Source of the DNA: Longimicrobiales bacterium | Lineage (GTDB): Bacteria; Gemmatimonadota; Gemmatimonadetes; Longimicrobiales; Gaopeijiaceae | Length of the DNA stretch: 64,000 nucleotides | Direction: 5' to 3' | NCBI GenBank assembly: GCA_028823235.1 | Contig: JAPKBW010000011.1 | Span: 1-64,000 of the forward strand | In this document: in pieces, positions 1 through 64,000 of the stretch | Position numbering within the stretch: position 1 is the stretch's first letter | Layout of the letters: each line of letters begins with the position of its first letter | Notes under the pieces: model-generated | Seen by the model: only the letters and a program-made list of their open reading frames with translations | Told to the model about the DNA's origin: nothing | The model's database searches: none | Translations under genes and position numbers: made by a program

Positions 1-60
1 CGTTTCAGTGGAGGCGATGTGTGCGGACCTGCACCAGTACCGCCCCGTGGCCACCAATGA

Positions 61-69
61 GGGGGGGGG
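61..69. repeat. Poly-G tract (9 G)
   Basis: A run of nine G followed by T, in a stretch with no credible gene. It is one of three tracts of nine or ten G/C in the window (the others at 9371-9379 and 37534-37543). It has no coding role here. Confidence 0.9.
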
Positions 70-110
70 TGTCGTGGACCGACGATATCAGCCTCGAAAC
101 GGTTCCTACT

Positions 111-130
111 GTTTGCACATTGTTTGCACA
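111..130. repeat. Direct repeat GTTTGCACA x2 near a tRNA 3' end
   Basis: GTTTGCACA occurs at 111-119 and 122-130 with an 11-base period, about 70 bases beyond the 3' end of the tRNA-Ala gene. Short direct repeats beside tRNA 3' ends can be integrase arm sites, but no integrase is visible in this window. That reading is only an inference. Confidence 0.5.
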
Positions 131-202
131 AATGCCTACAGCAAGGAAAACGCGAAATCCCCCAAACAACCTAAGTCGTTGAGGGGCTTATCTTTCTATC
201 AG

Positions 203-275
203 TGGAGCCAGGCGGGATCGAACCGCCGACCTCCTGCTTGCAAAGCAGGCACTCTCCCAACTGAGCTATGGCCCC
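203..275 (-). tRNA. tRNA-Ala (anticodon TGC)
   Basis: The minus strand gives a complete 73-base cloverleaf. The acceptor stem starts GGGGCCA and pairs with TGGCTCC (one G-T pair), the D arm contains GCTCAGTTGGGAGAG, the anticodon stem-loop is CTGCTTTGCAAGCAG with anticodon TGC, and the T arm contains GGTTCGATCC. The discriminator base is A at 203. The 3' CCA is not encoded (the next bases are CTG), so it must be added after transcription. The 3' end faces the left edge, so any element integrated at this tRNA would lie to the left of 203. Confidence 0.97.
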
Positions 276-384
276 GTAGACCTACTTTACTCTGCTTCTA
301 TGCTGTTTCCGGCGTGCCCATCTTCTTGTACCAACACGGACTGTGTACGCTGGCGTGTACGTTCAGACGATTTCATCGAGATTC

Positions 385-565
385 TCAAGGCTCGTGAGCC
401 TGCATAACGCCGAGTAACATAGTCTCGGCATCAGCCTGCTGGTAGGCGGTTTGGAGCGTCTGGAACGCCTCATCTGCCTCGGCGAAGGTCATGCCCTCGG
501 GGAACGTAAACCACCCGGCTCCATCCAGCAGCGCGCCCTGACCTCGAGCACGGATTTTGAGACGT
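385..565 (-). pseudogene. C-terminal remnant of a minus-strand gene
   Basis: One minus-strand frame is open for about 60 codons up to a TGA at 385-387. It contains protein-like sequence with normal codon use (for example GWFTFPEGMTFAEADEAF and a tail ending MQAHEP). It has no start codon, and an in-frame TGA closes it upstream near 575. I do not recognise the family. It looks like the 3' end of a gene whose 5' part was lost at a junction near 545-570, where an oppositely oriented gene fragment begins. Confidence 0.35.
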
Positions 566-801
566 CATTGATTACCGATGAGGACCTCGAGAACACGGAC
601 GATCTCCGAATCGACTGGGGAGTAAACATTTCCGTCGCGCTTGCTGGAGGCCTGGCCTTCAAGACGCACCAGATGCTCTACGATGGGGACCCTCCTCTCG
701 TTGGCGTACCGCTTCTCGACGGACCTTCCGGCACGGAAGTCCTGACGCCGAATCGGGACATCGACAGATTCGTTACCCTGTCTCTGGTGACTGAGCCCTA
801 A
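542..801 (+). pseudogene. C-terminal fragment of an outer-membrane beta-barrel protein (DUF481-like)
   Basis: The plus frame ending at 801 carries alternating hydrophobic and polar strands such as RIDWGVNISVALAGGLAFK and DRFVTLSLV. They are separated by a YDGDPP-type turn, as in the last strands of DUF481/YdiY-like outer-membrane proteins. Such proteins are about 250 residues, and only about 85 remain. The frame stays open further left from a TTG at 451, but 451-540 is better explained as the opposite strand of the remnant at 385-565. I therefore read this as a 5'-truncated gene rather than a functional one. Confidence 0.4.
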
Positions 802-1001
802 GAGTCGAACCCGCCGGTCGGACCACCACGACCCCGGCCCCAGGTCTCGCCGGATCCCGGGGCACCCCCGTAGATTGGCGCCCTGCGCGGAAGAAGCCTG
901 CCGCGAAGAAGAAGTATGCCGATGCGAAGGCACCGGGTAGGGAAAAATCCCACGCCCGCAAAAACAGACACCCGCGAACAAGCGGACTGCCACAAAAACG
1001 C
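802..1001. other. No intact gene; short Lys/Arg-rich open stretch
   Basis: No credible start or ribosome site is seen between the barrel fragment and the peptidase gene. The plus frame starting at 888 reads as a basic, histone-tail-like peptide (RKKPAAKKKYADAKAP) that then runs out of frame into the next gene. It may be a decayed remnant of a Lys-rich protein tail. Confidence 0.4.
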
Positions 1002-1014
1002 CGAGGAAGGCTTG

Positions 1015-2577
1015 ATGTTCACGAAGCGCACCTATTTCGTCCTACTCTTCTGTACACTCGCGGTCGGAGTCGCGGCACCCCTCGCCGCCCAGTCCGGGCC
1101 GGAGGTCGCGCGGACCCATCGCGAGGCCAACGAGCCCGCGCTCGTCCGTGACTTCGCAGAGCTCCTCAGTTATCCGAACCGGGCGCACACTCCCGAGATT
1201 CGGGAGGCGGCCGTATTCATTCAAGATCGGATGAACGAGGTCGGCGTCGACACCCGACTTGTCGAGATCGACGGTGTATCTCCGCTCATTCTCGGAGTTC
1301 TCGAGGTGCCTGGTGCGACCCGGACGATCGGGATTTACGTGCACTATGACGGACAGCCTGTCGACCCATCGAACTGGACCCATGATCCGTTCGACCCCAC
1401 GCTCTACTCCGCTCCAATGGAGGCCGGTGGCGAGCCCATCGACTTCCCGAATCAGGGCGAGACGGTAGACCCGGAGTGGCGGCTCTATGCCAGATCGGCC
1501 GGTGACGACAAGGCCCCGATCGCAGCGATCCTTCCCGTACTCCAGTCATTCGCTGACGCAGGCGTCACTCCGACGTCGAACCTTGTCTTCATGTTCGACG
1601 GCGAAGAGGAGGCTGGGTCTCGCAATCTGGCGACCTACATGGAGATGGAGGCCGAGGTCTTGGACAAGGTCGACATCTGGCTCTTTTTTGACGGACCAGC
1701 CCATGCGAGTGGGCGACCGCAGGTGGTCTTCGGCGTCCGGGGATCCTTCGGAATGGAGGTCACGGTGTACGGCGCGACCCGCAATCTTCACTCGGGCCAC
1801 TACGGCAACTGGGCGCCCGACACCGGAAACATCCTGTCGCGCTTGTTGACCTCGATGAAGGACGACGAGGGTAATGTCCTCGTCGACGGATGGTACGACG
1901 GCGCCGACCCGATCGGGCCGGAGGAGCAAGCGGCACTCGACGCCATGCCGGAGTGGGACGAGCAGCTCAAACAGGAGCTCGGCCTAGTATGGTCGGAGGG
2001 CGAGCCCCAGTCGCTCCCCGAGCGATTGATGGTACCCGCGCTGAATATTCGAGGCATCACCAGTGGAAACACGGGCTCACTGGCTCGTAACGTGATCCCG
2101 AACACGGCTGTCGCGGCTCTGGGAATCCGCATGGTAAAAGGCAATACGACGGAAAACTTGCGCGACTTGATTCTCGCCCATGTCGAGGGTCAGGGCTTCC
2201 ACGTGGTAGCCGAGGATCCGGACATGGAAACGCGACTCCGCTATCCACGCATCGCGAAGGTCACGGGTGGGCGTGGCGGCTCGATCGCGTCTCGAACCTC
2301 TATGGCGAATCCGTTCGCGCAAAGCATCCTGGCCGCCGCAACATCTGCCGCTGACAGAGCGTTCTCACCCGGAGCCCTGGTTGTCGCGCCCGGCATGGGT
2401 GGAACCCTTCCCCTCTACCTTTTCAGTGACATCGCAGGCAAACCGGCGGTCGTGGTACCGGTAGCGAACCATGACAACAACCAACACGCCCCCGACGAGA
2501 ACCTGCGGATCGCAAATCTCTGGTATGCAATCGACCTCTACGCGGCCATCATGACGATGCCCGCAACGATCTTCTAG
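1015..2577 (+). CDS. Secreted M20-family metallopeptidase
   Basis: 520-residue zinc peptidase of the M20/M25/M40 family (dipeptidase/carboxypeptidase type). Residues 1-26 form a Sec signal peptide ending AAPLAAQ, so it acts in the periplasm or outside the cell. The metal and catalytic signatures are in order: HYDGQP near residue 110, the G-DDK segment SAGDDKAP near 165, the catalytic FDGEEEAGS near 195, the dimerisation-domain LHSGHYG near 260, and a late HDNNQHAPDE histidine segment. The start at 1015 follows a GAGGAAGG site at 1002-1009. The longer in-frame opening from 916 would add a basic leader before the signal peptide and is unlikely. The substrate is not predictable; peptides or N-acyl amino acids are typical of the family. 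Confidence 0.93.
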   Translation: MFTKRTYFVLLFCTLAVGVAAPLAAQSGPEVARTHREANEPALVRDFAELLSYPNRAHTPEIREAAVFIQDRMNEVGVDTRLVEIDGVSPLILGVLEVPGATRTIGIYVHYDGQPVDPSNWTHDPFDPTLYSAPMEAGGEPIDFPNQGETVDPEWRLYARSAGDDKAPIAAILPVLQSFADAGVTPTSNLVFMFDGEEEAGSRNLATYMEMEAEVLDKVDIWLFFDGPAHASGRPQVVFGVRGSFGMEVTVYGATRNLHSGHYGNWAPDTGNILSRLLTSMKDDEGNVLVDGWYDGADPIGPEEQAALDAMPEWDEQLKQELGLVWSEGEPQSLPERLMVPALNIRGITSGNTGSLARNVIPNTAVAALGIRMVKGNTTENLRDLILAHVEGQGFHVVAEDPDMETRLRYPRIAKVTGGRGGSIASRTSMANPFAQSILAAATSAADRAFSPGALVVAPGMGGTLPLYLFSDIAGKPAVVVPVANHDNNQHAPDENLRIANLWYAIDLYAAIMTMPATIF

Positions 2578-2599
2578 TCTAACCGGCTTTCCACCCTGT

Positions 2600-2938
2600 A
2601 TCCTTCCCGTACGATGGGACACTTTCTCTTCACCACGCTCCGGCTCCCCGCTGCGGACCTCCCGCAGATCGCGGGTGCCCAGGAGAGTCGTGGATCCGGC
2701 GAGGTCCCCACCGACCGTTACGTCTTTGCCGGTATTGGCACCTAAGACAACAGAGGCTCACTCGTCTCAGGGTGGTTCGGCGGTGTCCGTAGTCCGCGAT
2801 CGCGATGATCAAAGCACGTTTGGCATTCGCGCCAGCGGCGGCGGGTGTTTCTCCTACCAAGCCAGTGGTCCCCAGCAGCAATACGAACGGGACGGACAGC
2901 CTCGCGGCCACGACGCGAGCGTTCGAAATACTCTTCAT
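2600..2938 (-). pseudogene. Caspase-like (C14) protease, decayed N-terminal remnant
   Basis: The minus strand from 2938 encodes a signal peptide (MKSISNARVVAARLSVPFVL...) and then KRALIIAIADYG, the first beta strand of bacterial caspase-fold proteases. The frame then breaks. A one-base shift continues with TPPNHPETSEPLLS and stops, and a third frame stays open to about 2600 with plausible sequence. No His/Cys catalytic region follows. I read this as a frameshifted, truncated gene. The rest of 2578-3163 holds no other gene I can support. Confidence 0.45.
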
Positions 2939-3163
2939 CGCTCGGAGTGGGGCGAAATCCGGCATCAGCAGGGGAGCAGTCCGCAGCTCTGTCCTCTCGT
3001 GACGAACAACCTGGGCGGCGCAAATCCGTCAAGAAAACTGCCACATAGGCACCACCGTCGAGACTCCTGTCAGGGTCCCTCACCTCTCCGAGTCTGGCAC
3101 GTCTGCTAGAGCCCCCCCATGTTGCCGACAATGACCCTTCCTAATGCTCAGGAGATGGACCAG

Positions 3164-3751
3164 ATGCGCCATGCAATCTGTGCCGCGCTTCTTGCGGGAG
3201 TGTTCGCGATGGGGGGCCCGGTCGACGTCGGTGCTCAGGAAAGCGGCCTGTTGGCCGTAGGCGAAATGGCTCCAAATTTTGCGCTCCCCGGCGCAACACG
3301 GTTTGGAGTGCTAGACGAGCCAGTGACCCTGAGTGACTACAGCGGCGAAACGGTTGTCCTCGCGTTCTTCTTCCGCGTTCGAACACGTGGCTGAACAGTT
3401 CAAATGAGAGCGTACCGTGATCAGTACGCAAGTCTTTTCAATGCAGGACAAAACGTGGTCGTGATGGGTGTTTCCAACGACTCGTCGGAAGAAGGTGCTT
3501 CGTGGCTGCACGACGAGGACTTCCCCTTCGTGTTCGTGAGTGATGCCGAGAACGATGGCGCGACGTACGCCGCATTTGGTGGCGGACTGCGCGACAACAA
3601 CATGGTCGACAGCCGAGCCGTGATCGTAGTCGGGCCAGATGGCCGGATCGCGGGCACAATTCCGGCGTTCAACCAAAACGATCCGATGGCCTATGAAGAG
3701 CTGGCCGAGATCGTAGACCGCGTGACACCGGAGCCTGCAGAGGGCAACTGA
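3164..3751 (+). CDS. Peroxiredoxin-like selenoprotein (in-frame TGA = Sec77)
   Basis: AhpC/TSA-type thiol peroxidase of 195 residues if TGA at 3392-3394 is read as selenocysteine. Residues 1-24 are a signal peptide (MRHAICAALLAGVFAMGG), so it acts outside the cytoplasm. Both halves are in one frame without a gap: APNFALPGATRFG and the strand VVLAFFFRVRTRG lead into TGA, then TVQMRAYRDQY and a full thioredoxin-fold C-terminal half. The TGA occupies the peroxidatic Cys of the TxxC motif (T74-R-G-U77). The usual Pro seven residues before that position is Phe here. A hairpin at 3410-3429 fits a bacterial SECIS. An AGGAG site at 3150-3154 sets the start at 3164. The alternatives are a pseudogene or a C-to-A sequencing error (TGC to TGA). 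Convergent to the TlpA/CcdA redox pair. Confidence 0.75.
3410..3429 (+). promoter_or_regulatory. Candidate bacterial SECIS stem-loop
   Basis: GCGTAC at 3410-3415 pairs perfectly with GTACGC at 3424-3429 around the 8-base loop CGTGATCA. The loop starts 21 bases after the TGA and has G as its second base. This matches the general bacterial SECIS pattern (stem-loop shortly after UGA, a G among the first two loop bases). It lies within the coding sequence, as bacterial SECIS elements do. Confidence 0.6.
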
Positions 3752-3803
3752 TCTGCAATCCGGATGGACAGGGTGTTTTTCCCTGACCTGTATCTGAGAA
3801 TAG

Positions 3804-3843
3804 CGAAGGGCCCAATACGGATGGATCCGTGTCGGGCCCTTCG
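3804..3843. terminator. Bidirectional terminator hairpin
   Basis: CGAAGGGCCC at 3804-3813 pairs perfectly with GGGCCCTTCG at 3834-3843. An inner ACGGAT/ATCCGT stem lies at 3817-3830. The hairpin sits between the convergent peroxiredoxin gene and the TlpA-like gene, so it can serve both. Confidence 0.8.
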
Positions 3844-3862
3844 TGATCTCTCTCAGGCGGGG

Positions 3863-4393
3863 TCAGCTGCCCAGCAAACGCCCTACCGCACCCATGAGGT
3901 CCTGGCCAGTGCCAACGCCAGTATAGGCGACCTTCCCGTCCCGGTCGAGCATAACGACGATCGAGGTTGTCGTCGCACTGTACGCACGCACCGCAGCCCC
4001 TCGCTTGTCGAAAAGATACGGGTATCCCGGGTCATGCTCTTCGAGGTGACGGTTCACCCTTCGCACGCTCTGTGAAACGCCCACCGCGACCGCCACGATG
4101 TTGACCTCGGCACCGTGCTCCGCCTGCATCTGATCGAATTGAGGCTGAAGCGCCTCGCACTGTTCACACCACGTCGCCCAGAACTCAAACACGGTCGGCT
4201 TGCCCGCCTCGACATAGTCGAGAAGTTCAACCGTCCCGCCTGCGAGGTCTTCCAGCGCAGCGCCCGGGCCCTGAGTGCCGAGGGCCAATGAGACCCCTCC
4301 CGATTGAGCCAGGGCAGAACCGGGCACAGCAGCGAGAAGACAAACCGTGAGCATCACCGCTCGGACGCCGTGAAAGCTGTTTATCGCGAGCAT
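3863..4393 (-). CDS. TlpA/ResA-like thioredoxin-fold protein
   Basis: About 176 residues: an N-terminal signal peptide (hydrophobic core VMLTVCLLAAV, ending SALAQ near residue 30), then a thioredoxin domain with active site WCEQC (Cys 76 and 79) and the cis-Pro region replaced by ATTTSIVVML. It is probably a periplasmic thiol-disulfide reductase that receives electrons from the CcdA protein encoded just upstream. The start at 4393 follows GAGGG. An in-frame ATG at 4408 would only add five residues. CcdA and this gene form a two-gene operon (spacing about 25 bases) and converge on the peroxiredoxin gene, so the three probably share a redox theme. Confidence 0.88.
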   Translation of the reverse strand: MLAINSFHGVRAVMLTVCLLAAVPGSALAQSGGVSLALGTQGPGAALEDLAGGTVELLDYVEAGKPTVFEFWATWCEQCEALQPQFDQMQAEHGAEVNIVAVAVGVSQSVRRVNRHLEEHDPGYPYLFDKRGAAVRAYSATTTSIVVMLDRDGKVAYTGVGTGQDLMGAVGRLLGS

Positions 4394-4417
4394 GAAGCCC
4401 TCATACATGGAACAGGA

Positions 4418-5149
4418 TCAGAGATTGTAGCCGGCCGTCATGAAGTAGTACTCCGCCATTGCCAGCATGATCACAGCGGCAGCGCGCTTCACCCACACCA
4501 TCCAGGCTCCCGAACGAGGGAGCATCACGAGCGCGCCCGAAAAAAGTCCGACCACAACGAGCAATGACGTCATCCCGATCGAGAACACGAAGAGGTAGAC
4601 AAAACCCATCAGTCCCGCCTGCGTCGCCGCCACCCATGTCAGCACCACCGCAAAAGCCGGTGCACCGCACGGCGCCGCCACGATGCCTGACATGGCCCCC
4701 ATGACAAACACGGCTCCGTAAGAGCCTCCATCGGTAGCAGCAGCGCGCTCGAGCAGTTTCCGAGGCACGGGAACAGGCAGCACGTCGAGCATGGAGAGGG
4801 CGAAGACGATCAATAGATTTCCGATCGCAAATAATGCCCACGGATTAGCACTGATCGTCCCGAAGATCTGGCCGCTGAGCCCGGCGATCGCCCCGAGCGT
4901 CGCGTACAGTGTCGCGAGGCCCACAGCATAGGTGAGGGTCAGCGTGATTGTCCGAAATTTCGTCTGACCTTCGCGCGTCGTCCCGGCGATCACCGCGCTG
5001 GTAATCGGAATCATCGGGTAGACGCATGGCGTCAGGCTCGTCAGAACACCGGCCACGAACATCGCCGCGAGCGCGACGAGCGGATTGCTCGATAGCGTTT
5101 CGGCGAGGCCCCCACCCGGGTCGATCGGCATCAGTCCAAGAGTCATCAC
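4418..5149 (-). CDS. ccdA: CcdA/DsbD-type transmembrane thiol-electron transporter
   Basis: 243 residues with about six membrane helices. The two conserved Cys motifs are present: SLTPCVYPM (Cys 42) and VAAPCGAPAF (Cys 161). In this family the pair carries electrons from cytoplasmic thioredoxin across the inner membrane to periplasmic thioredoxin-like proteins. The gene is followed immediately by a TlpA-like partner. DsbD's periplasmic N- and C-terminal domains are absent, so this is the short CcdA form. It starts divergently from the parvulin lipoprotein gene with about 135 bases between them. Confidence 0.92.
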   Translation of the reverse strand: MMTLGLMPIDPGGGLAETLSSNPLVALAAMFVAGVLTSLTPCVYPMIPITSAVIAGTTREGQTKFRTITLTLTYAVGLATLYATLGAIAGLSGQIFGTISANPWALFAIGNLLIVFALSMLDVLPVPVPRKLLERAAATDGGSYGAVFVMGAMSGIVAAPCGAPAFAVVLTWVAATQAGLMGFVYLFVFSIGMTSLLVVVGLFSGALVMLPRSGAWMVWVKRAAAVIMLAMAEYYFMTAGYNL

Positions 5150-5284
5150 GCAAGCAAGTTGGGCCTTGGACGGTCAGCGGTCCAACCCATGGAGAAAAAT
5201 TCTGATTCCAACCAAGGCGGGTGAGACATGAAGTGAGCCCCCACAACGTTGGCGCCGTGGCGCCTGGTGGCGAGTTTTGTTCGC

Positions 5285-6313
5285 ATGCTTACCTCTACAC
5301 GACTTCTACTGGCCACCGCAATGCTGACCGCCTGCGGTACGGACGCGCCGCCTGCCCTCACTGTGGGGACGATTTCGTTCACCGAAGACCAGTTACTGGG
5401 CTTGACGGAGAGCCGACGCGAAGCGCTTGCCCACCTGACGGCTTTCGGTCTGGTAGTCGCAGACTCCACGACCAATATCCTTGGAGAGCCACTCGTCTCC
5501 AATTGGGTCGACGACAGGCGAGTCGAGATTCTGGCCGCGAACCTTACCCTCGAGGTGAATGACGTCGGGGACACCGTCCTCGAGGCTCAGTATCTGACGG
5601 ATCCCCAGTGGGAACTCGTCGTCCGGCACATCCTGTTCTTCAGCGAGCGGTGGAGGTCGGTCGATCATCGGGCAGAAGCAGAGGTCAAGGCGAGTCGAGC
5701 AATGGACGCGCTCCAAGCGGGTGCCGACTTCGCCTTCACTGCAGCGGAATTGTCGGAGGAGCCGGGAGCCGAAGGGCGGCAAGGCCTGCTCACTCCAGGT
5801 CGCGAGGGATCGTGGGTACCCGAGTTCTGGTCGGCCGCCCTGGCCATGGAGCCCGGTGACATCAGTCCGGTGACTGAGACGCAGTACGGCTACCATATTC
5901 TCCGTCTTGAGGGTCGCGACATCGTGCCGTTCTCGGAGGCGCGCACCCTAGTGGCGCGGGCCGTCGCGGCACAGATCGGGGACGTCGATGCCACCTTCGA
6001 GAACTGGCTGGCGACTGCCGGAGATCGTCCCGACGAGCGGCGAGCAGCCGCGGTTGCCGAGGCGGAAGCACGAGCCATACTCGTCCCGGAGGGTGAGAGG
6101 GCTGAGTTGGTCCGGGTGTGGGATGACATGACGTATCGCTGGGCTTCGACGCTGGGTTTCACACATGGAATGAGCACCGACGAAGTAGCGAACGCAGCGA
6201 TGGTGGCTCTGGCCAATCCGTCTCAAGGCGCTGAACTCGTGCGGCGGGAGATCAGTGCCCATGGCGAACTGCTTGATGCCCGGTACGACGTGTCGAGAGC
6301 GTCGAGTCGGTGA
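5285..6313 (+). CDS. Parvulin-type peptidyl-prolyl isomerase lipoprotein
   Basis: 342 residues. The signal peptide has a lipobox LTAC (MLTSTRLLLATAMLTAC), so it is probably anchored to a membrane on the periplasmic side. The middle (residues about 115-215) is a PpiC/rotamase domain: VVRHILFF, a helical DALQAGADFAF segment, an EGRQGLLTPG turn and a YGYHILRLEGR end. These match the SurA/PrsA/PpiD pattern for chaperoning exported proteins. The C-terminal 130 residues are helical and unassigned. I chose ATG 5285 because it directly precedes the signal peptide. A GTG at 5249 would add 12 residues. Confidence 0.85.
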   Translation: MLTSTRLLLATAMLTACGTDAPPALTVGTISFTEDQLLGLTESRREALAHLTAFGLVVADSTTNILGEPLVSNWVDDRRVEILAANLTLEVNDVGDTVLEAQYLTDPQWELVVRHILFFSERWRSVDHRAEAEVKASRAMDALQAGADFAFTAAELSEEPGAEGRQGLLTPGREGSWVPEFWSAALAMEPGDISPVTETQYGYHILRLEGRDIVPFSEARTLVARAVAAQIGDVDATFENWLATAGDRPDERRAAAVAEAEARAILVPEGERAELVRVWDDMTYRWASTLGFTHGMSTDEVANAAMVALANPSQGAELVRREISAHGELLDARYDVSRASSR

Positions 6314-6418
6314 TTCCCAACGGAGTGAGCCTTGCCTAGAACCCCGCTGCCGATACAACCGTAGGGTAACCAGCGGTATCTCAGGGGTGCGTACCTTCTC
6401 GCGGACTGTATTGACGGA

Positions 6419-7081
6419 ATGAACGGAAAGCTTCGATTCCTGCTCAGCTTCGGCTTCTTCTTCGTAGCACTCTGGTTGCTATGGGATACGGCCCTCGTCT
6501 ATCCGCTCAAGATCTTCGTGGTCCTACTTCACGAGGTCAGCCATGCGATCGCAGTGGTCGCTACCGGAGGAACGCTCGACCGGATCACCCTTGATCCTCT
6601 CCAAGGGGGCGCGACGTATTTCCAAGGCGGGAACGCATTCTTGGCCCTGAGCGCGGGCTACCTCGGGAGTCTCATCTGGGGAGGGATATTCTTCACGGCG
6701 GGTCGCAACAATCGGGTACGGACGGACTGGGTGAACGGTGCCATCGGCGTGACGGGCATCCTTTTGACGATCTTTTATGTGCGAAGCGGATTCGGGATCG
6801 CCTTCGGCATCTTTTTTGGCGCCGCGATGGTGGCGGCGGCGAAAAATATCGGCGCCAGATGGAACCGACGGCTTTTACTCACGATCGGTCTAACAAGCGC
6901 GCTCTATGCGGTCCTCGACATCAAGAGCGACGTCCTGGATCGACCGGAACTTGAGTCCGACGCATACATGCTCGCCGAGTTGACCGGCATCGGATCCGCC
7001 ATGACGTGGGGTATCCTGTGGATGGCGATCGCGGTCGTCTTCACAGGATGGCTCCTCATGCGAGCATGGGACGACGCCTGA
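6419..7081 (+). CDS. M50-like membrane metallopeptidase
   Basis: 220 residues with five or six hydrophobic segments. HEVSHA (residues 39-44) in the second segment is the HExxH zinc motif of peptidase M50B-like proteins (PF13398). A GYLGS segment follows in the next helix, as in that family. These are predicted intramembrane proteases whose substrates are mostly unknown. The second metal-ligand motif is less clear: DIKSDVLD near residue 168 is a candidate. The gene stands alone between the parvulin gene and a convergent MBL-fold gene. Confidence 0.8.
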   Translation: MNGKLRFLLSFGFFFVALWLLWDTALVYPLKIFVVLLHEVSHAIAVVATGGTLDRITLDPLQGGATYFQGGNAFLALSAGYLGSLIWGGIFFTAGRNNRVRTDWVNGAIGVTGILLTIFYVRSGFGIAFGIFFGAAMVAAAKNIGARWNRRLLLTIGLTSALYAVLDIKSDVLDRPELESDAYMLAELTGIGSAMTWGILWMAIAVVFTGWLLMRAWDDA

Positions 7082-7112
7082 CGCGGGCTTAACCCGTCTT
7101 GCAGGCCCGAGG

Positions 7113-8276
7113 TCAGCGCGACGCGAAGAGACCGTAGAAGAACGCGACCCACTGAGGCGGAAACCGATCCACCCCCTGCTCTGCCGTCTGTTCGATGGTA
7201 AGCCCGTCCTCCATCGCCCCGCGGACAAAAGCCATACACGCCCTCGACACTTCGATCTGGGCCCGCACGGCTGCGAGGTCCCCGATCTCTTCGTGGCCAC
7301 CGACGACGACCGTAGCCAGGTCCATTGAACCGATGAATGCTTCGAGCCGGTCCAGAAATCCATCCGGATCTTCGGTGCCGGGATATATCATCGGATTGCC
7401 CGGGAGATAGCTGTCACCAAAGTGTGCGACGTGGGCATCGCTGAAGTACACCGAGAGGTCTCCGCCCGTATGGGCCAGGGTAGGCACCACCCGAACTGTT
7501 TCGCCGTTGAACACAAACGTGGTGTCGCCGGAAATCTCGACGTCGGGGAGGGCCTGTTGCGGCTTCGGGGGCATGGAGACCCCATCCATGAAGTCATACT
7601 GCGCCCTCATGGCTGCGGTCGTCCCCGGATGGGCAAGGACCGTCACCGCGGCACCAAGCTCCGGCGTAGCACCCATGTGATCTTCGTGAGGATGAGTCAC
7701 GAGCAGCCGCGAGACAGGCATGTTCGAAAGCGAGGCGAGCGCCGCTTGAAGGGCCGGGAGGGCCGAGCCATAGCCGGTGTCGACTAAGAACACTCCGTCC
7801 GATCCGACCTGAGCCACCACATTGGCGCCAGCTCCGACGATCAGGTGAACGCTTCCTCCGAGTCGACGCACGGACAGCTCTATCTCAGCAGCGAGCGCCA
7901 TCACCGCAAGGAAGTCGGAGTCATCCACGATATCTGCGAACGCCGGGTCGAACGGCGCGAATGAGATCATGAGCGATTCGAGGCCTTCGTCCCACGTCGT
8001 CCGTAACCAGTAGACGGCAGCGTCGGCATCCCCCGCGAGTGCCGCGGCCCGCGCGGCATGGTACTGGATGAACGGCCGATTCAGCACGCCTTCGGGCAGA
8101 GCATCCGCAGCGGCGGCCATTTCGGTCGCATAGACCCGATGTTCTCCCGCCTGACGAGCCTGCTCACCGGCCGCGAAACGAGTCCTCCACTCGTCGACAC
8201 TCTGGGAGGCCGCCGGGCAAGGAAGCGCCAAGAAGACCACTAGGAGCAGGCCCACTACCGCATGCCGTTCCGTCAT
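7113..8276 (-). CDS. Secreted MBL-fold metallo-hydrolase
   Basis: 387 residues. A signal peptide (LLLVVFLALPCPAAS) is followed by about 90 residues of helical, TPR-like sequence and then a metallo-beta-lactamase fold from about residue 130. The metal motif is THPHEDHMG (HxHxDH), with later ligands in HTGGDLSVYFSD / AHFGDSYLPG and VVGGHEEIG. The fold supports a di-zinc hydrolase in the periplasm, but the substrate is not predictable. It is transcribed leftward, and the 376 bases upstream contain the structured-RNA candidate on the other strand. Confidence 0.88.
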   Translation of the reverse strand: MTERHAVVGLLLVVFLALPCPAASQSVDEWRTRFAAGEQARQAGEHRVYATEMAAAADALPEGVLNRPFIQYHAARAAALAGDADAAVYWLRTTWDEGLESLMISFAPFDPAFADIVDDSDFLAVMALAAEIELSVRRLGGSVHLIVGAGANVVAQVGSDGVFLVDTGYGSALPALQAALASLSNMPVSRLLVTHPHEDHMGATPELGAAVTVLAHPGTTAAMRAQYDFMDGVSMPPKPQQALPDVEISGDTTFVFNGETVRVVPTLAHTGGDLSVYFSDAHVAHFGDSYLPGNPMIYPGTEDPDGFLDRLEAFIGSMDLATVVVGGHEEIGDLAAVRAQIEVSRACMAFVRGAMEDGLTIEQTAEQGVDRFPPQWVAFFYGLFASR

Positions 8277-8309
8277 TCCCCACTCCTACCAGTTGTCATA
8301 CACGAAAGC

Positions 8310-8339
8310 TTGCACCTGTGGCCCTTCCACCGATATGAT
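8310..8339 (+). promoter_or_regulatory. Candidate promoter for a plus-strand RNA
   Basis: TTGCAC at 8310-8315 and TATGAT at 8334-8339 are separated by 18 bases, close to the sigma-70 consensus. They lie about seven bases before the first hairpin (8346-8368) of the RNA candidate. Confidence 0.45.
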
Positions 8340-8345
8340 GGCCTC

Positions 8346-8640
8346 GAACGGATATGGTTGTTCCGTTCTGGGCCTCGAACGGCAGCCTCAGAAGGCGTCG
8401 ATCAAGGACCGCGGGCCTTGGAGTCCGCTGGCGTCCGCGCCCCGAGTCAACCCAAAACAGGAGGTGATCCCTTGTTAAATTTCTGTACACTGTCCAGCCC
8501 GGCATGGGCAAGCGATCGCCGGAACGGCTTCTAACAAGCCGAACCGAAAGCAGTAAGCTCGCTGTTCGAGCCAACCCGGCGTTCGCGCTGGGCTGAGACA
8601 ATGAGACGCCACCGGAGAAGTTCTTCGGTGGCGTCTTCTT
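8346..8640 (+). ncRNA. Candidate structured non-coding RNA, about 295 bases
   Basis: There is no protein gene between 8277 and 8653, but the plus strand carries ordered structure. First is a hairpin GAACGGA/TCCGTTC (8346-8352 and 8362-8368). Next comes AGGAGGTGATCC (8459-8470), a 12-base match to the complement of the 16S rRNA 3' end. Then there is a three-way junction: outer stem 8495-8503 with 8587-8595 (9 pairs, one G-U), continuing as 8512-8522 with 8576-8586 (10 pairs, one mismatch). The junction encloses hairpins 8525-8541 (loop CTAAC) and 8557-8571 (loop CTGTT). A terminator hairpin ends it. It does not match tmRNA, RNase P, 6S, SRP RNA or a riboswitch that I know. It was inferred by eye only. 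Confidence 0.5.
8605..8640 (+). terminator. Rho-independent terminator hairpin
   Basis: GACGCCACCG at 8605-8614 pairs with CGGTGGCGTC at 8626-8635, followed by TTCTTGTT. It ends the plus-strand RNA candidate. The same stem lies 14 bases past the stop of the convergent redoxin gene and could also terminate that. Confidence 0.8.
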
Positions 8641-8653
8641 GTTACCTGTTTCT

Positions 8654-9235
8654 TTATGCGAACCAGTTAGGTGTGTTTCCAGTTTTCCACTTGATGTTGC
8701 AGCCGATGCTCGGGTGCTGATCCCCCTTTGGCTGGCGGCCGGCCAAAACGGTATCGCAAGCCGTCCGTAGATCGTTGCCCGTCACGGGGACATTGAGCGA
8801 GGGACGACTACCATCGAACTGTCCTCTGTACGCGAGTTCCCGACATCCATCAAAGAGGAAGAAGTCCGGCGTGCAGGCCGCCTGGTACGCTTTCAGGACA
8901 TCCTGCGACTCGTCGAAGAGGTAGGGGAACGAGTAACCACGAAGCTGGACCTCACGAGCCATCTTCTCCGGGCTGTCAGCCGGATACGCGCGAGCGTCGT
9001 TACCACAGATCGCCACGATTCCAACTCCGCGCTCCTGATAGTCCCGCCCAAAGTCCGCCAGTTCGGACGCCACGTGTTTCACGAACGGGCAGTGGTTCGA
9101 CAGCACCATAACGACCAGAGCCGGAGCCCCGGCAAAGTCGGCCAACGACACCGTCTCGCCGGTCACAGGATCGGGCAGGCTGAATTCCGGTGCCTGGGTC
9201 TGCAGTGCCAGCATCGTCGAGGGTGTTTCAGCCAC
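8654..9235 (-). CDS. Redoxin (AhpC/TSA-like) family protein
   Basis: 193 residues without a signal peptide, so probably cytoplasmic. The N-terminal PEFSLPDPVTG and the strand VVMVLSNHCPFVKH give the thioredoxin-fold start with a single Cys at the active position. YQAACTPDFFLFD and the C-terminal PSIGCNIKWK are the other conserved Cys segments of this redoxin subfamily, often annotated simply as a thioredoxin family protein. The role is presumably thiol-dependent peroxide or disulfide reduction. The gene is monocistronic and leftward, with the shared terminator at 8605-8640 downstream. Confidence 0.88.
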   Translation of the reverse strand: MAETPSTMLALQTQAPEFSLPDPVTGETVSLADFAGAPALVVMVLSNHCPFVKHVASELADFGRDYQERGVGIVAICGNDARAYPADSPEKMAREVQLRGYSFPYLFDESQDVLKAYQAACTPDFFLFDGCRELAYRGQFDGSRPSLNVPVTGNDLRTACDTVLAGRQPKGDQHPSIGCNIKWKTGNTPNWFA

Positions 9236-9298
9236 GGGTCACTCCTGAAGGCACGTGTGTCGCCCGAGCGCGCAGGTCGGGTCGAGCGAAGAATGTCG

Positions 9299-9336
9299 AA
9301 GGCAGTGACTGATGGCTACTCCGACGTCAGTGCCTT
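9299..9336. promoter_or_regulatory. Inverted repeat upstream of the BtuF-like gene
   Basis: AAGGCAGTGAC (9299-9309) and GTCAGTGCCTT (9326-9336) form a 10-pair stem with one G-G mismatch. The repeat lies between the divergent redoxin and BtuF-like genes. It may be an operator or a weak terminator; there is no following T run beyond TTTAT. Confidence 0.35.
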
Positions 9337-9370
9337 TATAGTCTCGGGTCCGTCAAGAAACCGTCCGCGA

Positions 9371-9379
9371 GGGGGGGGG
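9371..9379. repeat. Poly-G tract (9 G) just upstream of a start codon
   Basis: Nine G end 11 bases before the ATG at 9391, immediately upstream of the GAGG ribosome-binding site (9385-9388). Slippage here would change promoter or leader spacing. Confidence 0.85.
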
Positions 9380-9390
9380 TATACGAGGCT

Positions 9391-10173
9391 ATGCGAATCG
9401 TTTCTCTGGCCTGCTCCAACACCGAAATCGTATGCGCCCTCGGATGCGCAGACCTCCTCGTGGGGGTGGATGACCACTCCGATTTCCCGGTGGGTATCGT
9501 CGCACCACTTCCGAAGGTTGGCCCAGATCTACAAATCGATGTGGAGCGGGTTGCCTCACTCGAGCCGGACCTGGTGCTGGCTACGCTTACCGTCCCCGGG
9601 CACGAGCAGGTTGTGGAGCGCCTCGATGCGGCAGGGCTGCCCTTCATCGCGCCCGAACCGGTATCGATCACTGACGTCTACCGAGACATCCGAGAGATAG
9701 GCGGACTACTCGGTGTCTCAGAGCGAGCCGAAGTTCTCGTGGCCGAGATGCGAAGAGAACTGGAGGCCGAGGAGCCGTCGCCGGACGCGCCGAGCGTGTT
9801 GATCCAGTGGTGGCCCAAACCGGTGATCACGCCTGGGCGACAATCATGGGCAACGGATGTCATTCGGGCCGCCGGAGGCCGAGCGGTCCTCGGGGACGAA
9901 GACATCAAGAGTCGCCCGATGACGGACGAAGAGGTCGCCGACCGGCGGCCCGATGCGGTCGTGCTCTCCTGGTGTGGAGTGCATCCAGACAAGTACAGGC
10001 CGGATGTGGTTCTGAGAAATGAAGCGTGGCAGGACCAATCCTTCGTCGAGCACAACCGAGTGTTCTGTATCGGCGAGCCGTTTCTCGGGCGGCCCGGCCC
10101 GAGGCTCGTCGACGGCGTGCGCGAGATGAGGAAGGTCGTGGCGGCACTACAGGAGCCCTCCAGGCCGCGATAG
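9391..10173 (+). CDS. BtuF-like cobalamin-binding protein (no signal peptide)
   Basis: 260 residues with the two-lobe periplasmic-binding fold of class III substrate-binding proteins: RIVSLACSNTEIVCALG at the start, the first-lobe VGVDDHSDFP, the hinge SLEPDLVLAT, and late RPDAVVLSWCGVHPDKYRP. BtuF-like proteins of this type bind vitamin B12 or related corrinoids. The protein starts directly at the first beta strand with no signal peptide or lipobox, so it may act in the cytoplasm, for example as a corrinoid sensor or salvage protein. No BtuC/BtuD partners are adjacent. GAGG at 9385-9388 supports the start. Confidence 0.8.
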   Translation: MRIVSLACSNTEIVCALGCADLLVGVDDHSDFPVGIVAPLPKVGPDLQIDVERVASLEPDLVLATLTVPGHEQVVERLDAAGLPFIAPEPVSITDVYRDIREIGGLLGVSERAEVLVAEMRRELEAEEPSPDAPSVLIQWWPKPVITPGRQSWATDVIRAAGGRAVLGDEDIKSRPMTDEEVADRRPDAVVLSWCGVHPDKYRPDVVLRNEAWQDQSFVEHNRVFCIGEPFLGRPGPRLVDGVREMRKVVAALQEPSRPR

Positions 10174-10385
10174 CTCCCTGCTGGGTCTCTATCCCAAATT
10201 CGTTGTGGGAGGTCCTGTTCCTCCTGCAGGCCATCATAAATTCCTGCGAATCCCTTTGGCCCACAGAGACAATCTCTCGACGGATACACGGTCGTAGCAG
10301 ATCTGGAGTTGTTGAATGCCTCAAGCCGCGCCGTCCCCAGATCGAAGACAGCCTCATTCCCTTGCCCCTCCGAGCCTGAACCGAC

Positions 10386-11033
10386 ATGCCTGAACCAAGA
10401 CTGGATTTCCAAATGCACCGCCCGGAAGGGTCAGTCGACGAAAGTCCTGTAGCCGTTCTTCTTCATGGGCGTGGCAGTCACATGGGTGACCTTCAGGGCG
10501 TGGTGGCAGGCCTTCCTGATGATTGGAGTGTCGTCACTCCTCAGGCCCCGTTTCATGGCGCCGACTGGGGGTACGGCCCTGGATATGCCTGGTACCGTTA
10601 CATCGCCGAAGATCGGGTGGTTGAAGAGACGCTGACCCACAGCTTGAGCCGAATCGACGACTTCCTCCGGGATTTGCCGGAGATCATGGGATTCACACCG
10701 GGACCGATCATTCTCGGTGGATTCTCTCAGGGGGGAACGATGAGCACAGCCTTCGTTCTCACTCGACCCGGTCAGGTGACCGCCGCTCTCAATTTTTCCG
10801 GATTCCTAGCTTCGGGAGTACCCCTGCCAAGCGGCGAAACCGCCGCTAACGGCACCCCGATCTTCTGGGGGCATGGTCTCGATGATCCGGCGATCCCGTT
10901 CAATCTGGCAGTGCGCGGGCGGGCCGCCCTGTCCGCAGCCGGCGTACCTCTCACGAGCGCGGACTATCCGATCGGACACTACATCGTCCAAGAGGAATTG
11001 CGCGCCGCAGTCGAGATGGTGAACGGCCTCTAG
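10386..11033 (+). CDS. Phospholipase/carboxylesterase-type alpha/beta hydrolase
   Basis: 215 residues, cytoplasmic. The fold is marked by VAVLLHGRGSHMGDL (oxyanion loop), the nucleophile elbow GGFSQGG (Ser near residue 119), the acid segment HGLDDPAIP and a final His in YPIGHYI, giving a Ser-Asp-His triad. This matches the small carboxylesterase (PF02230) group. Its last codons overlap the convergent AttH-like gene by four bases. The 212 bases upstream contain nothing I can assign. Confidence 0.87.
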   Translation: MPEPRLDFQMHRPEGSVDESPVAVLLHGRGSHMGDLQGVVAGLPDDWSVVTPQAPFHGADWGYGPGYAWYRYIAEDRVVEETLTHSLSRIDDFLRDLPEIMGFTPGPIILGGFSQGGTMSTAFVLTRPGQVTAALNFSGFLASGVPLPSGETAANGTPIFWGHGLDDPAIPFNLAVRGRAALSAAGVPLTSADYPIGHYIVQEELRAAVEMVNGL

Positions 11034-12289
11034 TTCCGACCCCCCTCGTATCCGGTCAGCTCCACATAGCCTCGGCCACCGACCGTCTCAGAGTCCTCGC
11101 CCCTGCCCTCGATGAGTACCGCACCTTCCCAGTAGCGGTAGGCGAGCATTAGCTCCTGGTCTGCCACTACCGGGCGCACTCTGAGGTCCCACCCCCGGTC
11201 CGGGATCCGAATTCGCCACCCAGCGGGATAGATCGTCCCATCGTGCGGCGACTTCCACTCCGACGTCGCCTCGACCTGGATATCATGATCCCATTCCAGT
11301 GGGATCCTGCGACCGGTCGGATCGATCAAGGCGCCATCGCTGTGCGGGTCCGCGGATCCATCTTCGCGACGGAGCTGGTACACCATCAGGTCCCATCCGT
11401 CGTCGAGCTGCAGGGCAAACCAGTCCCACCCGACCTGACCCGGTGACAATGCCGAGGTAGACCACTCGCGGTCGAGCCATGCCAAGCCCTGAACCCTCAC
11501 GGTATCTCCGTCCAGTACGACTTGCCCAGCCGCCGGCATTCTGGTGTGCGCATAGTAGTAAGAAGCGTTTCCCGCCTCGGGGCCCTTCTGACTCAATCCC
11601 TCGACACCGTGAGCGACTGGAGGCTTCCCCGCCTCGAGCGTCAGCTCTACCATCGCCCCATCTGCGTCGGCACGCAGCTTGAGTGGAAAGATCGAGCCGC
11701 CAGAACTTTCGGTGGCAATTGCAGGCCCGGTTGAGCGCAGGATGTCGGGGTGGCCCAAGGCGCTTGCTGACGATCTGAGGTACCAGTCCTGAAGCCATAC
11801 CACAAAAGGATCTGCACGAGCGCCGGCCAGATACTCGGTGCCTCGTGAAAAGACCTCGTCGGCTCGAAAGCTGTTCCCACTCACGTCAGTGAAGGCAAAG
11901 TGGCCCATGAAGGCCTGATTGGTTCTCCACTCCGATGGGCCGGATGGCACATCGGGTGAGAGCGCGCTCCGAAAGACCGTGAACTGGAACCCGAACGCAC
12001 GACCGTCGACAGCCTCGAGGTTACCCGTGACGTACCACCATTCATTCCGAAAGTCTGGATGCGGGCCGTGATCACGTGGGAACTCAAGGGGACGAGGTTC
12101 GGTGGCCCTCGCAAATCCTGCCGTGTCGAGCCCACCGAGAGTCTCGACGAGTGAGAGCTGCGGACCACGGACTTCCCCTGCGTCGCCAGGGTCGCGGCAT
12201 GAGCCTGCTATCAGCAGTAGCACACCCATTGCGAGTATCCAGTTGGTGGCCAGAGGGGCCCGACCGAACTCGGTCCGCATATTATTCAC
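11030..12289 (-). CDS. AttH/carotenoid-hydratase-like lipocalin-fold lipoprotein
   Basis: 419 residues. A signal peptide with lipobox IAGSC (Cys near residue 31) predicts a lipoprotein. The rest matches the AttH/CrtC lipocalin-like family: EWWYVTGNLEA, FQFTVFR, YYYAHTRM, GLAWLDREWSTSAL and GWDWFALQLDDG. AttH-like proteins are commonly encoded with a LolD/FtsX-type ABC exporter. Here the gene overlaps the permease gene by eight bases at its start, so the three form one operon. A role in handling an exported lipid-like compound is inferred, and enzymatic hydratase activity is not certain. Confidence 0.87.
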   Translation of the reverse strand: MNNMRTEFGRAPLATNWILAMGVLLLIAGSCRDPGDAGEVRGPQLSLVETLGGLDTAGFARATEPRPLEFPRDHGPHPDFRNEWWYVTGNLEAVDGRAFGFQFTVFRSALSPDVPSGPSEWRTNQAFMGHFAFTDVSGNSFRADEVFSRGTEYLAGARADPFVVWLQDWYLRSSASALGHPDILRSTGPAIATESSGGSIFPLKLRADADGAMVELTLEAGKPPVAHGVEGLSQKGPEAGNASYYYAHTRMPAAGQVVLDGDTVRVQGLAWLDREWSTSALSPGQVGWDWFALQLDDGWDLMVYQLRREDGSADPHSDGALIDPTGRRIPLEWDHDIQVEATSEWKSPHDGTIYPAGWRIRIPDRGWDLRVRPVVADQELMLAYRYWEGAVLIEGRGEDSETVGGRGYVELTGYEGGRN

Positions 12290-14834
12290 CGCGCAATGCC
12301 AAAGCCGGCGATGTGCGTGCCATGCGCCAAGCCGGATAGATCCCGGCCAACAGGGCTGCGGCCACCGCTAGGCCGACCGCCTGGGCTAGAACCGTAGGGC
12401 CGATCTGAAAGTCAAGCGACCACCCGAACGATCGCTTGTTCACTACGAATACCATCACGAGGGAAAGGACGAGGCCCATCGGAACCGCGAGGAGTCCGGA
12501 CGCCAGACCGATGAGGCCGGTCTGTGTAATGACGAGCCGCCATAGCTGACCGGGGGTCAGCCCTGCCGCTCGAAGTAGTCCGAGTTCGCGGGCTCGCTCA
12601 AGCTGGAGTGATGCCAGCGCGCTGAGGACTCCCACGAATGCAACGATGAAGGCCAGCAGGCGAAGCACACCTGTGATCCGAAACGTTCGCTCGAAGACCT
12701 CCAGAGACGCGCGGCGAAGGGTGTCGTTGGTGCGTGCCACCACAGTTCGTCCCTCCGGGACCAAGCTCATCAGTTCCGCGACGACAACCTCAGAGTCCGC
12801 ACCTTCGTTGAGGAACAGTCCCAGCGAGGTCACCCCGTCATCGTCATAGATCTGATCATATAGTGCTCGCGTGAGCATGACGGTTCCCTGCTCCGAGCCG
12901 TAGTCGCGAAAGATGCCCACAATAGGGAACGCACGAGTGCCCGCCTCACCCGAAAGTTGGACGTGATCTCCCTCGGCGAGACCTCGACGGTAGGCGAATG
13001 GTTCAGACACGATCACACCGTCGCCGCCTCGGAACGCCGCCATCACCTCTGCGCTCCGGCCGCCTGCAAAGGTGAACGCACTCTCCCCCAGAGGATCCAA
13101 TTCGAGCGCCACCAGTTGGAATACGTCCTCTTTGCGGATTATCTGCGCACCTCTGTAGGTGCTGTGACCCACCACTTGGGGGTGCCCGACAAACGCGTCG
13201 ATCATCTCAGGCCACAGCGTCCCTGAGGCCCGTGACGCTCCAGGGCCCGGCAGCGAGACGTACACGTCCGCCTGGAGAGTCGTGTCGAGCCATCGAGTGA
13301 GTGTTCCACGGAAGCTCTCAATCATGACCCCAAGCCCGACGGTCACGGACACCGCCACTACAAGAGCCGCGATGGCGGGTGCGGTTCTGCTGAGGCTGCT
13401 CCCCACACCTCGCGCCGCCATCGACCCCAACGTGCCCGAGGTGGCCCGGAGCGCCGGGCGCAGAACCGTGACGACAAGCAGGGTCCCCGCTGGTGTCATG
13501 GCGGCAAGCCCGGTGATCACGAAGAACAACGAAGAAAAGCTGACCAAAAGACTTCGCGTGGGCAGCACCAGGAGTCCTCCTCCCAGTGCCGTCAGCGCGA
13601 CGCCTGCTGCAGCGGCTCTCGGAACCATTGAACGAGCCCGGGACTCAATGACCGATCGGAGTCCCGAAAGACGAGGATTCGCATCAGCGGCCTCGAGCGC
13701 GGGGGGTATAGAGGCCAGCAGAGTCGATGCGAGCCCTAGCCCTGCCGCCTTGGCAACGAGCGTCGGCTCGAGATCGACACTCCTTACGGCGACCGCGAAG
13801 TAGAGATCGTTGATCGTCGCGGCAATCATTCCGACGAGCCCTTCCGCCAGGAACACACCGAGGAGTATGCCAAGGGCGGCCCCGGCACACCCGATCCACA
13901 CCGCCTCAGAAAGAATCAGTCGCATGACCTCGGCTCGCGTCACCCCGATCGCCCGAAGTCGACTGAGCGTGTCCCGCCTCTGGACCACTGAGAACGTCAC
14001 GGAGTTGTATATCAGGAACATTCCGAAAATGAGACCGAGCAGACTAAGCGCCGTAAGATTGACGTCGAACGCGGCAATCATTCCGGACATGGTTTCGGCA
14101 CGCGTCCCTGCGAGCTCGACGCGCGTGCCGCCAGGCAGATACTCAGTCAACGCTGCCCGAACGTCCGCGAGTTCATTCTCTGAAGCGAGCCGCAATTCGA
14201 TACGACTCAGACGAGGACCCGTCCGGAGAATCTCCTGTGCGGAACTGATGTCCATCAGCAGCACGTCAGCGAGTCCAGCTCGAGCCATATCGTCCAAAGG
14301 TTCGACGACCGCAACGACCGGCGCAGACCACACATCCCCCGACGCCCGCACAGCGAGAGAGTCACCGACGTTGACGCCAGCTGTCCGAGCGAGACCGTCG
14401 GAAATGACCACACCGAGGCGGGTCGTAATCAATCCGGACACATCGACGCCGGTGGCACCTCCTGCGACCCACGGCCGAAAAGGAGATTCCGAAAATGGGT
14501 CGATACCGAGCACGCGGAGCGCGCGGCCGGGCACCTCAGTAGACGACGCATATCCCTCTACCACAGGCGCGACGGCCTCAAGTCCAAGGTCCACCCGAAG
14601 GACGCGGATCAACGACTCGTCGAGGGTCCCCGATTCACTCACGACCACGTGGGTCGCGCGACCAGCAACCGTCTCAGCTGAAATCTGAAAGCCGGTCCGG
14701 GCACTCGAAATCGCCAAGTCGATGGAAAGCACGACCGCAACCCCGAGGGCCACGCCCAGCACGGAGAGGACCGACTGGAGACGATGTCTTGTCAGATGTC
14801 TGACGCTGGCTCGTGTCAGTAGCTTCATGGTCAA
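12282..14834 (-). CDS. ABC transporter permease (FtsX/MacB type, 850 residues)
   Basis: A double-FtsX permease. The N-terminal helix (SVLGVALGVAVVLSI) is followed by a long periplasmic MacB-like domain (residues about 50-230). Three helices lie around 260-380, then further membrane segments and a second periplasmic domain (about 500-700), and three final helices (about 715-845) ending near ALLAGIYPAWRMART. It belongs with the ATP-binding protein encoded immediately upstream (four-base overlap at 14831-14834). The set is expected to move a hydrophobic substrate or lipoprotein across the periplasm, together with the AttH-like lipoprotein. Confidence 0.92.
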   Translation of the reverse strand: MTMKLLTRASVRHLTRHRLQSVLSVLGVALGVAVVLSIDLAISSARTGFQISAETVAGRATHVVVSESGTLDESLIRVLRVDLGLEAVAPVVEGYASSTEVPGRALRVLGIDPFSESPFRPWVAGGATGVDVSGLITTRLGVVISDGLARTAGVNVGDSLAVRASGDVWSAPVVAVVEPLDDMARAGLADVLLMDISSAQEILRTGPRLSRIELRLASENELADVRAALTEYLPGGTRVELAGTRAETMSGMIAAFDVNLTALSLLGLIFGMFLIYNSVTFSVVQRRDTLSRLRAIGVTRAEVMRLILSEAVWIGCAGAALGILLGVFLAEGLVGMIAATINDLYFAVAVRSVDLEPTLVAKAAGLGLASTLLASIPPALEAADANPRLSGLRSVIESRARSMVPRAAAAGVALTALGGGLLVLPTRSLLVSFSSLFFVITGLAAMTPAGTLLVVTVLRPALRATSGTLGSMAARGVGSSLSRTAPAIAALVVAVSVTVGLGVMIESFRGTLTRWLDTTLQADVYVSLPGPGASRASGTLWPEMIDAFVGHPQVVGHSTYRGAQIIRKEDVFQLVALELDPLGESAFTFAGGRSAEVMAAFRGGDGVIVSEPFAYRRGLAEGDHVQLSGEAGTRAFPIVGIFRDYGSEQGTVMLTRALYDQIYDDDGVTSLGLFLNEGADSEVVVAELMSLVPEGRTVVARTNDTLRRASLEVFERTFRITGVLRLLAFIVAFVGVLSALASLQLERARELGLLRAAGLTPGQLWRLVITQTGLIGLASGLLAVPMGLVLSLVMVFVVNKRSFGWSLDFQIGPTVLAQAVGLAVAAALLAGIYPAWRMARTSPALALRGE

Positions 14835-15544
14835 CTCTCGACCAGCGCGCCCCGATCGACGCGTAAGGTGCGATCCATACGTGCGGCGAGACCTCGCGAG
14901 TGCGTTACGATCACGAGCGTCGCCCCTGCTGCGGTGACCAGGCCATCGAGCAGCTCCACCACCCGTTCGCCTGTGTCTTGATCGAGATTGCCGGTTGGCT
15001 CGTCGGCGAGGAGCAGCGCGGGCCGGTGGATCAGGGCCCTGGCGATCGCGACTCGTTGCTGTTCACCGCCGGAGAGACGATCGGGGAAGGCTCCAGCGCG
15101 GGCCTTAAGCCCCACCTCAGCAAGAAGCTGTCTGGCCTCGGACTCTCCTTCGGCTCTTCCCGCCAGCTCGAGCGGCAACAGTAGATTCTCCAGCACCGTC
15201 AGCGTCGGGAGGAGATTGAAAAACTGAAAGACGAACCCGACTCGATCGCGGCGAAACAGCGTGCGTTCTCGCTCCGAGAACGCACCAATATCCGCTCCTC
15301 CGACCAGCACTCTCCCTTCATCGGGAAGGTCAATACCACTCACGAGATTGAGCAGTGTGGACTTGCCGGATCCGGATGGACCGAGGATGGCCACACGCTC
15401 ACCCGCAGCGATGCTCACGGACACGTTATCAAGCACGACGTGACTACGCCCACCTTCCATATAACTCTTTCGAACGTCGATCAACTCGATCGACGGTCCT
15501 GCGTCCGAGACAGGTCCGTCAGGTGCGTCGTCTACGCGACTCAT
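14831..15544 (-). CDS. ABC transporter ATP-binding protein (LolD/MacB type)
   Basis: 237 residues. Walker [10 protein letters not shown] (near residue 56), Q-loop [16 protein letters not shown], signature [15 protein letters not shown], Walker [13 protein letters not shown] and H-loop VTHSRG are all intact. The [13 protein letters not shown] segment is typical of the LolD/MacB/FtsE group that energises FtsX-type permeases. The start is only 23 bases after the stop of greA, so it may be transcribed from the greA promoter. Confidence 0.95.
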
Positions 15545-15567
15545 CTTGGAGGCATCTCCCTAGACCC

Positions 15568-16053
15568 TCAGCCGCCCTTCACTTCCAACTGTTGAGGAAG
15601 GGTCGATAGTTCGAGAATCTTGTACTGCCGCTCACCAGCTGGTAGATCGATCGTCACCTCTTCACCTTCCGCGGCACCAAGAAGACCTCGACCGATAGGG
15701 GAAGCCAGCGATACCTGCCCGCCATCCAGATCAATGAAGTCCCCGGCAGTAATCGTGAAGTCGTAGTCCTCTCCCATTCCTAGGTCGCGGATCTTCACCT
15801 TTGAGCCGAAGCCAACGCGATCGTAGACCATGTCGTTGACATTGATCTTCGACAGCTCGGTCATGCGGGACGTCAGATGATTCAGCCGTGCCATGACGAA
15901 GCCCTGACGCTCTTTCGCCGCCTTGAACTCGGCGTTCTCGCGGAGGTCTCCGTGCTCCAGTGCAGTCTTGATGCGCGCGGGCAGATCAACGTTCAGTTCG
16001 TTCGTGAGGTTGAGAATCTCACCCTCGATCTTTTCGCGAATTACTTCAAGCAT
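15568..16053 (-). CDS. greA: Transcription elongation factor GreA
   Basis: 161 residues, the usual length. The N-terminal coiled coil carries the acidic tip motif (HGDLRENAEFKAAKERQ), which reaches into RNA polymerase and triggers cleavage of backtracked RNA. The C-terminal FKBP-like domain includes SLASPIGRGLLGAAEGEEV. The start at 16053 (MLEVIREK) follows AGGTG. The in-frame ATG at 16092 adds 13 residues not typical of GreA. It is the first gene of a likely greA-lolD-permease-attH transcription unit. Confidence 0.95.
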   Translation of the reverse strand: MLEVIREKIEGEILNLTNELNVDLPARIKTALEHGDLRENAEFKAAKERQGFVMARLNHLTSRMTELSKINVNDMVYDRVGFGSKVKIRDLGMGEDYDFTITAGDFIDLDGGQVSLASPIGRGLLGAAEGEEVTIDLPAGERQYKILELSTLPQQLEVKGG

Positions 16054-16461
16054 GGCGACACCTGTAAGGCTTTGGTCCGCCCTGCACGGCATCCGCGCCG
16101 TGATTGGCGAAGGCTGCGTCCTGGGTGGAAACGAAGCGCCGTCCCAAGAAGTCGGGGCGGCCGTAGCAAAACGATACGAATGGAAGGCACAGGATGGAAG
16201 CGGGCGGCAGTCTCGCTCGAGAGGAGTCCCCCTCTACTCGCTTCAAGGAGCGGTCACGGGATCCACTAGACTGGCCCTTCGAGCCGGTACCTACGCCGCA
16301 AAGAACGCGACCGCGGACAACCGCATCGAAATGACCGGAGACGTCACGATATCCGTGCTCAATATCCCTAAGAGATAGCTGGCCACGGACCGCATAACCG
16401 CGGCCGCGAGCAGCAGCACTGCCAGGCGAGGCGGGAACAGCAGAATGACGAGCCGGTCGGG
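16054..16461. other. Intergenic; one short hydrophobic minus-strand frame
   Basis: No clear gene between greA and purE. From the purE stop to a TAG at 16291-16293 the minus frame is open for 56 codons and reads as a hydrophobic peptide (RLAVLLLAAAVMRSVASYLL). It has no ATG before that internal Met and no ribosome site. It may be a degraded membrane-protein end or chance. Confidence 0.4.
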
Positions 16462-16953
16462 TCAGATCCTGGGGTCAGAGTCAGAAAGTACCAGGTCCCG
16501 GCGCGCTACTCGATCAGCCTTCACGGCGGCGCTGATTTCGGGGTACTTGAGCCCTAGGATCTGGCCTGCCAAGAGAGCCGCATTGACCGCACCGGCCTTC
16601 CCGATAGCGAGCGTCCCGACCGGGATACCGCTTGGCATCTGAACGGTGGAAAGCAATGAGTCGAGGCCGTCCAGCGACCACCCCTTTACCGGTACACCCA
16701 ACACCGGAATGGTCGTCTTCGCCGCCATCACTCCAGCCAAGTGAGCCGCTCCACCCGCCGCCGCGATGATAATTTCGAGTCCGCGCTCTTCCGCGGTTTT
16801 CGAGAATTCGATCGCAACGTCTGGTGTCCGGTGCGCAGACATCACCCGTGCTTCCACTTCGATGCCGAGTGCCTCGAGCGTCGAAACACAATGCTGCATG
16901 GTCTCCCAGTCCGATTTAGATCCCATGACTACACCAACTGTGGGTTTTGCCAT
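16462..16953 (-). CDS. purE: N5-carboxyaminoimidazole ribonucleotide mutase
   Basis: 163 residues, normal for class I PurE. VVMGSKSDWETM, MSAHRTPD and AAAGGAAHLAGV form the nucleotide-binding and active-site loops. The enzyme converts N5-CAIR to CAIR in purine synthesis. The start at 16953 (MAKPTVGV) is set by the family's N-terminus. The longer frame to 17190 is unrelated sequence. No purK is adjacent. Confidence 0.95.
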   Translation of the reverse strand: MAKPTVGVVMGSKSDWETMQHCVSTLEALGIEVEARVMSAHRTPDVAIEFSKTAEERGLEIIIAAAGGAAHLAGVMAAKTTIPVLGVPVKGWSLDGLDSLLSTVQMPSGIPVGTLAIGKAGAVNAALLAGQILGLKYPEISAAVKADRVARRDLVLSDSDPRI

Positions 16954-17425
16954 CGTGCCTTGCCTCGCTCGTTCGTAGTGTTTTCTAAGGGGTGCCGCTG
17001 AGGCCGCCACGTTGCTCAAAGCACGGTGAACGGTCAAGTGCCGGTCCCGCCTCTTGGACCACCAAGAACCATGACTGACCGCCAAGACAACATGCAGAAT
17101 TGGCTCGACGAGTTTCCTGAACTGATCCCCTTTCTTTTCTTCGCGGTGGCGGTCTTGGAGTGACGAGACCGCTATCGTGGAAGCCGGCATCGATGTCCCT
17201 AGGTGTCAACTTCTCACTGCCGTCCGACAGCAAATTCGGAGGGTACATGTTGACGATCAAATCCGTCTGCGCACTCCATCACGACTATCAAGCGCCTCAG
17301 ATGGGCATGGACCGGGGCCTGAACTTCGGCTGGACGATGGCCTCCTAAGGTCTCCCACCGCAGAAAAAAAGGCCCGAGGCGTCTCGCCCTAGGCCCTTTT
17401 CTATGTGCCCACACCTAGTGAGTAG
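16954..17425. other. Intergenic; only short unassigned ORFs and the tyrS terminator
   Basis: Two small plus-strand frames may be noise. One is 17071-17163 (30 codons, starting MTDRQDNMQNWLDEFPEL and ending in a hydrophobic stretch). The other opens at 17160 and contains barrel-like LGVNFSLPSDSKFGGYML, possibly a decayed outer-membrane protein piece. Neither has a strong ribosome site. Confidence 0.4.
17364..17400 (-). terminator. Terminator downstream of tyrS
   Basis: On the minus strand AAAAGGGCCTAGGGCG, a short loop and CGCCTCGGGCC are followed by seven T. The stem has two mismatches. It lies about 25 bases after the tyrS stop. Confidence 0.7.
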
Positions 17426-18706
17426 TCAGCGCCGGATCGCAAGCAGGTGATAGTTCTTTTTCCCTTTTCGCAAGAGGACGAACCGTCCCTCGATCGCCTG
17501 TGCTGAGGTTACGCTAGCCGCCGTGTCGTCCACCCTCTCACTGTTCACGTAAACCCCTCCTCCCTCGATTGAACGCCGCGCGTCCCCCTTCGAAGATGCC
17601 AGGTCGCATGATACGAGGAGGTCTGCGAGCGAAACTCCCTCTCCCTCGAGATCAGGTGCATCGACCTGAGACGAGGGGATATCAGAGAAGACGTCTGCGA
17701 TCTCATCCACCGCGAGCCCGGCGATTTCTCCACTGAAGAGAGCCTTCGTGGCCCGCTCCGCGGACGCCAGACCACTCTCTCCATGGAGCCGCCTTGTAAC
17801 GTCCTCGGCAAGTGCCCTCTGAGCGGTTCGTTTCCACGGCTCGGTTTCCACAGCCTCTTCAAGATCAGAGATCTCGTCGAGTGACAAGAGCGAGAAAAAC
17901 TTCAGGTACCGGATCGCATCCCCATCCTCGACATTGATCCAGTACTGATAGAACCGGAAGGGAGATGTCAGGGCTGGGTCGAGCCATACCGCGCCCGCTT
18001 CCGATTTTCCGAACTTGGTCCCGGACGAGTTCGTGATGAGCGGGTAAACGACTCCGAACGCTCGCTCACCCTCCACTCTTCGGATGAGATCGATCCCCGC
18101 GGTGATGTTGCCCCACTGATCGCTGCCACCCATCTGCACCGTGCAGCCTTCCTGCCGGGACAACTCCAGGAAGTCGTAGGACTGAAGTAGCGCGTATGAG
18201 AACTCGGTGTAGGAGACGCCCGAGTCTTCGTCCTGCAACCGGCGCCTAACAGACTCCTTGGCCATCAGTTGGTTCACAGAAAAGTGCTTTCCGATGTCTC
18301 TCAGGAAATCGACCAGAGCCAGGCCACCGAGCCAGTCGTGGTTATTGCGCATGCGCGCCGGATTCGACTTCGCTTCAAAATCCAGGAAGTGCTCAAGCTG
18401 TCCACGGATGCCCTCCGCGTTCTCTGCAGCCTTCTCCTTGGTCAGCAACTGTCGCTCCGCCGTCTTGCCCGATGGGTCCCCGATGAGCCCGGTGCCCCCA
18501 CCCACCAGCGCGATCGGTGTGTGACCGGCACGCTGGGCATGCACCAACCCCATAATCGGTACGAGGCTGCCGAGATGGAGGCTCGCAGCGGTGGGATCGA
18601 AGCCGATGTATATGGCTCGGGCCGCTTCGGCGAGGTGCTCGGCAGCACCCTCCGTGGCATCCTGGAGCAGATCGCGCGCTCGGTATTCTTCGAGGAGTTT
18701 GTTCAT
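17426..18706 (-). CDS. tyrS: Tyrosyl-tRNA synthetase
   Basis: 426 residues, standard for bacterial TyrRS. The HIGH motif appears as LHLGS (near residue 44) in the class I Rossmann fold. GGSDQWGNITAG is the tyrosine-binding segment. KFGKSEAGAVWLD is the KMSKS-equivalent loop. The C-terminal 65 residues form an S4 RNA-binding domain (ASSKGDARRSIEGGGVYVN). It charges tRNA-Tyr in the cytoplasm. It has its own downstream terminator and no cotranscribed partner. Confidence 0.97.
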   Translation of the reverse strand: MNKLLEEYRARDLLQDATEGAAEHLAEAARAIYIGFDPTAASLHLGSLVPIMGLVHAQRAGHTPIALVGGGTGLIGDPSGKTAERQLLTKEKAAENAEGIRGQLEHFLDFEAKSNPARMRNNHDWLGGLALVDFLRDIGKHFSVNQLMAKESVRRRLQDEDSGVSYTEFSYALLQSYDFLELSRQEGCTVQMGGSDQWGNITAGIDLIRRVEGERAFGVVYPLITNSSGTKFGKSEAGAVWLDPALTSPFRFYQYWINVEDGDAIRYLKFFSLLSLDEISDLEEAVETEPWKRTAQRALAEDVTRRLHGESGLASAERATKALFSGEIAGLAVDEIADVFSDIPSSQVDAPDLEGEGVSLADLLVSCDLASSKGDARRSIEGGGVYVNSERVDDTAASVTSAQAIEGRFVLLRKGKKNYHLLAIRR

Positions 18707-18911
18707 AAGCTGGAACGGTACGCAGGCCTAGGGCGAGGTCAAGGCGGCTACCACTCCAAGCGATTCCGGAGTGCAGTGATGTGGCCCTCATGGTGGAGGC
18801 TGTGTCACCGGTAGTTCTCGAGCAAGATATCCACCGCTATGGGGCCGCTTTCGGGGGAATCAGGGGCGGAGGAGTTTGCACGCTAGGGAGTCGAGAAGCA
18901 GGATGCCCAGC

Positions 18912-19217
18912 ATGTCCAGCTATAAAAGGTATTATGAGGTCGTCCGTCAGATTCCGCGCGGACGCGTCTCCACGTACGGGACGGTCGCCACAGTCGCAGG
19001 CCTCCCCGGACGGGCGCGTCAGGTGGGGTATGCGCTCGCCGCCCTGCCCGACGAACATGACATTCCCTGGCATCGGGTCGTCAATGCGAAGGGCGAGGTG
19101 AGCCGGCGCAGCGGCGGTACGGCGTTCGAGCAGATCCAGCGTCTCTTGCTCAAAGAAGAAGGGATTCGCTTCGACGAGCGTGGACGCGTCGATCTCGAGG
19201 GGTGCGGTTGGCCCTAG
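18912..19217 (+). CDS. Alkyltransferase-like (ATL) DNA repair protein
   Basis: 101 residues, matching the DNA-binding domain of O6-alkylguanine-DNA methyltransferases. It begins SSYKRYYEVVRQIPRGRVSTYG and has the LPGRARQVGYAL recognition-helix region. The active-site PCHRV of Ogt/MGMT reads PWHRV here: the alkyl-accepting Cys is replaced by Trp. That is the hallmark of ATL proteins, which bind O6-alkylguanine without repairing it and flag it for nucleotide excision repair. ATG 18912 was chosen because it lies at a good distance from AGGA near 18900. An in-frame ATG at 18903 overlaps that site. Confidence 0.9.
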   Translation: MSSYKRYYEVVRQIPRGRVSTYGTVATVAGLPGRARQVGYALAALPDEHDIPWHRVVNAKGEVSRRSGGTAFEQIQRLLLKEEGIRFDERGRVDLEGCGWP

Positions 19218-19234
19218 TCGAGGAGCTCTCAGCC

Positions 19235-20194
19235 TCACATCTCGCCACGCAATAGAAAGCTCTCAAGCGCCGACAAAAAGTAGGCCCGAGGGGTCTCCAG
19301 AAACGCCGCATGGTCGCCCCCTGGAATCACCACCCAGGATTTGTCCACCGTGGCGAGTCCGGTGAATAACCAGTTCTGAAACCGGGGTGGGCTCAGGGGA
19401 TCGTGCTCCCCCTGCAGAATGAGCGTCGGAACAGTCACCCGTGCCGGGTCGAGTGCGTTGAACTCGTGACCACTCGTCCAGTCGGATCGGACCGGGTCGG
19501 CCGCCAACGCGCTCTCGACATAAGCTTCGATGGCCACCTGGCTGATCGAACCGGGAATGATGAAGTCACTTGCGGCAGCCTCTGCCGTCGTGGCCTCCAT
19601 GGGCGGATCTCCCCCGGGCGCCTGGACGGGGCGTTGGCCCGGACGGTGCGGGTACCCGAAAACCACCAGCCGATCGAGCGCCTCGGGGTGCCGTTGAGCG
19701 GTAAGCTGCGCAACCCTCGAGCCCTGCGACCAACCAAAAAGGTTCACATCGGCCGTAGCGTGCCGCTCGCGAATCCAGGCGAGGACGACGGCTACATCGT
19801 CTGCGGCCTGGTTCGGCGTGGTCCACCCACTGGGGTCTCGAGGCGTCTCTCCGTATCCCCGTAAGTCGATGCCATAGGAAGCGATGCCGAGATCGACCAG
19901 GCCGTCCATCAACGACAGGTTCTCACCCGGTACTTGGAGATCGAAGTCCGGCACCGTACTCCAGGTGCGCCCGTGCACCAAGAGGAGGACCGCGCGAGGC
20001 TCGGCGGGGCTCTTCTCCCAGACCGCGATCGGGTGCCCATCGGAATCGACCGTGTGGAGGACGAGTTCAGCCGCCGGTGGGTCGAAGCCTCGGTCCGGTT
20101 TCCCATCGTCACGCCCGGGGATGCACGCCATCGCCAGGAGAAGCGCCAAGAAGGGTGGAAACCGTCGCAGTTCGAGCCAAGTCATAGGAGCCAT
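19235..20194 (-). CDS. Alpha/beta hydrolase lipoprotein
   Basis: 319 residues. The signal peptide has lipobox LAMAC. The core has VLLLVHGRTWS (oxyanion), the nucleophile motif NLFGWSQGSRVA (GxSxG), the acid LQGEHDPLSPP and a final GGDHAAFLE histidine: a complete Ser-Asp-His triad. It is probably a membrane-anchored esterase or peptidase-like hydrolase of unknown substrate. Start 20194 is the likely Met before the signal peptide. Upstream Met codons to 20236 add a His-rich leader that seems artefactual. Confidence 0.85.
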   Translation of the reverse strand: MAPMTWLELRRFPPFLALLLAMACIPGRDDGKPDRGFDPPAAELVLHTVDSDGHPIAVWEKSPAEPRAVLLLVHGRTWSTVPDFDLQVPGENLSLMDGLVDLGIASYGIDLRGYGETPRDPSGWTTPNQAADDVAVVLAWIRERHATADVNLFGWSQGSRVAQLTAQRHPEALDRLVVFGYPHRPGQRPVQAPGGDPPMEATTAEAAASDFIIPGSISQVAIEAYVESALAADPVRSDWTSGHEFNALDPARVTVPTLILQGEHDPLSPPRFQNWLFTGLATVDKSWVVIPGGDHAAFLETPRAYFLSALESFLLRGEM

Positions 20195-20265
20195 GGCATG
20201 ATGATGCCACATCATCCCATTAAACGCGAAATCCAATCCTACGATTCGCGAAACACCAAGGCACC

Positions 20266-20274
20266 TGTTATAAT
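20266..20274 (+). promoter_or_regulatory. Extended -10 promoter for the CGNR gene
   Basis: TGTTATAAT is a perfect TGnTATAAT extended -10 in an unusually AT-rich stretch, about 40 bases before the ATG at 20321. No good -35 is seen, as is common for extended -10 promoters. Confidence 0.65.
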
Positions 20275-20320
20275 ATATTTTATCGGTTATTTAACTAATT
20301 AACCTCTTATATCTAGATTA

Positions 20321-20917
20321 ATGGATACCCTTATCCGAAAGAGTGTGCTTGAGCGCTTCGGCAACCTCGCGCTCGATCTGACGAACACCGTGATTTGCGA
20401 ACGGACCGGTCCTGTCGACGTAATCCAGAAGCCAGACCAGTTCATCGAATGGCTCTCTGAGATGGAGGCCCCGGGGTGTCCAGAACTCATTCCCGACAGC
20501 CCGCCGGGCCGGAAGACCTTGTTCGTGGAGGCCCATCGATTGCGGGCCGACCTCCATCACCTGTTCAACGCGTTCACATCGGGCAAGGCACTCCCGGATG
20601 CCGTCGTCTTCAATGTGAACCGGGCCCTTCGCCGGTCCCGACGCGCGAGCCGACTGACCGTCGTCGACGGACTCCCAGTACTCCGTGAGCACCAAGAAGC
20701 GGACGCGCCCCTCGCAGTCTTGGCCCCGATCGCGCTCGCCGGGGCCACACTGGTCGCCGACGCCGACCGCCGCCGCCTGCGGCAGTGCGCGGGAACAGAG
20801 TGCACTCGGTGGTTCCTCGACACTAGCAAGGGAGGCAGGCGTCAGTGGTGCTCAATGGCTACCTGCGGAAACCGAGCAAAATCAGCCCGTTTCCGAGCCC
20901 GGGCAGACATCGGCTAA
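20321..20917 (+). CDS. ABATE-domain / CGNR zinc-finger protein, putative regulator
   Basis: 198 residues. The N-terminal LALDLTNTV segment begins the ABATE domain, a stress-type ligand domain. The last 45 residues carry the CGNR zinc finger: CAGTECTRWFLDTSKGGRR, then WCSMATCGNRAK, with four Cys and a likely DNA-binding basic tail. Such proteins are predicted transcription factors. A strong extended -10 promoter precedes it. It lies upstream of the SusC/SusD locus on the same strand but is separated by about 200 bases and another promoter, so regulation of that locus is possible but unproven. Confidence 0.88.
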   Translation: MDTLIRKSVLERFGNLALDLTNTVICERTGPVDVIQKPDQFIEWLSEMEAPGCPELIPDSPPGRKTLFVEAHRLRADLHHLFNAFTSGKALPDAVVFNVNRALRRSRRASRLTVVDGLPVLREHQEADAPLAVLAPIALAGATLVADADRRRLRQCAGTECTRWFLDTSKGGRRQWCSMATCGNRAKSARFRARADIG

Positions 20918-21013
20918 AAACGGACTTCGCCGCATGCCCTGAACCCGGCCCATTCATTCGGATCCGTTGGAACTCTGCACTGATAAATACTCCGCTCAGA
21001 TCCACCATACTCC

Positions 21014-21042
21014 TTGCAGTGCCTCGATTTCTGTCCTAAATT
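21014..21042 (+). promoter_or_regulatory. Candidate promoter of the SusC/SusD operon
   Basis: TTGCAG at 21014-21019 and TAAATT at 21037-21042 with a 17-base spacer. The start codon of the SusC-like gene lies about 70 bases further on. Confidence 0.5.
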
Positions 21043-21114
21043 GATGCCGTTCGGAAAACCCTCAGGGCTACCGAACCATTTTAGCTGGATCACATCGTTT
21101 GAATGGAGGATTTA

Positions 21115-24063
21115 ATGGTGGCCAACATTGTTCGGCCTTCGGCCCTGTTCCGCACGAGCTTAATCGCGTCTGTCGCGATCGCGCTCTTGGGGTTCAGCGG
21201 ACCAGCAGCAGAGGCCCAGACGGGCCAAATCACCGGTACAGTGACCAATGCGGCTTCAGGAGCCCCGTTGAGTGAGGTTCAGGTCTACATCGAAGGACTG
21301 AACCAGGGATCACTGACCCGCACCAACGGTCGCTTCCTGATTCTAAACGTCCCGGTGGGATCCTACGAGGTCACGGCTCAGCGAATCGGATTCGGTACGT
21401 CGACCATGTCGGTGACCGTCACCATAGATGGAACCGTGACGGCAGACTTGGCCATGGAAGCCCAAGCATTGGGCCTCGACGAAATCGTCGTCACCGGCGC
21501 CGCCGGTGCAGCGACTCGACGAGAGATCGGTAACACGATCGCCCAGATCAACGTGGGTGACGTCATGGACGAGCCCTTGGTGGTTTCGGACATGCTCCAG
21601 GCAGCTGCGCCAGGCTTGGACGTCTACGGCGGTGGAGCGATTGGCCAGTCCAAGATCATCCGCCTGCGTGGTGCCAACAGTGCCATGCTGAACAGCGCAC
21701 CGATGATCTACGTCGATGGTGTGCGAATCAGGAGCACCGGCCTCCCCGATGCGAACCCGCCAGATCGTCGCGGTGGCCGCAGCGGTAACATTTCCGTCAG
21801 CCCACTTGATCAGATCAACCCGAACGACATCGAGCGGATTGAGATCATCAAGGGTTCAGCCGCCACGACTCTCTATGGTACAGAGGCTGCCGGTGGCGTG
21901 ATCCAGGTCTTCACCAAGCGCGGAAGAAGCGGGCCTGCTCAGTGGACCGCGGAAACCTCAACTGGAACCGACTGGTCTCGCAAGTTTGGTGTCGCGGGCT
22001 CGGGCGTGGACTACAACGGGATGGAACCTTGGTTGTGCACGGGGATCCTGACTTGCGGTGATTACGCGAACCAGACCTACACGCAGAACTATTCGTTGTC
22101 AGTGCGAGGCGGCGCCGATGACATCAACTACTTCGTGTCCGGTTCTTTCGCTGATCAGCAAGGCTTGCTGCCGAACGATCACGGCAAGACCTACTCATCG
22201 CGTGCGAACCTCACGTTCTCGCCGGCTAGCAACCTTCAGGTTCAGTGGAACACGTCCTACTCGAACCTAGGGCTCACGTCGACGGCTCAGCAGAACAACG
22301 CACAGAGCATCGTACTGAACGCCTTCCGTCAGGAGCGTAACTACTTCGCAACTGGTGATCCGGCAGTGCTCGACGTTCTGATGGATCAGCAGATCAATGA
22401 GGATGTAGAGCGCTTCACGACCGGTGCGACGATGACGTACACGCCGATCGCGAACATGACGAATCGCTTCACGATGGGGTACGACTGGACCCAGCGTGAG
22501 CATCGGAACCTCCGCCCGTACGGCTGGAAGCAGACGCCAACGGGAAAACTCCTCAACAACACGCTCCAGAATCGCGTACTGACGCTCGACTACGTCGGCT
22601 CTTATTCGATCGACCTGACCTCGAGCATGAAGAACACGTTCTCATGGGGTGGTCAGGCCACCGGTGATGACCTTCGTTCCATTGAGGGCTACGCCGAGAA
22701 CTTCCCGGGTGCTGCTGCCCCGACGATCAACTCCGGCGCGGTCAAAATTGCGTTTGAAGAACGGCAGAAGATTTGGAACGCTGGGTTCTTCGTGCAAAAC
22801 GTCATGGACATCGACAGTAAGTACTTCTTGACGCTTGGTGCTCGTGTGGACGGCAACAGTGCGTTCGGTTCAGGATTCGGCCTACAGGTGTATCCCAAGG
22901 GCAGCGTGGCTTGGGTAGCCTCGGACGAGAGCTTCTATCCCGATGGAATGGAAATGAAGTTCCGTGCGGCATACGGTCAGTCGGGTCGTGCGCCTGGTGC
23001 GTTCGACGCGGTGCGGACTTGGGCGCCAAACGGCTTGGCTGGCGTTCCTGCATTCGTGCCCGCGAACGTCGGTAACGACAACATCGGGCCTGAAGTCACG
23101 ACGGAGATGGAGGGTGGGTTCGACGCTGCCTGGTTCGATAACCGGGTGTCGACGTCCTTCACTTACTACCAGCAGATCACGGATGACGCGCTTTTCAACG
23201 TTCCGCAGCTTCCGTCGGGCGGCTTCAGTAACAGCCAGCTCACGAACATCGGAAAGATCAAGAACGAGGGGCTCGAACTCCAAGTGAACGCGACGGTATT
23301 CGAGAATGCCTCTTGGGGTGTCGACCTCGGCATGAACCTCAGCACCAACAAGTCCGAGATTCTTGAGTTGAACGATCCGTCCATTGAGACGACTTGCATG
23401 AAGGTCGGGTACCCGCTCCGCGGGGTTTGCAACCAGAAGGTCGGAAACCCAGACCAGATAGTTAGTTCGTACTCTGAGGTGCAGTTCATCGAGCCGGGTT
23501 CCCCGGATTATCAGGGCGACGGAACGTCTGCCAGTCATTACTTCTACGGCCCGAACCTCCCGACGACGTTCATCAGCCCGTCGATCACAATGCGCATACC
23601 GGGTGGCATCCAGCTGTCCGCGCGCGGTGACTATAAGGGCGGGTTCTACATGAACGAGCAGGTGTTCCCGATCTCACGAAGTGTCCGTTCGCCACTCTGC
23701 TTCCCCCATTATGTGGATCCGGACAACTCAATCAAAGTGAAGGAGTCCATCCCGGCAATTTGGATGGCCCGTTGCGGGAACACGAGAGGAGCAGAAGGCT
23801 ACGTGTGGGACGCGAGCTTCTTTAAGCTCCGTAGCGTCTCCGCCACGATACCGGTCGACTTTTTGTTCCCGGACCAAGTGGGCGCATCGGTGCTTACGGT
23901 TGGTCTCTCCAACTCCTACCTCTGGATGAAGGAAATGCCCTTCATGGACCCGGAGACGAGTGCCGACCCGACCAGCAGTGATGGGGCCCAGCAGGGCTAC
24001 AACTTCGAAGAGACGGTGCCTGCACCGATCTCCCTGCGTCTGTCCCTACGGGTGACGTTCTGA
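21115..24063 (+). CDS. SusC/RagA-family TonB-dependent outer-membrane transporter
   Basis: 982 residues. A signal peptide ends in AAEAQ. Then come a carboxypeptidase-regulatory-like domain ([18 protein letters not shown], residues about 38-120), a plug domain ([13 protein letters not shown], then [10 protein letters not shown] and VFTKRG, to about residue 270) and a 22-strand barrel ending [11 protein letters not shown] with a terminal Phe. It imports oligomeric substrates across the outer membrane with the SusD-like lipoprotein encoded next (stop and start overlap by one base). The substrate is not predictable, and no polysaccharide hydrolases are nearby. GGAGGA at 21105-21110 sets the start at 21115. 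Confidence 0.93.
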
Positions 24064-25514
24064 TGAGGCACATTAAAATGAATCAGAGATTTGCTACGAC
24101 GACGGCCCTCGCGATGGCGGTGTTCTTCTCCGCCGGTTGTGATGTCGTGAACCCAGGGCCTATTCAGGACAAATTCCTGGTGGAACCGGAGTCCCAAGAA
24201 GGCCTCGTGAATGGCGCACAGCGCCAAATCATGGTCGGTCTCGCAGGGCCGAGCGGTATCGCTCGTTCCGGCGCCATGCTCGCTCGTGAGATGATGCCTG
24301 GAGGCCAGACCGGATCCCATGGCCACTCTGCCAACGGGCAGGCCGGGTCGTTGGAGCCCGGAACAGGATCGACGTTCTCGACTCTTCAGCAGGCCCGGTT
24401 CATTGCCGAAACGGCAGTGAACCTCTTTGCAGAGACAGGTGGTGTGGACGCTAAGCTCGTTGCGAAAGCCAACATCTGGGCCGGATATGCCAACCGGATT
24501 CTCGGTGAGCACTTTTGCCAAGGGGTCATTGACGGAGGCCCGCCCTTCCCTGGCGTGGACTACATGACCAGGGCTGAAGCTCAGTTCACGGCCGCTATAG
24601 CAGCGACTAGCGACGCGGACTTGGTGAAAGCTGCTACAGCAGGACGGGCCCAAGTGAGAGCGTTCTTGGCGACGTACGGTAAGGGAACTTGGAGCGGCGC
24701 CGCAGCTGATGCCGCAACGATTACCGACAACTCGTGGCATTTCGACGTCCAGACCGATGCGTCCGACGCGTCCACGCGTAATTCGCTTTACTGGGCGGTC
24801 GCGGGCACTCCGTATGGGTCGTACACGATGTGGGGCTCGTACTACGGTAACGCGCCGGATCTCACGCAAGCCCAGCCGCACACCGAAACATCGGGCTTTG
24901 GTTTCCCGATAGCGGGTACGGGATACTTCGAGACGACGGGTGACCCACGAGTAGCGTGGGAGCAGGGTTCGACCGTTTTCGCAGTCGGAGCGCTGACCGA
25001 GTACGGTCAGGCGTATTTTGACAAGCCGCTCAAATACACAAGCGGAAATGACGGGATCCGGTTGGCGAGCGGGCGTGAGATGCGCCTCATCGAGGCGGAA
25101 GCCAAGCTTGCCGGTGGTGACTTCACGGGCGCGATCGCGGCCATCAACACGATGCGGGCCGGGATCACCACAGTGAACAGTGAAAACAACGCTACGATCG
25201 GTGGCAGTGCCCTAGCTGGTTGGGCAGATCCGGTCGACGCGACCGACGCCTGGAGAATGCTGAAACGGGAGCGGGCCATCGAACTATTTTACGAAGGCCG
25301 TACGGTGGGTGACCACCGTCGCTGGGACCAGAACAGTGTCCCCGGTGCTCTTGAGCTTCCGAAGTTCGAGGATATCTCTCCTCTTTTCAGCCAGAACCCC
25401 CGCGGGTTGGATGCTGCTAAATCGTTCATTACTGGGCTGTCGGGTCTCCAGATCTGCTTCGACATTCCTAACAGTGAGCGCAGTTTGAACAAAAATCTGG
25501 AAGAGGTCGGTTGA
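24063..25514 (+). CDS. SusD/RagB-family outer-membrane lipoprotein
   Basis: 483 residues. The N-terminus has lipobox FSAGC (Cys 26), so it is surface-lipidated. The body is the helical SusD/TPR-like fold: [47 protein letters not shown] and the C-terminal [25 protein letters not shown], which is the most conserved SusD segment. It forms the lid of the SusC transporter and binds the substrate. A strong terminator follows at 25549-25587. Confidence 0.93.
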
Positions 25515-25548
25515 TGCTGTAGTAGTCCTCTTGCAGTAACGATTTTGA

Positions 25549-25587
25549 CAGACCGCCCCCTGCTTAGGCAGGGGGCGGTTCTGTTTG
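25549..25587 (+). terminator. Terminator of the SusC/SusD operon
   Basis: ACAGACCGCCCCCTGC (25549-25564), loop TTAG, GCAGGGGGCGGTTCTGT, then TT. The stem is about 15 pairs and nearly perfect. The next ORF starts inside or just after it, so that gene needs its own promoter or read-through. Confidence 0.85.
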
Positions 25588-25596
25588 ATGGGAGGG

Positions 25597-26862
25597 ATGG
25601 GTCTCACCGTGGCAACTTCGACCTCGTTCCGAAGTACAAGACAAGTGACTAGGACTGACAAATCCGGAGCTTTCTTGCGTCTCTTGCCCCTCATACTCGC
25701 CACCGCAACGGCGCTGGCTCCGACTATCGGGGCTACCCAGGAAATCAGCCAGGTCTCCGGCCGGGTCGTGGACGCGAGCTCCGCAAAGCCGATCCCAGGT
25801 GTCATCGTCCAGATCTCCGGGGGTTCGCAGGAGTTGACGGACGAAAACGGGGTCTTTCGCTTCGAGCGAGTGCCGGTAGGGATACACTCCCTGAGCTTTG
25901 AGCACATCGCCTATGGAACGCACAACCGGCCGGTCGATGTAGTGGAAGGCGACGAAACTCTCGCTCTAGTCCGCATATCAGCGCAGGCCATCGAACTCAC
26001 TCCGCTGCTGGTCGAAGCGCTTTCTGAGCTGGAGGCACGCCGCCGCACCTCCGGGAACTCAATCAACGAGGTTACCGCCAACCGTATCGACCTCGCTGCA
26101 CGGTCAGGGCTTACGCTCGGGCAATTCATCAGTGCCCTTCCCGGCGTCGACGCTCGGCCGAGCGGCCTCGGCCTCTGCGTAACATATCGGGCGATCCGCT
26201 CGGACAACGACCTAGGTGACTGCAACGGCGTCTCCGTAGTCCTAGATGGGATAGCCATATCCGACCCTGCATACATCTATGGTGCACTCCCTCTCCAAGA
26301 CATCGAACGTCTTGAGGTCCTCTCCCCGGCCCAAGCCGGTGTTCGTTACGGGCCACGTTCCGGCCAGGGGGTCCTTTTGATCGAGACGAAGACCGCCCAG
26401 ACTCAGCGGAAATCTGACCTCAGCAAATACGTGACCGGTATGGACTGGACCCAGGAATCACAGCCCTACCCTTGGTTCAACGTGCTCGCCTCAACGTTCG
26501 TCACAAACGCGGCAGCGCTCGGCGTCACCTACCTCCTTTCCGATCGGTGCTTCGTGACGCAAAAGTCGTCCCTCGCCATTCGAACGCGGTGCGGTGGGTT
26601 TAGTACCGCCGGCACCGCGATCCTCAGCGTCGCACTCCCGGCCACCGCTTCGGGGCTGATCGCCCGTCGGGTCGGAACCACGGATCGAAGTCGCGGCAGA
26701 CTGGTCCCGACCATGATCAGCGCCGGGATCGGCCTCACGGCAGGCTATATCATGTTCCTCGCGGGAGCGGATGGGTCCCGAGCAGCAGGTGTGGTTGTGC
26801 TCGGGCTAGGTGTGCCCATCGCAGTGACACTCTCTGACCGGCTCATCAGAATTCTCCGGTAA
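25597..26862 (+). CDS. TonB-receptor plug-like protein with C-terminal membrane helices
   Basis: About 421 residues (possible starts from 25588 to 25597). A late signal or anchor segment (LRLLPLILATATALAP, residues about 27-45) is followed by a carboxypeptidase-regulatory-like domain (VSGRVVDASSAKPIPGVIV) and a TonB plug-like domain (SINEVTANRIDLAAR, SGLGLCVTYRAIRSDN, NGVSVVLDGIAISDP, DIERLEVLSPAQAG). Where a barrel should begin there are instead about four hydrophobic helices (from about residue 290 to the end). It is therefore not a normal TonB-dependent transporter. It lies after the SusC/SusD terminator. Function unknown. Confidence 0.7.
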   Translation: MGLTVATSTSFRSTRQVTRTDKSGAFLRLLPLILATATALAPTIGATQEISQVSGRVVDASSAKPIPGVIVQISGGSQELTDENGVFRFERVPVGIHSLSFEHIAYGTHNRPVDVVEGDETLALVRISAQAIELTPLLVEALSELEARRRTSGNSINEVTANRIDLAARSGLTLGQFISALPGVDARPSGLGLCVTYRAIRSDNDLGDCNGVSVVLDGIAISDPAYIYGALPLQDIERLEVLSPAQAGVRYGPRSGQGVLLIETKTAQTQRKSDLSKYVTGMDWTQESQPYPWFNVLASTFVTNAAALGVTYLLSDRCFVTQKSSLAIRTRCGGFSTAGTAILSVALPATASGLIARRVGTTDRSRGRLVPTMISAGIGLTAGYIMFLAGADGSRAAGVVVLGLGVPIAVTLSDRLIRILR

Positions 26863-26991
26863 AAGCACGTCGATTGCACGATCAAAGCTGCCTGAGAGCT
26901 CTCGATTCGTGTAGATTTTCATCCATGGCATGGACGTTTCCGGCACTACAACGGACGTGCGCATTTCGAACGCGGCCAACTGGGTAAGCGA

Positions 26992-27495
26992 ATGAAGAAC
27001 GATTGGAGACGGGGGTTCCTCGCCATCATTGCGGTAACCCTGACAACCTCGGGCTGTTATCGATACGTCCCCGCGCAAGCGGAAGCGATCCCTCCTGGGG
27101 CCGGAGTTCGAGTCCTCATAACGAGAGCCGGCGCCGAGGAATTACGCACAGTGACGGCGATCGATAATGAGGTCCCGCTTGTCGACGGCACCGTAGCTGG
27201 AATCGAGAGCGATGCGCTCCTAATGAGCGTTCCTGTCGGAGTAAGAAGTGAAGGTTTCGTCACAAGCGCCATCGGACAGGTCGTGCGGGTTCCGTTGGGT
27301 GAAATCATCTCCCTTCAGCGCCGTGAGCTTAATTCGCTCGCTACCGGCCTCACAATCGCGGGCGGAGTCGCCCTGATGGCCGGGATCGTGGCAATCATAG
27401 TGAAACCAGTTATGGGCGAGCAGCGAGACCCGCCGTTTGATCCAGTAGATTTTTCCCTGAGCATAAATATCTTCTCGGTTCTGTCTGGCCGGTGA
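26992..27495 (+). CDS. Small lipoprotein of unknown function
   Basis: 167 residues. The lipobox is TTSGC (Cys 22, after FLAIIAVTLTTSG). The middle is beta-rich (VRVLITRAGAEELRTV, GTVAGIESDALLMSVPV), resembling a small beta-barrel or bacterial OB-like fold. A hydrophobic helix (GLTIAGGVALMAGIVAIIV) lies near residues 120-140. I do not recognise the family. Its stop overlaps the start of the next lipoprotein gene, so the two are co-expressed. Confidence 0.7.
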   Translation: MKNDWRRGFLAIIAVTLTTSGCYRYVPAQAEAIPPGAGVRVLITRAGAEELRTVTAIDNEVPLVDGTVAGIESDALLMSVPVGVRSEGFVTSAIGQVVRVPLGEIISLQRRELNSLATGLTIAGGVALMAGIVAIIVKPVMGEQRDPPFDPVDFSLSINIFSVLSGR

Positions 27496-27872
27496 CTACC
27501 CGTAGGTATTGGCCCATGCCCCGCCTCCTTGCATTTCTGCTCATTTTTCCGGCACTTCTCGTCACCGCTTCCTGTTTCGATCAGTCGATTACCGGCTTCC
27601 GGCCACTAAGTTTCGTGCTCTCTGTGACACCAGAGACGACCACGGTCAACGCTTCAGTGAATATCGACTTTTCTGCCACCGGGACTCAAATCCGCGTCGT
27701 CGTTATTGACTTCGGGGACGGTGTTTCCGACACGCTTACCTACCTAAACCCGGTAGAGGTTTCCGATAGGACGTCACATGCCTACTCCGCCACTGGTGTT
27801 TATACTGTGAGCGGCAGTCTCGTGTCGGGGTCTGGTAACAGGACCGCCGAAGCCCAGGTCACTGTTAATTAG
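27492..27872 (+). CDS. PKD-like domain lipoprotein
   Basis: 126 residues. GTG 27492 overlaps the previous stop; ATG 27516 is an alternative start. Lipobox VTASC. The mature part is one PKD/Ig-like beta-sandwich: SVTPETTTVNASVNIDFSA, then VVVIDFGDGVSDT (the DFGDG turn typical of PKD) and HAYSATGVYTVSGSL. It is probably a surface or periplasmic lipoprotein that mediates adhesion or protein contacts. Function is inferred from the fold only. Confidence 0.72.
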   Translation: MTTRRYWPMPRLLAFLLIFPALLVTASCFDQSITGFRPLSFVLSVTPETTTVNASVNIDFSATGTQIRVVVIDFGDGVSDTLTYLNPVEVSDRTSHAYSATGVYTVSGSLVSGSGNRTAEAQVTVN

Positions 27873-28027
27873 AGAGGCTGCGGCCGACGGCCCTAGCCAA
27901 AGCAGAGTTGGATCCTCTCAGGACTTCTGCTTCTCGACCTCGGGGGAAAGCAGGCCAGAAACCCGAAAATCGGATAACCCGGAAGGGGTTATTCCGTGAC
28001 CGGGGCCACGGTTTCAGCAGAACCCAG

Positions 28028-28063
28028 CCGGGGTCAGCGTGATACGCTGGCTCCGGTTTTTTT
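28028..28063 (+). terminator. Rho-independent terminator
   Basis: CCGGGGTCAGCG, loop TGATA and CGCTGGCTCCGG (12 pairs, two G-U), followed by seven T. It ends the two-lipoprotein unit upstream and separates it from the EF-hand pair. Confidence 0.88.
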
Positions 28064-28143
28064 GCTACTTAGTCTCTCCCCCTCCTTGCACCGGTCCGCC
28101 CGCTACCGATATTGCGGTTCCTGTCCATGTAGAGAGGTGCCCC

Positions 28144-28809
28144 ATGCAAACGCGTTCTGGTACGATCCTTTGTGCGCTCGGCGCCTGTGCGATGGCTTTC
28201 GCCATCGGATCAGGCTCCGTCTTCGCGCAGAGTAATCCGGTCTACATCCATATCGGCCATGCCGCGGATGCCTTCCGTAGCGCGCCCGACGGGATGGGCC
28301 TCCTGCCTGCGGCTGTGGCTGAAGCAGAGATTGCGCATCAGCACGCCACTCTGGCTGGCAGCGATCTCTCTAGCCTCGAAGGTATGAAGCGCCACATGGA
28401 CCACGTGATCAACGCCCTCGACGCCGATAAGGTTGAGAACGGTCCAGGACTAGGCATGGGGGTCGCTACCGCCGCCGAGGGAGCAGCTCGCCACACGGAA
28501 CTAGCCGCCGCGTCGGACGGTGCGTCCGATGGCGTGAAGACACACGCGACGCACGTAGCTTCCGCTGCACGAAATGCAGGGTCAAACGCAGCAGCAGCGA
28601 TCGAGGTAGCCGAGAAAATCCAGCAGGCTGAGGACGCGGCCGCCGCCGCGGAACTACTGGCAGAACTGACGGCCCTCACCGATGCGATCCTGAATGGCAT
28701 CGACGCAGACGCCGATGGTCGCGTGGGCTGGCAGGAAGGCGAGGGTGGCTTGGCGCAAGCCACCACACATATGGGACTGCTCAAGCGCGGCGAAGGACTG
28801 GGTGGTTGA
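28144..28809 (+). CDS. Exported EF-hand protein, tandem paralogue 1
   Basis: 221 residues. A signal peptide ends SVFAQ (near residue 30). The mature part is almost all helical and Ala-rich: HIGHAADAF, GMGLLPAAVAEAEIAHQH, MDHVINALDADKVENGPGLG and AAEGAARHTELAAASDGASD. Near the C-terminus DADADGRVGWQE (about residues 187-198) is a canonical calcium-binding EF-hand loop. Histidines recur at fixed places and are shared with the next gene, suggesting metal or haem ligands. I do not recognise a named family. Start 28144 follows AGAGAGGTG. It is adjacent to its paralogue (three bases between stop and start) and follows the terminator at 28028-28063. Confidence 0.75.
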   Translation: MQTRSGTILCALGACAMAFAIGSGSVFAQSNPVYIHIGHAADAFRSAPDGMGLLPAAVAEAEIAHQHATLAGSDLSSLEGMKRHMDHVINALDADKVENGPGLGMGVATAAEGAARHTELAAASDGASDGVKTHATHVASAARNAGSNAAAAIEVAEKIQQAEDAAAAAELLAELTALTDAILNGIDADADGRVGWQEGEGGLAQATTHMGLLKRGEGLGG

Positions 28810-28812
28810 CAC

Positions 28813-29601
28813 GTGCGGTACAGAAGCCCCGCAGTGGCAGCACTGATCGGAATGAGTACGTCGGCGGGAGTGCTCGAGGCTCAGATGCCCGATTCGACGA
28901 GCGCATCAATGACCGTTCAGTCGGACGCGATCGAGTATCAGACAACGCTACCCGAAGCGGTGGTGACACATCTCGGGCATATCACGACTGCTTTCTTCGA
29001 TACACCGTCGGGGATGGGCATTCTCCCGGTGGGCATGGCCGAGGCTGCAATCGCTAAGGAGTACGCATGGCTGGCCGGCCAAGACTCCGCAGACATTCTG
29101 AACATGACGGAGAACATGTCTCACGTTCTCCACGCGATCGACCCAGTCGAGGTCGGCGCTGGATTCGGGCTGGGCTACGGGTTCAAGCGCGCGGCTGAAG
29201 GTGTCATTGCCCACATCGAGCTCGCTGAAACCTCGGACGGAGTGTCTGAGACTGTGCTCTTCCATGCACCCTTCGTCAATCGGGCTGCCCGCGGTTCCCT
29301 TGTCCGGGCCGATGAGGCGATTGTGATGGCCCGGAGAATTCAACGGGCCACGGATCCTGTCGAGACTCTCCCCTTGATCGAAGAGCTCCGGGATCTGATT
29401 CGCGCGATGGCCTTTGGGACCGATCGAGATCGAGACGGACGAATCGGGCAGACAGAGCCAGAAGCGGGGCTCGCGCAGGCATGGTATCACTTGCAGCTCC
29501 TCTACCGAGTCGAAGGCTTGGAGATGCCGCCGCTCGTGGCCGATACCCTCGCAGTGGATGCGCCGGGGATGGCGATCGAGACGACCGGAGTCAGGCGCTA
29601 G
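28813..29601 (+). CDS. Exported EF-hand protein, tandem paralogue 2
   Basis: 262 residues from GTG 28813. The signal peptide is SPAVAALIGMSTSAGVLEA. The mature protein aligns along its length with the preceding gene: HLGHITTAF, GMGILPVGMAEAAIAKEYAWLAG, MSHVLHAIDPVEVGAGFGLG, AAEGVIAHIELAETSDGVSE. It ends with an EF-hand loop DRDRDGRIGQTE (about residues 204-215) plus a 47-residue tail the first copy lacks. Conserved His positions (HxGH, the H in MxHVxxAID, and HxELA) suggest a shared bound metal or cofactor. Tandem duplication is the likely origin. Function unknown. Confidence 0.72.
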   Translation: MRYRSPAVAALIGMSTSAGVLEAQMPDSTSASMTVQSDAIEYQTTLPEAVVTHLGHITTAFFDTPSGMGILPVGMAEAAIAKEYAWLAGQDSADILNMTENMSHVLHAIDPVEVGAGFGLGYGFKRAAEGVIAHIELAETSDGVSETVLFHAPFVNRAARGSLVRADEAIVMARRIQRATDPVETLPLIEELRDLIRAMAFGTDRDRDGRIGQTEPEAGLAQAWYHLQLLYRVEGLEMPPLVADTLAVDAPGMAIETTGVRR

Positions 29602-29619
29602 CCGCTCAAGCGATCGAGC

Positions 29620-31488
29620 CTACTCGCAGGACACGCAGTTGTTGTTGTTGGCAGATCCGAGGCTCTCGAGAAGCGCGATCGTCTCTAGGAACGGAGAAAT
29701 TCGCTGCACCGGGCCATTCGCCATGTCGGCTGTGGTGTGGCCCCTACGGCTGATGACCGTCGGATCGGCGCCCTTCTCCACCAGATACATGATGACCTCG
29801 TTGTCGCCTCGTGAAGCGGCCCAGTGGATTGGGGCGAAGCCGTTCGAATCGCGAGCGTTCACATCCGCACCAAGCTCTTCCACCAGGTAGCGCACGGTCG
29901 GCATCCAGGCATCTGGTGCGTGACGATGGGAGACTCCCGCGAACCCGGTGCCGTACGCGTGACCCGTTCCTGCATGGATCGGGAACACGTCCGGGCCACT
30001 AATCGGCACCGGAGGAAGGCCCGATGGATCGGTGGCGCTACCCTCAGGAGCGAACGCGAACCGACGGGCCGGGGCCTTCATCGTGGGCACGTTCGGATCA
30101 GCACCTGCTTCAATCAGCATCCGCATTGCAGGCAGGTCGAGCGCGTAGGCAGCCCTCCAGAACGGAGAGGCCCCACGCGTATCGACATCGAGCTGACTAA
30201 AGGTGTACTCCATGAACCAGAGATGTTTTGTCAGCCGCACGTTGGGGTCCGCACCCGCATCGAGCATGGCCTGCATGACATCGAGATGCGTTGCCTGCTG
30301 CTGCTGGTATGCCTGCTGCTGTGGATAGCGTGCCTTGGGAGCCCAATAGGTGTTTATCGCCGCGTAAAGAGGCGTAACACCCGCGTGACTCACGACATCG
30401 GGATCAGCTCCGCTCTCGAGCAGGTCGAGAGACAGGTCGAAATGTCCGTTGACAACAGCCATCAGCATGGGTGACGTCAAATCGCCCGCCGTCTGCTGAT
30501 CAATGTCAGCCCCGCCCTCGAGGAGGGCAAAGACAGTTTCGGACTCTCCCTCACGAACCGCGTAGTGGAGGGCGCTAAGCCCCCCCTGGCGGTACACGAG
30601 GTCTGTATAGGAATTGCTGTACTCCCCAGACCGGTGCATCGATGCCATCGGCATGTCGCCGAGGTCCGGATCCGGCTGTGGTTCATCTCGTCGCTGAGCC
30701 GATCCGGCGTCGGACGCAGTGACCCGCGCGTTGTTCGCCGCACGCACCGCCGCCTGCACCTCGGCGGGTGAAGGCTGCCACGCCGTTCCGGGCGGGACAT
30801 CGCCCCGGAATGCGTCGAGCACCTCGTCTCTCACCTGCCCCGCTGCGCGATCCTCAGCGGAGAGGGTTGGAATATCGACCACAATTGACGTTGCCAACGG
30901 GTCGGCACCGGCCTCAAGGAGCGTCAGGACGACATCCGTGCGCCCTGCGGCTGACGCGAACATCAACGCGCTTTGTCCGCGCGTCGCCTCGACAGTGTTA
31001 GGCTCGGCGCCGGCCTCGAGAAGGGTTCGCACCAGTTCCGGGTTGCCGGCCATCGCACCGAAATGGAGAGGTGTCACTCCACCGGTCGCGGTCACAGCGT
31101 GAACATCGGCGCCCGCTCCGACAAGGGCGGTGACGACTTCCGCTCGTCCTCTGCGACTGGCGATATGCAAAGGTGTGTAGTCAGCGAGCCTCGTAACAGC
31201 ACCAAGGTTCGCACCCGCGTAGAGGAGCATCTCGGCCAAGTCGGCATCGCCGTTCTCGGCCGCCCAATGAAGGGCAGTCATTCCATCACCCTGAGCCGCG
31301 TTTACATCAGAACCCAAACGAAGCAGCGTCTGGACCTGCTCCGCATCGCCCCGCATCGCAGCGTCGGCAACGGGAGACTCTGAAGCCATTCCACTCCAGA
31401 GCAGGACAGACAGAACGAGTGCTCCCGTGACATTCGCTCGAAGGGTGCGGCCCGGCGGTCTCATCTGTTGTCTCATCTGTTGTCTCAT
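29620..31488 (-). CDS. Exported ankyrin-repeat protein, module A
   Basis: 622 residues (less if one of the later Met codons of the start repeat is used). A signal peptide (VTGALVLSVLLWSGMASE) is followed by about five ankyrin repeats (residues 40-215, for example DGMTALHWAAENGDADLAEMLL). After a Pro/Ala-rich linker (about 220-290) there is a second block of repeats to the end. The C-terminus is SANNNNCVSCE, a CxxC tail shared with the paralogue at 36438-38273. The start overlaps the DUF1552 stop by one base (TGATG), so translation is coupled. Periplasmic ankyrin proteins usually act as protein-binding scaffolds; the partner here is probably the DUF1552 or cytochrome protein. Confidence 0.88.
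   Translation of the reverse strand: MRQQMRQQMRPPGRTLRANVTGALVLSVLLWSGMASESPVADAAMRGDAEQVQTLLRLGSDVNAAQGDGMTALHWAAENGDADLAEMLLYAGANLGAVTRLADYTPLHIASRRGRAEVVTALVGAGADVHAVTATGGVTPLHFGAMAGNPELVRTLLEAGAEPNTVEATRGQSALMFASAAGRTDVVLTLLEAGADPLATSIVVDIPTLSAEDRAAGQVRDEVLDAFRGDVPPGTAWQPSPAEVQAAVRAANNARVTASDAGSAQRRDEPQPDPDLGDMPMASMHRSGEYSNSYTDLVYRQGGLSALHYAVREGESETVFALLEGGADIDQQTAGDLTSPMLMAVVNGHFDLSLDLLESGADPDVVSHAGVTPLYAAINTYWAPKARYPQQQAYQQQQATHLDVMQAMLDAGADPNVRLTKHLWFMEYTFSQLDVDTRGASPFWRAAYALDLPAMRMLIEAGADPNVPTMKAPARRFAFAPEGSATDPSGLPPVPISGPDVFPIHAGTGHAYGTGFAGVSHRHAPDAWMPTVRYLVEELGADVNARDSNGFAPIHWAASRGDNEVIMYLVEKGADPTVISRRGHTTADMANGPVQRISPFLETIALLESLGSANNNNCVSCE
31460..31488. repeat. 12-base tandem repeat carrying start codons
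   Basis: CTCATCTGTTGT repeats at 31460-31471 and 31472-31483, then CTCAT to 31488. On the minus strand each unit is ATGAGACAACAG, so the ankyrin gene begins with three in-frame ATG (MRQQMRQQMR). Confidence 0.95.
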
Positions 31489-32906
31489 CAGCCCTGCGCG
31501 GGCGACGTCGCAGAACCCGGCATCGTCAGGGACATGGCACCTGTGCTGTCACCGAAGTTCTCCATGTCATCGTGCCCAAGTCCGTGCATGAGGCTGAGCA
31601 TCGCATTTGCCATAGGTGTTCCGTCCGGTGCCTTCAGGTGAAGGTTGCCTTCAAGGCCGCCGTTGGCTCCACCGGCCACGATCAGCGGTGCTCTCCGGTG
31701 ATTGTGCAGGTTGCTGTCTGCCATCGGCGAACCGTAGACGATCATCGTTTTGTCCAGGAGGTGGCTATCGCCCTCTTGGATGCTTGCGAGCTTCTCGAAG
31801 AAGTACGGCAGCATTCCCACGTGATACTTGTTGATGAGCGCGAAGTCGAGGACGTTCTCTTCGCGACCTCCGTGGTGCGACGCAGGGTGGAATGGCTTGT
31901 CGGTTCCGGACTCGGGGAAAACTCGAGCAGAGGAGTCACGCCCCATCTTGAAGGAGAAGACGCGCGTCGTGTCCGATGCGAAGGCCAATGCCTGAAGGTC
32001 GAACATGAGTTTGACGTGCTCCTCGAACGAATCGGGCACGCCCGCCGGGGCTGTTGGCAATGCACGCTCTTCGCCACTTCGATTCTGAGCCTCTACCATC
32101 TGAATTCGACGTTCGAGCTCACGTACGTTCTGCAGGTAGCGGTCCAGACGCTCTCGGTCATTCGGGCCCAGTTCACGCTGTAGCTCGGACACCCGACCAC
32201 TGACCCAGTCGAGGATCGAAGCTGAAGTTCGGCGGCGCATCGCACGCTCTTCCGAGGTGCCCCCTGCCCCAAAAAGCTGCTCGAAAGCCACTCGCGGATC
32301 ACGAATCACCGGAAGGGGCTCGACGGGCGAAGCCCATGAGATCGAGTCCGTGTAGACGCAGGTATATCCGTAGGCGCACCCACCCGACTGATTGATGTTC
32401 TCGATGCACAGCTGCATCGATGGGACCGGAGTGTCCTGTCCAAAGCGGCGCGCGTGAATTTGATCGAGCGACTCGCCAACGAAAACATCCGACCCTTCGG
32501 TCTGCTTCGGATGCTGCTGCGTCAGGAATACGGCACTGGAACGGAAGTGATCACCACCGATTTCCGGAGCCTGGAATGCCTCCGCCATCCTGACGTCGGT
32601 GTTGCTGACGATGGTGAGATATTCACGCCAGGGGTCCAGCGGCAGAAGCGAACTGGGAGCGAGATCAAAGTCGCGACCAACTGCGGCGGGGGCCCAGAGG
32701 TTCTGCGACGCGCCCCACTCGTTGCAACCCGCGGCCCCGTGCACCATCTCGATCGCTACGAGTCTCGTAGCGTCGATGTCAGCGCGAGTCGCTGCGGAGA
32801 GACGCCCTGCCGGAATCATCGCATCTAGGAAGGGGAGCGCGAGCGAAGCCCCCATCCCCTGGATGAAAGTCCGGCGCTCCATGTGCTTTCCTGTGATGAA
32901 CTGCAT
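31488..32906 (-). CDS. Tat-exported DUF1552 protein, module A
   Basis: 472 residues. ERRTFIQGMGASLALPFLDAM is a twin-arginine-type export signal, implying folding, perhaps with a cofactor, before export. The rest matches DUF1552: VAIEMVHGAAGCNEWGAS, REYLTIVSNTDVRMAEAF, GGDHFRSSAVFLTQ, the His clusters FHPASHHGGREE and SNLHNHRRAPLIVAGG. The His-rich motifs suggest metal binding, possibly in an alkaline-phosphatase-like fold, but no activity has been assigned that I know of. ATG 32906 fits the AGGAG site. The 32924 start adds six residues not shared by the other copies. Lies between the cytochrome-like gene and the ankyrin gene. Confidence 0.9.
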   Translation of the reverse strand: MQFITGKHMERRTFIQGMGASLALPFLDAMIPAGRLSAATRADIDATRLVAIEMVHGAAGCNEWGASQNLWAPAAVGRDFDLAPSSLLPLDPWREYLTIVSNTDVRMAEAFQAPEIGGDHFRSSAVFLTQQHPKQTEGSDVFVGESLDQIHARRFGQDTPVPSMQLCIENINQSGGCAYGYTCVYTDSISWASPVEPLPVIRDPRVAFEQLFGAGGTSEERAMRRRTSASILDWVSGRVSELQRELGPNDRERLDRYLQNVRELERRIQMVEAQNRSGEERALPTAPAGVPDSFEEHVKLMFDLQALAFASDTTRVFSFKMGRDSSARVFPESGTDKPFHPASHHGGREENVLDFALINKYHVGMLPYFFEKLASIQEGDSHLLDKTMIVYGSPMADSNLHNHRRAPLIVAGGANGGLEGNLHLKAPDGTPMANAMLSLMHGLGHDDMENFGDSTGAMSLTMPGSATSPAQG

Positions 32907-32956
32907 ATCCCATCTCCTATGCACCGACCAAAGCCGATGGCGGTATTCAATCGATT

Positions 32957-35413
32957 CTAGTGCGCGGCGTCGGCCACCGCTCCGGCTCGCTGCATCCGGA
33001 AGGCATCGCTCTTCACGACCCCCAAGACGAACGAAGACATGTTGTAGCCGTTGGACTCGGCATCGCGAACGATGGCTCGCACCGTTGGCTGGTCGTAGTA
33101 CGACAATCGACGGCCGAGCGCGTAAGCCATCAGGTTCTGCGTAAACGTCCGCACCAGTGGGATCGGGCGGGCGACGAGAGCCTCGTTCAGTTCTACTGGG
33201 CTGGTGATTGGCGTCCCGTCGTAGAGTTCACCCTGTGTGTCGAGCGGCATTCCGTTTTCGCGAATCCGCCACCGTCCGGTGACATCATAGCTGTCGAGCG
33301 CCAGCCCAATGGGATCCATGAAGCGGTGACAGGCGTTACAGGTGGGATTCGCTCTGTGAACCTCCATCCGCTCACGTGTGGTCAGCATGCGTCCGTCCAG
33401 AGCATCGTCGGTCTCTTCCAGATCCGGTACGCCCGGAGGAGGAGGAGGAGGAGGCGTGCCCATGAGCACTTCCATGACCCACTTGCCCCGCAGAACCGGC
33501 GATGTCCGGCCCGCATGAGACGTGAGCGTCAGCACGCTCGCATGGCCGAGGAGTCCGCGACGGGTATCATCCGGGTACTCAACACGGCGAAACTCGTCTC
33601 CGACTACGCCATCGATGCCGTAGTGACGAGCGACCCGTTCATTCATGTAGGAGTAGTCGGCCGTATACAGGTCGAACACGCTCGCGTCGTTCTGCACGAG
33701 GCTCGCAAAGAACGTCTCTGTTTCACGCCGAAGATCATCGGCAAGACGCTGATGGAAGTCCGGGAACAGAAGGCGGTCAGGATGCACCTTGTCGAGGTCG
33801 TCGAGCCGCAGCCACTGCGCCGCGAAGCGAGTCGCCAAAGCCTCTGACTGAGGATCGGAAAGCATGCGCTCGACCTGCCTCTCCAGCTCATCCGAGTCCG
33901 AGAGGTCGCCCGCGGCTGCGAGAGCACGGAGCTCTTCATCAGGCGGAAGCCCCCAGATGAAGAATGACATGCGAGCAGCGAGGTCCATGTCTGCAATGGC
34001 GTAGTTCTCTCCGACCTGGACACCCGAGGGCGCTTCCTCCATCCGGAAGACGAAGTCAGGGCTGGCCAGCATTGCCTCGATCGCCGTCCGGACTCCAATT
34101 TCGAAGCCACCTTGGTCCGCACCCATCTGATAGAACCTCATAAGCGCATCGCTATCAGATTCGGTCAACGGCCTCCGGAAAGCCTGCGGCCCTAAACGGG
34201 CAACGATTTCTTCTGCGCACGGGATTTCTTCCGCCAGCGTCGTTGGTCGACAGCTGAAGATTCGGCTCCGCGTCGGTGTCTCAGAGACCCCGGTGACGCT
34301 TGACGGGCCCGCTACCACCATGTCCTTGAGGTGCGCGATCGAGGTAATCCCGTAGCCGCTCACTCCAATCTGCCGATCGGATAGCGACCAATCATGCGGC
34401 GACAGCAGGTCATCGACAGGACCTTCCGTCTGCTTCAAGAACGCAGATGTGACGCGGTGCGGCCCGGCTCGAACGAAAATCGACTCGGTACGCATCGTGA
34501 CGCCATTCGGATCGGCCACGCTCATCCAGCGGTCCATCTCAAGCAACGCCACTCGCTGGCCGTCGATGGAGACCTCGAGCTGCTCCTGGGCCGTAACACC
34601 TCCGAAATAACCGCCAGTGGTCGTGTGCTCGAAGGCGAGATGGAACTCATACTGGCCGTCCGCCAAGAAATTGTGGGTGACCGACAAGCCGCCGCGGGTG
34701 CCATACGGCGCCCCCTCAGCTCTCTCCCACTGGGACGCGTATCCCGGGTTCGTATACGTCGTTGAGCTCGGCGCCGCATCAGGATCACCGACTGCAATCC
34801 GGCTGATACTCGCCGCCGCATTCAGGTAGGCGTCCAGCAAGGTCGGGGACAACATCTGGACATCCGCAATGTTGTCGAAATTGGCACTCTTGGTGTCGAG
34901 GGGGAGGAAAGCGCTCGCGTCAATTTCCAAACCCAGGAGGTCGTTCACCGAGCGAGCGTACTCCGTCTGGTTCAGACGCTGGAACGACCGACCACCGGGA
35001 TTTGGATCGCGGCCTGCCGCGGCGTCCATTCGCTGCTCGAGGGACTCGACCAGTGCGCGCAGGGTATCGCCCTCCGGTCGCGACACTCCGGGAGGTGGCA
35101 TCATGCCTGCCCGCAGCTTCACAATGATCTTCTCCGCCACGTCACCTGTGAGGTGAGGCTCCGCGGCATCGAATCCTTCAAGCGAAAGATTACCCCTCAG
35201 ACGGCGCTCGCTGTGACAGCGGACGCAGTACTCCTCGAGCACGGCGTTGTCGTCGGCCGCACTCCAGTCAACGAACGCCAGCTCGCTGGACGAGGCGTCA
35301 GAGAGAGTCGCGGGCGTGTAGTCCATAGGACGCACACCGGTGCGGCTCTCAAGACCGCCCGCGTAGACGAGAACGGTACCAAGTAGGGCTAGGGATGCGC
35401 TAAACGTCTTCAA
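32957..35413 (-). CDS. DUF1592-type multidomain cytochrome-like protein, module A
   Basis: 818 residues. A signal peptide (SLALLGTVLVYAGG) is followed by a cytochrome c-like domain with EEYCVRCHSERRLRGNLS (CxxCH at 63-67) and the Met-containing KLRAGMMPPPGVSRP. Then come DUF1587 (FQRLNQTEYARSVNDLLGL), a carbohydrate-binding-like region, DUF1595 and DUF1592 (FEIGVRTAIEAMLASPDF), DUF1588 (GLLGHASVLTLTSHAGRTSP, then seven Pro) and DUF1585. A second haem-type motif CNACH lies in HRANPTCNACHRFMDPIGL. It is therefore probably a secreted diheme-like oxidoreductase that works with DUF1552. The substrate is unknown. Confidence 0.9.
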   Translation of the reverse strand: MKTFSASLALLGTVLVYAGGLESRTGVRPMDYTPATLSDASSSELAFVDWSAADDNAVLEEYCVRCHSERRLRGNLSLEGFDAAEPHLTGDVAEKIIVKLRAGMMPPPGVSRPEGDTLRALVESLEQRMDAAAGRDPNPGGRSFQRLNQTEYARSVNDLLGLEIDASAFLPLDTKSANFDNIADVQMLSPTLLDAYLNAAASISRIAVGDPDAAPSSTTYTNPGYASQWERAEGAPYGTRGGLSVTHNFLADGQYEFHLAFEHTTTGGYFGGVTAQEQLEVSIDGQRVALLEMDRWMSVADPNGVTMRTESIFVRAGPHRVTSAFLKQTEGPVDDLLSPHDWSLSDRQIGVSGYGITSIAHLKDMVVAGPSSVTGVSETPTRSRIFSCRPTTLAEEIPCAEEIVARLGPQAFRRPLTESDSDALMRFYQMGADQGGFEIGVRTAIEAMLASPDFVFRMEEAPSGVQVGENYAIADMDLAARMSFFIWGLPPDEELRALAAAGDLSDSDELERQVERMLSDPQSEALATRFAAQWLRLDDLDKVHPDRLLFPDFHQRLADDLRRETETFFASLVQNDASVFDLYTADYSYMNERVARHYGIDGVVGDEFRRVEYPDDTRRGLLGHASVLTLTSHAGRTSPVLRGKWVMEVLMGTPPPPPPPGVPDLEETDDALDGRMLTTRERMEVHRANPTCNACHRFMDPIGLALDSYDVTGRWRIRENGMPLDTQGELYDGTPITSPVELNEALVARPIPLVRTFTQNLMAYALGRRLSYYDQPTVRAIVRDAESNGYNMSSFVLGVVKSDAFRMQRAGAVADAAH

Positions 35414-35577
35414 TGGGATTCGGACCCCGTTTCTCCGAGCTCACAGTCGCCTAAAAGACCCCCGCGCGCGCGAATTAGTTGACCTGCACAGCGAGCCTCA
35501 AAGAGCGAGCGTCGCCTCATATTGAATGATATCCGGTGAACACGTTTTCGTACAGCGAAATAGCACGAAACAACGCC

Positions 35578-35595
35578 TATCTCACCGGTGAGATA
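35578..35595. promoter_or_regulatory. 18-base perfect palindrome, candidate operator
   Basis: TATCTCACCGGTGAGATA lies 165 bases upstream of the module A cytochrome-like gene. A related half-site (TATCCGGTGA) occurs at 35530-35539. No T run follows on either strand, so it fits a repressor or activator site better than a terminator. Confidence 0.5.
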
Positions 35596-35622
35596 AGCCG
35601 TCCAAGACCGCAGTAGTCCCGA

Positions 35623-35871
35623 CTAGTGATCGTCGTGATGCAGCTCGTACTCACGTTGCGTGTGCATGCGCTCCGATCCTTGCTTCTGATCACGCTTCTT
35701 GGCGGCACGCATCGACATGGCCCGCGTGCCGGAGGAATGCACGGTCGGGAGCGAAAATTCGCGCTCCAACGCTGTGCTCTCACAGGCCGGGCAGGCAGGC
35801 TGCTCACTCCCGCGTATGAGGGCCTCGAATTGATGTCCGCAGCCTTGGCAGGAATATTCGTAGATAGGTAT
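35623..35871 (-). CDS. FmdB-type small zinc-ribbon protein, non-standard (ATA) start
   Basis: A minus-strand frame of 82 codons reads IPIYEYSCQGCGHQFEAL, then QPACPACES, and ends in a charged KKRDQKQ tail. This is the FmdB-family putative regulatory zinc ribbon: (M)PIYEYxCxxCG followed by a second CxxC. The codon where Met is expected is ATA at 35871-35869. A TGA lies four codons further upstream, and no ATG, GTG or TTG is available at the right place. Either translation starts at ATA, or an ATG was lost and the gene is now silent. The coding part is otherwise intact. It lies between modules A and B on the same strand. Confidence 0.6.
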   Translation of the reverse strand: MPIYEYSCQGCGHQFEALIRGSEQPACPACESTALEREFSLPTVHSSGTRAMSMRAAKKRDQKQGSERMHTQREYELHHDDH

Positions 35872-36012
35872 GATGGTATCCGGATTTCAAAGTTCGTCCT
35901 TTGCTCAGTAAACGGTACGCTGAACACCGAGCGGGGGGCAACGGTAGTACCCCTATGCCGCTCCTAGATCCGCTGGAGTGTGTCGACCACAGTCAGGCAA
36001 CGGAAAAAAAGA

Positions 36013-36393
36013 ATGAAAATCGGACGCACAGTGAGTTGGGGCTTTGGGTTGCTCGTCCTGGCGCTCGCCAGCGTCGCCACCCCGGTGCAGGCACAGACGG
36101 AGGGCGAAGGTCTCGACCTCGACCGCGAGAGCCTCACCCAGTACGCGATCGCTCACGGAGCGATCAACGACGCGCGCGACGAGTTCCACGGAAAGGTGGC
36201 CCGGGTCCATGATGCCGAGGGACGACTGCGCGCCCGGGAAGAAGTCGAAGCAGCGATCGTCACGATCCTGGAGGGTCAAGGAATGACCCGTGAGGAATAT
36301 GACGCGATCACACTTCTGATCAGCCTCGATGGTGATTTCCGTGTGATGTTCGACGAGATCATGCTCGAACTCGAAGAACTCGGAACCACTTAG
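36013..36393 (+). CDS. Exported DUF4168-like protein
   Basis: 126 residues. The signal peptide VSWGFGLLVLALASVATPVQAQ is cleaved near residue 27. The remainder is acidic and helical, with ESLTQYAIAHGAINDARDEF and the C-terminal EGQGMTREEYDAITLLISLDGDFR, the conserved end of DUF4168 proteins. It is a small periplasmic protein of unknown role. It is oriented against the surrounding genes and sits between modules A and B. ATG 36013 directly precedes the signal peptide. Confidence 0.72.
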   Translation: MKIGRTVSWGFGLLVLALASVATPVQAQTEGEGLDLDRESLTQYAIAHGAINDARDEFHGKVARVHDAEGRLRAREEVEAAIVTILEGQGMTREEYDAITLLISLDGDFRVMFDEIMLELEELGTT

Positions 36394-36437
36394 ACGCAGA
36401 GGCTCTCTCTAGAAAGCATGGCTGGCGCAGGCCAGCT

Positions 36438-38273
36438 TCAGCAAGCCACGCAGTTGTGGTTATTGACTGCGCCGAGGCTCTCAAGAAGTTCGATCGTCGA
36501 CGGGAATGGACTGATTCGTTGAACCGGCCCGTTCGCCATATCGACTGTCGTCTGGCCGCGTCTCCCGACGACCATCACGTCCCCGCCTTGTTCCACGAGG
36601 TAGCGGATGAGTTCGTTGTCTCCGCGAGCTGCGGCGTGGTGCATCGCCGTGTAGCCGTTGTGATCGCGCTGATTCACGTCGGCGCCAAGCTCTTCGATCA
36701 AGTAGCGCATCGCGGGCATCCACCCGTTCGGTACGACGCGGTGGATGTTGGCAGCGAAGCCTTCACCGTACCCGACGCCTGACGCTGCATGGATAGGGTA
36801 AACCCCTGGTCCGCCGACTGGTATGGGCGCGAACCCGAACCGATCGACCGTCGGAGACGCCGCGTCGGACAACCCACCGGCGACAGGCCGTCCGAAACTA
36901 CGCGGGGCTGTCTTCTTGGTGGGCGTACCTGGGTCCGCACCGTAATCCACAAGCAGCCGCATGAGCGGCAAGTCCAACGCGTAGGCCGCCCGCCAGAAAG
37001 GAGTTGCCCCCATACGATCGGTACGCAGGTAGTCGTCACCAAACGTCGTGAACCAGAGTTGCTTGGTCAGTCGGACATTCGGATCGACTCCGGCGTCGAG
37101 CAGCGTCTGGGCAAGTTCCATATACGTCACCCGCTGCTGCATGTAGTGCGCGGGTTGAGGGTGTCTGGACTTCGGGATCCACTGTGTGTTGATGACGGTG
37201 TAAAGTGGGGTCGCGTTCGCATCGCTCGCGATGCTGGGATCTGCGCCCCGCTCGAAGAGTTCCATCGCGAGATCGAAGTGCCCGTTGATCGTCGCTAGGA
37301 GGAATGGCGTGGTATGATCTCCTGCGGTCACCTGGTCGATGTCCGCGCCGCTGTCGAGTAGCGTGAGCGCAGCCCGGGAGTGCCCCTCCCGAACGGAGAG
37401 ATGCAATGCGGTGAGCCCTCCGTATCCGCCGACCAGCTGAGCATGCGAGAACCGTGACGAAGGCACGCGGTCACGCAGCTGGTTGTTAAGGTCCTCTCGG
37501 TTCGGGGCGGCGGGTTGACCCTCGGGCAATCCCGGGGGGGGGGTCGCCAACTCTGGAGGACGGCCCTGAGGCGGAGACATCCCACGCCGCGGCGCCGCGG
37601 CTGGGCGCCCCTCCTGTGCCGCAGCGATTCGACTCTGGACGGTTTCTCGTCGCCGGCGGTCAGCACGGTCCTCCTGCTCCCTTGCGTCCATGTCCATGAC
37701 GCTGGCGGTGAGCAGGGGGTCCGCTCCCGCTTTCAGAAGTGTCTCCAGAACCGGAGTATGACCAGCCGCAGCAGCGAACATCAACGGCGTCTGCCCCCAC
37801 TGAGGTTCCCGGACATCAACCGAGGTGCCGCCCTGGATCAGCAGTCCCACCACCTCGGCAGAACCCGCGCCAGCAGCATAGTGGAGCGGCGTCACCCCAC
37901 CCATCGACGTTGCTGCGAGCGGGTCCGCTCCCGCGTCGAGTAGTGCCTCAACGACCGCAACGGCGCCCGACTTGCTGGCAATGTGAAGTGCTGTGTAGTG
38001 ACCGAGTCTAGTGACAGCCGCCGGGTTCGCACCCGCACTGAGGAGTACCGCCGCCATCTCCCCGTCGCCCAGTTCTGCCGCCCAATGCAATGCCGTCATG
38101 CCATCACCATGGGCGGCGTTCACATCGGAACCCGCACGGAGAAGTGTCCGCACTTTCATCACGTCGCCGCGCATCGCTGCGTCGGCCACGGGCGCTTCCG
38201 CGGGCACGGCTCCCGACAGAAGGAGTGACAGAATGAGTGCGAAGCCGGCGTGAGCTCGAAGGGATTTCGTCAC
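36438..38273 (-). CDS. Exported ankyrin-repeat protein, module B
   Basis: 611 residues, a full-length paralogue of the module A ankyrin protein. It has a signal peptide (FALILSLLLSGAVPAEA), five ankyrin repeats (residues about 30-200), a long Pro-rich linker (about 215-270, partly encoded by a ten-C run), and further repeats to the end. The C-terminus is LESLGAVNNHNCVAC, again a CxxC tail. It lies 10 bases after the DUF1552 B stop. The ten-C run in the linker makes the frame vulnerable to slippage. Confidence 0.88.
   Translation of the reverse strand: MTKSLRAHAGFALILSLLLSGAVPAEAPVADAAMRGDVMKVRTLLRAGSDVNAAHGDGMTALHWAAELGDGEMAAVLLSAGANPAAVTRLGHYTALHIASKSGAVAVVEALLDAGADPLAATSMGGVTPLHYAAGAGSAEVVGLLIQGGTSVDVREPQWGQTPLMFAAAAGHTPVLETLLKAGADPLLTASVMDMDAREQEDRADRRRRETVQSRIAAAQEGRPAAAPRRGMSPPQGRPPELATPPPGLPEGQPAAPNREDLNNQLRDRVPSSRFSHAQLVGGYGGLTALHLSVREGHSRAALTLLDSGADIDQVTAGDHTTPFLLATINGHFDLAMELFERGADPSIASDANATPLYTVINTQWIPKSRHPQPAHYMQQRVTYMELAQTLLDAGVDPNVRLTKQLWFTTFGDDYLRTDRMGATPFWRAAYALDLPLMRLLVDYGADPGTPTKKTAPRSFGRPVAGGLSDAASPTVDRFGFAPIPVGGPGVYPIHAASGVGYGEGFAANIHRVVPNGWMPAMRYLIEELGADVNQRDHNGYTAMHHAAARGDNELIRYLVEQGGDVMVVGRRGQTTVDMANGPVQRISPFPSTIELLESLGAVNNHNCVAC
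37534..37543. repeat. Ten-base homopolymer inside the module B ankyrin gene
   Basis: Ten G on the plus strand, read as ACC CCC CCC CCG in the ankyrin gene (T-P-P-P). It is the longest homopolymer noticed in the window and the only one of nine or more inside a gene. Confidence 0.95.
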
Positions 38274-38283
38274 GGTGCGTTTC

Positions 38284-39696
38284 CTACCGGTCAGGCGTGG
38301 CTGCGGGCAACGTCAAGGGGAACTCTCCCGTACTGTCACCGAAGCTCTCCATATCGTCGTGTCCAAGCGAATGCAGCATCGACAGCATGGCATTTGCCAT
38401 CGGTGTTCCGTCGGGCGCCCGCAGATGCATGTTGCCATCGAGCTTCCCATTTGCGTGCCCAAGCACGATGAGCGGTGCCCGCCGATGGTTGTGCACGTTG
38501 CCGTCAGCCATCGGAGATCCGAAGACGATCATCGTCTTCTCGAGGAGATCGGTACCGCCCTCGTCGATATCCTTCAACTTCTGGAGAAAGTACGGCAGCA
38601 TGCTCACATGGAATTTGTTGATCTCGGCAAAGTCCAGAATGGCCGCTTCACGTCCGCCATGGTGGGAAGCGGGATGGAACGGAGTTTCGGTACCGCTCTC
38701 TGGATAGACCCGAGACGATGCGTCGCGCCCGGTTTTGAGCGAAAAGACACGGGTCATGTCCGACGCAAACGCGAGAGCTTGCAGGTCGAACATCAGGTGC
38801 ATGTGCTCGGTGAATGAATCGGGTACGCCGGGCGGTGCGCCCGGAAGGTCTCGCTCTTCCCCGCTCGCGTTTTGTACCTCGATAGCCTGAATCCTACGTT
38901 CGATCTCACGGACATTGTCGAGGTATCGATCGAGGCGTACGTAGTCACCCGGACCAAGCTCCCTGCGCATACGCGCCATGTCCTCGGTGATCCAGTCCAG
39001 AATACTGGAACTGGTCCGCCGTCTCCGAGCTCGCTCCTCCGGGGTGCCGCCGGCTCCGAACAGAAGGTCGAAGGCGACCCGAGGATCACGGATCATCGGG
39101 AGCGGCTCTGTCGGTGACGCCCAGCTGATCGAATCGGTGTAGACGCAGGAGTAGCCGTACGCGCAGCCACCCGCCTGATCCACATTTTCGATACAAAGCT
39201 GCATCGACGGAATCGGCGTGTTCTGCCCAAACCGGCGCGCGTAGATCTGGTCAAGCGAGGATCCGACATACACGTCGGAACTCTCGGTCTGCTTCGGATG
39301 CGACTGCGTCAAGAAGACCGATGAAGAGCGGAAATGGTCTCCGCCAATCTCGTGAGGCTGAAACGCCTCGGCCATCCGAACATCGGTGTTCGAGACGATT
39401 GTCAGGTACTCCCGCCACGGATCGAGGGGCAGCAGGGAGCTCGGTGTCAGATCGTATTCACGTCCCACCGTGGCCGGAGACCAAAGGTTCTGGGTGGAAC
39501 CCCACTCATTACTGCCCGCCGCACCGTGCACCAACTCAATCGCAACCAGTCGTGTCGGGTCCGCGGCATCCTGCGCAGCCGCGCTGCGGAGCCGGCCTGC
39601 AGGCACCATCGAATCGAGAAACGGCAATGCAACGCTGGCACCCATTCCCCGAAGGAAGGTCCGACGCTCGATCTGTTTTCCGGTGATGAATTCCAT
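38284..39696 (-). CDS. Tat-exported DUF1552 protein, module B
   Basis: 470 residues. The twin-arginine signal is ERRTFLRGMGASVALPFLDSM, and the body is colinear with the module A copy: VAIELVHGAAGSNEWGST, YLTIVSNTDVRMAEAF, GGDHFRSSSVFLTQ, FHPASHHGGREA and GNVHNHRRAPLIVLG. Conserved His clusters again suggest a metal centre. It is followed after 10 bases by the ankyrin B gene and preceded, 31 bases upstream, by the cytochrome-like B gene, so all three are co-transcribed. Confidence 0.9.
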   Translation of the reverse strand: MEFITGKQIERRTFLRGMGASVALPFLDSMVPAGRLRSAAAQDAADPTRLVAIELVHGAAGSNEWGSTQNLWSPATVGREYDLTPSSLLPLDPWREYLTIVSNTDVRMAEAFQPHEIGGDHFRSSSVFLTQSHPKQTESSDVYVGSSLDQIYARRFGQNTPIPSMQLCIENVDQAGGCAYGYSCVYTDSISWASPTEPLPMIRDPRVAFDLLFGAGGTPEERARRRRTSSSILDWITEDMARMRRELGPGDYVRLDRYLDNVREIERRIQAIEVQNASGEERDLPGAPPGVPDSFTEHMHLMFDLQALAFASDMTRVFSLKTGRDASSRVYPESGTETPFHPASHHGGREAAILDFAEINKFHVSMLPYFLQKLKDIDEGGTDLLEKTMIVFGSPMADGNVHNHRRAPLIVLGHANGKLDGNMHLRAPDGTPMANAMLSMLHSLGHDDMESFGDSTGEFPLTLPAATPDR

Positions 39697-39727
39697 CTAA
39701 ATCCGTCTCCATGCGCCCTCGGCGCAA

Positions 39728-42253
39728 TCAGTTCAATTCTTGGTCCACTATAACTGGCACTTCCTGCATCCTGAACGCGTCACTCATCACGACCCCGAGG
39801 AAGAAGGCGGACATGCGATAGTCCTGATCTTCTGCTTCGCGTACGATCTCCCGAATCGTTGGCTGGTCGAAGTACTCCACCCGCCGCCCCAATCCGTAGG
39901 CCATGAGATTGGCCGTAAAGGTCCGGACGAGGGGAATCGGTCGTGCCAGCAATGCTTCCTGGAGTGCAACAGGGCTGGTGATCGGAGTGCCGTCGTAGAA
40001 ATCGCCCCGCGTATCGAGAGCATTTCCGTTCTCCCGAATGCGCCATTTTCCGGTCACACCGTAGCTGTCCAGCGCTAGGCCGATCGGATCCATGAAGCGG
40101 TGGCAGGAGTTACAGGTCGGATTCGCCCTGTGAACCTCCATGCGCTCTCGCGTCGTGAGCACGCGCCCCCCTTCTGATGCATCCGTCTCCTCGAGGGCTG
40201 GCACGCCCGGAGGAGGAGGAGGAGGCGGGGTGCCCATCATGACTTCCATGACCCACTTTCCACGAAGAACCGGAGAAGTTCGACCTGCATGAGACGTAAG
40301 GGTGAGAATACTCGCGTGACCCAGCAGCCCTCTGCGGTTCTCATCTGAATACTGGACGCGCCTGAATTCGTCGCCCATGACGTCTTCCATGCCGTAGTGC
40401 CGGGCGAGCCGTTCATTCACATACGTGTAGTCGGCCGTATACAACTCGAACATCGGTCGGTCTTCCCGCACGATGCTCGAGAAGAACAACTCCGTCTCTC
40501 GCAGCATGGCGTCTGCAAGCTGCTGATGAAAATCAGGCTCGAGGCGTACGTCCGGATGGACCTTATCCAGGTCCTGGAGCCGCAGCCACTGAGCAGCGAA
40601 TCGCGTTCCCAGAGCCTCAGAACGCGAGTCCGCTAGCATCCTGCGTACCTGAGCTTCAAGCGTCTCGTCGTTGGACAGTTCGCCCTGTTGAGCGAGACGA
40701 ACCAGTTCGGCATCAGGGGGCAGCCCCCACAGGAAGTACGAGAGGCGAGCGGCGAGATCATCATCCGCAATGGAATAGGCCGTCCCAGCCTGAGTTCCCG
40801 CGGGCGCCTCTTCGAATCGGAATACGAAATGCGGACTAGCCAGCATCGCTTCGATGGCAGTGCGAATTCCAATCTCGAAGCCTCCGTCCTCGCTACCGTA
40901 GGAATAGAAACTCAGAAGCGCTTCGCGGTCGTCGTCCGTAAGGGAGCGACGAAATGCCTCCGACCCGAGTCTTTCAATAATCGATGAGGCGCACGGCACC
41001 TCCTCTGCACGAGCGGTCGGCCGACAGGTGAAGATCGCGCGCCTGAAAGGCGTGTCTGAAAGGCCCGTCACGTTCTCCGGCCCCACGACCACGAGGTCTC
41101 GCATATGCGGCACGGACATGATGCCGTAGGTGCCAGCGATGGCCGTGCTCGCCAAGGACCAGTCATGTGGCGCGATCAGATCCTGAACCGGGCCGTCCGC
41201 CATCTGGAGGAAAGCCGCCGTCACCCGATGTGGGCCTGCAGAAATCGCGATGGCTGGAGACCGAATCTCTACTCCGCCGGGGTTTGACACATGCATCCAG
41301 CGGTCGACCTCAAGGAGCGCAACGCGTTCGCCATCGATCGAAATTTCAACCTGCTCCGGAGCTTCGGACGTCGTGTTCAGGGCGGAGCTGCCGTTTCCGA
41401 CCACCGTTCCTGTGGTCTCGTGATGAAACGACATCCGGAAGATGTAGTCTCCGTCAGCCGGGAAGTTGTGCACCTCCGAGACGCCACCACGAGTGCCGTA
41501 TGGCGCTCCCTGCACGCGCTCCGTCTGAGACGCCCATCGTGGAACACGGTACTGTGTCTCAGTCGACGTCGCGCTAGGGTCTCCGACTGCGAGACGGCTC
41601 ACCTCCGCCGCCGCATTCAGATAAGCGTCGAGCAACGTCGGGGAGAGCATCTGCACGTCTGCGATGTTGTCAAAGTTCGCGCTCTTGGTGTCGGGCGGGA
41701 GGTAGTCAGCGCCGTCGATCTGCAATCCGAGCAGCGACCGCACCGAAGCTGCGTACTCCGCCTGATTTAGACGCTGGAACGTCCGGCTTCCAGGATTCGG
41801 ACTGCGCTCTGCTACAGCGTCGAGTCGATCCTCAAGGGCCGCGACCAGAACTTCGAGCGTGTCTCCCTCAGGACGAGAGACGCCCGGAGGCGGCATCATC
41901 CCTGCCCGAAGCTTGACGATCATCTTCTCCGCGACCTCACCCATAGCCTCGGGATTGTCCGCGTCGAAGCCCTCCAGGGAAAGATTGCCCCGTAGTCGAC
42001 GCTCGGAGTGGCAGCGAACGCAGTATTCCTCGATCACGTCGTTACCGTCCATGGCAGCGGCACTCACCGAGCGATCCGTTGCAGACACGCCCGAACTGGC
42101 AATCACCGCATCATTCGACAGAATGTGGACGCCATTCGAGCTGGCCCCGCCAAACCCAGGCCATCTGATTGCAGAATCCTGGGCAGACCCACCCACCAGC
42201 ACGAGGGCGCTCCCCAGTGCGGCTGCGGCGAACGTCGTTTTCAATCCAGTCAT
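39728..42253 (-). CDS. DUF1592-type multidomain cytochrome-like protein, module B
   Basis: About 841 residues from ATG 42253. The signal peptide is KTTFAAAALGSALVLVGGSA; an upstream in-frame start at 42352 lies inside the previous gene and is unlikely. EEYCVRCHSERRLRGN with AGMMPPPG, the DUF1587 motif FQRLNQAEYAASVRSLLGL, DUF1592 (FEIGIRTAIEAMLASPHF), DUF1588 with seven Pro, a second haem motif CNSCH and the DUF1585 tail are all present. The stop of DUF1552 C is 13 bases upstream, so it continues the module C operon. Confidence 0.9.
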   Translation of the reverse strand: MTGLKTTFAAAALGSALVLVGGSAQDSAIRWPGFGGASSNGVHILSNDAVIASSGVSATDRSVSAAAMDGNDVIEEYCVRCHSERRLRGNLSLEGFDADNPEAMGEVAEKMIVKLRAGMMPPPGVSRPEGDTLEVLVAALEDRLDAVAERSPNPGSRTFQRLNQAEYAASVRSLLGLQIDGADYLPPDTKSANFDNIADVQMLSPTLLDAYLNAAAEVSRLAVGDPSATSTETQYRVPRWASQTERVQGAPYGTRGGVSEVHNFPADGDYIFRMSFHHETTGTVVGNGSSALNTTSEAPEQVEISIDGERVALLEVDRWMHVSNPGGVEIRSPAIAISAGPHRVTAAFLQMADGPVQDLIAPHDWSLASTAIAGTYGIMSVPHMRDLVVVGPENVTGLSDTPFRRAIFTCRPTARAEEVPCASSIIERLGSEAFRRSLTDDDREALLSFYSYGSEDGGFEIGIRTAIEAMLASPHFVFRFEEAPAGTQAGTAYSIADDDLAARLSYFLWGLPPDAELVRLAQQGELSNDETLEAQVRRMLADSRSEALGTRFAAQWLRLQDLDKVHPDVRLEPDFHQQLADAMLRETELFFSSIVREDRPMFELYTADYTYVNERLARHYGMEDVMGDEFRRVQYSDENRRGLLGHASILTLTSHAGRTSPVLRGKWVMEVMMGTPPPPPPPGVPALEETDASEGGRVLTTRERMEVHRANPTCNSCHRFMDPIGLALDSYGVTGKWRIRENGNALDTRGDFYDGTPITSPVALQEALLARPIPLVRTFTANLMAYGLGRRVEYFDQPTIREIVREAEDQDYRMSAFFLGVVMSDAFRMQEVPVIVDQELN

Positions 42254-42266
42254 AGGTAGAGTGTCC

Positions 42267-43679
42267 TCATCCCGTCGGCAGGGCCGCGTAAGGCGACGAA
42301 AGGGAGAAATCTCCGGTACTGTCACCGAAGCCCTCGAGGTCGTCGAGTCCAAGTTTGTGCATGAGGCTCAGCATTACGTTCGCCATTGGGGTGCCGTCAG
42401 GAGCCTTCAAATGAACGTTTCCATCCAGTTGACCGTTGGCTCCACCTAATACGACAAATGGGCACCTCCGATGGTTGTGGAGATTGCCGTCGGCCATCGG
42501 TGACCCGAAAACAATCATCGTCTTGTCGAGCATTGTGCCATCACCTTCCTCAAGACTTTGCAATTTTTCAAGGAAATAAGGAAGCATACTGACGTGGTAC
42601 TCGTTGATCTTGTGGAAATCGAGAATCGCCTCTTCTCTTCCCCCGTGATGGGACGCCGGGTGAAAGGCACGATCCGTCCCACTTTCCGGATAAACACGGC
42701 CGGAGGCATCGCGTCCGATCTTGAAGCTGAACACGCGCGTCATATTGGATGTGAATGCCAGCGCCTGAAGGTCAAACATCAGGCGCATGTGCTCTTCGAA
42801 AGAGTCGGGCACACCTGCCGGAGCTCCTGGGAGCGCGCGTTCTTCACCTGTGTTGTTCCGAGCCTCAACCGCCTGGATGCGCCGCTCGATCTCTCGGACA
42901 TTGTCCAAGTAGCGCTCCAGTCGGACGGCATCATTCGGGCCCAGCTCACGCTTCAGATAAGCGATCTCGCCTGTGATCCAGTCGAGGATACTGCTGTTGG
43001 TGCGCCGGCGGCGCGCTCGGTCGGCTTCGCTGCTGCCCGCCCCGAAAAGCATGTTGAAAACGATGCGTGGATCGCGAATCATCGGCAGCGGCTGGTCCGG
43101 TGACGCCCAACTGATGGTGTCCGTGTACACGCACGAGTACCCGTACGCGCACCCTCCGGACTGATCGACCGGTTCGATGCAAAGCTGCATGGACGGAATC
43201 GGCGTATCCTGCCCAAAGCGGCCGGCATAGATCTGATCCATCGAGGTGCCGGCAAAAACATCGGAGCCTCGTGTCTGCTTCGGATGAGACTGGGTCAGGA
43301 ATACGGCACTCGAACGGAAATGGTCACCGCCGATCTCGTGCGCTTCAAAGGCCTCAGCCATCCGCACGTCGGTGTTGCTGACGATCGTGAGGTGGTCCCG
43401 CCAAGATTCAAGAGGCCGAAGCGCACTCGTCGTGAGGTCGAAATGACGACCGGCCTCAGCCGGGTTCCAGAGGTTCTGAGACGCGCCCCAGTCGCTGCAT
43501 CCGGCCGTGCCGTGGACGAGTTCAATCGCCACCACCCGAGTTGGGTCGTCAGCCGCAGCAGCGGCGCCCGAGAGACGGCCCGCGGGAACCATTGCATCAA
43601 GGAAAGGGAGCGCAACCGATGCGCCCACCCCCTTGAGGAAGGTCCGGCGTTCCAGATGTGAGCCTGAGATGTATGGCAT
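42267..43679 (-). CDS. Tat-exported DUF1552 protein, module C
   Basis: 470 residues from ATG 43679 (MPYISGSHLERRTFLKG). ERRTFLKG is the best match of the three copies to the twin-arginine consensus. The conserved blocks of copies A and B recur: VAIELVHGTAGCSDWGAS, VSNTDVRMAEAFEAHEIGG, FHPASHHGGREEAILDF and GNLHNHRRCPFVVLG. It is not followed by an ankyrin gene; the next gene is the module B cytochrome-like gene. Start 43679 agrees with the aligned starts of the other copies, and 43706 would add nine residues. Confidence 0.9.
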   Translation of the reverse strand: MPYISGSHLERRTFLKGVGASVALPFLDAMVPAGRLSGAAAAADDPTRVVAIELVHGTAGCSDWGASQNLWNPAEAGRHFDLTTSALRPLESWRDHLTIVSNTDVRMAEAFEAHEIGGDHFRSSAVFLTQSHPKQTRGSDVFAGTSMDQIYAGRFGQDTPIPSMQLCIEPVDQSGGCAYGYSCVYTDTISWASPDQPLPMIRDPRIVFNMLFGAGSSEADRARRRRTNSSILDWITGEIAYLKRELGPNDAVRLERYLDNVREIERRIQAVEARNNTGEERALPGAPAGVPDSFEEHMRLMFDLQALAFTSNMTRVFSFKIGRDASGRVYPESGTDRAFHPASHHGGREEAILDFHKINEYHVSMLPYFLEKLQSLEEGDGTMLDKTMIVFGSPMADGNLHNHRRCPFVVLGGANGQLDGNVHLKAPDGTPMANVMLSLMHKLGLDDLEGFGDSTGDFSLSSPYAALPTG

Positions 43680-43712
43680 GGTCGTTTCCCGCGGCCGAAG
43701 CCGCACAGTGTG

Positions 43713-46154
43713 CTAGTTGTTGTATCCCGTTGCGACACCAGAGGTTTCGGAGATTGCCTCCGTCGATCGCTGCATCAGAAATGCGTCACTCAATACCACG
43801 CCGGTCACAAAGGTCGACATCCGGTATCCATCCTGTGCGGCGTCACGCTCAATGGCGCGAATCGTCGGCTGATCGAAGTACTCCACTCTACGCCCGAGGC
43901 CATAAGCCATGAGGTTCTGCGTGAAGGTCCGAACAAGGGGTGCCGGCCGACGCATGAGTGCCTCCACAAGCGCTGCTGGCGAGTCGATGGGAGTGCCGTC
44001 GTAAAGTTCCCCCCGAGTGTCGATTGGCGCTCCGTTCTCACGAATCCGATACCGCCCTGTCACGTCGTAGCTATCCAGCGCGAGGCCGATCGGGTCGATG
44101 AAGCGGTGACAGGAATTGCACGTCGGGTTGGCTCGGTGTGCCTCCATCCGCTCACGCGTAGAGAGAGCCCGCCCATTTTCGGCCCGGTCCGTTTCCTCGA
44201 GATCCGGCACACCCGGAGGCGGTGGTGGTGGTGGCGTCCCCATCAGCACTTCCATGACCCACTTCCCGCGAAGAACCGGTGATGTGCGGTCTCCGTGGGA
44301 GGTGAGCGTCAGCACACTTCCGTGCCCGAGGAGACCCTGACGGTCAGCGGCGCCATATTCCACTCGGCGGAACTCATCACCGAGAACACCGGGAATCCCG
44401 TAGTGCCGTGCCAGGCGCTCATTCAGATAAGTGTAGTCGGCGGTGAACAAGTCGAGGACGCTTCGGTCCTCCCTCACGAGGCTGGTAAAGAAGAGTTCCG
44501 TCTCGCGACGCATCGCGTCGGCGAGCTGCTGATCGAAATCAGGGAACCAGTACGTATCGGGGTGGACCTTGTCGAGATCCTGGAGCCTGAGCCATTGAGC
44601 CGCGAATCTCGTCCCGAGCGCCTCCGCCCGAGAATCGCTGAGCATGCGGCGTATCTCTGCGGTCAGCACATCCCTGTCGGACAGATTCCCGGACTCCGCG
44701 ATTTCTCTAAGTCGGTCGTCGGGAGGGACGCCCCACAGGAAGAACGAAAGTCTCGACGCCAGCGCGTGATCGCTGATCGCATACGTCTCGGAGGTCTCTC
44801 CCGCCGATGCGCCCTCGAACCGGAAGACGAAGTGCGGGCTCGCAAGAATGGCCTGGAGCGCCGTACGGACCCCGACCTCGAACCCACCCTCGGTAGTCCC
44901 CTCCTCGTAAAACCTCATGAGGCCGTCTAGGTCCCGTGCTTGGAGCGGACGTCGGTATGCGGTCCCCGCGAGGTCCGCGACGATCGCACGGGCACAGGGT
45001 TCTTCCTCGCCCTGGGTTGTCGGGCGGCATGTGAAGATGCGGTCTCGAACCGAGTGGTCCGAGATGCCGGTCACCCGATACGGCCCGGCCACGACCAGGT
45101 CCCGCAAATGCGGAAGGAGCGTGAGTCCGTACCCGCCCATTCCGGTATGCCTGTCCGCTATCGACCAGTCGTGGGGTGACATGAGGTCGTCCACCGGTCC
45201 CTCTGACGTCGCCAGAAAGGCCGCGGTGACCCGGCGTGGTCCCGCACGTACAGCCAACGCCTCGGTACGCATGGTGATTCCCCATGGGTCCGAGTAGCTC
45301 AACCAGGAATCGACATCGATCAGAGCCATGGGCTCACCATCGATCGAAATCTCGACTTTCTCGCCGCGCGCGAGCTGGCCGGCGAAGCCATCCCCTGTGG
45401 TGGTGTGCTCGAAAATGATCGAGAACACGTATTCCCCATCTGCCGGGAAGTTGTGGACGACCGAGGCGCCGCCACGTGTCCCAAACGGGGCCCCCGCGAC
45501 CCTCTCAATCTGAGAGCTGTAGCCCGAAACGCTGTAGGTCCTGTCGCGTGGCGCAGCGTCCATATCACCAACTGCGAGACGACTGATCTCGGCAGCGGCC
45601 CCCAGATAGGCGTCCAGGAGCGTCGGGGACAGCATCTGCACATCGGCAATGTTGTCGAAATTCTCACTCTTCGTATCGAGCGGTAGGTAGGCGCCGGCAT
45701 CGATCTCCAGACCGAGAAGATCATGAATGGATCGAGCGTATTCAGCGCGATTCAATCTCTGGAACGTTCGTCCACCCGGGTCGGGTGCGGCTGATGCAGC
45801 CTCGTCGATTCGAGCCTCGAGTCTCTGGACCAGAGCCTGTAACGAGTCGCCTGCGGGACGGGTGGCGCCAGGCGGCGGCATCATGCCGGCCCGGAGCTTG
45901 ACGATCATCTTCTCGGTCGTCGACGCCTGCAGATGCGGTGCCGATGGGTCGTAGGCCTCAAGCGATAGATTCCCCCTGAGGCGGCGGTCACTGTGACAGC
46001 GAACGCAGTACTGCTCGATGAGGGCCTCGTCTGTCCGGGTCGCAGCAACGGCGTCTACCCGGACCGGTGCTTGAGGTCTCGAATCGGGCACAGGACGACC
46101 GCCGAGTACGAGCAACGCACCTGCCGCTGCCAGAGTCGTCGCGAGCGTCTTCAA
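43713..46154 (-). CDS. DUF1592-type multidomain cytochrome-like protein, module C
   Basis: 813 residues and first gene of the five-gene operon running down to 36438. A signal peptide (TLAAAGALLVLGGR) is followed by IEQYCVRCHSDRRLRGN, AGMMPPPGATRP, DUF1587 (FQRLNRAEYARSIHDLLGL), DUF1592 (FEVGVRTALQAILASPHF), DUF1588 (GLLGHGSVLTLTSHGDRTSP plus seven Pro), CNSCHRFIDPIGLALDSYD and the DUF1585 tail. The two CxxCH motifs predict a periplasmic diheme-type protein. It diverges from the amidohydrolase gene; the 183 bases between should hold the operon promoter. Confidence 0.9.
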   Translation of the reverse strand: MKTLATTLAAAGALLVLGGRPVPDSRPQAPVRVDAVAATRTDEALIEQYCVRCHSDRRLRGNLSLEAYDPSAPHLQASTTEKMIVKLRAGMMPPPGATRPAGDSLQALVQRLEARIDEAASAAPDPGGRTFQRLNRAEYARSIHDLLGLEIDAGAYLPLDTKSENFDNIADVQMLSPTLLDAYLGAAAEISRLAVGDMDAAPRDRTYSVSGYSSQIERVAGAPFGTRGGASVVHNFPADGEYVFSIIFEHTTTGDGFAGQLARGEKVEISIDGEPMALIDVDSWLSYSDPWGITMRTEALAVRAGPRRVTAAFLATSEGPVDDLMSPHDWSIADRHTGMGGYGLTLLPHLRDLVVAGPYRVTGISDHSVRDRIFTCRPTTQGEEEPCARAIVADLAGTAYRRPLQARDLDGLMRFYEEGTTEGGFEVGVRTALQAILASPHFVFRFEGASAGETSETYAISDHALASRLSFFLWGVPPDDRLREIAESGNLSDRDVLTAEIRRMLSDSRAEALGTRFAAQWLRLQDLDKVHPDTYWFPDFDQQLADAMRRETELFFTSLVREDRSVLDLFTADYTYLNERLARHYGIPGVLGDEFRRVEYGAADRQGLLGHGSVLTLTSHGDRTSPVLRGKWVMEVLMGTPPPPPPPGVPDLEETDRAENGRALSTRERMEAHRANPTCNSCHRFIDPIGLALDSYDVTGRYRIRENGAPIDTRGELYDGTPIDSPAALVEALMRRPAPLVRTFTQNLMAYGLGRRVEYFDQPTIRAIERDAAQDGYRMSTFVTGVVLSDAFLMQRSTEAISETSGVATGYNN

Positions 46155-46337
46155 GTCGATGGGGCCTCAATTGAAATACCGATCGCGTCACACGACCGAG
46201 GTAGTTGCGGAAACCCTCTGACGGCAAGGTCTTTCGGACAATCCGTCCATTAGAATAGTACGGTTCAGATCCCAGACGGGCCAGCAGTCCGTGTGCAGAT
46301 TTTTTGCGAGTAATCGGACCGAGCCGTACCCTCCGGG

Positions 46338-47603
46338 ATGAATCAGAAAAGTCTTTGGTACCCGACCCTGCTCGTCGCCATCTGCGCCAGCTGTGGGCCA
46401 GCTGAGCCGACCGTTCCGACCACCGCGTTTACAGGCGCTACCGTCTGGGACGGGACGGGGTCAGATCCGGTGGCCAACGCGACCATTGTTGTTCAGGAGG
46501 GCCGGGTCCTCTCGGTGACGCCTGGTGGCGCTGCTCCGGCCGGTGCAACGGTCGTCAATCTCGGCGGACGCTACGTCACGCCCGGATTCATCAACGTGCA
46601 CGGACATGTCAGCGGTATCTGGGCCCCCGAGGGGACCACCGGTGAGATGGCCACGGTCCGTGCCGACCTCGATCTCTTCGCCCGTTACGGGATTACGACG
46701 GTCAACAGCCTAGGAGACGAGGGTCCCGTACTCGCTGCTCGCAACGCGTCAACGCCCCTCGACGCGCGCGCTCGACTGTTCGCCTCAGGGCCCGTGATCA
46801 CCGATATCGACGCAGACGCGGCCCGAGCGACTGCCCTGGCGATTGCCGATGCCGGTGTCGACTGGCTCAAACTGAGGGTCGACGACAACCTCGGGACCAG
46901 CGAGAAGATGCCCTGGACGGCGGTCGAAGCCGTATTGAACGTCGCAAACGAGCGGGGGCTCCGACTGGCCACACATCTCTTCTATCTCGAAGACGCCAAA
47001 CGACTTCTCGAGATGGGAACGGGCATGGTGGCCCACTCGGTCCGGGACACCGCGGTGGACGAGGCCTTTCTGTCTCAACTCGGCGAGTCCGGCGTGTGCT
47101 ATGTCCCCACGCTGACCCGCGAGGTGAGCACCTTCGTGTACGGGGACCGTCCCGAATTTTTCGATGACCCGTTCTTCACCAAACACGCCCATGCCGGGCA
47201 ACTGGCTCGCGTCTCTGACCCCGAGTTTATGGCCCGAACCGCAGCAAGCCCCACTGCTGCCGGTTATCGCACAGCACTATTCCAGGCGATGGCCAACGTG
47301 AAAACGGTGTCAGACGCTGGATTGCCCGTGGGGATGGGGACAGACGCTGGCCCCGCCGGACGTTTCCCCGGCTACTTCGAGCACATGGAGCTCTGGATGA
47401 TGGTCGACGCCGGCATGACCCCGGAGGAGGTGCTCCTCAGTGCCACGTCCGTTGCCGCGTCATGTCTCGCTGAAGACGACATCGGCACCCTCGAAGCTGG
47501 CAACTGGGCCGACTTCATCGTGTTCGAAGATGACCCGTTAGCCGATATCTTGGCGACTCGCAGCCTCGAGTCCGTCTACATCGCCGGTGGGATCGTTCGC
47601 TAG
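46338..47603 (+). CDS. Amidohydrolase-family lipoprotein
   Basis: 421 residues. The lipobox is ICASC (Cys near residue 19). The TIM-barrel amidohydrolase motifs appear in order: GFINVHGHV (HxH, near residue 90), a WLKLRVDD Lys, LATHLFYL, MVAHSVRD and GMGTDAGPAG (the late Asp), with the terminal GTLEAGNWADFIVF small beta domain. This is the imidazolonepropionase/prolidase-like group, acting on cyclic amides or dipeptides, here in the periplasm. The actual substrate is unknown. It is divergently transcribed from the DUF1592 C operon. Confidence 0.88.
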   Translation: MNQKSLWYPTLLVAICASCGPAEPTVPTTAFTGATVWDGTGSDPVANATIVVQEGRVLSVTPGGAAPAGATVVNLGGRYVTPGFINVHGHVSGIWAPEGTTGEMATVRADLDLFARYGITTVNSLGDEGPVLAARNASTPLDARARLFASGPVITDIDADAARATALAIADAGVDWLKLRVDDNLGTSEKMPWTAVEAVLNVANERGLRLATHLFYLEDAKRLLEMGTGMVAHSVRDTAVDEAFLSQLGESGVCYVPTLTREVSTFVYGDRPEFFDDPFFTKHAHAGQLARVSDPEFMARTAASPTAAGYRTALFQAMANVKTVSDAGLPVGMGTDAGPAGRFPGYFEHMELWMMVDAGMTPEEVLLSATSVAASCLAEDDIGTLEAGNWADFIVFEDDPLADILATRSLESVYIAGGIVR

Positions 47604-47787
47604 TCAGGCACCCGGCATGGAATAGCGTTCGAGGAAATTGAGGTCGAATCCGTCGAACGAGACCACGTGAACGGACTGTGGGGTTCAGACTAGACCCGGA
47701 GATAGGGAAACTTGTGGGAAGGGTTGCCGTGGCGCCAAACTCTCCACAAAGCGGATCTTCGCGGTCCGTGAATTTCAGGACAACCGT

Positions 47788-48468
47788 GTGCAGCCCACCC
47801 AACCCCACCTCCGCGGAGAAGTCCCCCTGAATCGCTACGTCACCGAGCTCATCGGAACGTTTTTTCTCGTCTTCACCATCGGCATGGTAGGTACTGCCGG
47901 TTCTCCCATGGCGCCCCTCGCGATCAGCGCAGTCCTGATAGCGCTCGTATACATGGGCGGCCATGTCTCCGGGGCTCACTACAATCCCGCCGTCACGATC
48001 GCCATATACCTGCGCGGCGCGATGGAGAAGTCTGACATCGCTCCCTACATCGGTGCACAGCTGATCGGAGCAGCGCTCGCGGCGACCGCTGTGCCCAGGA
48101 TCACAGGCCAGATGTTCGCGCCCACACCGGGGGTCGATGGCATAGCCGGCCCATTGCTAGCTGAGATCCTGGCGACCTTCGCTCTCGCCCTAGTCATCCT
48201 GAACGTCGCCACAGCCAAGGCGACCGAAGGTAATTCGTACTACGGCCTCGCGATCGGATTTACCGTCATGGCCTTCGCCTTCTCGGTCGGCGATGTGTCC
48301 GGGGGGGCGTTCAACCCGGCGGTTGGCACAGGATTGATCATCGTGGATGCACTGATAGGTGGCGGCACCTTCGATGACCTCTGGCTCTACTGGGTCGGCC
48401 CGATTCTCGGAGCGGTCGCGGCAGTCCCGGTCTTCCGGATGCAGAACCCGGATAGTGGCGAGGGTTGA
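47788..48468 (+). CDS. MIP-family channel (aquaporin)
   Basis: 226 residues from GTG 47788; a slightly later start is possible. Six membrane helices with two NPA boxes in their half-helices: SGAHYNPAVT and SGGAFNPAVG. The first helix begins VTELIGTFFLVFTIGMVG, as in AqpZ-like water channels. It is more likely a water than a glycerol channel because the Asp after the second NPA, typical of glycerol facilitators, is absent (NPAVG). The 184 bases upstream hold nothing recognisable. A very strong terminator follows at 48479-48520. Confidence 0.92.
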   Translation: MQPTQPHLRGEVPLNRYVTELIGTFFLVFTIGMVGTAGSPMAPLAISAVLIALVYMGGHVSGAHYNPAVTIAIYLRGAMEKSDIAPYIGAQLIGAALAATAVPRITGQMFAPTPGVDGIAGPLLAEILATFALALVILNVATAKATEGNSYYGLAIGFTVMAFAFSVGDVSGGAFNPAVGTGLIIVDALIGGGTFDDLWLYWVGPILGAVAAVPVFRMQNPDSGEG

Positions 48469-48478
48469 TCCTGCTTAG

Positions 48479-48520
48479 GCAAAAGCCCCTCGTCCGCTTC
48501 GGCGGGCGAGGGGCTTTTGC
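48479..48520. terminator. Strong bidirectional terminator
   Basis: GCAAAAGCCCCTCGTCCGC (48479-48497), loop TTCG, GCGGGCGAGGGGCTTTTGC (48502-48520): 19 pairs, perfect, with A/T runs on both arms. It separates the aquaporin gene from the convergent symporter gene. Confidence 0.95.
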
Positions 48521-48586
48521 ATTGCAGTCCAGATCCACTTCGTCCGAGAAACAACACATGCTGCCGAGAAGCGATCCTTCCGGCGC

Positions 48587-50290
48587 CTAGAGGTTAAGCT
48601 CGTCTGCTTCCGCTGCTCCACGCGGCACCCGAATCAGGTCAACCAAGGCTTGAACGGACGGAGGAGGAGGAGGAGTGAAGCGGGACACCACGATCGTGAT
48701 CGCGAAGTTCAGCAGCATGCCGACTGTTCCGATTCCCTCGGGGCTGATTCCGAACCACCAGTGCTCCGCGGTATTCAGCTCCGGGCTCACGAACTTGAAG
48801 TAGGAGATGTAGGCCGCAGTGAAGGTGATTCCTGTGATCATTCCAAGGATGGCACCCTCTCTCGTCGTTCGTTTCGAGAAAATGCCCAGGATGATGGCCG
48901 GGAAGAACGAGGACGCCGCGAGCCCGAAGGCGAACGCCACGACCTGTGCTACGAAGCCGGGCGGATTGATCCCGAAATAGCCCGCCACCAAAACCGCAAA
49001 CCCCGCGGCAACCCGTGCCGCAATGAGCTCATTCTTCTCCGAAATTTCCGGCATGAGACTTCGTTTGAGCAGGTCGTGACTGACCGCTGACGAGATAACC
49101 AGCAGGAGTCCCGCTGCCGTCGACAGTGCAGCCGCGAGCCCTCCTGCTGCGACCAGCCCGATCACCCAACCTGGGAGGTTCGCGATCTCGGGATTCGCGA
49201 GCACCATGATGTCATTGTCGACGGTGAGCTCGTTCGTCATCGGCGAGTCCGGACCGACGAACTGAATGCGTCCGTCACCATTCACGTCATTGAAGCTGAC
49301 GAGACCGGTATCCTCCCACGTGGTGAACCACTCAGGCACCTCCGAGTACGGCACGTCCTGAACGCTGTTGATCAGATTTGTGCGAGCAAAAACAGCCACG
49401 GCTGGGGCGGTCGTGTACAGCAGCGAAATGAAGAGAAGCGCCCAGCCCACCGAGATCCGAGCGTCTCTGACACGCGGAACGGTGTAGAACCGGATGATGA
49501 CGTGCGGAAGTCCCGCCGTCCCGACCATGAGCGCCGCGGTTATGAAGAACACATCAAGCGTGGACTTAGTCCCACTCGTATAGGGCGCGAAGCCCAACTC
49601 CGCGTGAAGTCCGTTCAGACGCTCGAGAAGCGCGATGCCGGACGCCTGGTCCACACCACCCAGTCCCAACTGAGGGATCGGGTTTCCTGTAATCATGATC
49701 GAGAGAAATATCGCTGGCACCATATACGCGAAGATGAGCACGCAGTACTGCGCGACCTGCGTATAGGTGATGCCCTTCATGCCGCCGATCACGGCGTAGA
49801 AGAAGACGATCGCCATGCCGATGCCCACGCCCACATTCACGTCGACTTCCAGGAAGCGGCTGAAAACGATACCGACGCCACGCATCTGACCTGCCACGTA
49901 CGTGAACGAGACGAAGATCGCGCAGATAACTGCGACGATCCGTGCTAGCTGCGAGTAGTACCGATCTCCCACGAAGTCCGGCACGGTGAAAGCTCCGAAC
50001 TTGCGCAGATAAGGCGCCAACAGGAGCGCGAGAAGGACGTAGCCTCCCGTCCACCCCATGAGATACACGGAGCCATCGTATCCCATAAACGAAATCAGGC
50101 CGGCCATCGAAATGAACGACGCCGCGCTCATCCAGTCCGCCGCGGTAGCCATGCCGTTGGCGAGTGGAGACACTCCTCCCCCCGCCACGTAGAAGTCCTT
50201 GGTAGTAGACGCACGGGACCAGATCGCGATCCCGATATAGAGGGCGAACGACGCCCCGACGAGCAGGAAGGTCCAGGCCTGAACGCTCAT
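48587..50290 (-). CDS. Sodium:solute symporter, ActP/acetate-permease type
   Basis: 567 residues with about 13 membrane helices of the SSS (LeuT-fold) family. ASTTKDFYVAGGGVSPLANGMATAADWMSAASF is the conserved helix 1-2 region of ActP-like monocarboxylate symporters (sodium site), quoted here only in outline. A soluble insertion near residues 320-370 (VSFNDVNGDGRIQF) is typical of the DUF4212-linked form. It starts within the last four bases of the DUF4212 gene. Expected to import a small carboxylate with sodium. Confidence 0.92.
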   Translation of the reverse strand: MSVQAWTFLLVGASFALYIGIAIWSRASTTKDFYVAGGGVSPLANGMATAADWMSAASFISMAGLISFMGYDGSVYLMGWTGGYVLLALLLAPYLRKFGAFTVPDFVGDRYYSQLARIVAVICAIFVSFTYVAGQMRGVGIVFSRFLEVDVNVGVGIGMAIVFFYAVIGGMKGITYTQVAQYCVLIFAYMVPAIFLSIMITGNPIPQLGLGGVDQASGIALLERLNGLHAELGFAPYTSGTKSTLDVFFITAALMVGTAGLPHVIIRFYTVPRVRDARISVGWALLFISLLYTTAPAVAVFARTNLINSVQDVPYSEVPEWFTTWEDTGLVSFNDVNGDGRIQFVGPDSPMTNELTVDNDIMVLANPEIANLPGWVIGLVAAGGLAAALSTAAGLLLVISSAVSHDLLKRSLMPEISEKNELIAARVAAGFAVLVAGYFGINPPGFVAQVVAFAFGLAASSFFPAIILGIFSKRTTREGAILGMITGITFTAAYISYFKFVSPELNTAEHWWFGISPEGIGTVGMLLNFAITIVVSRFTPPPPPSVQALVDLIRVPRGAAEADELNL

Positions 50291-50619
50291 GACTCCGCCC
50301 CTTCATCCACATCGAACTCACGGTCGAGCCCGTTCATGAGCCGGACGTAGACAAAGATCAGAACGACGAAGGCGTAGATCGATCCCTGTTGCGCGAACCA
50401 GAAGCCGACCGGGTAGTGTGTTCCGGGAACCGTGAACGCGTTCAGCGCGTCTGCGAACAGGATGCCGAACCCGTAGGACACGAGGAACCAGGCGCCGAGA
50501 AGCCACCCCAGGTACTGGATATTCCGGCGCCAGTACTCCTTGTGGCGGGCGATTGTCGCAGGGTCAGTGACGGAGGGGTGCTCATTTGAGCCACCGCTCG
50601 TGCTGGTATGGTCGGCCAT
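50287..50619 (-). CDS. DUF4212 small subunit of a sodium:solute symporter
   Basis: 110 residues. After a polar N-terminus come HKEYWRRNIQYLGWLLGAW and two membrane helices (YLGWLLGAWFLVSYGFGILF and FAQQGSIYAFVVLIFVYV). This is the DUF4212 architecture, always encoded just before an ActP-like SSS transporter as here (ATGA overlap). It probably stabilises or modulates the transporter in the inner membrane. Confidence 0.93.
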   Translation of the reverse strand: MADHTSTSGGSNEHPSVTDPATIARHKEYWRRNIQYLGWLLGAWFLVSYGFGILFADALNAFTVPGTHYPVGFWFAQQGSIYAFVVLIFVYVRLMNGLDREFDVDEGAES

Positions 50620-50690
50620 GGGCCTCAGGGCGTGGGGGTCAGGCTGCTTGAGTCAGGCTAATCGGTCCGGCGGGTGGGGCCATCAGCGGG

Positions 50691-51587
50691 TCAGCTGTCT
50701 CCGCCCCATGGCTTCTTCTGAGGCCCACCGACCGGGCTCTGTGTCGTGGTGGGACGAGTCGCCTCGCGCGTTGCGAGATTGAACCGGTCCCCGGGCGCGA
50801 GAAAGTAGAATTTTCCGTCAGGACCAGTAGTCGACTGATTGTCATAAATCAGAGCGTAGGAGCGGCCGATGACCTGAAATCGATCGCCCTGTACTACGAT
50901 CGCGGTGTCCTCATCGAGTCCAATGCCAAGCAACTCCGGATGAGCTTCGATCACTTCGACCATGTCGAACTGTCGATTGCGGCGCAGCACGTGCTGGTCG
51001 ATACCCACATTGCGCAGATAACCAAATCCGCGCTCGTGATCGCCCATCATCACGGTGTTCGTTCGAGAGTCGCCACGCACGAGATAGGAACCCTGAATCG
51101 AAGCGCCGGCCGACGATCCGCCGATTACACCTCCTCGCTCAAGGACCTCACGAAAGGCCGTCTCGGATTTCGTTCCGCCATACGAGTCGACGAGACGCCA
51201 CTGTCTTCCGCCAAAAAAGAACACACCGCCGGCCGTCTTCAGGGGCTCGACGAAGGCATCGGTATCGGCTTCTGCTGGATCGATCGTGTGGAGCAGCGTC
51301 AGGTTCCGGGCGCCATGCTTACGCCACGCGTTCAGCCCCTGATAGAACTCGTCGTACTCCGCAGCACCGCCGGCTGTCGGAATCAGCACAATATGCGCGT
51401 CGGGGCCGCCCGCGAGTTCGATGAAGCGCTCGTAGATCTCGGCCGACTGCATCGCTCCGCCGACCACGACGAGTGAGCCATTTTCTGGCCCGACCTGTGG
51501 GGGTGGCGGTCCCTGTTGCTGGGCGGATACACCTGAACCCGCTGCGACACCAAAGGCACTCAGGACCATCAAGACCAGTTGCTTCAT
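50691..51587 (-). CDS. Secreted cyanophycinase-like S51 peptidase
   Basis: 298 residues from ATG 51587, set by a GAGGAGG ribosome site; the frame open to 51734 is not protein-like. A signal peptide (LMVLSAFGVAAGSGVSAQ) precedes an S51 domain: NGSLVVVGGAMQSAEIY, ARNLTLLHTIDPAEA and the nucleophile segment IGGSSAGASIQG. Later comes LGIGLDEDTAIVV. Secreted S51 enzymes of the CphE type hydrolyse cyanophycin or related beta-Asp peptides. It lies between two sodium symporters on the same strand, so uptake of its products is a reasonable guess. Confidence 0.85.
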   Translation of the reverse strand: MKQLVLMVLSAFGVAAGSGVSAQQQGPPPPQVGPENGSLVVVGGAMQSAEIYERFIELAGGPDAHIVLIPTAGGAAEYDEFYQGLNAWRKHGARNLTLLHTIDPAEADTDAFVEPLKTAGGVFFFGGRQWRLVDSYGGTKSETAFREVLERGGVIGGSSAGASIQGSYLVRGDSRTNTVMMGDHERGFGYLRNVGIDQHVLRRNRQFDMVEVIEAHPELLGIGLDEDTAIVVQGDRFQVIGRSYALIYDNQSTTGPDGKFYFLAPGDRFNLATREATRPTTTQSPVGGPQKKPWGGDS

Positions 51588-51597
51588 TCGAACCTCC

Positions 51598-53088
51598 TCA
51601 GGACGCGGATCCGTAGACCTCGCGCTCGATTTCACCGTGGATCCGTTGGATCGTTTCTTCGGACGGAGCGGCCGTGAAGTACGACACGCCGACCGTAAGG
51701 ACGCTATTGATGATGAGGGCCCAGACGCCACCATGCAGTCCCAGCGGGTGTGGCGCTACGACGAGTGTGACGTAGAGCGTCACCATTCCGGCAATAATTC
51801 CGGCCAGGACGCCGAGCCTGGTCAACGTACGTCGGCCCGGGAAGCAAACACCGAGAATCGCGGGCATTAGCTGCAGCGCGCCGGATCCTGAAAGTGTGAC
51901 GAGGACCACGAGTGCGTCGAAGGTCCGAACCGACAGGAAATACCCCGCGACGAGAAGGGCACCGACGATGCCTCGGCCCACCCATACGTAGTGTTGCTGT
52001 GACTTCTCTGGCGCGATGTAGCGCTGGTAAACATCCCGAGTGAGCACACTCATGTTGGCGTGCAAAATCGAGTCCAGGGTAGACATCGCCGCCGCCGTCG
52101 CACCCGCGAGAATCACACCCGTCATGATCGGAGGAGCATGGGCGAAGAGCAGTTCCGGGAAGATCCGATCCGGAATCTCCAGGCCCGGCATGGCAACGGC
52201 CCCACCAAGCCCCACCAGCGCCGCCGGTATGTAGAGCGTCATCAGGTAGATAGGAGTCGTCGCGCCCAGAATCTTGAGCGTCTTCGAGTCCACAGCGGTG
52301 TAATACCGAATCATCATGTGCGGCTGGAAGACGATACCGAAGGAGAGCGTGATCGTCATTCCGATCCACATGCCCGGCGTGAAGAACCCTCGAGGACCCG
52401 GCAGTGTCAGCAAATCAGGCCGCGACTCTCGGACCTCGGCCCAAAGCTGCAAGGGGCCGCCGAAGAGCTCGTACGACAGATAGATCGCCCCAACCCAGAC
52501 GGCGATGTACATCCAGATACCCTGAATCACATCGGTCCAGTAGACGGCACGGAGGCCACCAGCCATCAGGTAGGTCGCAGCCACGACGAGCAGAATCAGT
52601 GTCCCGAGCTCGAAGGAGATCCGATCTCCCGAGGCGATGTTGATGATGTAGCCGAGCCCCTGTGCCTGCACCTGGATGTAGAGGATTGTGAAGACCACGG
52701 ACACGATGGCGACCACAACGCGGACAGCCTCTGACTCGTAAAAGTCGGCGAGCATATCGGCTGGAGTGATGTAGCCGAAGGCCTTCCCTACGGCCCAGAT
52801 CCTCGGGCCCAGAACGTAGGTGATTGCCCCTACCAGCACCGTCCACGTGCCCGCCATCCAGAAGCCGACACCGTGCGTATAGAAGAAACCGCCCGAGCCG
52901 AGAAACGCGAATGCGGAGTGGAATGTGGCAACCACGGTCAGGTACAGGACAACGAAACCGGCCTTACGACCGTAGAGGAGAAAGTCCTCCATGTCGTTGC
53001 TCATGCTTCGGTTCGCGACGATGCCGAGGACGATCGTCGCGAGCAGATAGACGAAGATCAGGCCTGTGGAGACAACCCAGGGTTCCAC
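51598..53088 (-). CDS. Sodium:solute symporter (PanF/PutP-like)
   Basis: 496 residues with 12-13 membrane helices, SSS family. The first helices begin VSTGLIFVYLLATIVLGIVA, then the MEDFLLYGRKAGFVVLYLTVVATFHSAF region is the conserved substrate/sodium segment (given in outline). Central motifs include AMSTLDSILHANMSVLTRD, which matches the family's conserved TM8 sodium-site region. The substrate is unknown; pantothenate, amino acids or carboxylates are family possibilities. The DUF3311 gene is immediately upstream and the cyanophycinase gene 10 bases downstream. Confidence 0.9.
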   Translation of the reverse strand: MEPWVVSTGLIFVYLLATIVLGIVANRSMSNDMEDFLLYGRKAGFVVLYLTVVATFHSAFAFLGSGGFFYTHGVGFWMAGTWTVLVGAITYVLGPRIWAVGKAFGYITPADMLADFYESEAVRVVVAIVSVVFTILYIQVQAQGLGYIINIASGDRISFELGTLILLVVAATYLMAGGLRAVYWTDVIQGIWMYIAVWVGAIYLSYELFGGPLQLWAEVRESRPDLLTLPGPRGFFTPGMWIGMTITLSFGIVFQPHMMIRYYTAVDSKTLKILGATTPIYLMTLYIPAALVGLGGAVAMPGLEIPDRIFPELLFAHAPPIMTGVILAGATAAAMSTLDSILHANMSVLTRDVYQRYIAPEKSQQHYVWVGRGIVGALLVAGYFLSVRTFDALVVLVTLSGSGALQLMPAILGVCFPGRRTLTRLGVLAGIIAGMVTLYVTLVVAPHPLGLHGGVWALIINSVLTVGVSYFTAAPSEETIQRIHGEIEREVYGSAS

Positions 53089-53089
53089 G

Positions 53090-53320
53090 TCAGACGCCCT
53101 TCTTCAGCGTGCATACCAGCACTCCGATGAGCACGGTGTAAATCAGCAAGAGCGAGACAACAAAGAACGGCACGCCGGCAAACCAGTTCTCAGGACGATC
53201 CAAGAACAGGTGCGTGATCGGAGGCATCGCAAGAAGGAAGATCCCCAGGAAGGAGATCGTCGCGGTCCACCCCCCTGCAGTGCGAGGGATGAAGTGTGAG
53301 GCAGGGCGTTGTGGGCTCAT
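53090..53320 (-). CDS. DUF3311 small membrane protein
   Basis: 76 residues from ATG 53320, with two membrane helices (ISFLGIFLLAMPPITHLFL and GVPFFVVSLLLIYTVLIGVLV). DUF3311 proteins are encoded directly before SSS transporters, as here (one base between stop and start), and are thought to be small partner subunits analogous to DUF4212. The frame extends to 53365, but those codons are not needed. Confidence 0.85.
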   Translation of the reverse strand: MSPQRPASHFIPRTAGGWTATISFLGIFLLAMPPITHLFLDRPENWFAGVPFFVVSLLLIYTVLIGVLVCTLKKGV

Positions 53321-53467
53321 GGGCCGCGAACATGAGCGAGCGGGGTGCCTCGCGCTACTCCGCACGGGTCCCGCTGGGAGAGTCCGCCCCCCCGATCGGG
53401 AACATATGTCCTATACAAGGGACGTTTCGGGCACGCTGCATCAGCAGCCCTATATAACTGTATATCA

Positions 53468-53495
53468 TTGCTGGAAAATGCCTTAGGGATATACA
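53468..53495 (+). promoter_or_regulatory. Candidate promoter for the outer-membrane barrel gene
   Basis: TTGCTG at 53468-53473 and TATACA at 53490-53495, spacer 16. It lies in an AT-rich patch about 55 bases before the start at 53551. Confidence 0.45.
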
Positions 53496-53550
53496 TGTGC
53501 CCGGAGCGGAACGTGCTTCATCGAGAGGTGCATTCACTATGGAGGGCATC

Positions 53551-54243
53551 ATGCTGCACGGACTCACAGCATTCATTCTGGTGGTCGGAAGCGCACTGAT
53601 TCTGTCGACCGAAGCTGAGGCTCAGTACAAACAGGGTCCCGGCGGCAGCGTCGGCATGAGCTTCGTCGCCGCGGATGCGATTGGTGAGTTCGGATTAGCG
53701 GTCGACCATGGCTTCGGTCTCGACCTAAACGCCGGAATTCCGATGGCGGCCGATGGGCACCTGCGCCTGCGCTTGGACGGCGGATTCATGATCTACGGGA
53801 TCGAGTCCTTCTACTACTGTGACTACGGGTGCCGGGTCGGCTCTGAACTCACCACGACCAACAGCATCTTGTACGGTGGTGTGGGGCCCGAGATCGTATT
53901 CGCCAGAGGCGACATCCAGCCTTACGTCCATGCAACCGCCGGAATGTCCTGGTTCGTGGCCTCTTCAGCGGTGGACCACCACGCCGGATACGGTTCGTCC
54001 CTTGATACGACGAACTACTCCGACCACGTGTTCGGGTGGAAGTTCGGTGGTGGCCTCCGTGTGAGAGCCGGCAACGCGCTCTTCATCAACCTGGGCGTCG
54101 TGCGGCACGACAACGGGCTGGTGAGCTACCTGACAGAGGGAGACATCGTCGACAACCCGGACGGATCTGTGACGATGTACCCAAAGCTCAGCGAGGCTGA
54201 ACTGCTCAGCTTCCAGCTCGGAGTGACGCTCGGATTGTTCTAG
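53551..54243 (+). CDS. Outer-membrane beta-barrel protein
   Basis: 230 residues. The signal peptide (LTAFILVVGSALILSTEAEAQ) is followed by alternating amphipathic strands: GGSVGMSFVAADAIGEFGLAV, HLRLRLDGGFMIYG, ILYGGVGPEIVF, WKFGGGLRVRAGN and a last strand LSFQLGVTLGLF ending in Phe, as the BAM complex requires. It has about eight strands, an OmpA/OmpW-sized barrel. A loop with two Cys (YYCDYGCRVG) may be disulfide-bonded. Function unknown. GGAGGG at 53541 supports ATG 53551 over the upstream Met codons. Confidence 0.82.
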   Translation: MLHGLTAFILVVGSALILSTEAEAQYKQGPGGSVGMSFVAADAIGEFGLAVDHGFGLDLNAGIPMAADGHLRLRLDGGFMIYGIESFYYCDYGCRVGSELTTTNSILYGGVGPEIVFARGDIQPYVHATAGMSWFVASSAVDHHAGYGSSLDTTNYSDHVFGWKFGGGLRVRAGNALFINLGVVRHDNGLVSYLTEGDIVDNPDGSVTMYPKLSEAELLSFQLGVTLGLF

Positions 54244-54321
54244 GCCAAATTTGGATCGTGGCGGGGGGGCATTCCCGTTCCGGACCGGTCACCAACCCAT
54301 TGGGGATGGTTCCACCCACGG

Positions 54322-55689
54322 TTACATCTCGCCCGGATGCTGCGGGTGCCGGTTTTTTTTCTCGGCCAAGGCCTTTTTTACAGCGGCCCGATCTACCTTG
54401 CCGTTCACATTTCGCGGCAGGCCAACTCCAACATACCAGACACGTGGAAGCTTCGCCGCAGTGAGTTTGGCCCTCAAGTGTCGGTCAATTTCCTCCTGAT
54501 CGAATTCCCCGACAACGGGCTCGACCCAGGCACCCACGGTCTCGCCCCACTCTTCACTGGGCAGGCCCACGACGCAGGCATCCAACACAGCCGGGTGTAA
54601 CCGAAGCGTTTCCTCAACGTCCCCGGCCTCGACCGTCACCCCGCCCGAGATGATCCGATCGATTCTTCGCCCCGTGATCCAGAGATCTCCCTCATCGTCG
54701 AGGTGACCGTGATCTCCAGTGTGATACCAACCCTCGGCATCATGGACCTCGCCGTGTTCGGGGCCCACGTACCCAATCGCGAGCGTCTCTCCACGTGTGA
54801 GGACCTCGCCTGACGCGTCGAAGTGGATTTTCACTCCTGGCATCGGGCGGCCGACCGCGCCTGGCTTCCCCCGGGTCTCCTCCGGAGAGGCCGTGGAAAT
54901 CTGAGACGACATCTCGGTGGCGCCATACGTGAGCGCGACGGGCCAACCGATTTCCAGTGCTCGTTCAACCAGCACGAGGGGCGCGTGCGCTCCTCCGATC
55001 AGTACGGATCGCAACCCCGTTGGCGGATCGCGGTCTCCGCGGAACGCCAGAAGTCTTTGGAGTTGTGTCGGCACCAGAGACATTCGGGTGGGAGGGACGG
55101 CCGCAGTCCCCGGAAGGCCCTCTCCGTCCAGGCAGGCAGATAGTTCCTCGGTGGTCAGGGACCCGGGGAGGATGATCCGCCCCCCTAGCACGAGGGCACG
55201 AATGATCGTGGCCAGCCAGCCGACGTGACCAGGCGCCAGGGTCGAAATCCAGACGTCATCGGCACCTGCGCCGAGTCGCGCCTCCGTCCCTCGCGCGTTC
55301 GCGAGAAGGTTGTCCATGCTGAGGGCGACGCCGCGTGGGTTCCCGGAGGTGCCGGAGGTCCGGAGCACGACAGCGCTGCCCTCCGGCATGGTCATATACG
55401 CCATTTCTTCCAGGAGTGAGGACGCTTCATCAGCCGGCAGGCGTGGGTTCAACGGGACGGGAACCTTCCCCATCTGCCACGACGCGAGCAGCTCGACCAC
55501 ATCGGCTGGCTCGGAGCGAGCGATGAAGGCGTGCCCGGTCTCCTGCGGCGCAGTCGGGATCGTGATTGCCTTGGCTCGACGTCCTACAGCCCCACGAAGC
55601 TGAGCCCAGCTCACGACACCTTCTCGCCCGATGATCACAGGAGCGTCGGGAGCCTCTATCGATCGGGCGAGAAGCTCAACCTGTGTCAT
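54322..55689 (-). CDS. menE: o-Succinylbenzoate-CoA ligase
   Basis: 455 residues of the ANL superfamily. The P-loop is VVLRTSGTSGNPRGVALS, followed by LTYGATEMSSQIS, the HTGDHGHLDDEGDLWITGR hinge region and the C-terminal Lys-containing NVNGKVDRAAV. MenE activates o-succinylbenzoate with CoA for menaquinone synthesis. It is the last gene of the men operon and overlaps menA by four bases. The C-terminal 15 residues are basic (KKALAEKKNRH). Assignment as MenE rests on fold plus operon context. Confidence 0.88.
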   Translation of the reverse strand: MTQVELLARSIEAPDAPVIIGREGVVSWAQLRGAVGRRAKAITIPTAPQETGHAFIARSEPADVVELLASWQMGKVPVPLNPRLPADEASSLLEEMAYMTMPEGSAVVLRTSGTSGNPRGVALSMDNLLANARGTEARLGAGADDVWISTLAPGHVGWLATIIRALVLGGRIILPGSLTTEELSACLDGEGLPGTAAVPPTRMSLVPTQLQRLLAFRGDRDPPTGLRSVLIGGAHAPLVLVERALEIGWPVALTYGATEMSSQISTASPEETRGKPGAVGRPMPGVKIHFDASGEVLTRGETLAIGYVGPEHGEVHDAEGWYHTGDHGHLDDEGDLWITGRRIDRIISGGVTVEAGDVEETLRLHPAVLDACVVGLPSEEWGETVGAWVEPVVGEFDQEEIDRHLRAKLTAAKLPRVWYVGVGLPRNVNGKVDRAAVKKALAEKKNRHPQHPGEM

Positions 55690-56585
55690 CCGAAGGCCAG
55701 ACCGACCGCCAGAAAGGCACCATAGAGAACAACAACGCGTGCGGTTCCGCCGAGCGCTGGTAGCAACTCACGCGGATCGCTGAAGGTGAGCACGGTGCGA
55801 AGCGGGCGACGGCAGAGGGGGGCAACCGCCAGTGAAGCCAGTACCGCCGGTGGCCAACCGTATTTCAGTACGCCGACCACGGGCACCGCCGCGGCGACGA
55901 CAAGCATGATCACGTACTCGGCCTTGGTGCCGCGCTCGCCCAGTCTCACCGCGAGCGTGCGCTTCCCTGCCTTCGTGTCCGTCTCGATGTCCCGCAGATT
56001 ATTCACTACCAGAATCGCGGTGCTTAATGCTCCGAGTCCAGCGCCTGCCAACAGCGCATCAGGGGGCCATGCCAGTGCCTGCACGTAGTACGTACCGCCG
56101 ACCGCGATCAGTCCAAAAAACAGAAAGACGAACACATCACCCAATCCATGGTAGGCGAGCGGAAAGGGGCCTCCCGTATACAGGACGGCACATGCCACGG
56201 ATGCCAGGCCAATCCAGACGATCGGCCATCCCGCGACAAACACCAGATAGGCACCCACGAGAACCGCGGCCGTCAGCACGACGACCATGCCACGGTGGAC
56301 CGACCGGGGCGGAAGAAGCCCTGCCTGGGTCACTCGCACCGGACCCACTCGTTCTTCCGTGTCTCCTCCGCGCATGAAGTCGTAGTAGTCGTTCGCGAAG
56401 TTCGTCCCGATCTGAATCAGCACTGCGCCAAGCATCGCGGCGAGCGCAGGCAGCCAGGCCAGCGTGTCATGGAAGGCTGCGAGGCCCATTCCAGCCAGAA
56501 CCGGTGCGACCGCGGCCGTCAGTGTCTTCGGGCGCGACGCGAGAATCCACGCTTGTGCTCGGGTGATCTCGTTCGGCGTGACCAC
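55686..56585 (-). CDS. menA: 1,4-Dihydroxy-2-naphthoate polyprenyltransferase
   Basis: 299 residues with eight or nine membrane helices of the UbiA prenyltransferase family. The first Asp-rich motif is NFANDYYDFMRGGDTEER and the second is NNLRDIETDTKAGKRTLAVRLG, both needed for Mg-prenyl diphosphate binding. It attaches the isoprenoid chain to give demethylmenaquinone in the inner membrane. It lies between the cyclophilin gene (five bases away) and menE (overlapping). Confidence 0.94.
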   Translation of the reverse strand: MVTPNEITRAQAWILASRPKTLTAAVAPVLAGMGLAAFHDTLAWLPALAAMLGAVLIQIGTNFANDYYDFMRGGDTEERVGPVRVTQAGLLPPRSVHRGMVVVLTAAVLVGAYLVFVAGWPIVWIGLASVACAVLYTGGPFPLAYHGLGDVFVFLFFGLIAVGGTYYVQALAWPPDALLAGAGLGALSTAILVVNNLRDIETDTKAGKRTLAVRLGERGTKAEYVIMLVVAAAVPVVGVLKYGWPPAVLASLAVAPLCRRPLRTVLTFSDPRELLPALGGTARVVVLYGAFLAVGLAFG

Positions 56586-56590
56586 GTCCG

Positions 56591-57283
56591 CTATCGCCAG
56601 AATCCGGTCACGCGCGTGCCGATGATTGAATCGAGCTGAGGGTACTCACGGCGCAGGTAGTCATTACCTTGGAAGCGAATCGAGTCCTGGATCGGCGTGC
56701 GCTCGGCATACGCGCCATAAAAGCCATCGATTACCTCGATGCCCTCTTCGACCGCACCGATCGGCGGGTACCCCACGACCCCGCCACTGCTGAATTCGTC
56801 GAGCCGCTCATTGTCCACGAGGTTCACGAACAGCTGGAAGGACCGAGTCTGAGGGCCACCTCTCGCGAAGGCGACGGTGCCGCGCGCATTGCTCGCGAGC
56901 GTGGGCTCATCCTCAAGCCCATGTGCTCGCCAGATCGAGTCCTTCACTTGCTCACCCGAGAATCCCCACTGAGCAACAAAGCTGTCCACGACCCGATAGA
57001 TCCGGGCACCTGCGTAGAAGTCGTTGTCGAGAAGATGCCATGCGCGATCCACCGCCAAGGGCGACCAGTGGCGGCGCATCTTCACGGTGAACGTGCCTTC
57101 ACTCGTGGTTACGTCGACCAGGAACGAATCGGGAGCCTCGACTTCAAGCATCTCGGGCGTCGGGTTATACAGTGCCGCGTTCTGACCACACGCGCCGACA
57201 ACCACTGAGGACAGAATCGCCGCAGCGAGGTTCCTTCCCCGCGCTCGGGAACGAACCTCGGCGCGACCTACCACGGGAGCCAA
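56591..57283 (-). CDS. Cyclophilin-type peptidyl-prolyl isomerase, lipoprotein
   Basis: 230 residues. The lipobox is VVGAC (Cys near residue 32). A cyclophilin domain follows: [64 protein letters not shown] and [20 protein letters not shown]. The Arg of the catalytic YRV and the Gln-rich QTRSFQLF segment are present. It is probably periplasmic and membrane-anchored. It is wedged between menB (its start overlaps the menB end by 16 bases) and menA, although its activity is not part of menaquinone synthesis. Confidence 0.88.
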
Positions 57284-58107
57284 GGATACTGCCTGAAGTT
57301 TGGCTCGCGCTTCTCCAAGTAGGCCTTATTGCCTTCCTGCCCCTGCTCAGTCATGTAGAATAGAAGCGTGGCGTTCCCCGCCAGTTCCTGTAGTCCTGCC
57401 TGTCCATCGACATCGGCGTTCATTGCACTCTTGATGAGTCGAATCGCCAGTGGACTCTTTTTTAGAATTTCCTGAGCCCAGTCCCATCCCTCGGCTTCGA
57501 GTTCCGCGATCGGCACGACTTTGTTGACCATTCCCATCTGGTAGGCTTCCTCTGCGGAGTACTGCTTACAGAGATACCAGATTTCACGTGCGCGCTTCTG
57601 TCCGACCTGTCTCGCCAAGTACGAGGAACCGAAGCCTCCATCGAACGACCCTACGATCGGGCCCGTCTGACCAAAGACGCCGTTGTCGGCGGCGATCGTG
57701 AGGTCACAAACCACATGGAGAACGTGGCCGCCGCCGATGGCGTATCCACCCACCAGCGCTATGACCGGCTTGGGCATCGATCGGATATAGCGCTGCAACT
57801 CAAGCACATTCAGGCGAGGGACACCGCTCTTACCGACGTACCCGGCTTCACCGCGCACCCGCTGGTCACCCCCGGAGCAGAACGCCCACTTTCCGTCCTT
57901 CGACGGTCCGTTTCCGGTTAGAAGCACCACGCCGATGTCTGGGTCCTCTCCGGCATCCCGGAAGGCCTCCTGCATCTCCAGAAGCGTGTCCGGCCGGAAT
58001 GCGTTTCGCACCTCCGGTCGGTTAAAAGCGATACGGGCGACACCGTCACATTTGTGGTAGGTGATGTCCTCGTAACTTTTGATGTCTTTCCAGTCGGGCT
58101 TGCTCAT
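57268..58107 (-). CDS. menB: 1,4-Dihydroxy-2-naphthoyl-CoA synthase
   Basis: 279 residues of the crotonase superfamily. Characteristic MenB features are [32 protein letters not shown], the [17 protein letters not shown] active-site region and the C-terminal [14 protein letters not shown]...W ending. It closes the second ring of the naphthoate in menaquinone synthesis. It follows menD by 42 bases. Confidence 0.97.
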
Positions 58108-58149
58108 GTCAGTCGCTTCAATGGTGGATCGTTCGGGGGTCGGCGCCGT

Positions 58150-59904
58150 TTACCCCAAGGCCGCGATAGCGCTCCGCCTGACCGCCGCCTTCGCCGCGGC
58201 GCGCCTCGCGTGATTTGTCGTGCGTTCCGTGACCACCCGCAGGAGCGTCGTTTCGCCTGCCCGAACGGCCTCGTCCAGGGCGCGTGGAAGGTCCTCGATT
58301 GTCACATCGGCTGCACCGATGCCGTGGGCTTCGGCAGCGTACCGCGGATGCACTCCGTGAGGAGTGGCGAAAAAGCGCGTGAAGTGCGGATCATGCTCGG
58401 CAATAGGCAGCATGTGGAAGATGCCACCTCCGTCGTTGTCGATCACAACGAAGACGACGGGTGCATCCTTTTCGCGACTCCAGAGCAGGCCATTCTGATC
58501 GTGGAAGAAGGCCACATCGCCGATCACACAGATCGAGACGCCGTCGCACTGGGACGCCGCCCCGAATGCACTGGACACTACGCCATCGATGCCACTCGCT
58601 CCGCGGTTTGCGAAGACGCGAGCTGAGCGCTCGGCGGGGTGTGCAAAGGTGTCGAGGTCCCGTATCGGCATGGAGCTCGAGACGAAAAGACCACCGTCGG
58701 TCGGTAGCGCCGCGAGCGCGGCGGTGAGGACATCTCCCTCGTGGGGTCCCGCTCCGACCGGCACTTCGCTCGTTCGGACTGCTCGGTCGACGGCGAGCCA
58801 TAGCTCCGTCCATTCCTTTTCTGCCCGGGGTGCCCGATCCGCGAGACGCACCAGGGTATCTGACGGATCAGCTTGGAAGTAGTGAGTCGCAGTCGAGGCA
58901 TGATCTTTCCAGCGGGGACCTTCATCGATCACTAGCTGCGGAACGTCATGGTGCTCGGCCATCCATCGCTGCAACGCAGCGGAAGTCGGAGACGTGCCAA
59001 TACGCAGGATCACGGAGGGACGCAGCCGCGCCCGCGCAGTCTCGTCTCCGAGAACGATGTCGTAGCCCGCGACGATCACCGCTCCATTTGACGGACCGAA
59101 GCGAGCACCGGACAGCGCATCGGCGAGGACGGGACATCCCGTGGCCGCGCCCATGTGGCGGACCGCCGCCCCCACCCGGCCGGTATCCTCTGACGGGCCA
59201 GCGACAATCACGCCATGACCCGATCCGAGGAGGTCAACCATCTGGTCGATCTGTGTATCAGAAAGCTGGGTTCGTCCGCCCTGGATTCGGGTGAAAGGGG
59301 TGCGCGACTCCCGTCCGTGCAACGGGACCGGGTCGCCTTCGGAAGGGGTGTCGTCCAGGTCGATCGGTTCGAGAGGTTTGTCGAACGGGAAGTTAACCTG
59401 AACCGGGCCGGCCGACGGCCCGACCGAGTCCGCCACCGCGCGGGAGGCCACGCTCCTCAGGTGCCGAAGTGCCCTAGGGTCGTCTTCAGGGGGAGCCATC
59501 TCGAAAAAGGCCCGCACGTATCCGCCGAATATCCCGACCTGGTCAATGGCTTGGTTGGCGTCCGCCCCACGAAGTCGGTGCGGGCGATCTGCTGTAAGCA
59601 CGAGTAGCGGCACACCCGCTTGCGAAGCTTCGACAACAGCCGGGAAGACATTCGCGACTGCGGTGCCGGAGGTGGTGATCACAGCCGCAGGCTGCCCGGA
59701 GGCCTTCCCGACCCCCAGAGCGAAGAACGCAGCTGAGCGCTCGTCCAGATGCACCCTGGTCCGCATCCGGTCGTCGGCGGCGCACGCCATGACCAGTGGC
59801 GTGGACCGTGAGCCGGGAGCGATGACGATTTCACACACACCGGCCCGAGCGAGTTCGTCGACGAAGCTACGCGCCCATAGCGTGTTTGTAACGGAGCCAG
59901 TCAT
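58150..59904 (-). CDS. menD: 2-Succinyl-5-enolpyruvyl-6-hydroxy-3-cyclohexene-1-carboxylate synthase
   Basis: 584 residues, thiamine-diphosphate dependent. The N-terminal motif is CEIVIAPGSRSTPLVMA with the catalytic-Glu region HLDERSAAFFALG, then TTSGTAVANVFPAVVEAS and LLVLTADRPHRLRG. The ThDP-binding motif near the C-terminus is SICVIGDVAFFHDQNGLLW through NDGGGIFHMLP. It joins isochorismate and 2-oxoglutarate. ATG 59904 overlaps the menF stop (ATGA at 59901-59904), so translation is coupled; the frame to 59964 lies inside menF. Confidence 0.96.
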   Translation of the reverse strand: MTGSVTNTLWARSFVDELARAGVCEIVIAPGSRSTPLVMACAADDRMRTRVHLDERSAAFFALGVGKASGQPAAVITTSGTAVANVFPAVVEASQAGVPLLVLTADRPHRLRGADANQAIDQVGIFGGYVRAFFEMAPPEDDPRALRHLRSVASRAVADSVGPSAGPVQVNFPFDKPLEPIDLDDTPSEGDPVPLHGRESRTPFTRIQGGRTQLSDTQIDQMVDLLGSGHGVIVAGPSEDTGRVGAAVRHMGAATGCPVLADALSGARFGPSNGAVIVAGYDIVLGDETARARLRPSVILRIGTSPTSAALQRWMAEHHDVPQLVIDEGPRWKDHASTATHYFQADPSDTLVRLADRAPRAEKEWTELWLAVDRAVRTSEVPVGAGPHEGDVLTAALAALPTDGGLFVSSSMPIRDLDTFAHPAERSARVFANRGASGIDGVVSSAFGAASQCDGVSICVIGDVAFFHDQNGLLWSREKDAPVVFVVIDNDGGGIFHMLPIAEHDPHFTRFFATPHGVHPRYAAEAHGIGAADVTIEDLPRALDEAVRAGETTLLRVVTERTTNHARRAAAKAAVRRSAIAALG

Positions 59905-61502
59905 TGCTCTCCGACCCGTCCGGGTTCGGCCTCCAACTCGGTCACCTCCAGCGTCGCACCGCATCCACGAAGAGCCTCCAGCATCGGCTCGAACTTAATC
60001 CCGGTTTCCTCCCACTCCAATGCGGGAACCGAGCCTTCGACAATGCCCGCACCGGCAAAGAGCCTCCAGCCGGAACCAGTCGACACACCGGTGCGCAGCG
60101 CTGGGGCAAACACACCGTTACCCTGAGCGTCGAACCAGCCGACCGGCCCAGCATACCATCCGCGTTCGAAAGGCTCCTCTTCCGCGAGAAAGGCCATCGC
60201 GGCGTCACGCGGAAGGCCGCACACGGCCGGGGTCGGGTGGAGGAGCCGCAACAAGTCCAGCACCCCGACACCAGAAGGAACGCTGGCCCGGATCTCTGTC
60301 TCCAGGTGCTGAATGCGGGCGAGCGTGAGCACGTGAGGCTGCGGATCCGTCCGAATCTGATGTGCCACTGTCTCCAGACGGGCGAGCATGTCGTCGAGGG
60401 CGATTCGCTGCTCCGCGCAATCCTTGTCACTCGTCAGCAGTGTGGCGGCCAGTTCGGCCTGCTCCCGCGGACTGTCGCCGCGCCGGATCGACCCGGCCAC
60501 CGCAGTCGCGTGAAAGACCCCGTCCTTCAGTGTCGCCACGGTCTCCGGTGCTGCTCCGACAATCGCTGAACCAGGGATGGGTTCGAACAGAAAGACATGA
60601 CTCCCCCGGTTCACTTCCCAGAGCTGTTCGACCACGTCGACTGGATCGATCAAGCCCTCGACGTCGACATCCATCGTCCGGGCGAGCACCGCCTTCGAGA
60701 CCGCACCTCCGCGAATCGCTCCCAGCGAACTCGTGACCGCGGCCTCCCATGTCGGTCTGTCCGTCGCGGTCGCTTGGCCGGTGACATGTGCCTCCCGCGC
60801 GCCAAAATCGACCTGTGTGGCGAGCTCTGCCCTCAACTCCTCGGCCTTCCGCCGCAGGGGACCAAAGACATCGGATTCGTCCTCATCCGACACCACTTCC
60901 CTGGCACGCAGCCAGACATCGCCAGAGCCGTCGCCCTCCAGCTCGATGGCAGGAAGGTGAAAAAGCCAGGAAGGAAAATCGGACCACACACCCTTGGCCG
61001 CATGATCGGGTCGGAACGAGAAACCGCCGTAGAAGCGCATCCGTGGTGGCCGGGCGGCACCATCGGGAAGCATCTGTTCGTGCGCGATCCGTCGAGCCGC
61101 GGTCGCAACTTCATCGTAGCGATCGCCCACCGCGGGTGCGGTTCCCCTTACCTCGGCGACCACTCCTCGGTGCGCGACCCATCGATCACCACGGGCCCAG
61201 AAACCCCGAGCGTCCCCACCGGCGTGACGCAGGAAGGTGTCGGGGCGCAGATCAGGCGCTGAGATCGTAATCGTCGCAAGACGAGATCGGTCCGATCGGG
61301 GCAACGGAACTCCTCTGGCGGGATCAAGCAGTCGACCAATGCGGTCGACCGGCCCGCCAATATAGGGCGCCGCCTCCGTTGTAGAAGGCGCCTCTCGCCC
61401 GGCCACCTGTTTTCCACGCGAGCGGCCAAGACCCTTTTGGAGTGTGCCCTCCTCGATCACCGGCATTCCAGCGGACTCGACCGCCGGGAAATTAGCGACC
61501 AA
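59901..61502 (-). CDS. menF: Isochorismate synthase
   Basis: 533 residues at most. The chorismate-binding domain shows GGAVSKAVLARTMDVDVEG, SHVFLFEPIPGSAIVGAAPE, FHATAVAGSIRRGDSPREQ, PTPAVCGLPRDAA and GWYAGPVGWFDAQGNGVFAPALR. It converts chorismate to isochorismate, the first committed step of the men operon. The first 60-70 residues are not conserved-looking, so the true start may be inside (for example the Met at 61466). Promoter expected in the 110 bases upstream, where the DUF6174 gene ends. Confidence 0.93.
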   Translation of the reverse strand: MVANFPAVESAGMPVIEEGTLQKGLGRSRGKQVAGREAPSTTEAAPYIGGPVDRIGRLLDPARGVPLPRSDRSRLATITISAPDLRPDTFLRHAGGDARGFWARGDRWVAHRGVVAEVRGTAPAVGDRYDEVATAARRIAHEQMLPDGAARPPRMRFYGGFSFRPDHAAKGVWSDFPSWLFHLPAIELEGDGSGDVWLRAREVVSDEDESDVFGPLRRKAEELRAELATQVDFGAREAHVTGQATATDRPTWEAAVTSSLGAIRGGAVSKAVLARTMDVDVEGLIDPVDVVEQLWEVNRGSHVFLFEPIPGSAIVGAAPETVATLKDGVFHATAVAGSIRRGDSPREQAELAATLLTSDKDCAEQRIALDDMLARLETVAHQIRTDPQPHVLTLARIQHLETEIRASVPSGVGVLDLLRLLHPTPAVCGLPRDAAMAFLAEEEPFERGWYAGPVGWFDAQGNGVFAPALRTGVSTGSGWRLFAGAGIVEGSVPALEWEETGIKFEPMLEALRGCGATLEVTELEAEPGRVGEQ

Positions 61503-61615
61503 GGGGCGCCTGCGTTCGACGATGATCGACTTCGTGCACGCTCGGCTCCTCTAGGACGTTCCCGCTACCCGTTGGAACGACCGCGTCCACCAAAAAGCGT
61601 TGCCCGACCGCCCGG

Positions 61616-62059
61616 TTACGGGCTCGCCGGCAGTTCCAGCACGCTGAAGCCCAATTCTGCATCGACCACCTGCTGGTCGTAGTCGATGAAAACATCCACA
61701 GGAAGCCCGGTCGCTGGATCGTAGGTCACCTCGATCAGGAAGGCCGCCACCTCGATCGCCTGCTCGATCAAGTCGAACAGACCGGTGACGGTCGGGAAGA
61801 GCTCTTCCAATTCGGGATCTACGGCGGTGCCACTCGAGACGTACGCCCTGCCCTCCACGACTCGGTCCTGTCCGGTGACCTTGACCGGCCCCCGGGCAAC
61901 CTCGAGACAGAAGCAGACTCGCTCGAGACCGTATACGCACGACGTCATACCCTGCTCACTCCAGAGACTCCTGTTCCGCTCGAGATCCGACCGCATATCG
62001 CCCCCGGGAGCCGTCGTGTCACATGCGGCCAGGAACGTCAGGCCCGAAATTACACTCAT
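61616..62059 (-). CDS. DUF6174-like lipoprotein
   Basis: 147 residues. The lipobox is FLAAC (Cys 13; the short signal suggests the true start could be slightly upstream). The mature part has NRSLWSEQGMTSCVYGLERVCFCLEVARGPVKV, quoted only in outline, with the W-x-Y-C-x-C pattern of DUF6174, followed by FIDYDQQVVDAELGFSV. Such proteins are small exported proteins of unknown role. It is transcribed away from the beta-propeller gene. Confidence 0.72.
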   Translation of the reverse strand: MSVISGLTFLAACDTTAPGGDMRSDLERNRSLWSEQGMTSCVYGLERVCFCLEVARGPVKVTGQDRVVEGRAYVSSGTAVDPELEELFPTVTGLFDLIEQAIEVAAFLIEVTYDPATGLPVDVFIDYDQQVVDAELGFSVLELPASP

Positions 62060-62262
62060 TGCTCCGATCGATCGCTACATGGTGCCTCTCCTTCACTCAA
62101 TCCGGTCCGCGCTTGGATGTCAGAATGACTGCCCTGCAGCTGGTAAGACGATCGACGGGCGGTATTGCTACATCGCTCTGGAAAAACGGCGCGAATCAAA
62201 GCTCATGTCGCTATCTTGCCACCGAACCAGGTGGCATCCGTAGACCGATTCTGGGAAAGGTG

Positions 62263-63552
62263 ATGAGCAACGCCGAGGCTCCACGGCAGATCCACACTAC
62301 CGCCCCATCGCTCTCGTGGCCCGCTCCCCACGTGGAGCGGCTGCAGGAGAACCTGTGGCGGGCCATCGGCCTCAGCAGCTGGACCGCGCGCCTGATCTTG
62401 GTGCTGGTGCTGCCCCTCCTCGGGGCACACGCGGTCGGACAGCCTTTCTACAGCCTCGGACTCGTCGAAGGCAGCTGGGAACTGGGGATGGGCATCGCCG
62501 CGATCGGATCGGTTCTGGTCGCTTTCGCTCTATGGCTGGCCATGCTGTGGCGCCCCGGACAGCTGCGCTTCTCTGATCGCGTCACTCCAGTCGTGCGAGG
62601 CACCATAAAGAATCGGGCATGGCGTGCAACATGCGTCGCGGTGGTCAGCGTTCTCAGTGCCTGTGGGACGGACACGGCCCCTCAGACGGCCGATGTCGAA
62701 TTCGTTCCACCGCGAGACACGGATATTCTTCTCGCGGACATCGAGTGGTCGACAGAGGGTCCCCGGATCGGGACGCCAACGAACCTGACCCAGCGAGGCG
62801 ACTACGACAATCAACCGCATTTCGTCCCGGACGGTTCAGGTCTCTGGTACACGGCCAATGACCCACAAAACGGGCAGTCCGACATCTGGCGATACGACTT
62901 CGCCTCAGGGATGGTCGCTCGGGTGACGGCCAGCGCTCCGGAGAGCGAGTACTCTGCGACACCCCTACCGGATGGGTCGGGCATCTCGACGATTCGGGTC
63001 GAAGCGGACTCGATGCAGCGTCTCTGGAGGTTCGATGAGGACGGCAGCAACGCCGAAGTTCTCATGCCGGAACTCGCCCCCGTCGGATACCACACGTGGG
63101 CTGACGAGAACACCCTCGTAATGTTCGTGCTAGGTCGCCCAGCCACCCTGCAACGTGGAGACGTGCGGACCGGCCAGGCAGAAGTGGTCGCCGAGAACAT
63201 CGGTCGGTCGATCTGGACCATCCCTGGGACTCAGGACGTGAGCTTCATGCAGCAGGACGAAGACAGGGAGTTCGCCATCATGCGCCTTCCTTTCGGAGGT
63301 GGAGCACCTGAGTTGATCATCCAGGGCGTGCCCGGGGCTCAGTATCATGCGTGGGCCCCTGACGGGACGCTGTTCACTGCGAGTGGGCATCTGGTCTACG
63401 CACGGATCCCCGAAATTGGCTCGGTGTGGCAGACGGTGGGTGATTTCATGGATCTCCACCTGACCTTCTCACGGCTCGCCGTAAGTCCGGATGGGTCCCA
63501 GATTGCGCTGGTCGCCGAACTGGCGGTACTCGAGAACTTCCCGGGGAACTAA
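62263..63552 (+). CDS. PD40/TolB-like beta-propeller protein with N-terminal membrane segment and internal lipobox
   Basis: 429 residues from ATG 62263 (GGAAAGG upstream). Residues about 45-100 form two membrane helices (ARLILVLVLPLLGAHAVG; GIAAIGSVLVAFALWLAML). Then, at residues about 111-136, there is a second, complete-looking signal peptide with lipobox VLSAC. The remainder is a beta-propeller with WD40-like (PD40) blades: DNQPHFVPDGSGLWYTAN, SEYSATPLPDGSGI, RLAVSPDGSQIALVAE. A lipoprotein could start separately at the in-frame GTG 62593. Either two genes are fused in frame, or the first part is a small membrane protein whose stop was lost. It is followed by an Ig-domain protein. Confidence 0.65.
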   Translation: MSNAEAPRQIHTTAPSLSWPAPHVERLQENLWRAIGLSSWTARLILVLVLPLLGAHAVGQPFYSLGLVEGSWELGMGIAAIGSVLVAFALWLAMLWRPGQLRFSDRVTPVVRGTIKNRAWRATCVAVVSVLSACGTDTAPQTADVEFVPPRDTDILLADIEWSTEGPRIGTPTNLTQRGDYDNQPHFVPDGSGLWYTANDPQNGQSDIWRYDFASGMVARVTASAPESEYSATPLPDGSGISTIRVEADSMQRLWRFDEDGSNAEVLMPELAPVGYHTWADENTLVMFVLGRPATLQRGDVRTGQAEVVAENIGRSIWTIPGTQDVSFMQQDEDREFAIMRLPFGGGAPELIIQGVPGAQYHAWAPDGTLFTASGHLVYARIPEIGSVWQTVGDFMDLHLTFSRLAVSPDGSQIALVAELAVLENFPGN

Positions 63553-63598
63553 GTCACGTACCTCGGGCCATCCCCGATCGAAGCTCCCCGAGGCATTC

Positions 63599-64000
63599 AT
63601 GAAGCGCTGTGCATTTGTTCTGCTGGGCCTGGTTCTCTCGTCCGGCCTCATTGACGAACTCTCTGGCCAGGACGCATCGGCCTCGGTCGCACGCCTGGTG
63701 CCCAGCGCGGACGCGGTCACTCTCGCAGTCGGTGAGCGGGTACCGTTCACGGTAACCGCAGTGGATGCCAACGGCGCCACCGTCGATGCGCCGTTACGAA
63801 TTACCGGCCCGCGGAACGCCGTTTCAGTGCGGGATGGGTTCATCGAGGGCATGACCCAAGGAGAGTACGAGGTGGTGGCTACGCTGGTCGTCGCCGCCGG
63901 GTCAGGCATCGCTCCAGCTTCGGTGACCGTGCCGGTGCGTGTCGACTGGCCGGCGATCGCCGAAGTCACAATCGAGGCTCAGGAAGGAACCGTCTTTGTT
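63599..64000 (+). CDS. Exported protein with bacterial Ig-like domain, partial (runs off the right edge)
   Basis: 134 codons are visible, open to the window end. A signal peptide (AFVLLGLVLSSGLIDELSGQ) is followed by an Ig-like beta-sandwich typical of Big_2/invasin domains: RLVPSADAVTLAVGERVPFTVTA, then VSVRDGFIEGMTQGEYEVVA and the start of a second domain (AEVTIEAQEGTVFV). It is 46 bases after the beta-propeller gene on the same strand, so probably the same transcript. The C-terminal function cannot be seen. Confidence 0.75.
   Translation, partial: MKRCAFVLLGLVLSSGLIDELSGQDASASVARLVPSADAVTLAVGERVPFTVTAVDANGATVDAPLRITGPRNAVSVRDGFIEGMTQGEYEVVATLVVAAGSGIAPASVTVPVRVDWPAIAEVTIEAQEGTVFV

Follow-up and report, generated by a model that had tools for sequence, protein, structure and literature searches.

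Gene Content of the Locus

The DNA analysed here (the window, a stretch of 64,000 nt) carries on its forward strand a gene of the AhpC/TSA family (3164–3751, +) for a putative selenocysteine (Sec) peroxiredoxin of 195 residues. Reading by eye shows AGGAG upstream of its ATG (3164), and the terminal stop is TGA (3749–3751). The frame has a single internal stop, a TGA at 3392–3394 (+), in the context ...AFFFRVRTRG-U-TVQMRAYRDQY...; in an alignment of homologues, this in-frame codon (residue 77, the predicted Sec) falls in the column of the peroxidatic Cys. A hairpin of bacterial SECIS type follows at 3410–3429 (+). Beyond the end of the gene, and convergent with it, are genes for a TlpA/ResA-like exported thioredoxin with a WCEQC motif (3863–4408, −) and for a CcdA/DsbD transmembrane domain (4418–5149, −; PF02683, E 1e-46). 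The convergent genes are separated by an inverted repeat, CGAAGGGCCC...GGGCCCTTCG (3804–3843, read directly from the sequence), a possible bidirectional terminator that was not returned by a terminator scan.

Ordinary gene calling would split a gene interrupted by TGA, and standard annotation probably misses this one or divides it in two. A programmed stop at the UGA would yield a short N-terminal product, the C-terminal part (3404–3751, ATG start) being made separately, and the ATG at 3404 does open a frame of 115 aa beyond the TGA. Such a split, however, cuts the fold at the active site, the Cys homologues are single full-length proteins, and one PF00578 (AhpC-TSA) domain match (residues 32–163, E 8e-21) bridges both halves, leaving the programmed stop with a negligible probability. 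The first-pass annotation had described a frame broken only by a TGA at the peroxidatic position, with intact family sequence on both sides; every detail of that description is present.

Selenocysteine Machinery

The same genome (97% complete) encodes SelA (516 bits), SelB (325 bits) and SelD (387 bits), all scoring above the NCBI cut-offs, together with a tRNA-Sec (70.9 bits) whose anticodon is tca (UCA). The machinery that the first-pass annotation had suggested looking for is, therefore, all there. The SelD gene of this genome (L018:1501-2427, contig C10) itself has an in-frame TGA at the position of the active-site Cys (GAG-U-ACKLG), followed by a stem-loop, and its product is a second candidate selenoprotein; at least two genes of the genome thus seem to use Sec.

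Conservation among the Gemmatimonadota

Close homologues occur in 93 of 146 genomes of the order, nearly all with one TGA in the same column. Of 295 genomes in the class, 162 contain an exact TGA motif, and a relative at E 1e-35 is present in 314 of 395 genomes of the phylum. As judged from these homologues, most Gemmatimonadota share this gene as a conserved selenoprotein gene. Named records with the family are from Gemmatimonadota, including Longimicrobiales, Candidatus Palauibacter and BD2-11. Four records labelled Euryarchaeota or Gammaproteobacteria (L118, L137, L138 and L139) also carry this gemmatimonadotal gene, and these bins look mislabelled.

In the homologues read, the peroxidatic column is occupied by TGA (116 sequences) or by Cys (31 sequences), the two states anticipated by the first-pass annotation. 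It had also named decay of the gene in close relatives as evidence that would count against Sec, and no frameshift or further internal stop was found among the close relatives read; several genomes of one genus (g5) had been scored with an additional TAG, which in the ones read is the ordinary C-terminal stop. Purifying selection after the TGA (dN/dS about 0.04–0.09, pS 0.57–0.72) is as strong as before it.

The TGA is one base away from both TGC and TGT, and a pseudogene or a sequencing error, with a Cys codon changed to TGA and the gene dead or misread, would need only that change. Against this stand the presence of the TGA in 116 homologues from many assemblies, the strong purifying selection past it and the Sec machinery of the genome, and the chance that the gene is dead or misread is minute. 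The argument made from this single sequence, that a random nonsense mutation would not be expected at such a position, is borne out across the phylum, where both the TGA and the frame downstream are conserved.

The form of the gene follows the decoding machinery. All 20 of the Sec genomes tested have SelA, compared to 3 of 16 Cys genomes (Fisher p 2e-7, relatedness ignored); for tRNA-Sec the counts are 19 Sec and 3 Cys genomes, and 13 of the 16 Cys genomes have neither. In G257, a complete genome with the Sec form, no tRNA-Sec reached the search threshold. The three Cys genomes with SelA and tRNA-Sec presumably retain them for other selenoproteins. A frame kept open by TGA is compatible with any code in which TGA specifies a residue, and the UGA could be read through or reassigned as Trp, Cys or Gly rather than Sec. 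This is very improbable, given that this gene and several relatives also end in TGA as their ordinary stop, that homologues have Cys in the column, that tRNA-Sec (UCA), SelA and SelB are encoded in the genome, and that the presence of SelA tracks the Sec forms. Insertion of Sec at the UGA (3392–3394) is, from these comparisons, very likely.

Tree reconstruction requires at least seven changes between Sec and Cys by parsimony, at least two of which are forced by well-supported branches. Several Cys forms are nested among Sec forms, as expected if Sec has been lost repeatedly. Some genomes (G066, G136, G226, G005) carry two TGA-containing peroxiredoxin copies, and in another (G215:C46:138108-138709) the gene is apparently present in tandem as Sec and Cys forms, about 560 bases apart. 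One sequence (L032) reads RGGGU in place of RTRGU near the Sec codon, with loss of the Thr at −3, and is either a variant or an assembly error.

The SECIS-Type Hairpin

The hairpin, GCGTAC-CGTGATCA-GTACGC, begins 15 nt past the TGA and consists of six Watson–Crick pairs closing an 8 nt loop with G at its second position, as the first-pass annotation had it. Published limits for bacterial SECIS elements are a loop of 3–9 nt, a stem of 4–16 bp, a G within the first two loop positions and a UGA-to-loop distance of 16–37 nt (PMC13188914), and the hairpin lies within all of these, its UGA-to-loop distance being 21 nt. The minimum free energy of the 41 nt from the TGA onwards (−8.5 kcal/mol) passes the limit of −7.5, while that of the bare hairpin (−7.0) narrowly fails it. 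Relative to shuffled sequences, the folding energy of the region is not unusual (z −0.9). Within the window, 59 of 1911 TGA triplets are followed by some looser hairpin of this kind, so that a hairpin by itself is weak evidence; only one is followed by the exact geometry.

The decisive evidence is conservation: all six pairs are intact in 115 of the 116 Sec homologues read, and the 20-mer is identical in 108. Synonymous sites are frozen as well, the hairpin codons showing a mean synonymous entropy of 0.20 bit compared to 1.24 in other conserved codons (p 4e-5). In four Cys homologues where the RNA was checked, the hairpin is damaged, with four or five pairs left. No compensatory base changes were found in the stem among the 116 Sec genes, because the stem is frozen and varies in one sequence only. 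The evidence pointing to a functional RNA element is therefore sequence freezing, and loss in the Cys forms, rather than covariation.

Predicted Structure, Active Site and Export

An AlphaFold2 model of the protein (pLDDT 93, pTM 0.89) has its best structural matches in BCP (9a4d_B) and other peroxiredoxins, and both the domain match and the predicted fold are of the AhpC/TSA peroxiredoxin type. The N-terminus resembles a signal peptide of the Sec (secretory) type (MRHAICAALLAGVFAMGGPVDVGA followed by QES, the boundary reading VGA-QES; read by eye), and the protein is apparently exported to the envelope. The mature protein contains no Cys, making it a 1-Sec enzyme. The protein retains the catalytic Thr (−3) and the Arg of the active site. 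When compared to the pattern PxxxTxx(C/U) plus a later Arg, the Thr, Sec and Arg are there and the Pro is replaced by Phe; the codon concerned is TTC (3371–3373, +), at −7 from the Sec, the place of the PxxxTxxC Pro in peroxiredoxins.

Pro stands at −7 in each of the 31 Cys forms read. An earlier motif search restricted this codon to YYN, which could hide other Cys variants; when the codon was left free, all 22 Cys matches again had Pro, 13 of these matches being shared with the YYN-limited search. Among Sec forms, Phe or Tyr predominates at this position; some genera have Pro, and Ile, Val or Ser is rare. The 115 Sec sequences in the tree sample for the Pro/Sec comparison were chosen to include rare residues, and their proportions are not natural frequencies. 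Perfect tracking of Cys and Sec by Pro and Phe, as it appeared from 80 sequences, is ruled out by the Sec forms with Pro, Ile, Val or Ser. Well-supported branches supplied just two pairs to an independent-pairs test of the Pro/Sec link, which was too small to reach significance. There is an even chance that selenium frees the enzyme from an otherwise obligatory active-site Pro, and that each return to Cys comes with Pro. If true, this would be a natural and repeated test of the role of the Pro, set across a phylum in a 1-Sec peroxidase of the envelope that receives its electrons from TlpA and CcdA. With Sec and Cys exchanged repeatedly, and a corresponding change at the Pro, it becomes possible to test why this residue is near-invariant in Cys peroxiredoxins and what Sec alters.

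The protein could contain Sec and not be a peroxidase, acting instead as a selenol oxidoreductase or a redox sensor with a peroxiredoxin fold. A peroxide-binding motif without its Pro, the lack of a resolving Cys and the adjoining thiol-reductase pair would all suit such a role, but the protein keeps its Thr at −3 and its active-site Arg, and the Cys relatives have the full PxxxTxxC motif, so that a non-peroxidase function is unlikely. Peroxidase activity is the likely function.

Gene Neighbourhood and Proposed Mechanism

About 159 homologous loci were compared, in two overlapping sets with some loci incomplete; TlpA is present in at least 127 and CcdA in at least 121. The two genes are placed tail to tail with the peroxiredoxin gene in most loci, even where the other neighbours differ, and are not nearby in some. 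The adjacency pointed out in the first-pass annotation is, in other words, a conserved arrangement, and this supports a working link between the proteins; the electron path itself is inferred. The CcdA-like protein (4418–5149, −) has both of its own Cys residues; among NCBIfam models it matches the DsbD-like part of the selenoprotein TsoB best, though at a score far below cut-off. The window also encodes, 5 kb away (8654–9235, −), a further protein of AhpC/TSA type; it contains an SNHCPFVKH motif and accompanies the cluster in close relatives.

The gene, although seemingly broken by a stop, almost certainly encodes an intact, selenium-using envelope enzyme that destroys peroxides. In the proposed mechanism, SelB and Sec-tRNA(UCA) would decode the UGA at 3392 as selenocysteine, guided by the hairpin at 3410–3429, and the protein would be exported to the envelope. 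The selenolate of Sec77 would then reduce a hydroperoxide, becoming a selenenic acid. With no Cys in the mature protein, no internal bond is possible; an external thiol would resolve the selenenic acid, most likely that of the neighbouring TlpA, the candidate reductant, which would in turn be recharged across the membrane by CcdA, the candidate electron carrier.

Comparison with Known Peroxiredoxins

Within the phylum, Cys homologues (L052, L053 and L218, for example) share the protein family, gene length and signal-like N-terminus of the Sec form. They differ in having TGC or TGT for TGA, Pro at −7 and a damaged hairpin where checked, and their genomes usually lack both SelA and tRNA-Sec.

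The best sequence and structure matches of the protein are thiol peroxidases of the BCP/PrxQ type (2cx3, and the BCP 9a4d_B), with which it shares T-x-x-(C/U)-T and the active-site Arg. It differs from these in having no Cys in the mature protein and in being apparently exported, and its score against the BCP/PrxQ model NF006960 is 54.1 bits, compared to a curated cut-off of 140. None of the NCBIfam equivalogs covers it, the PrxU equivalog (NF040737) scoring 38.5 bits against a cut-off of 270.

Sec peroxiredoxins with a TxxU motif are already known, and the gemmatimonadotal protein is not a new kind. They were first described from Eubacterium acidaminophilum, according to 2001 work cited in PMC13188914; 43 sequences were reported in the Sargasso Sea survey (PMC1088965) and 253 in GOS (PMC2398784), some of which may belong to the gemmatimonadotal lineage. 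A literature search for selenoproteins in Gemmatimonadota found no relevant report. In common with the known TxxU proteins are the AhpC/TSA fold, the peroxidatic Sec, the TxxU motif itself and a bacterial SECIS downstream. The gemmatimonadotal form differs in its signal-like N-terminus, in the lack of Cys in the mature protein, in the adjoining TlpA and CcdA genes, and in having Phe for the Pro of PxxxTxxU, a residue described as highly conserved (PMC13188914). It extends the known set by a selenium peroxidase that is apparently exported and whose electrons probably come from across the membrane.
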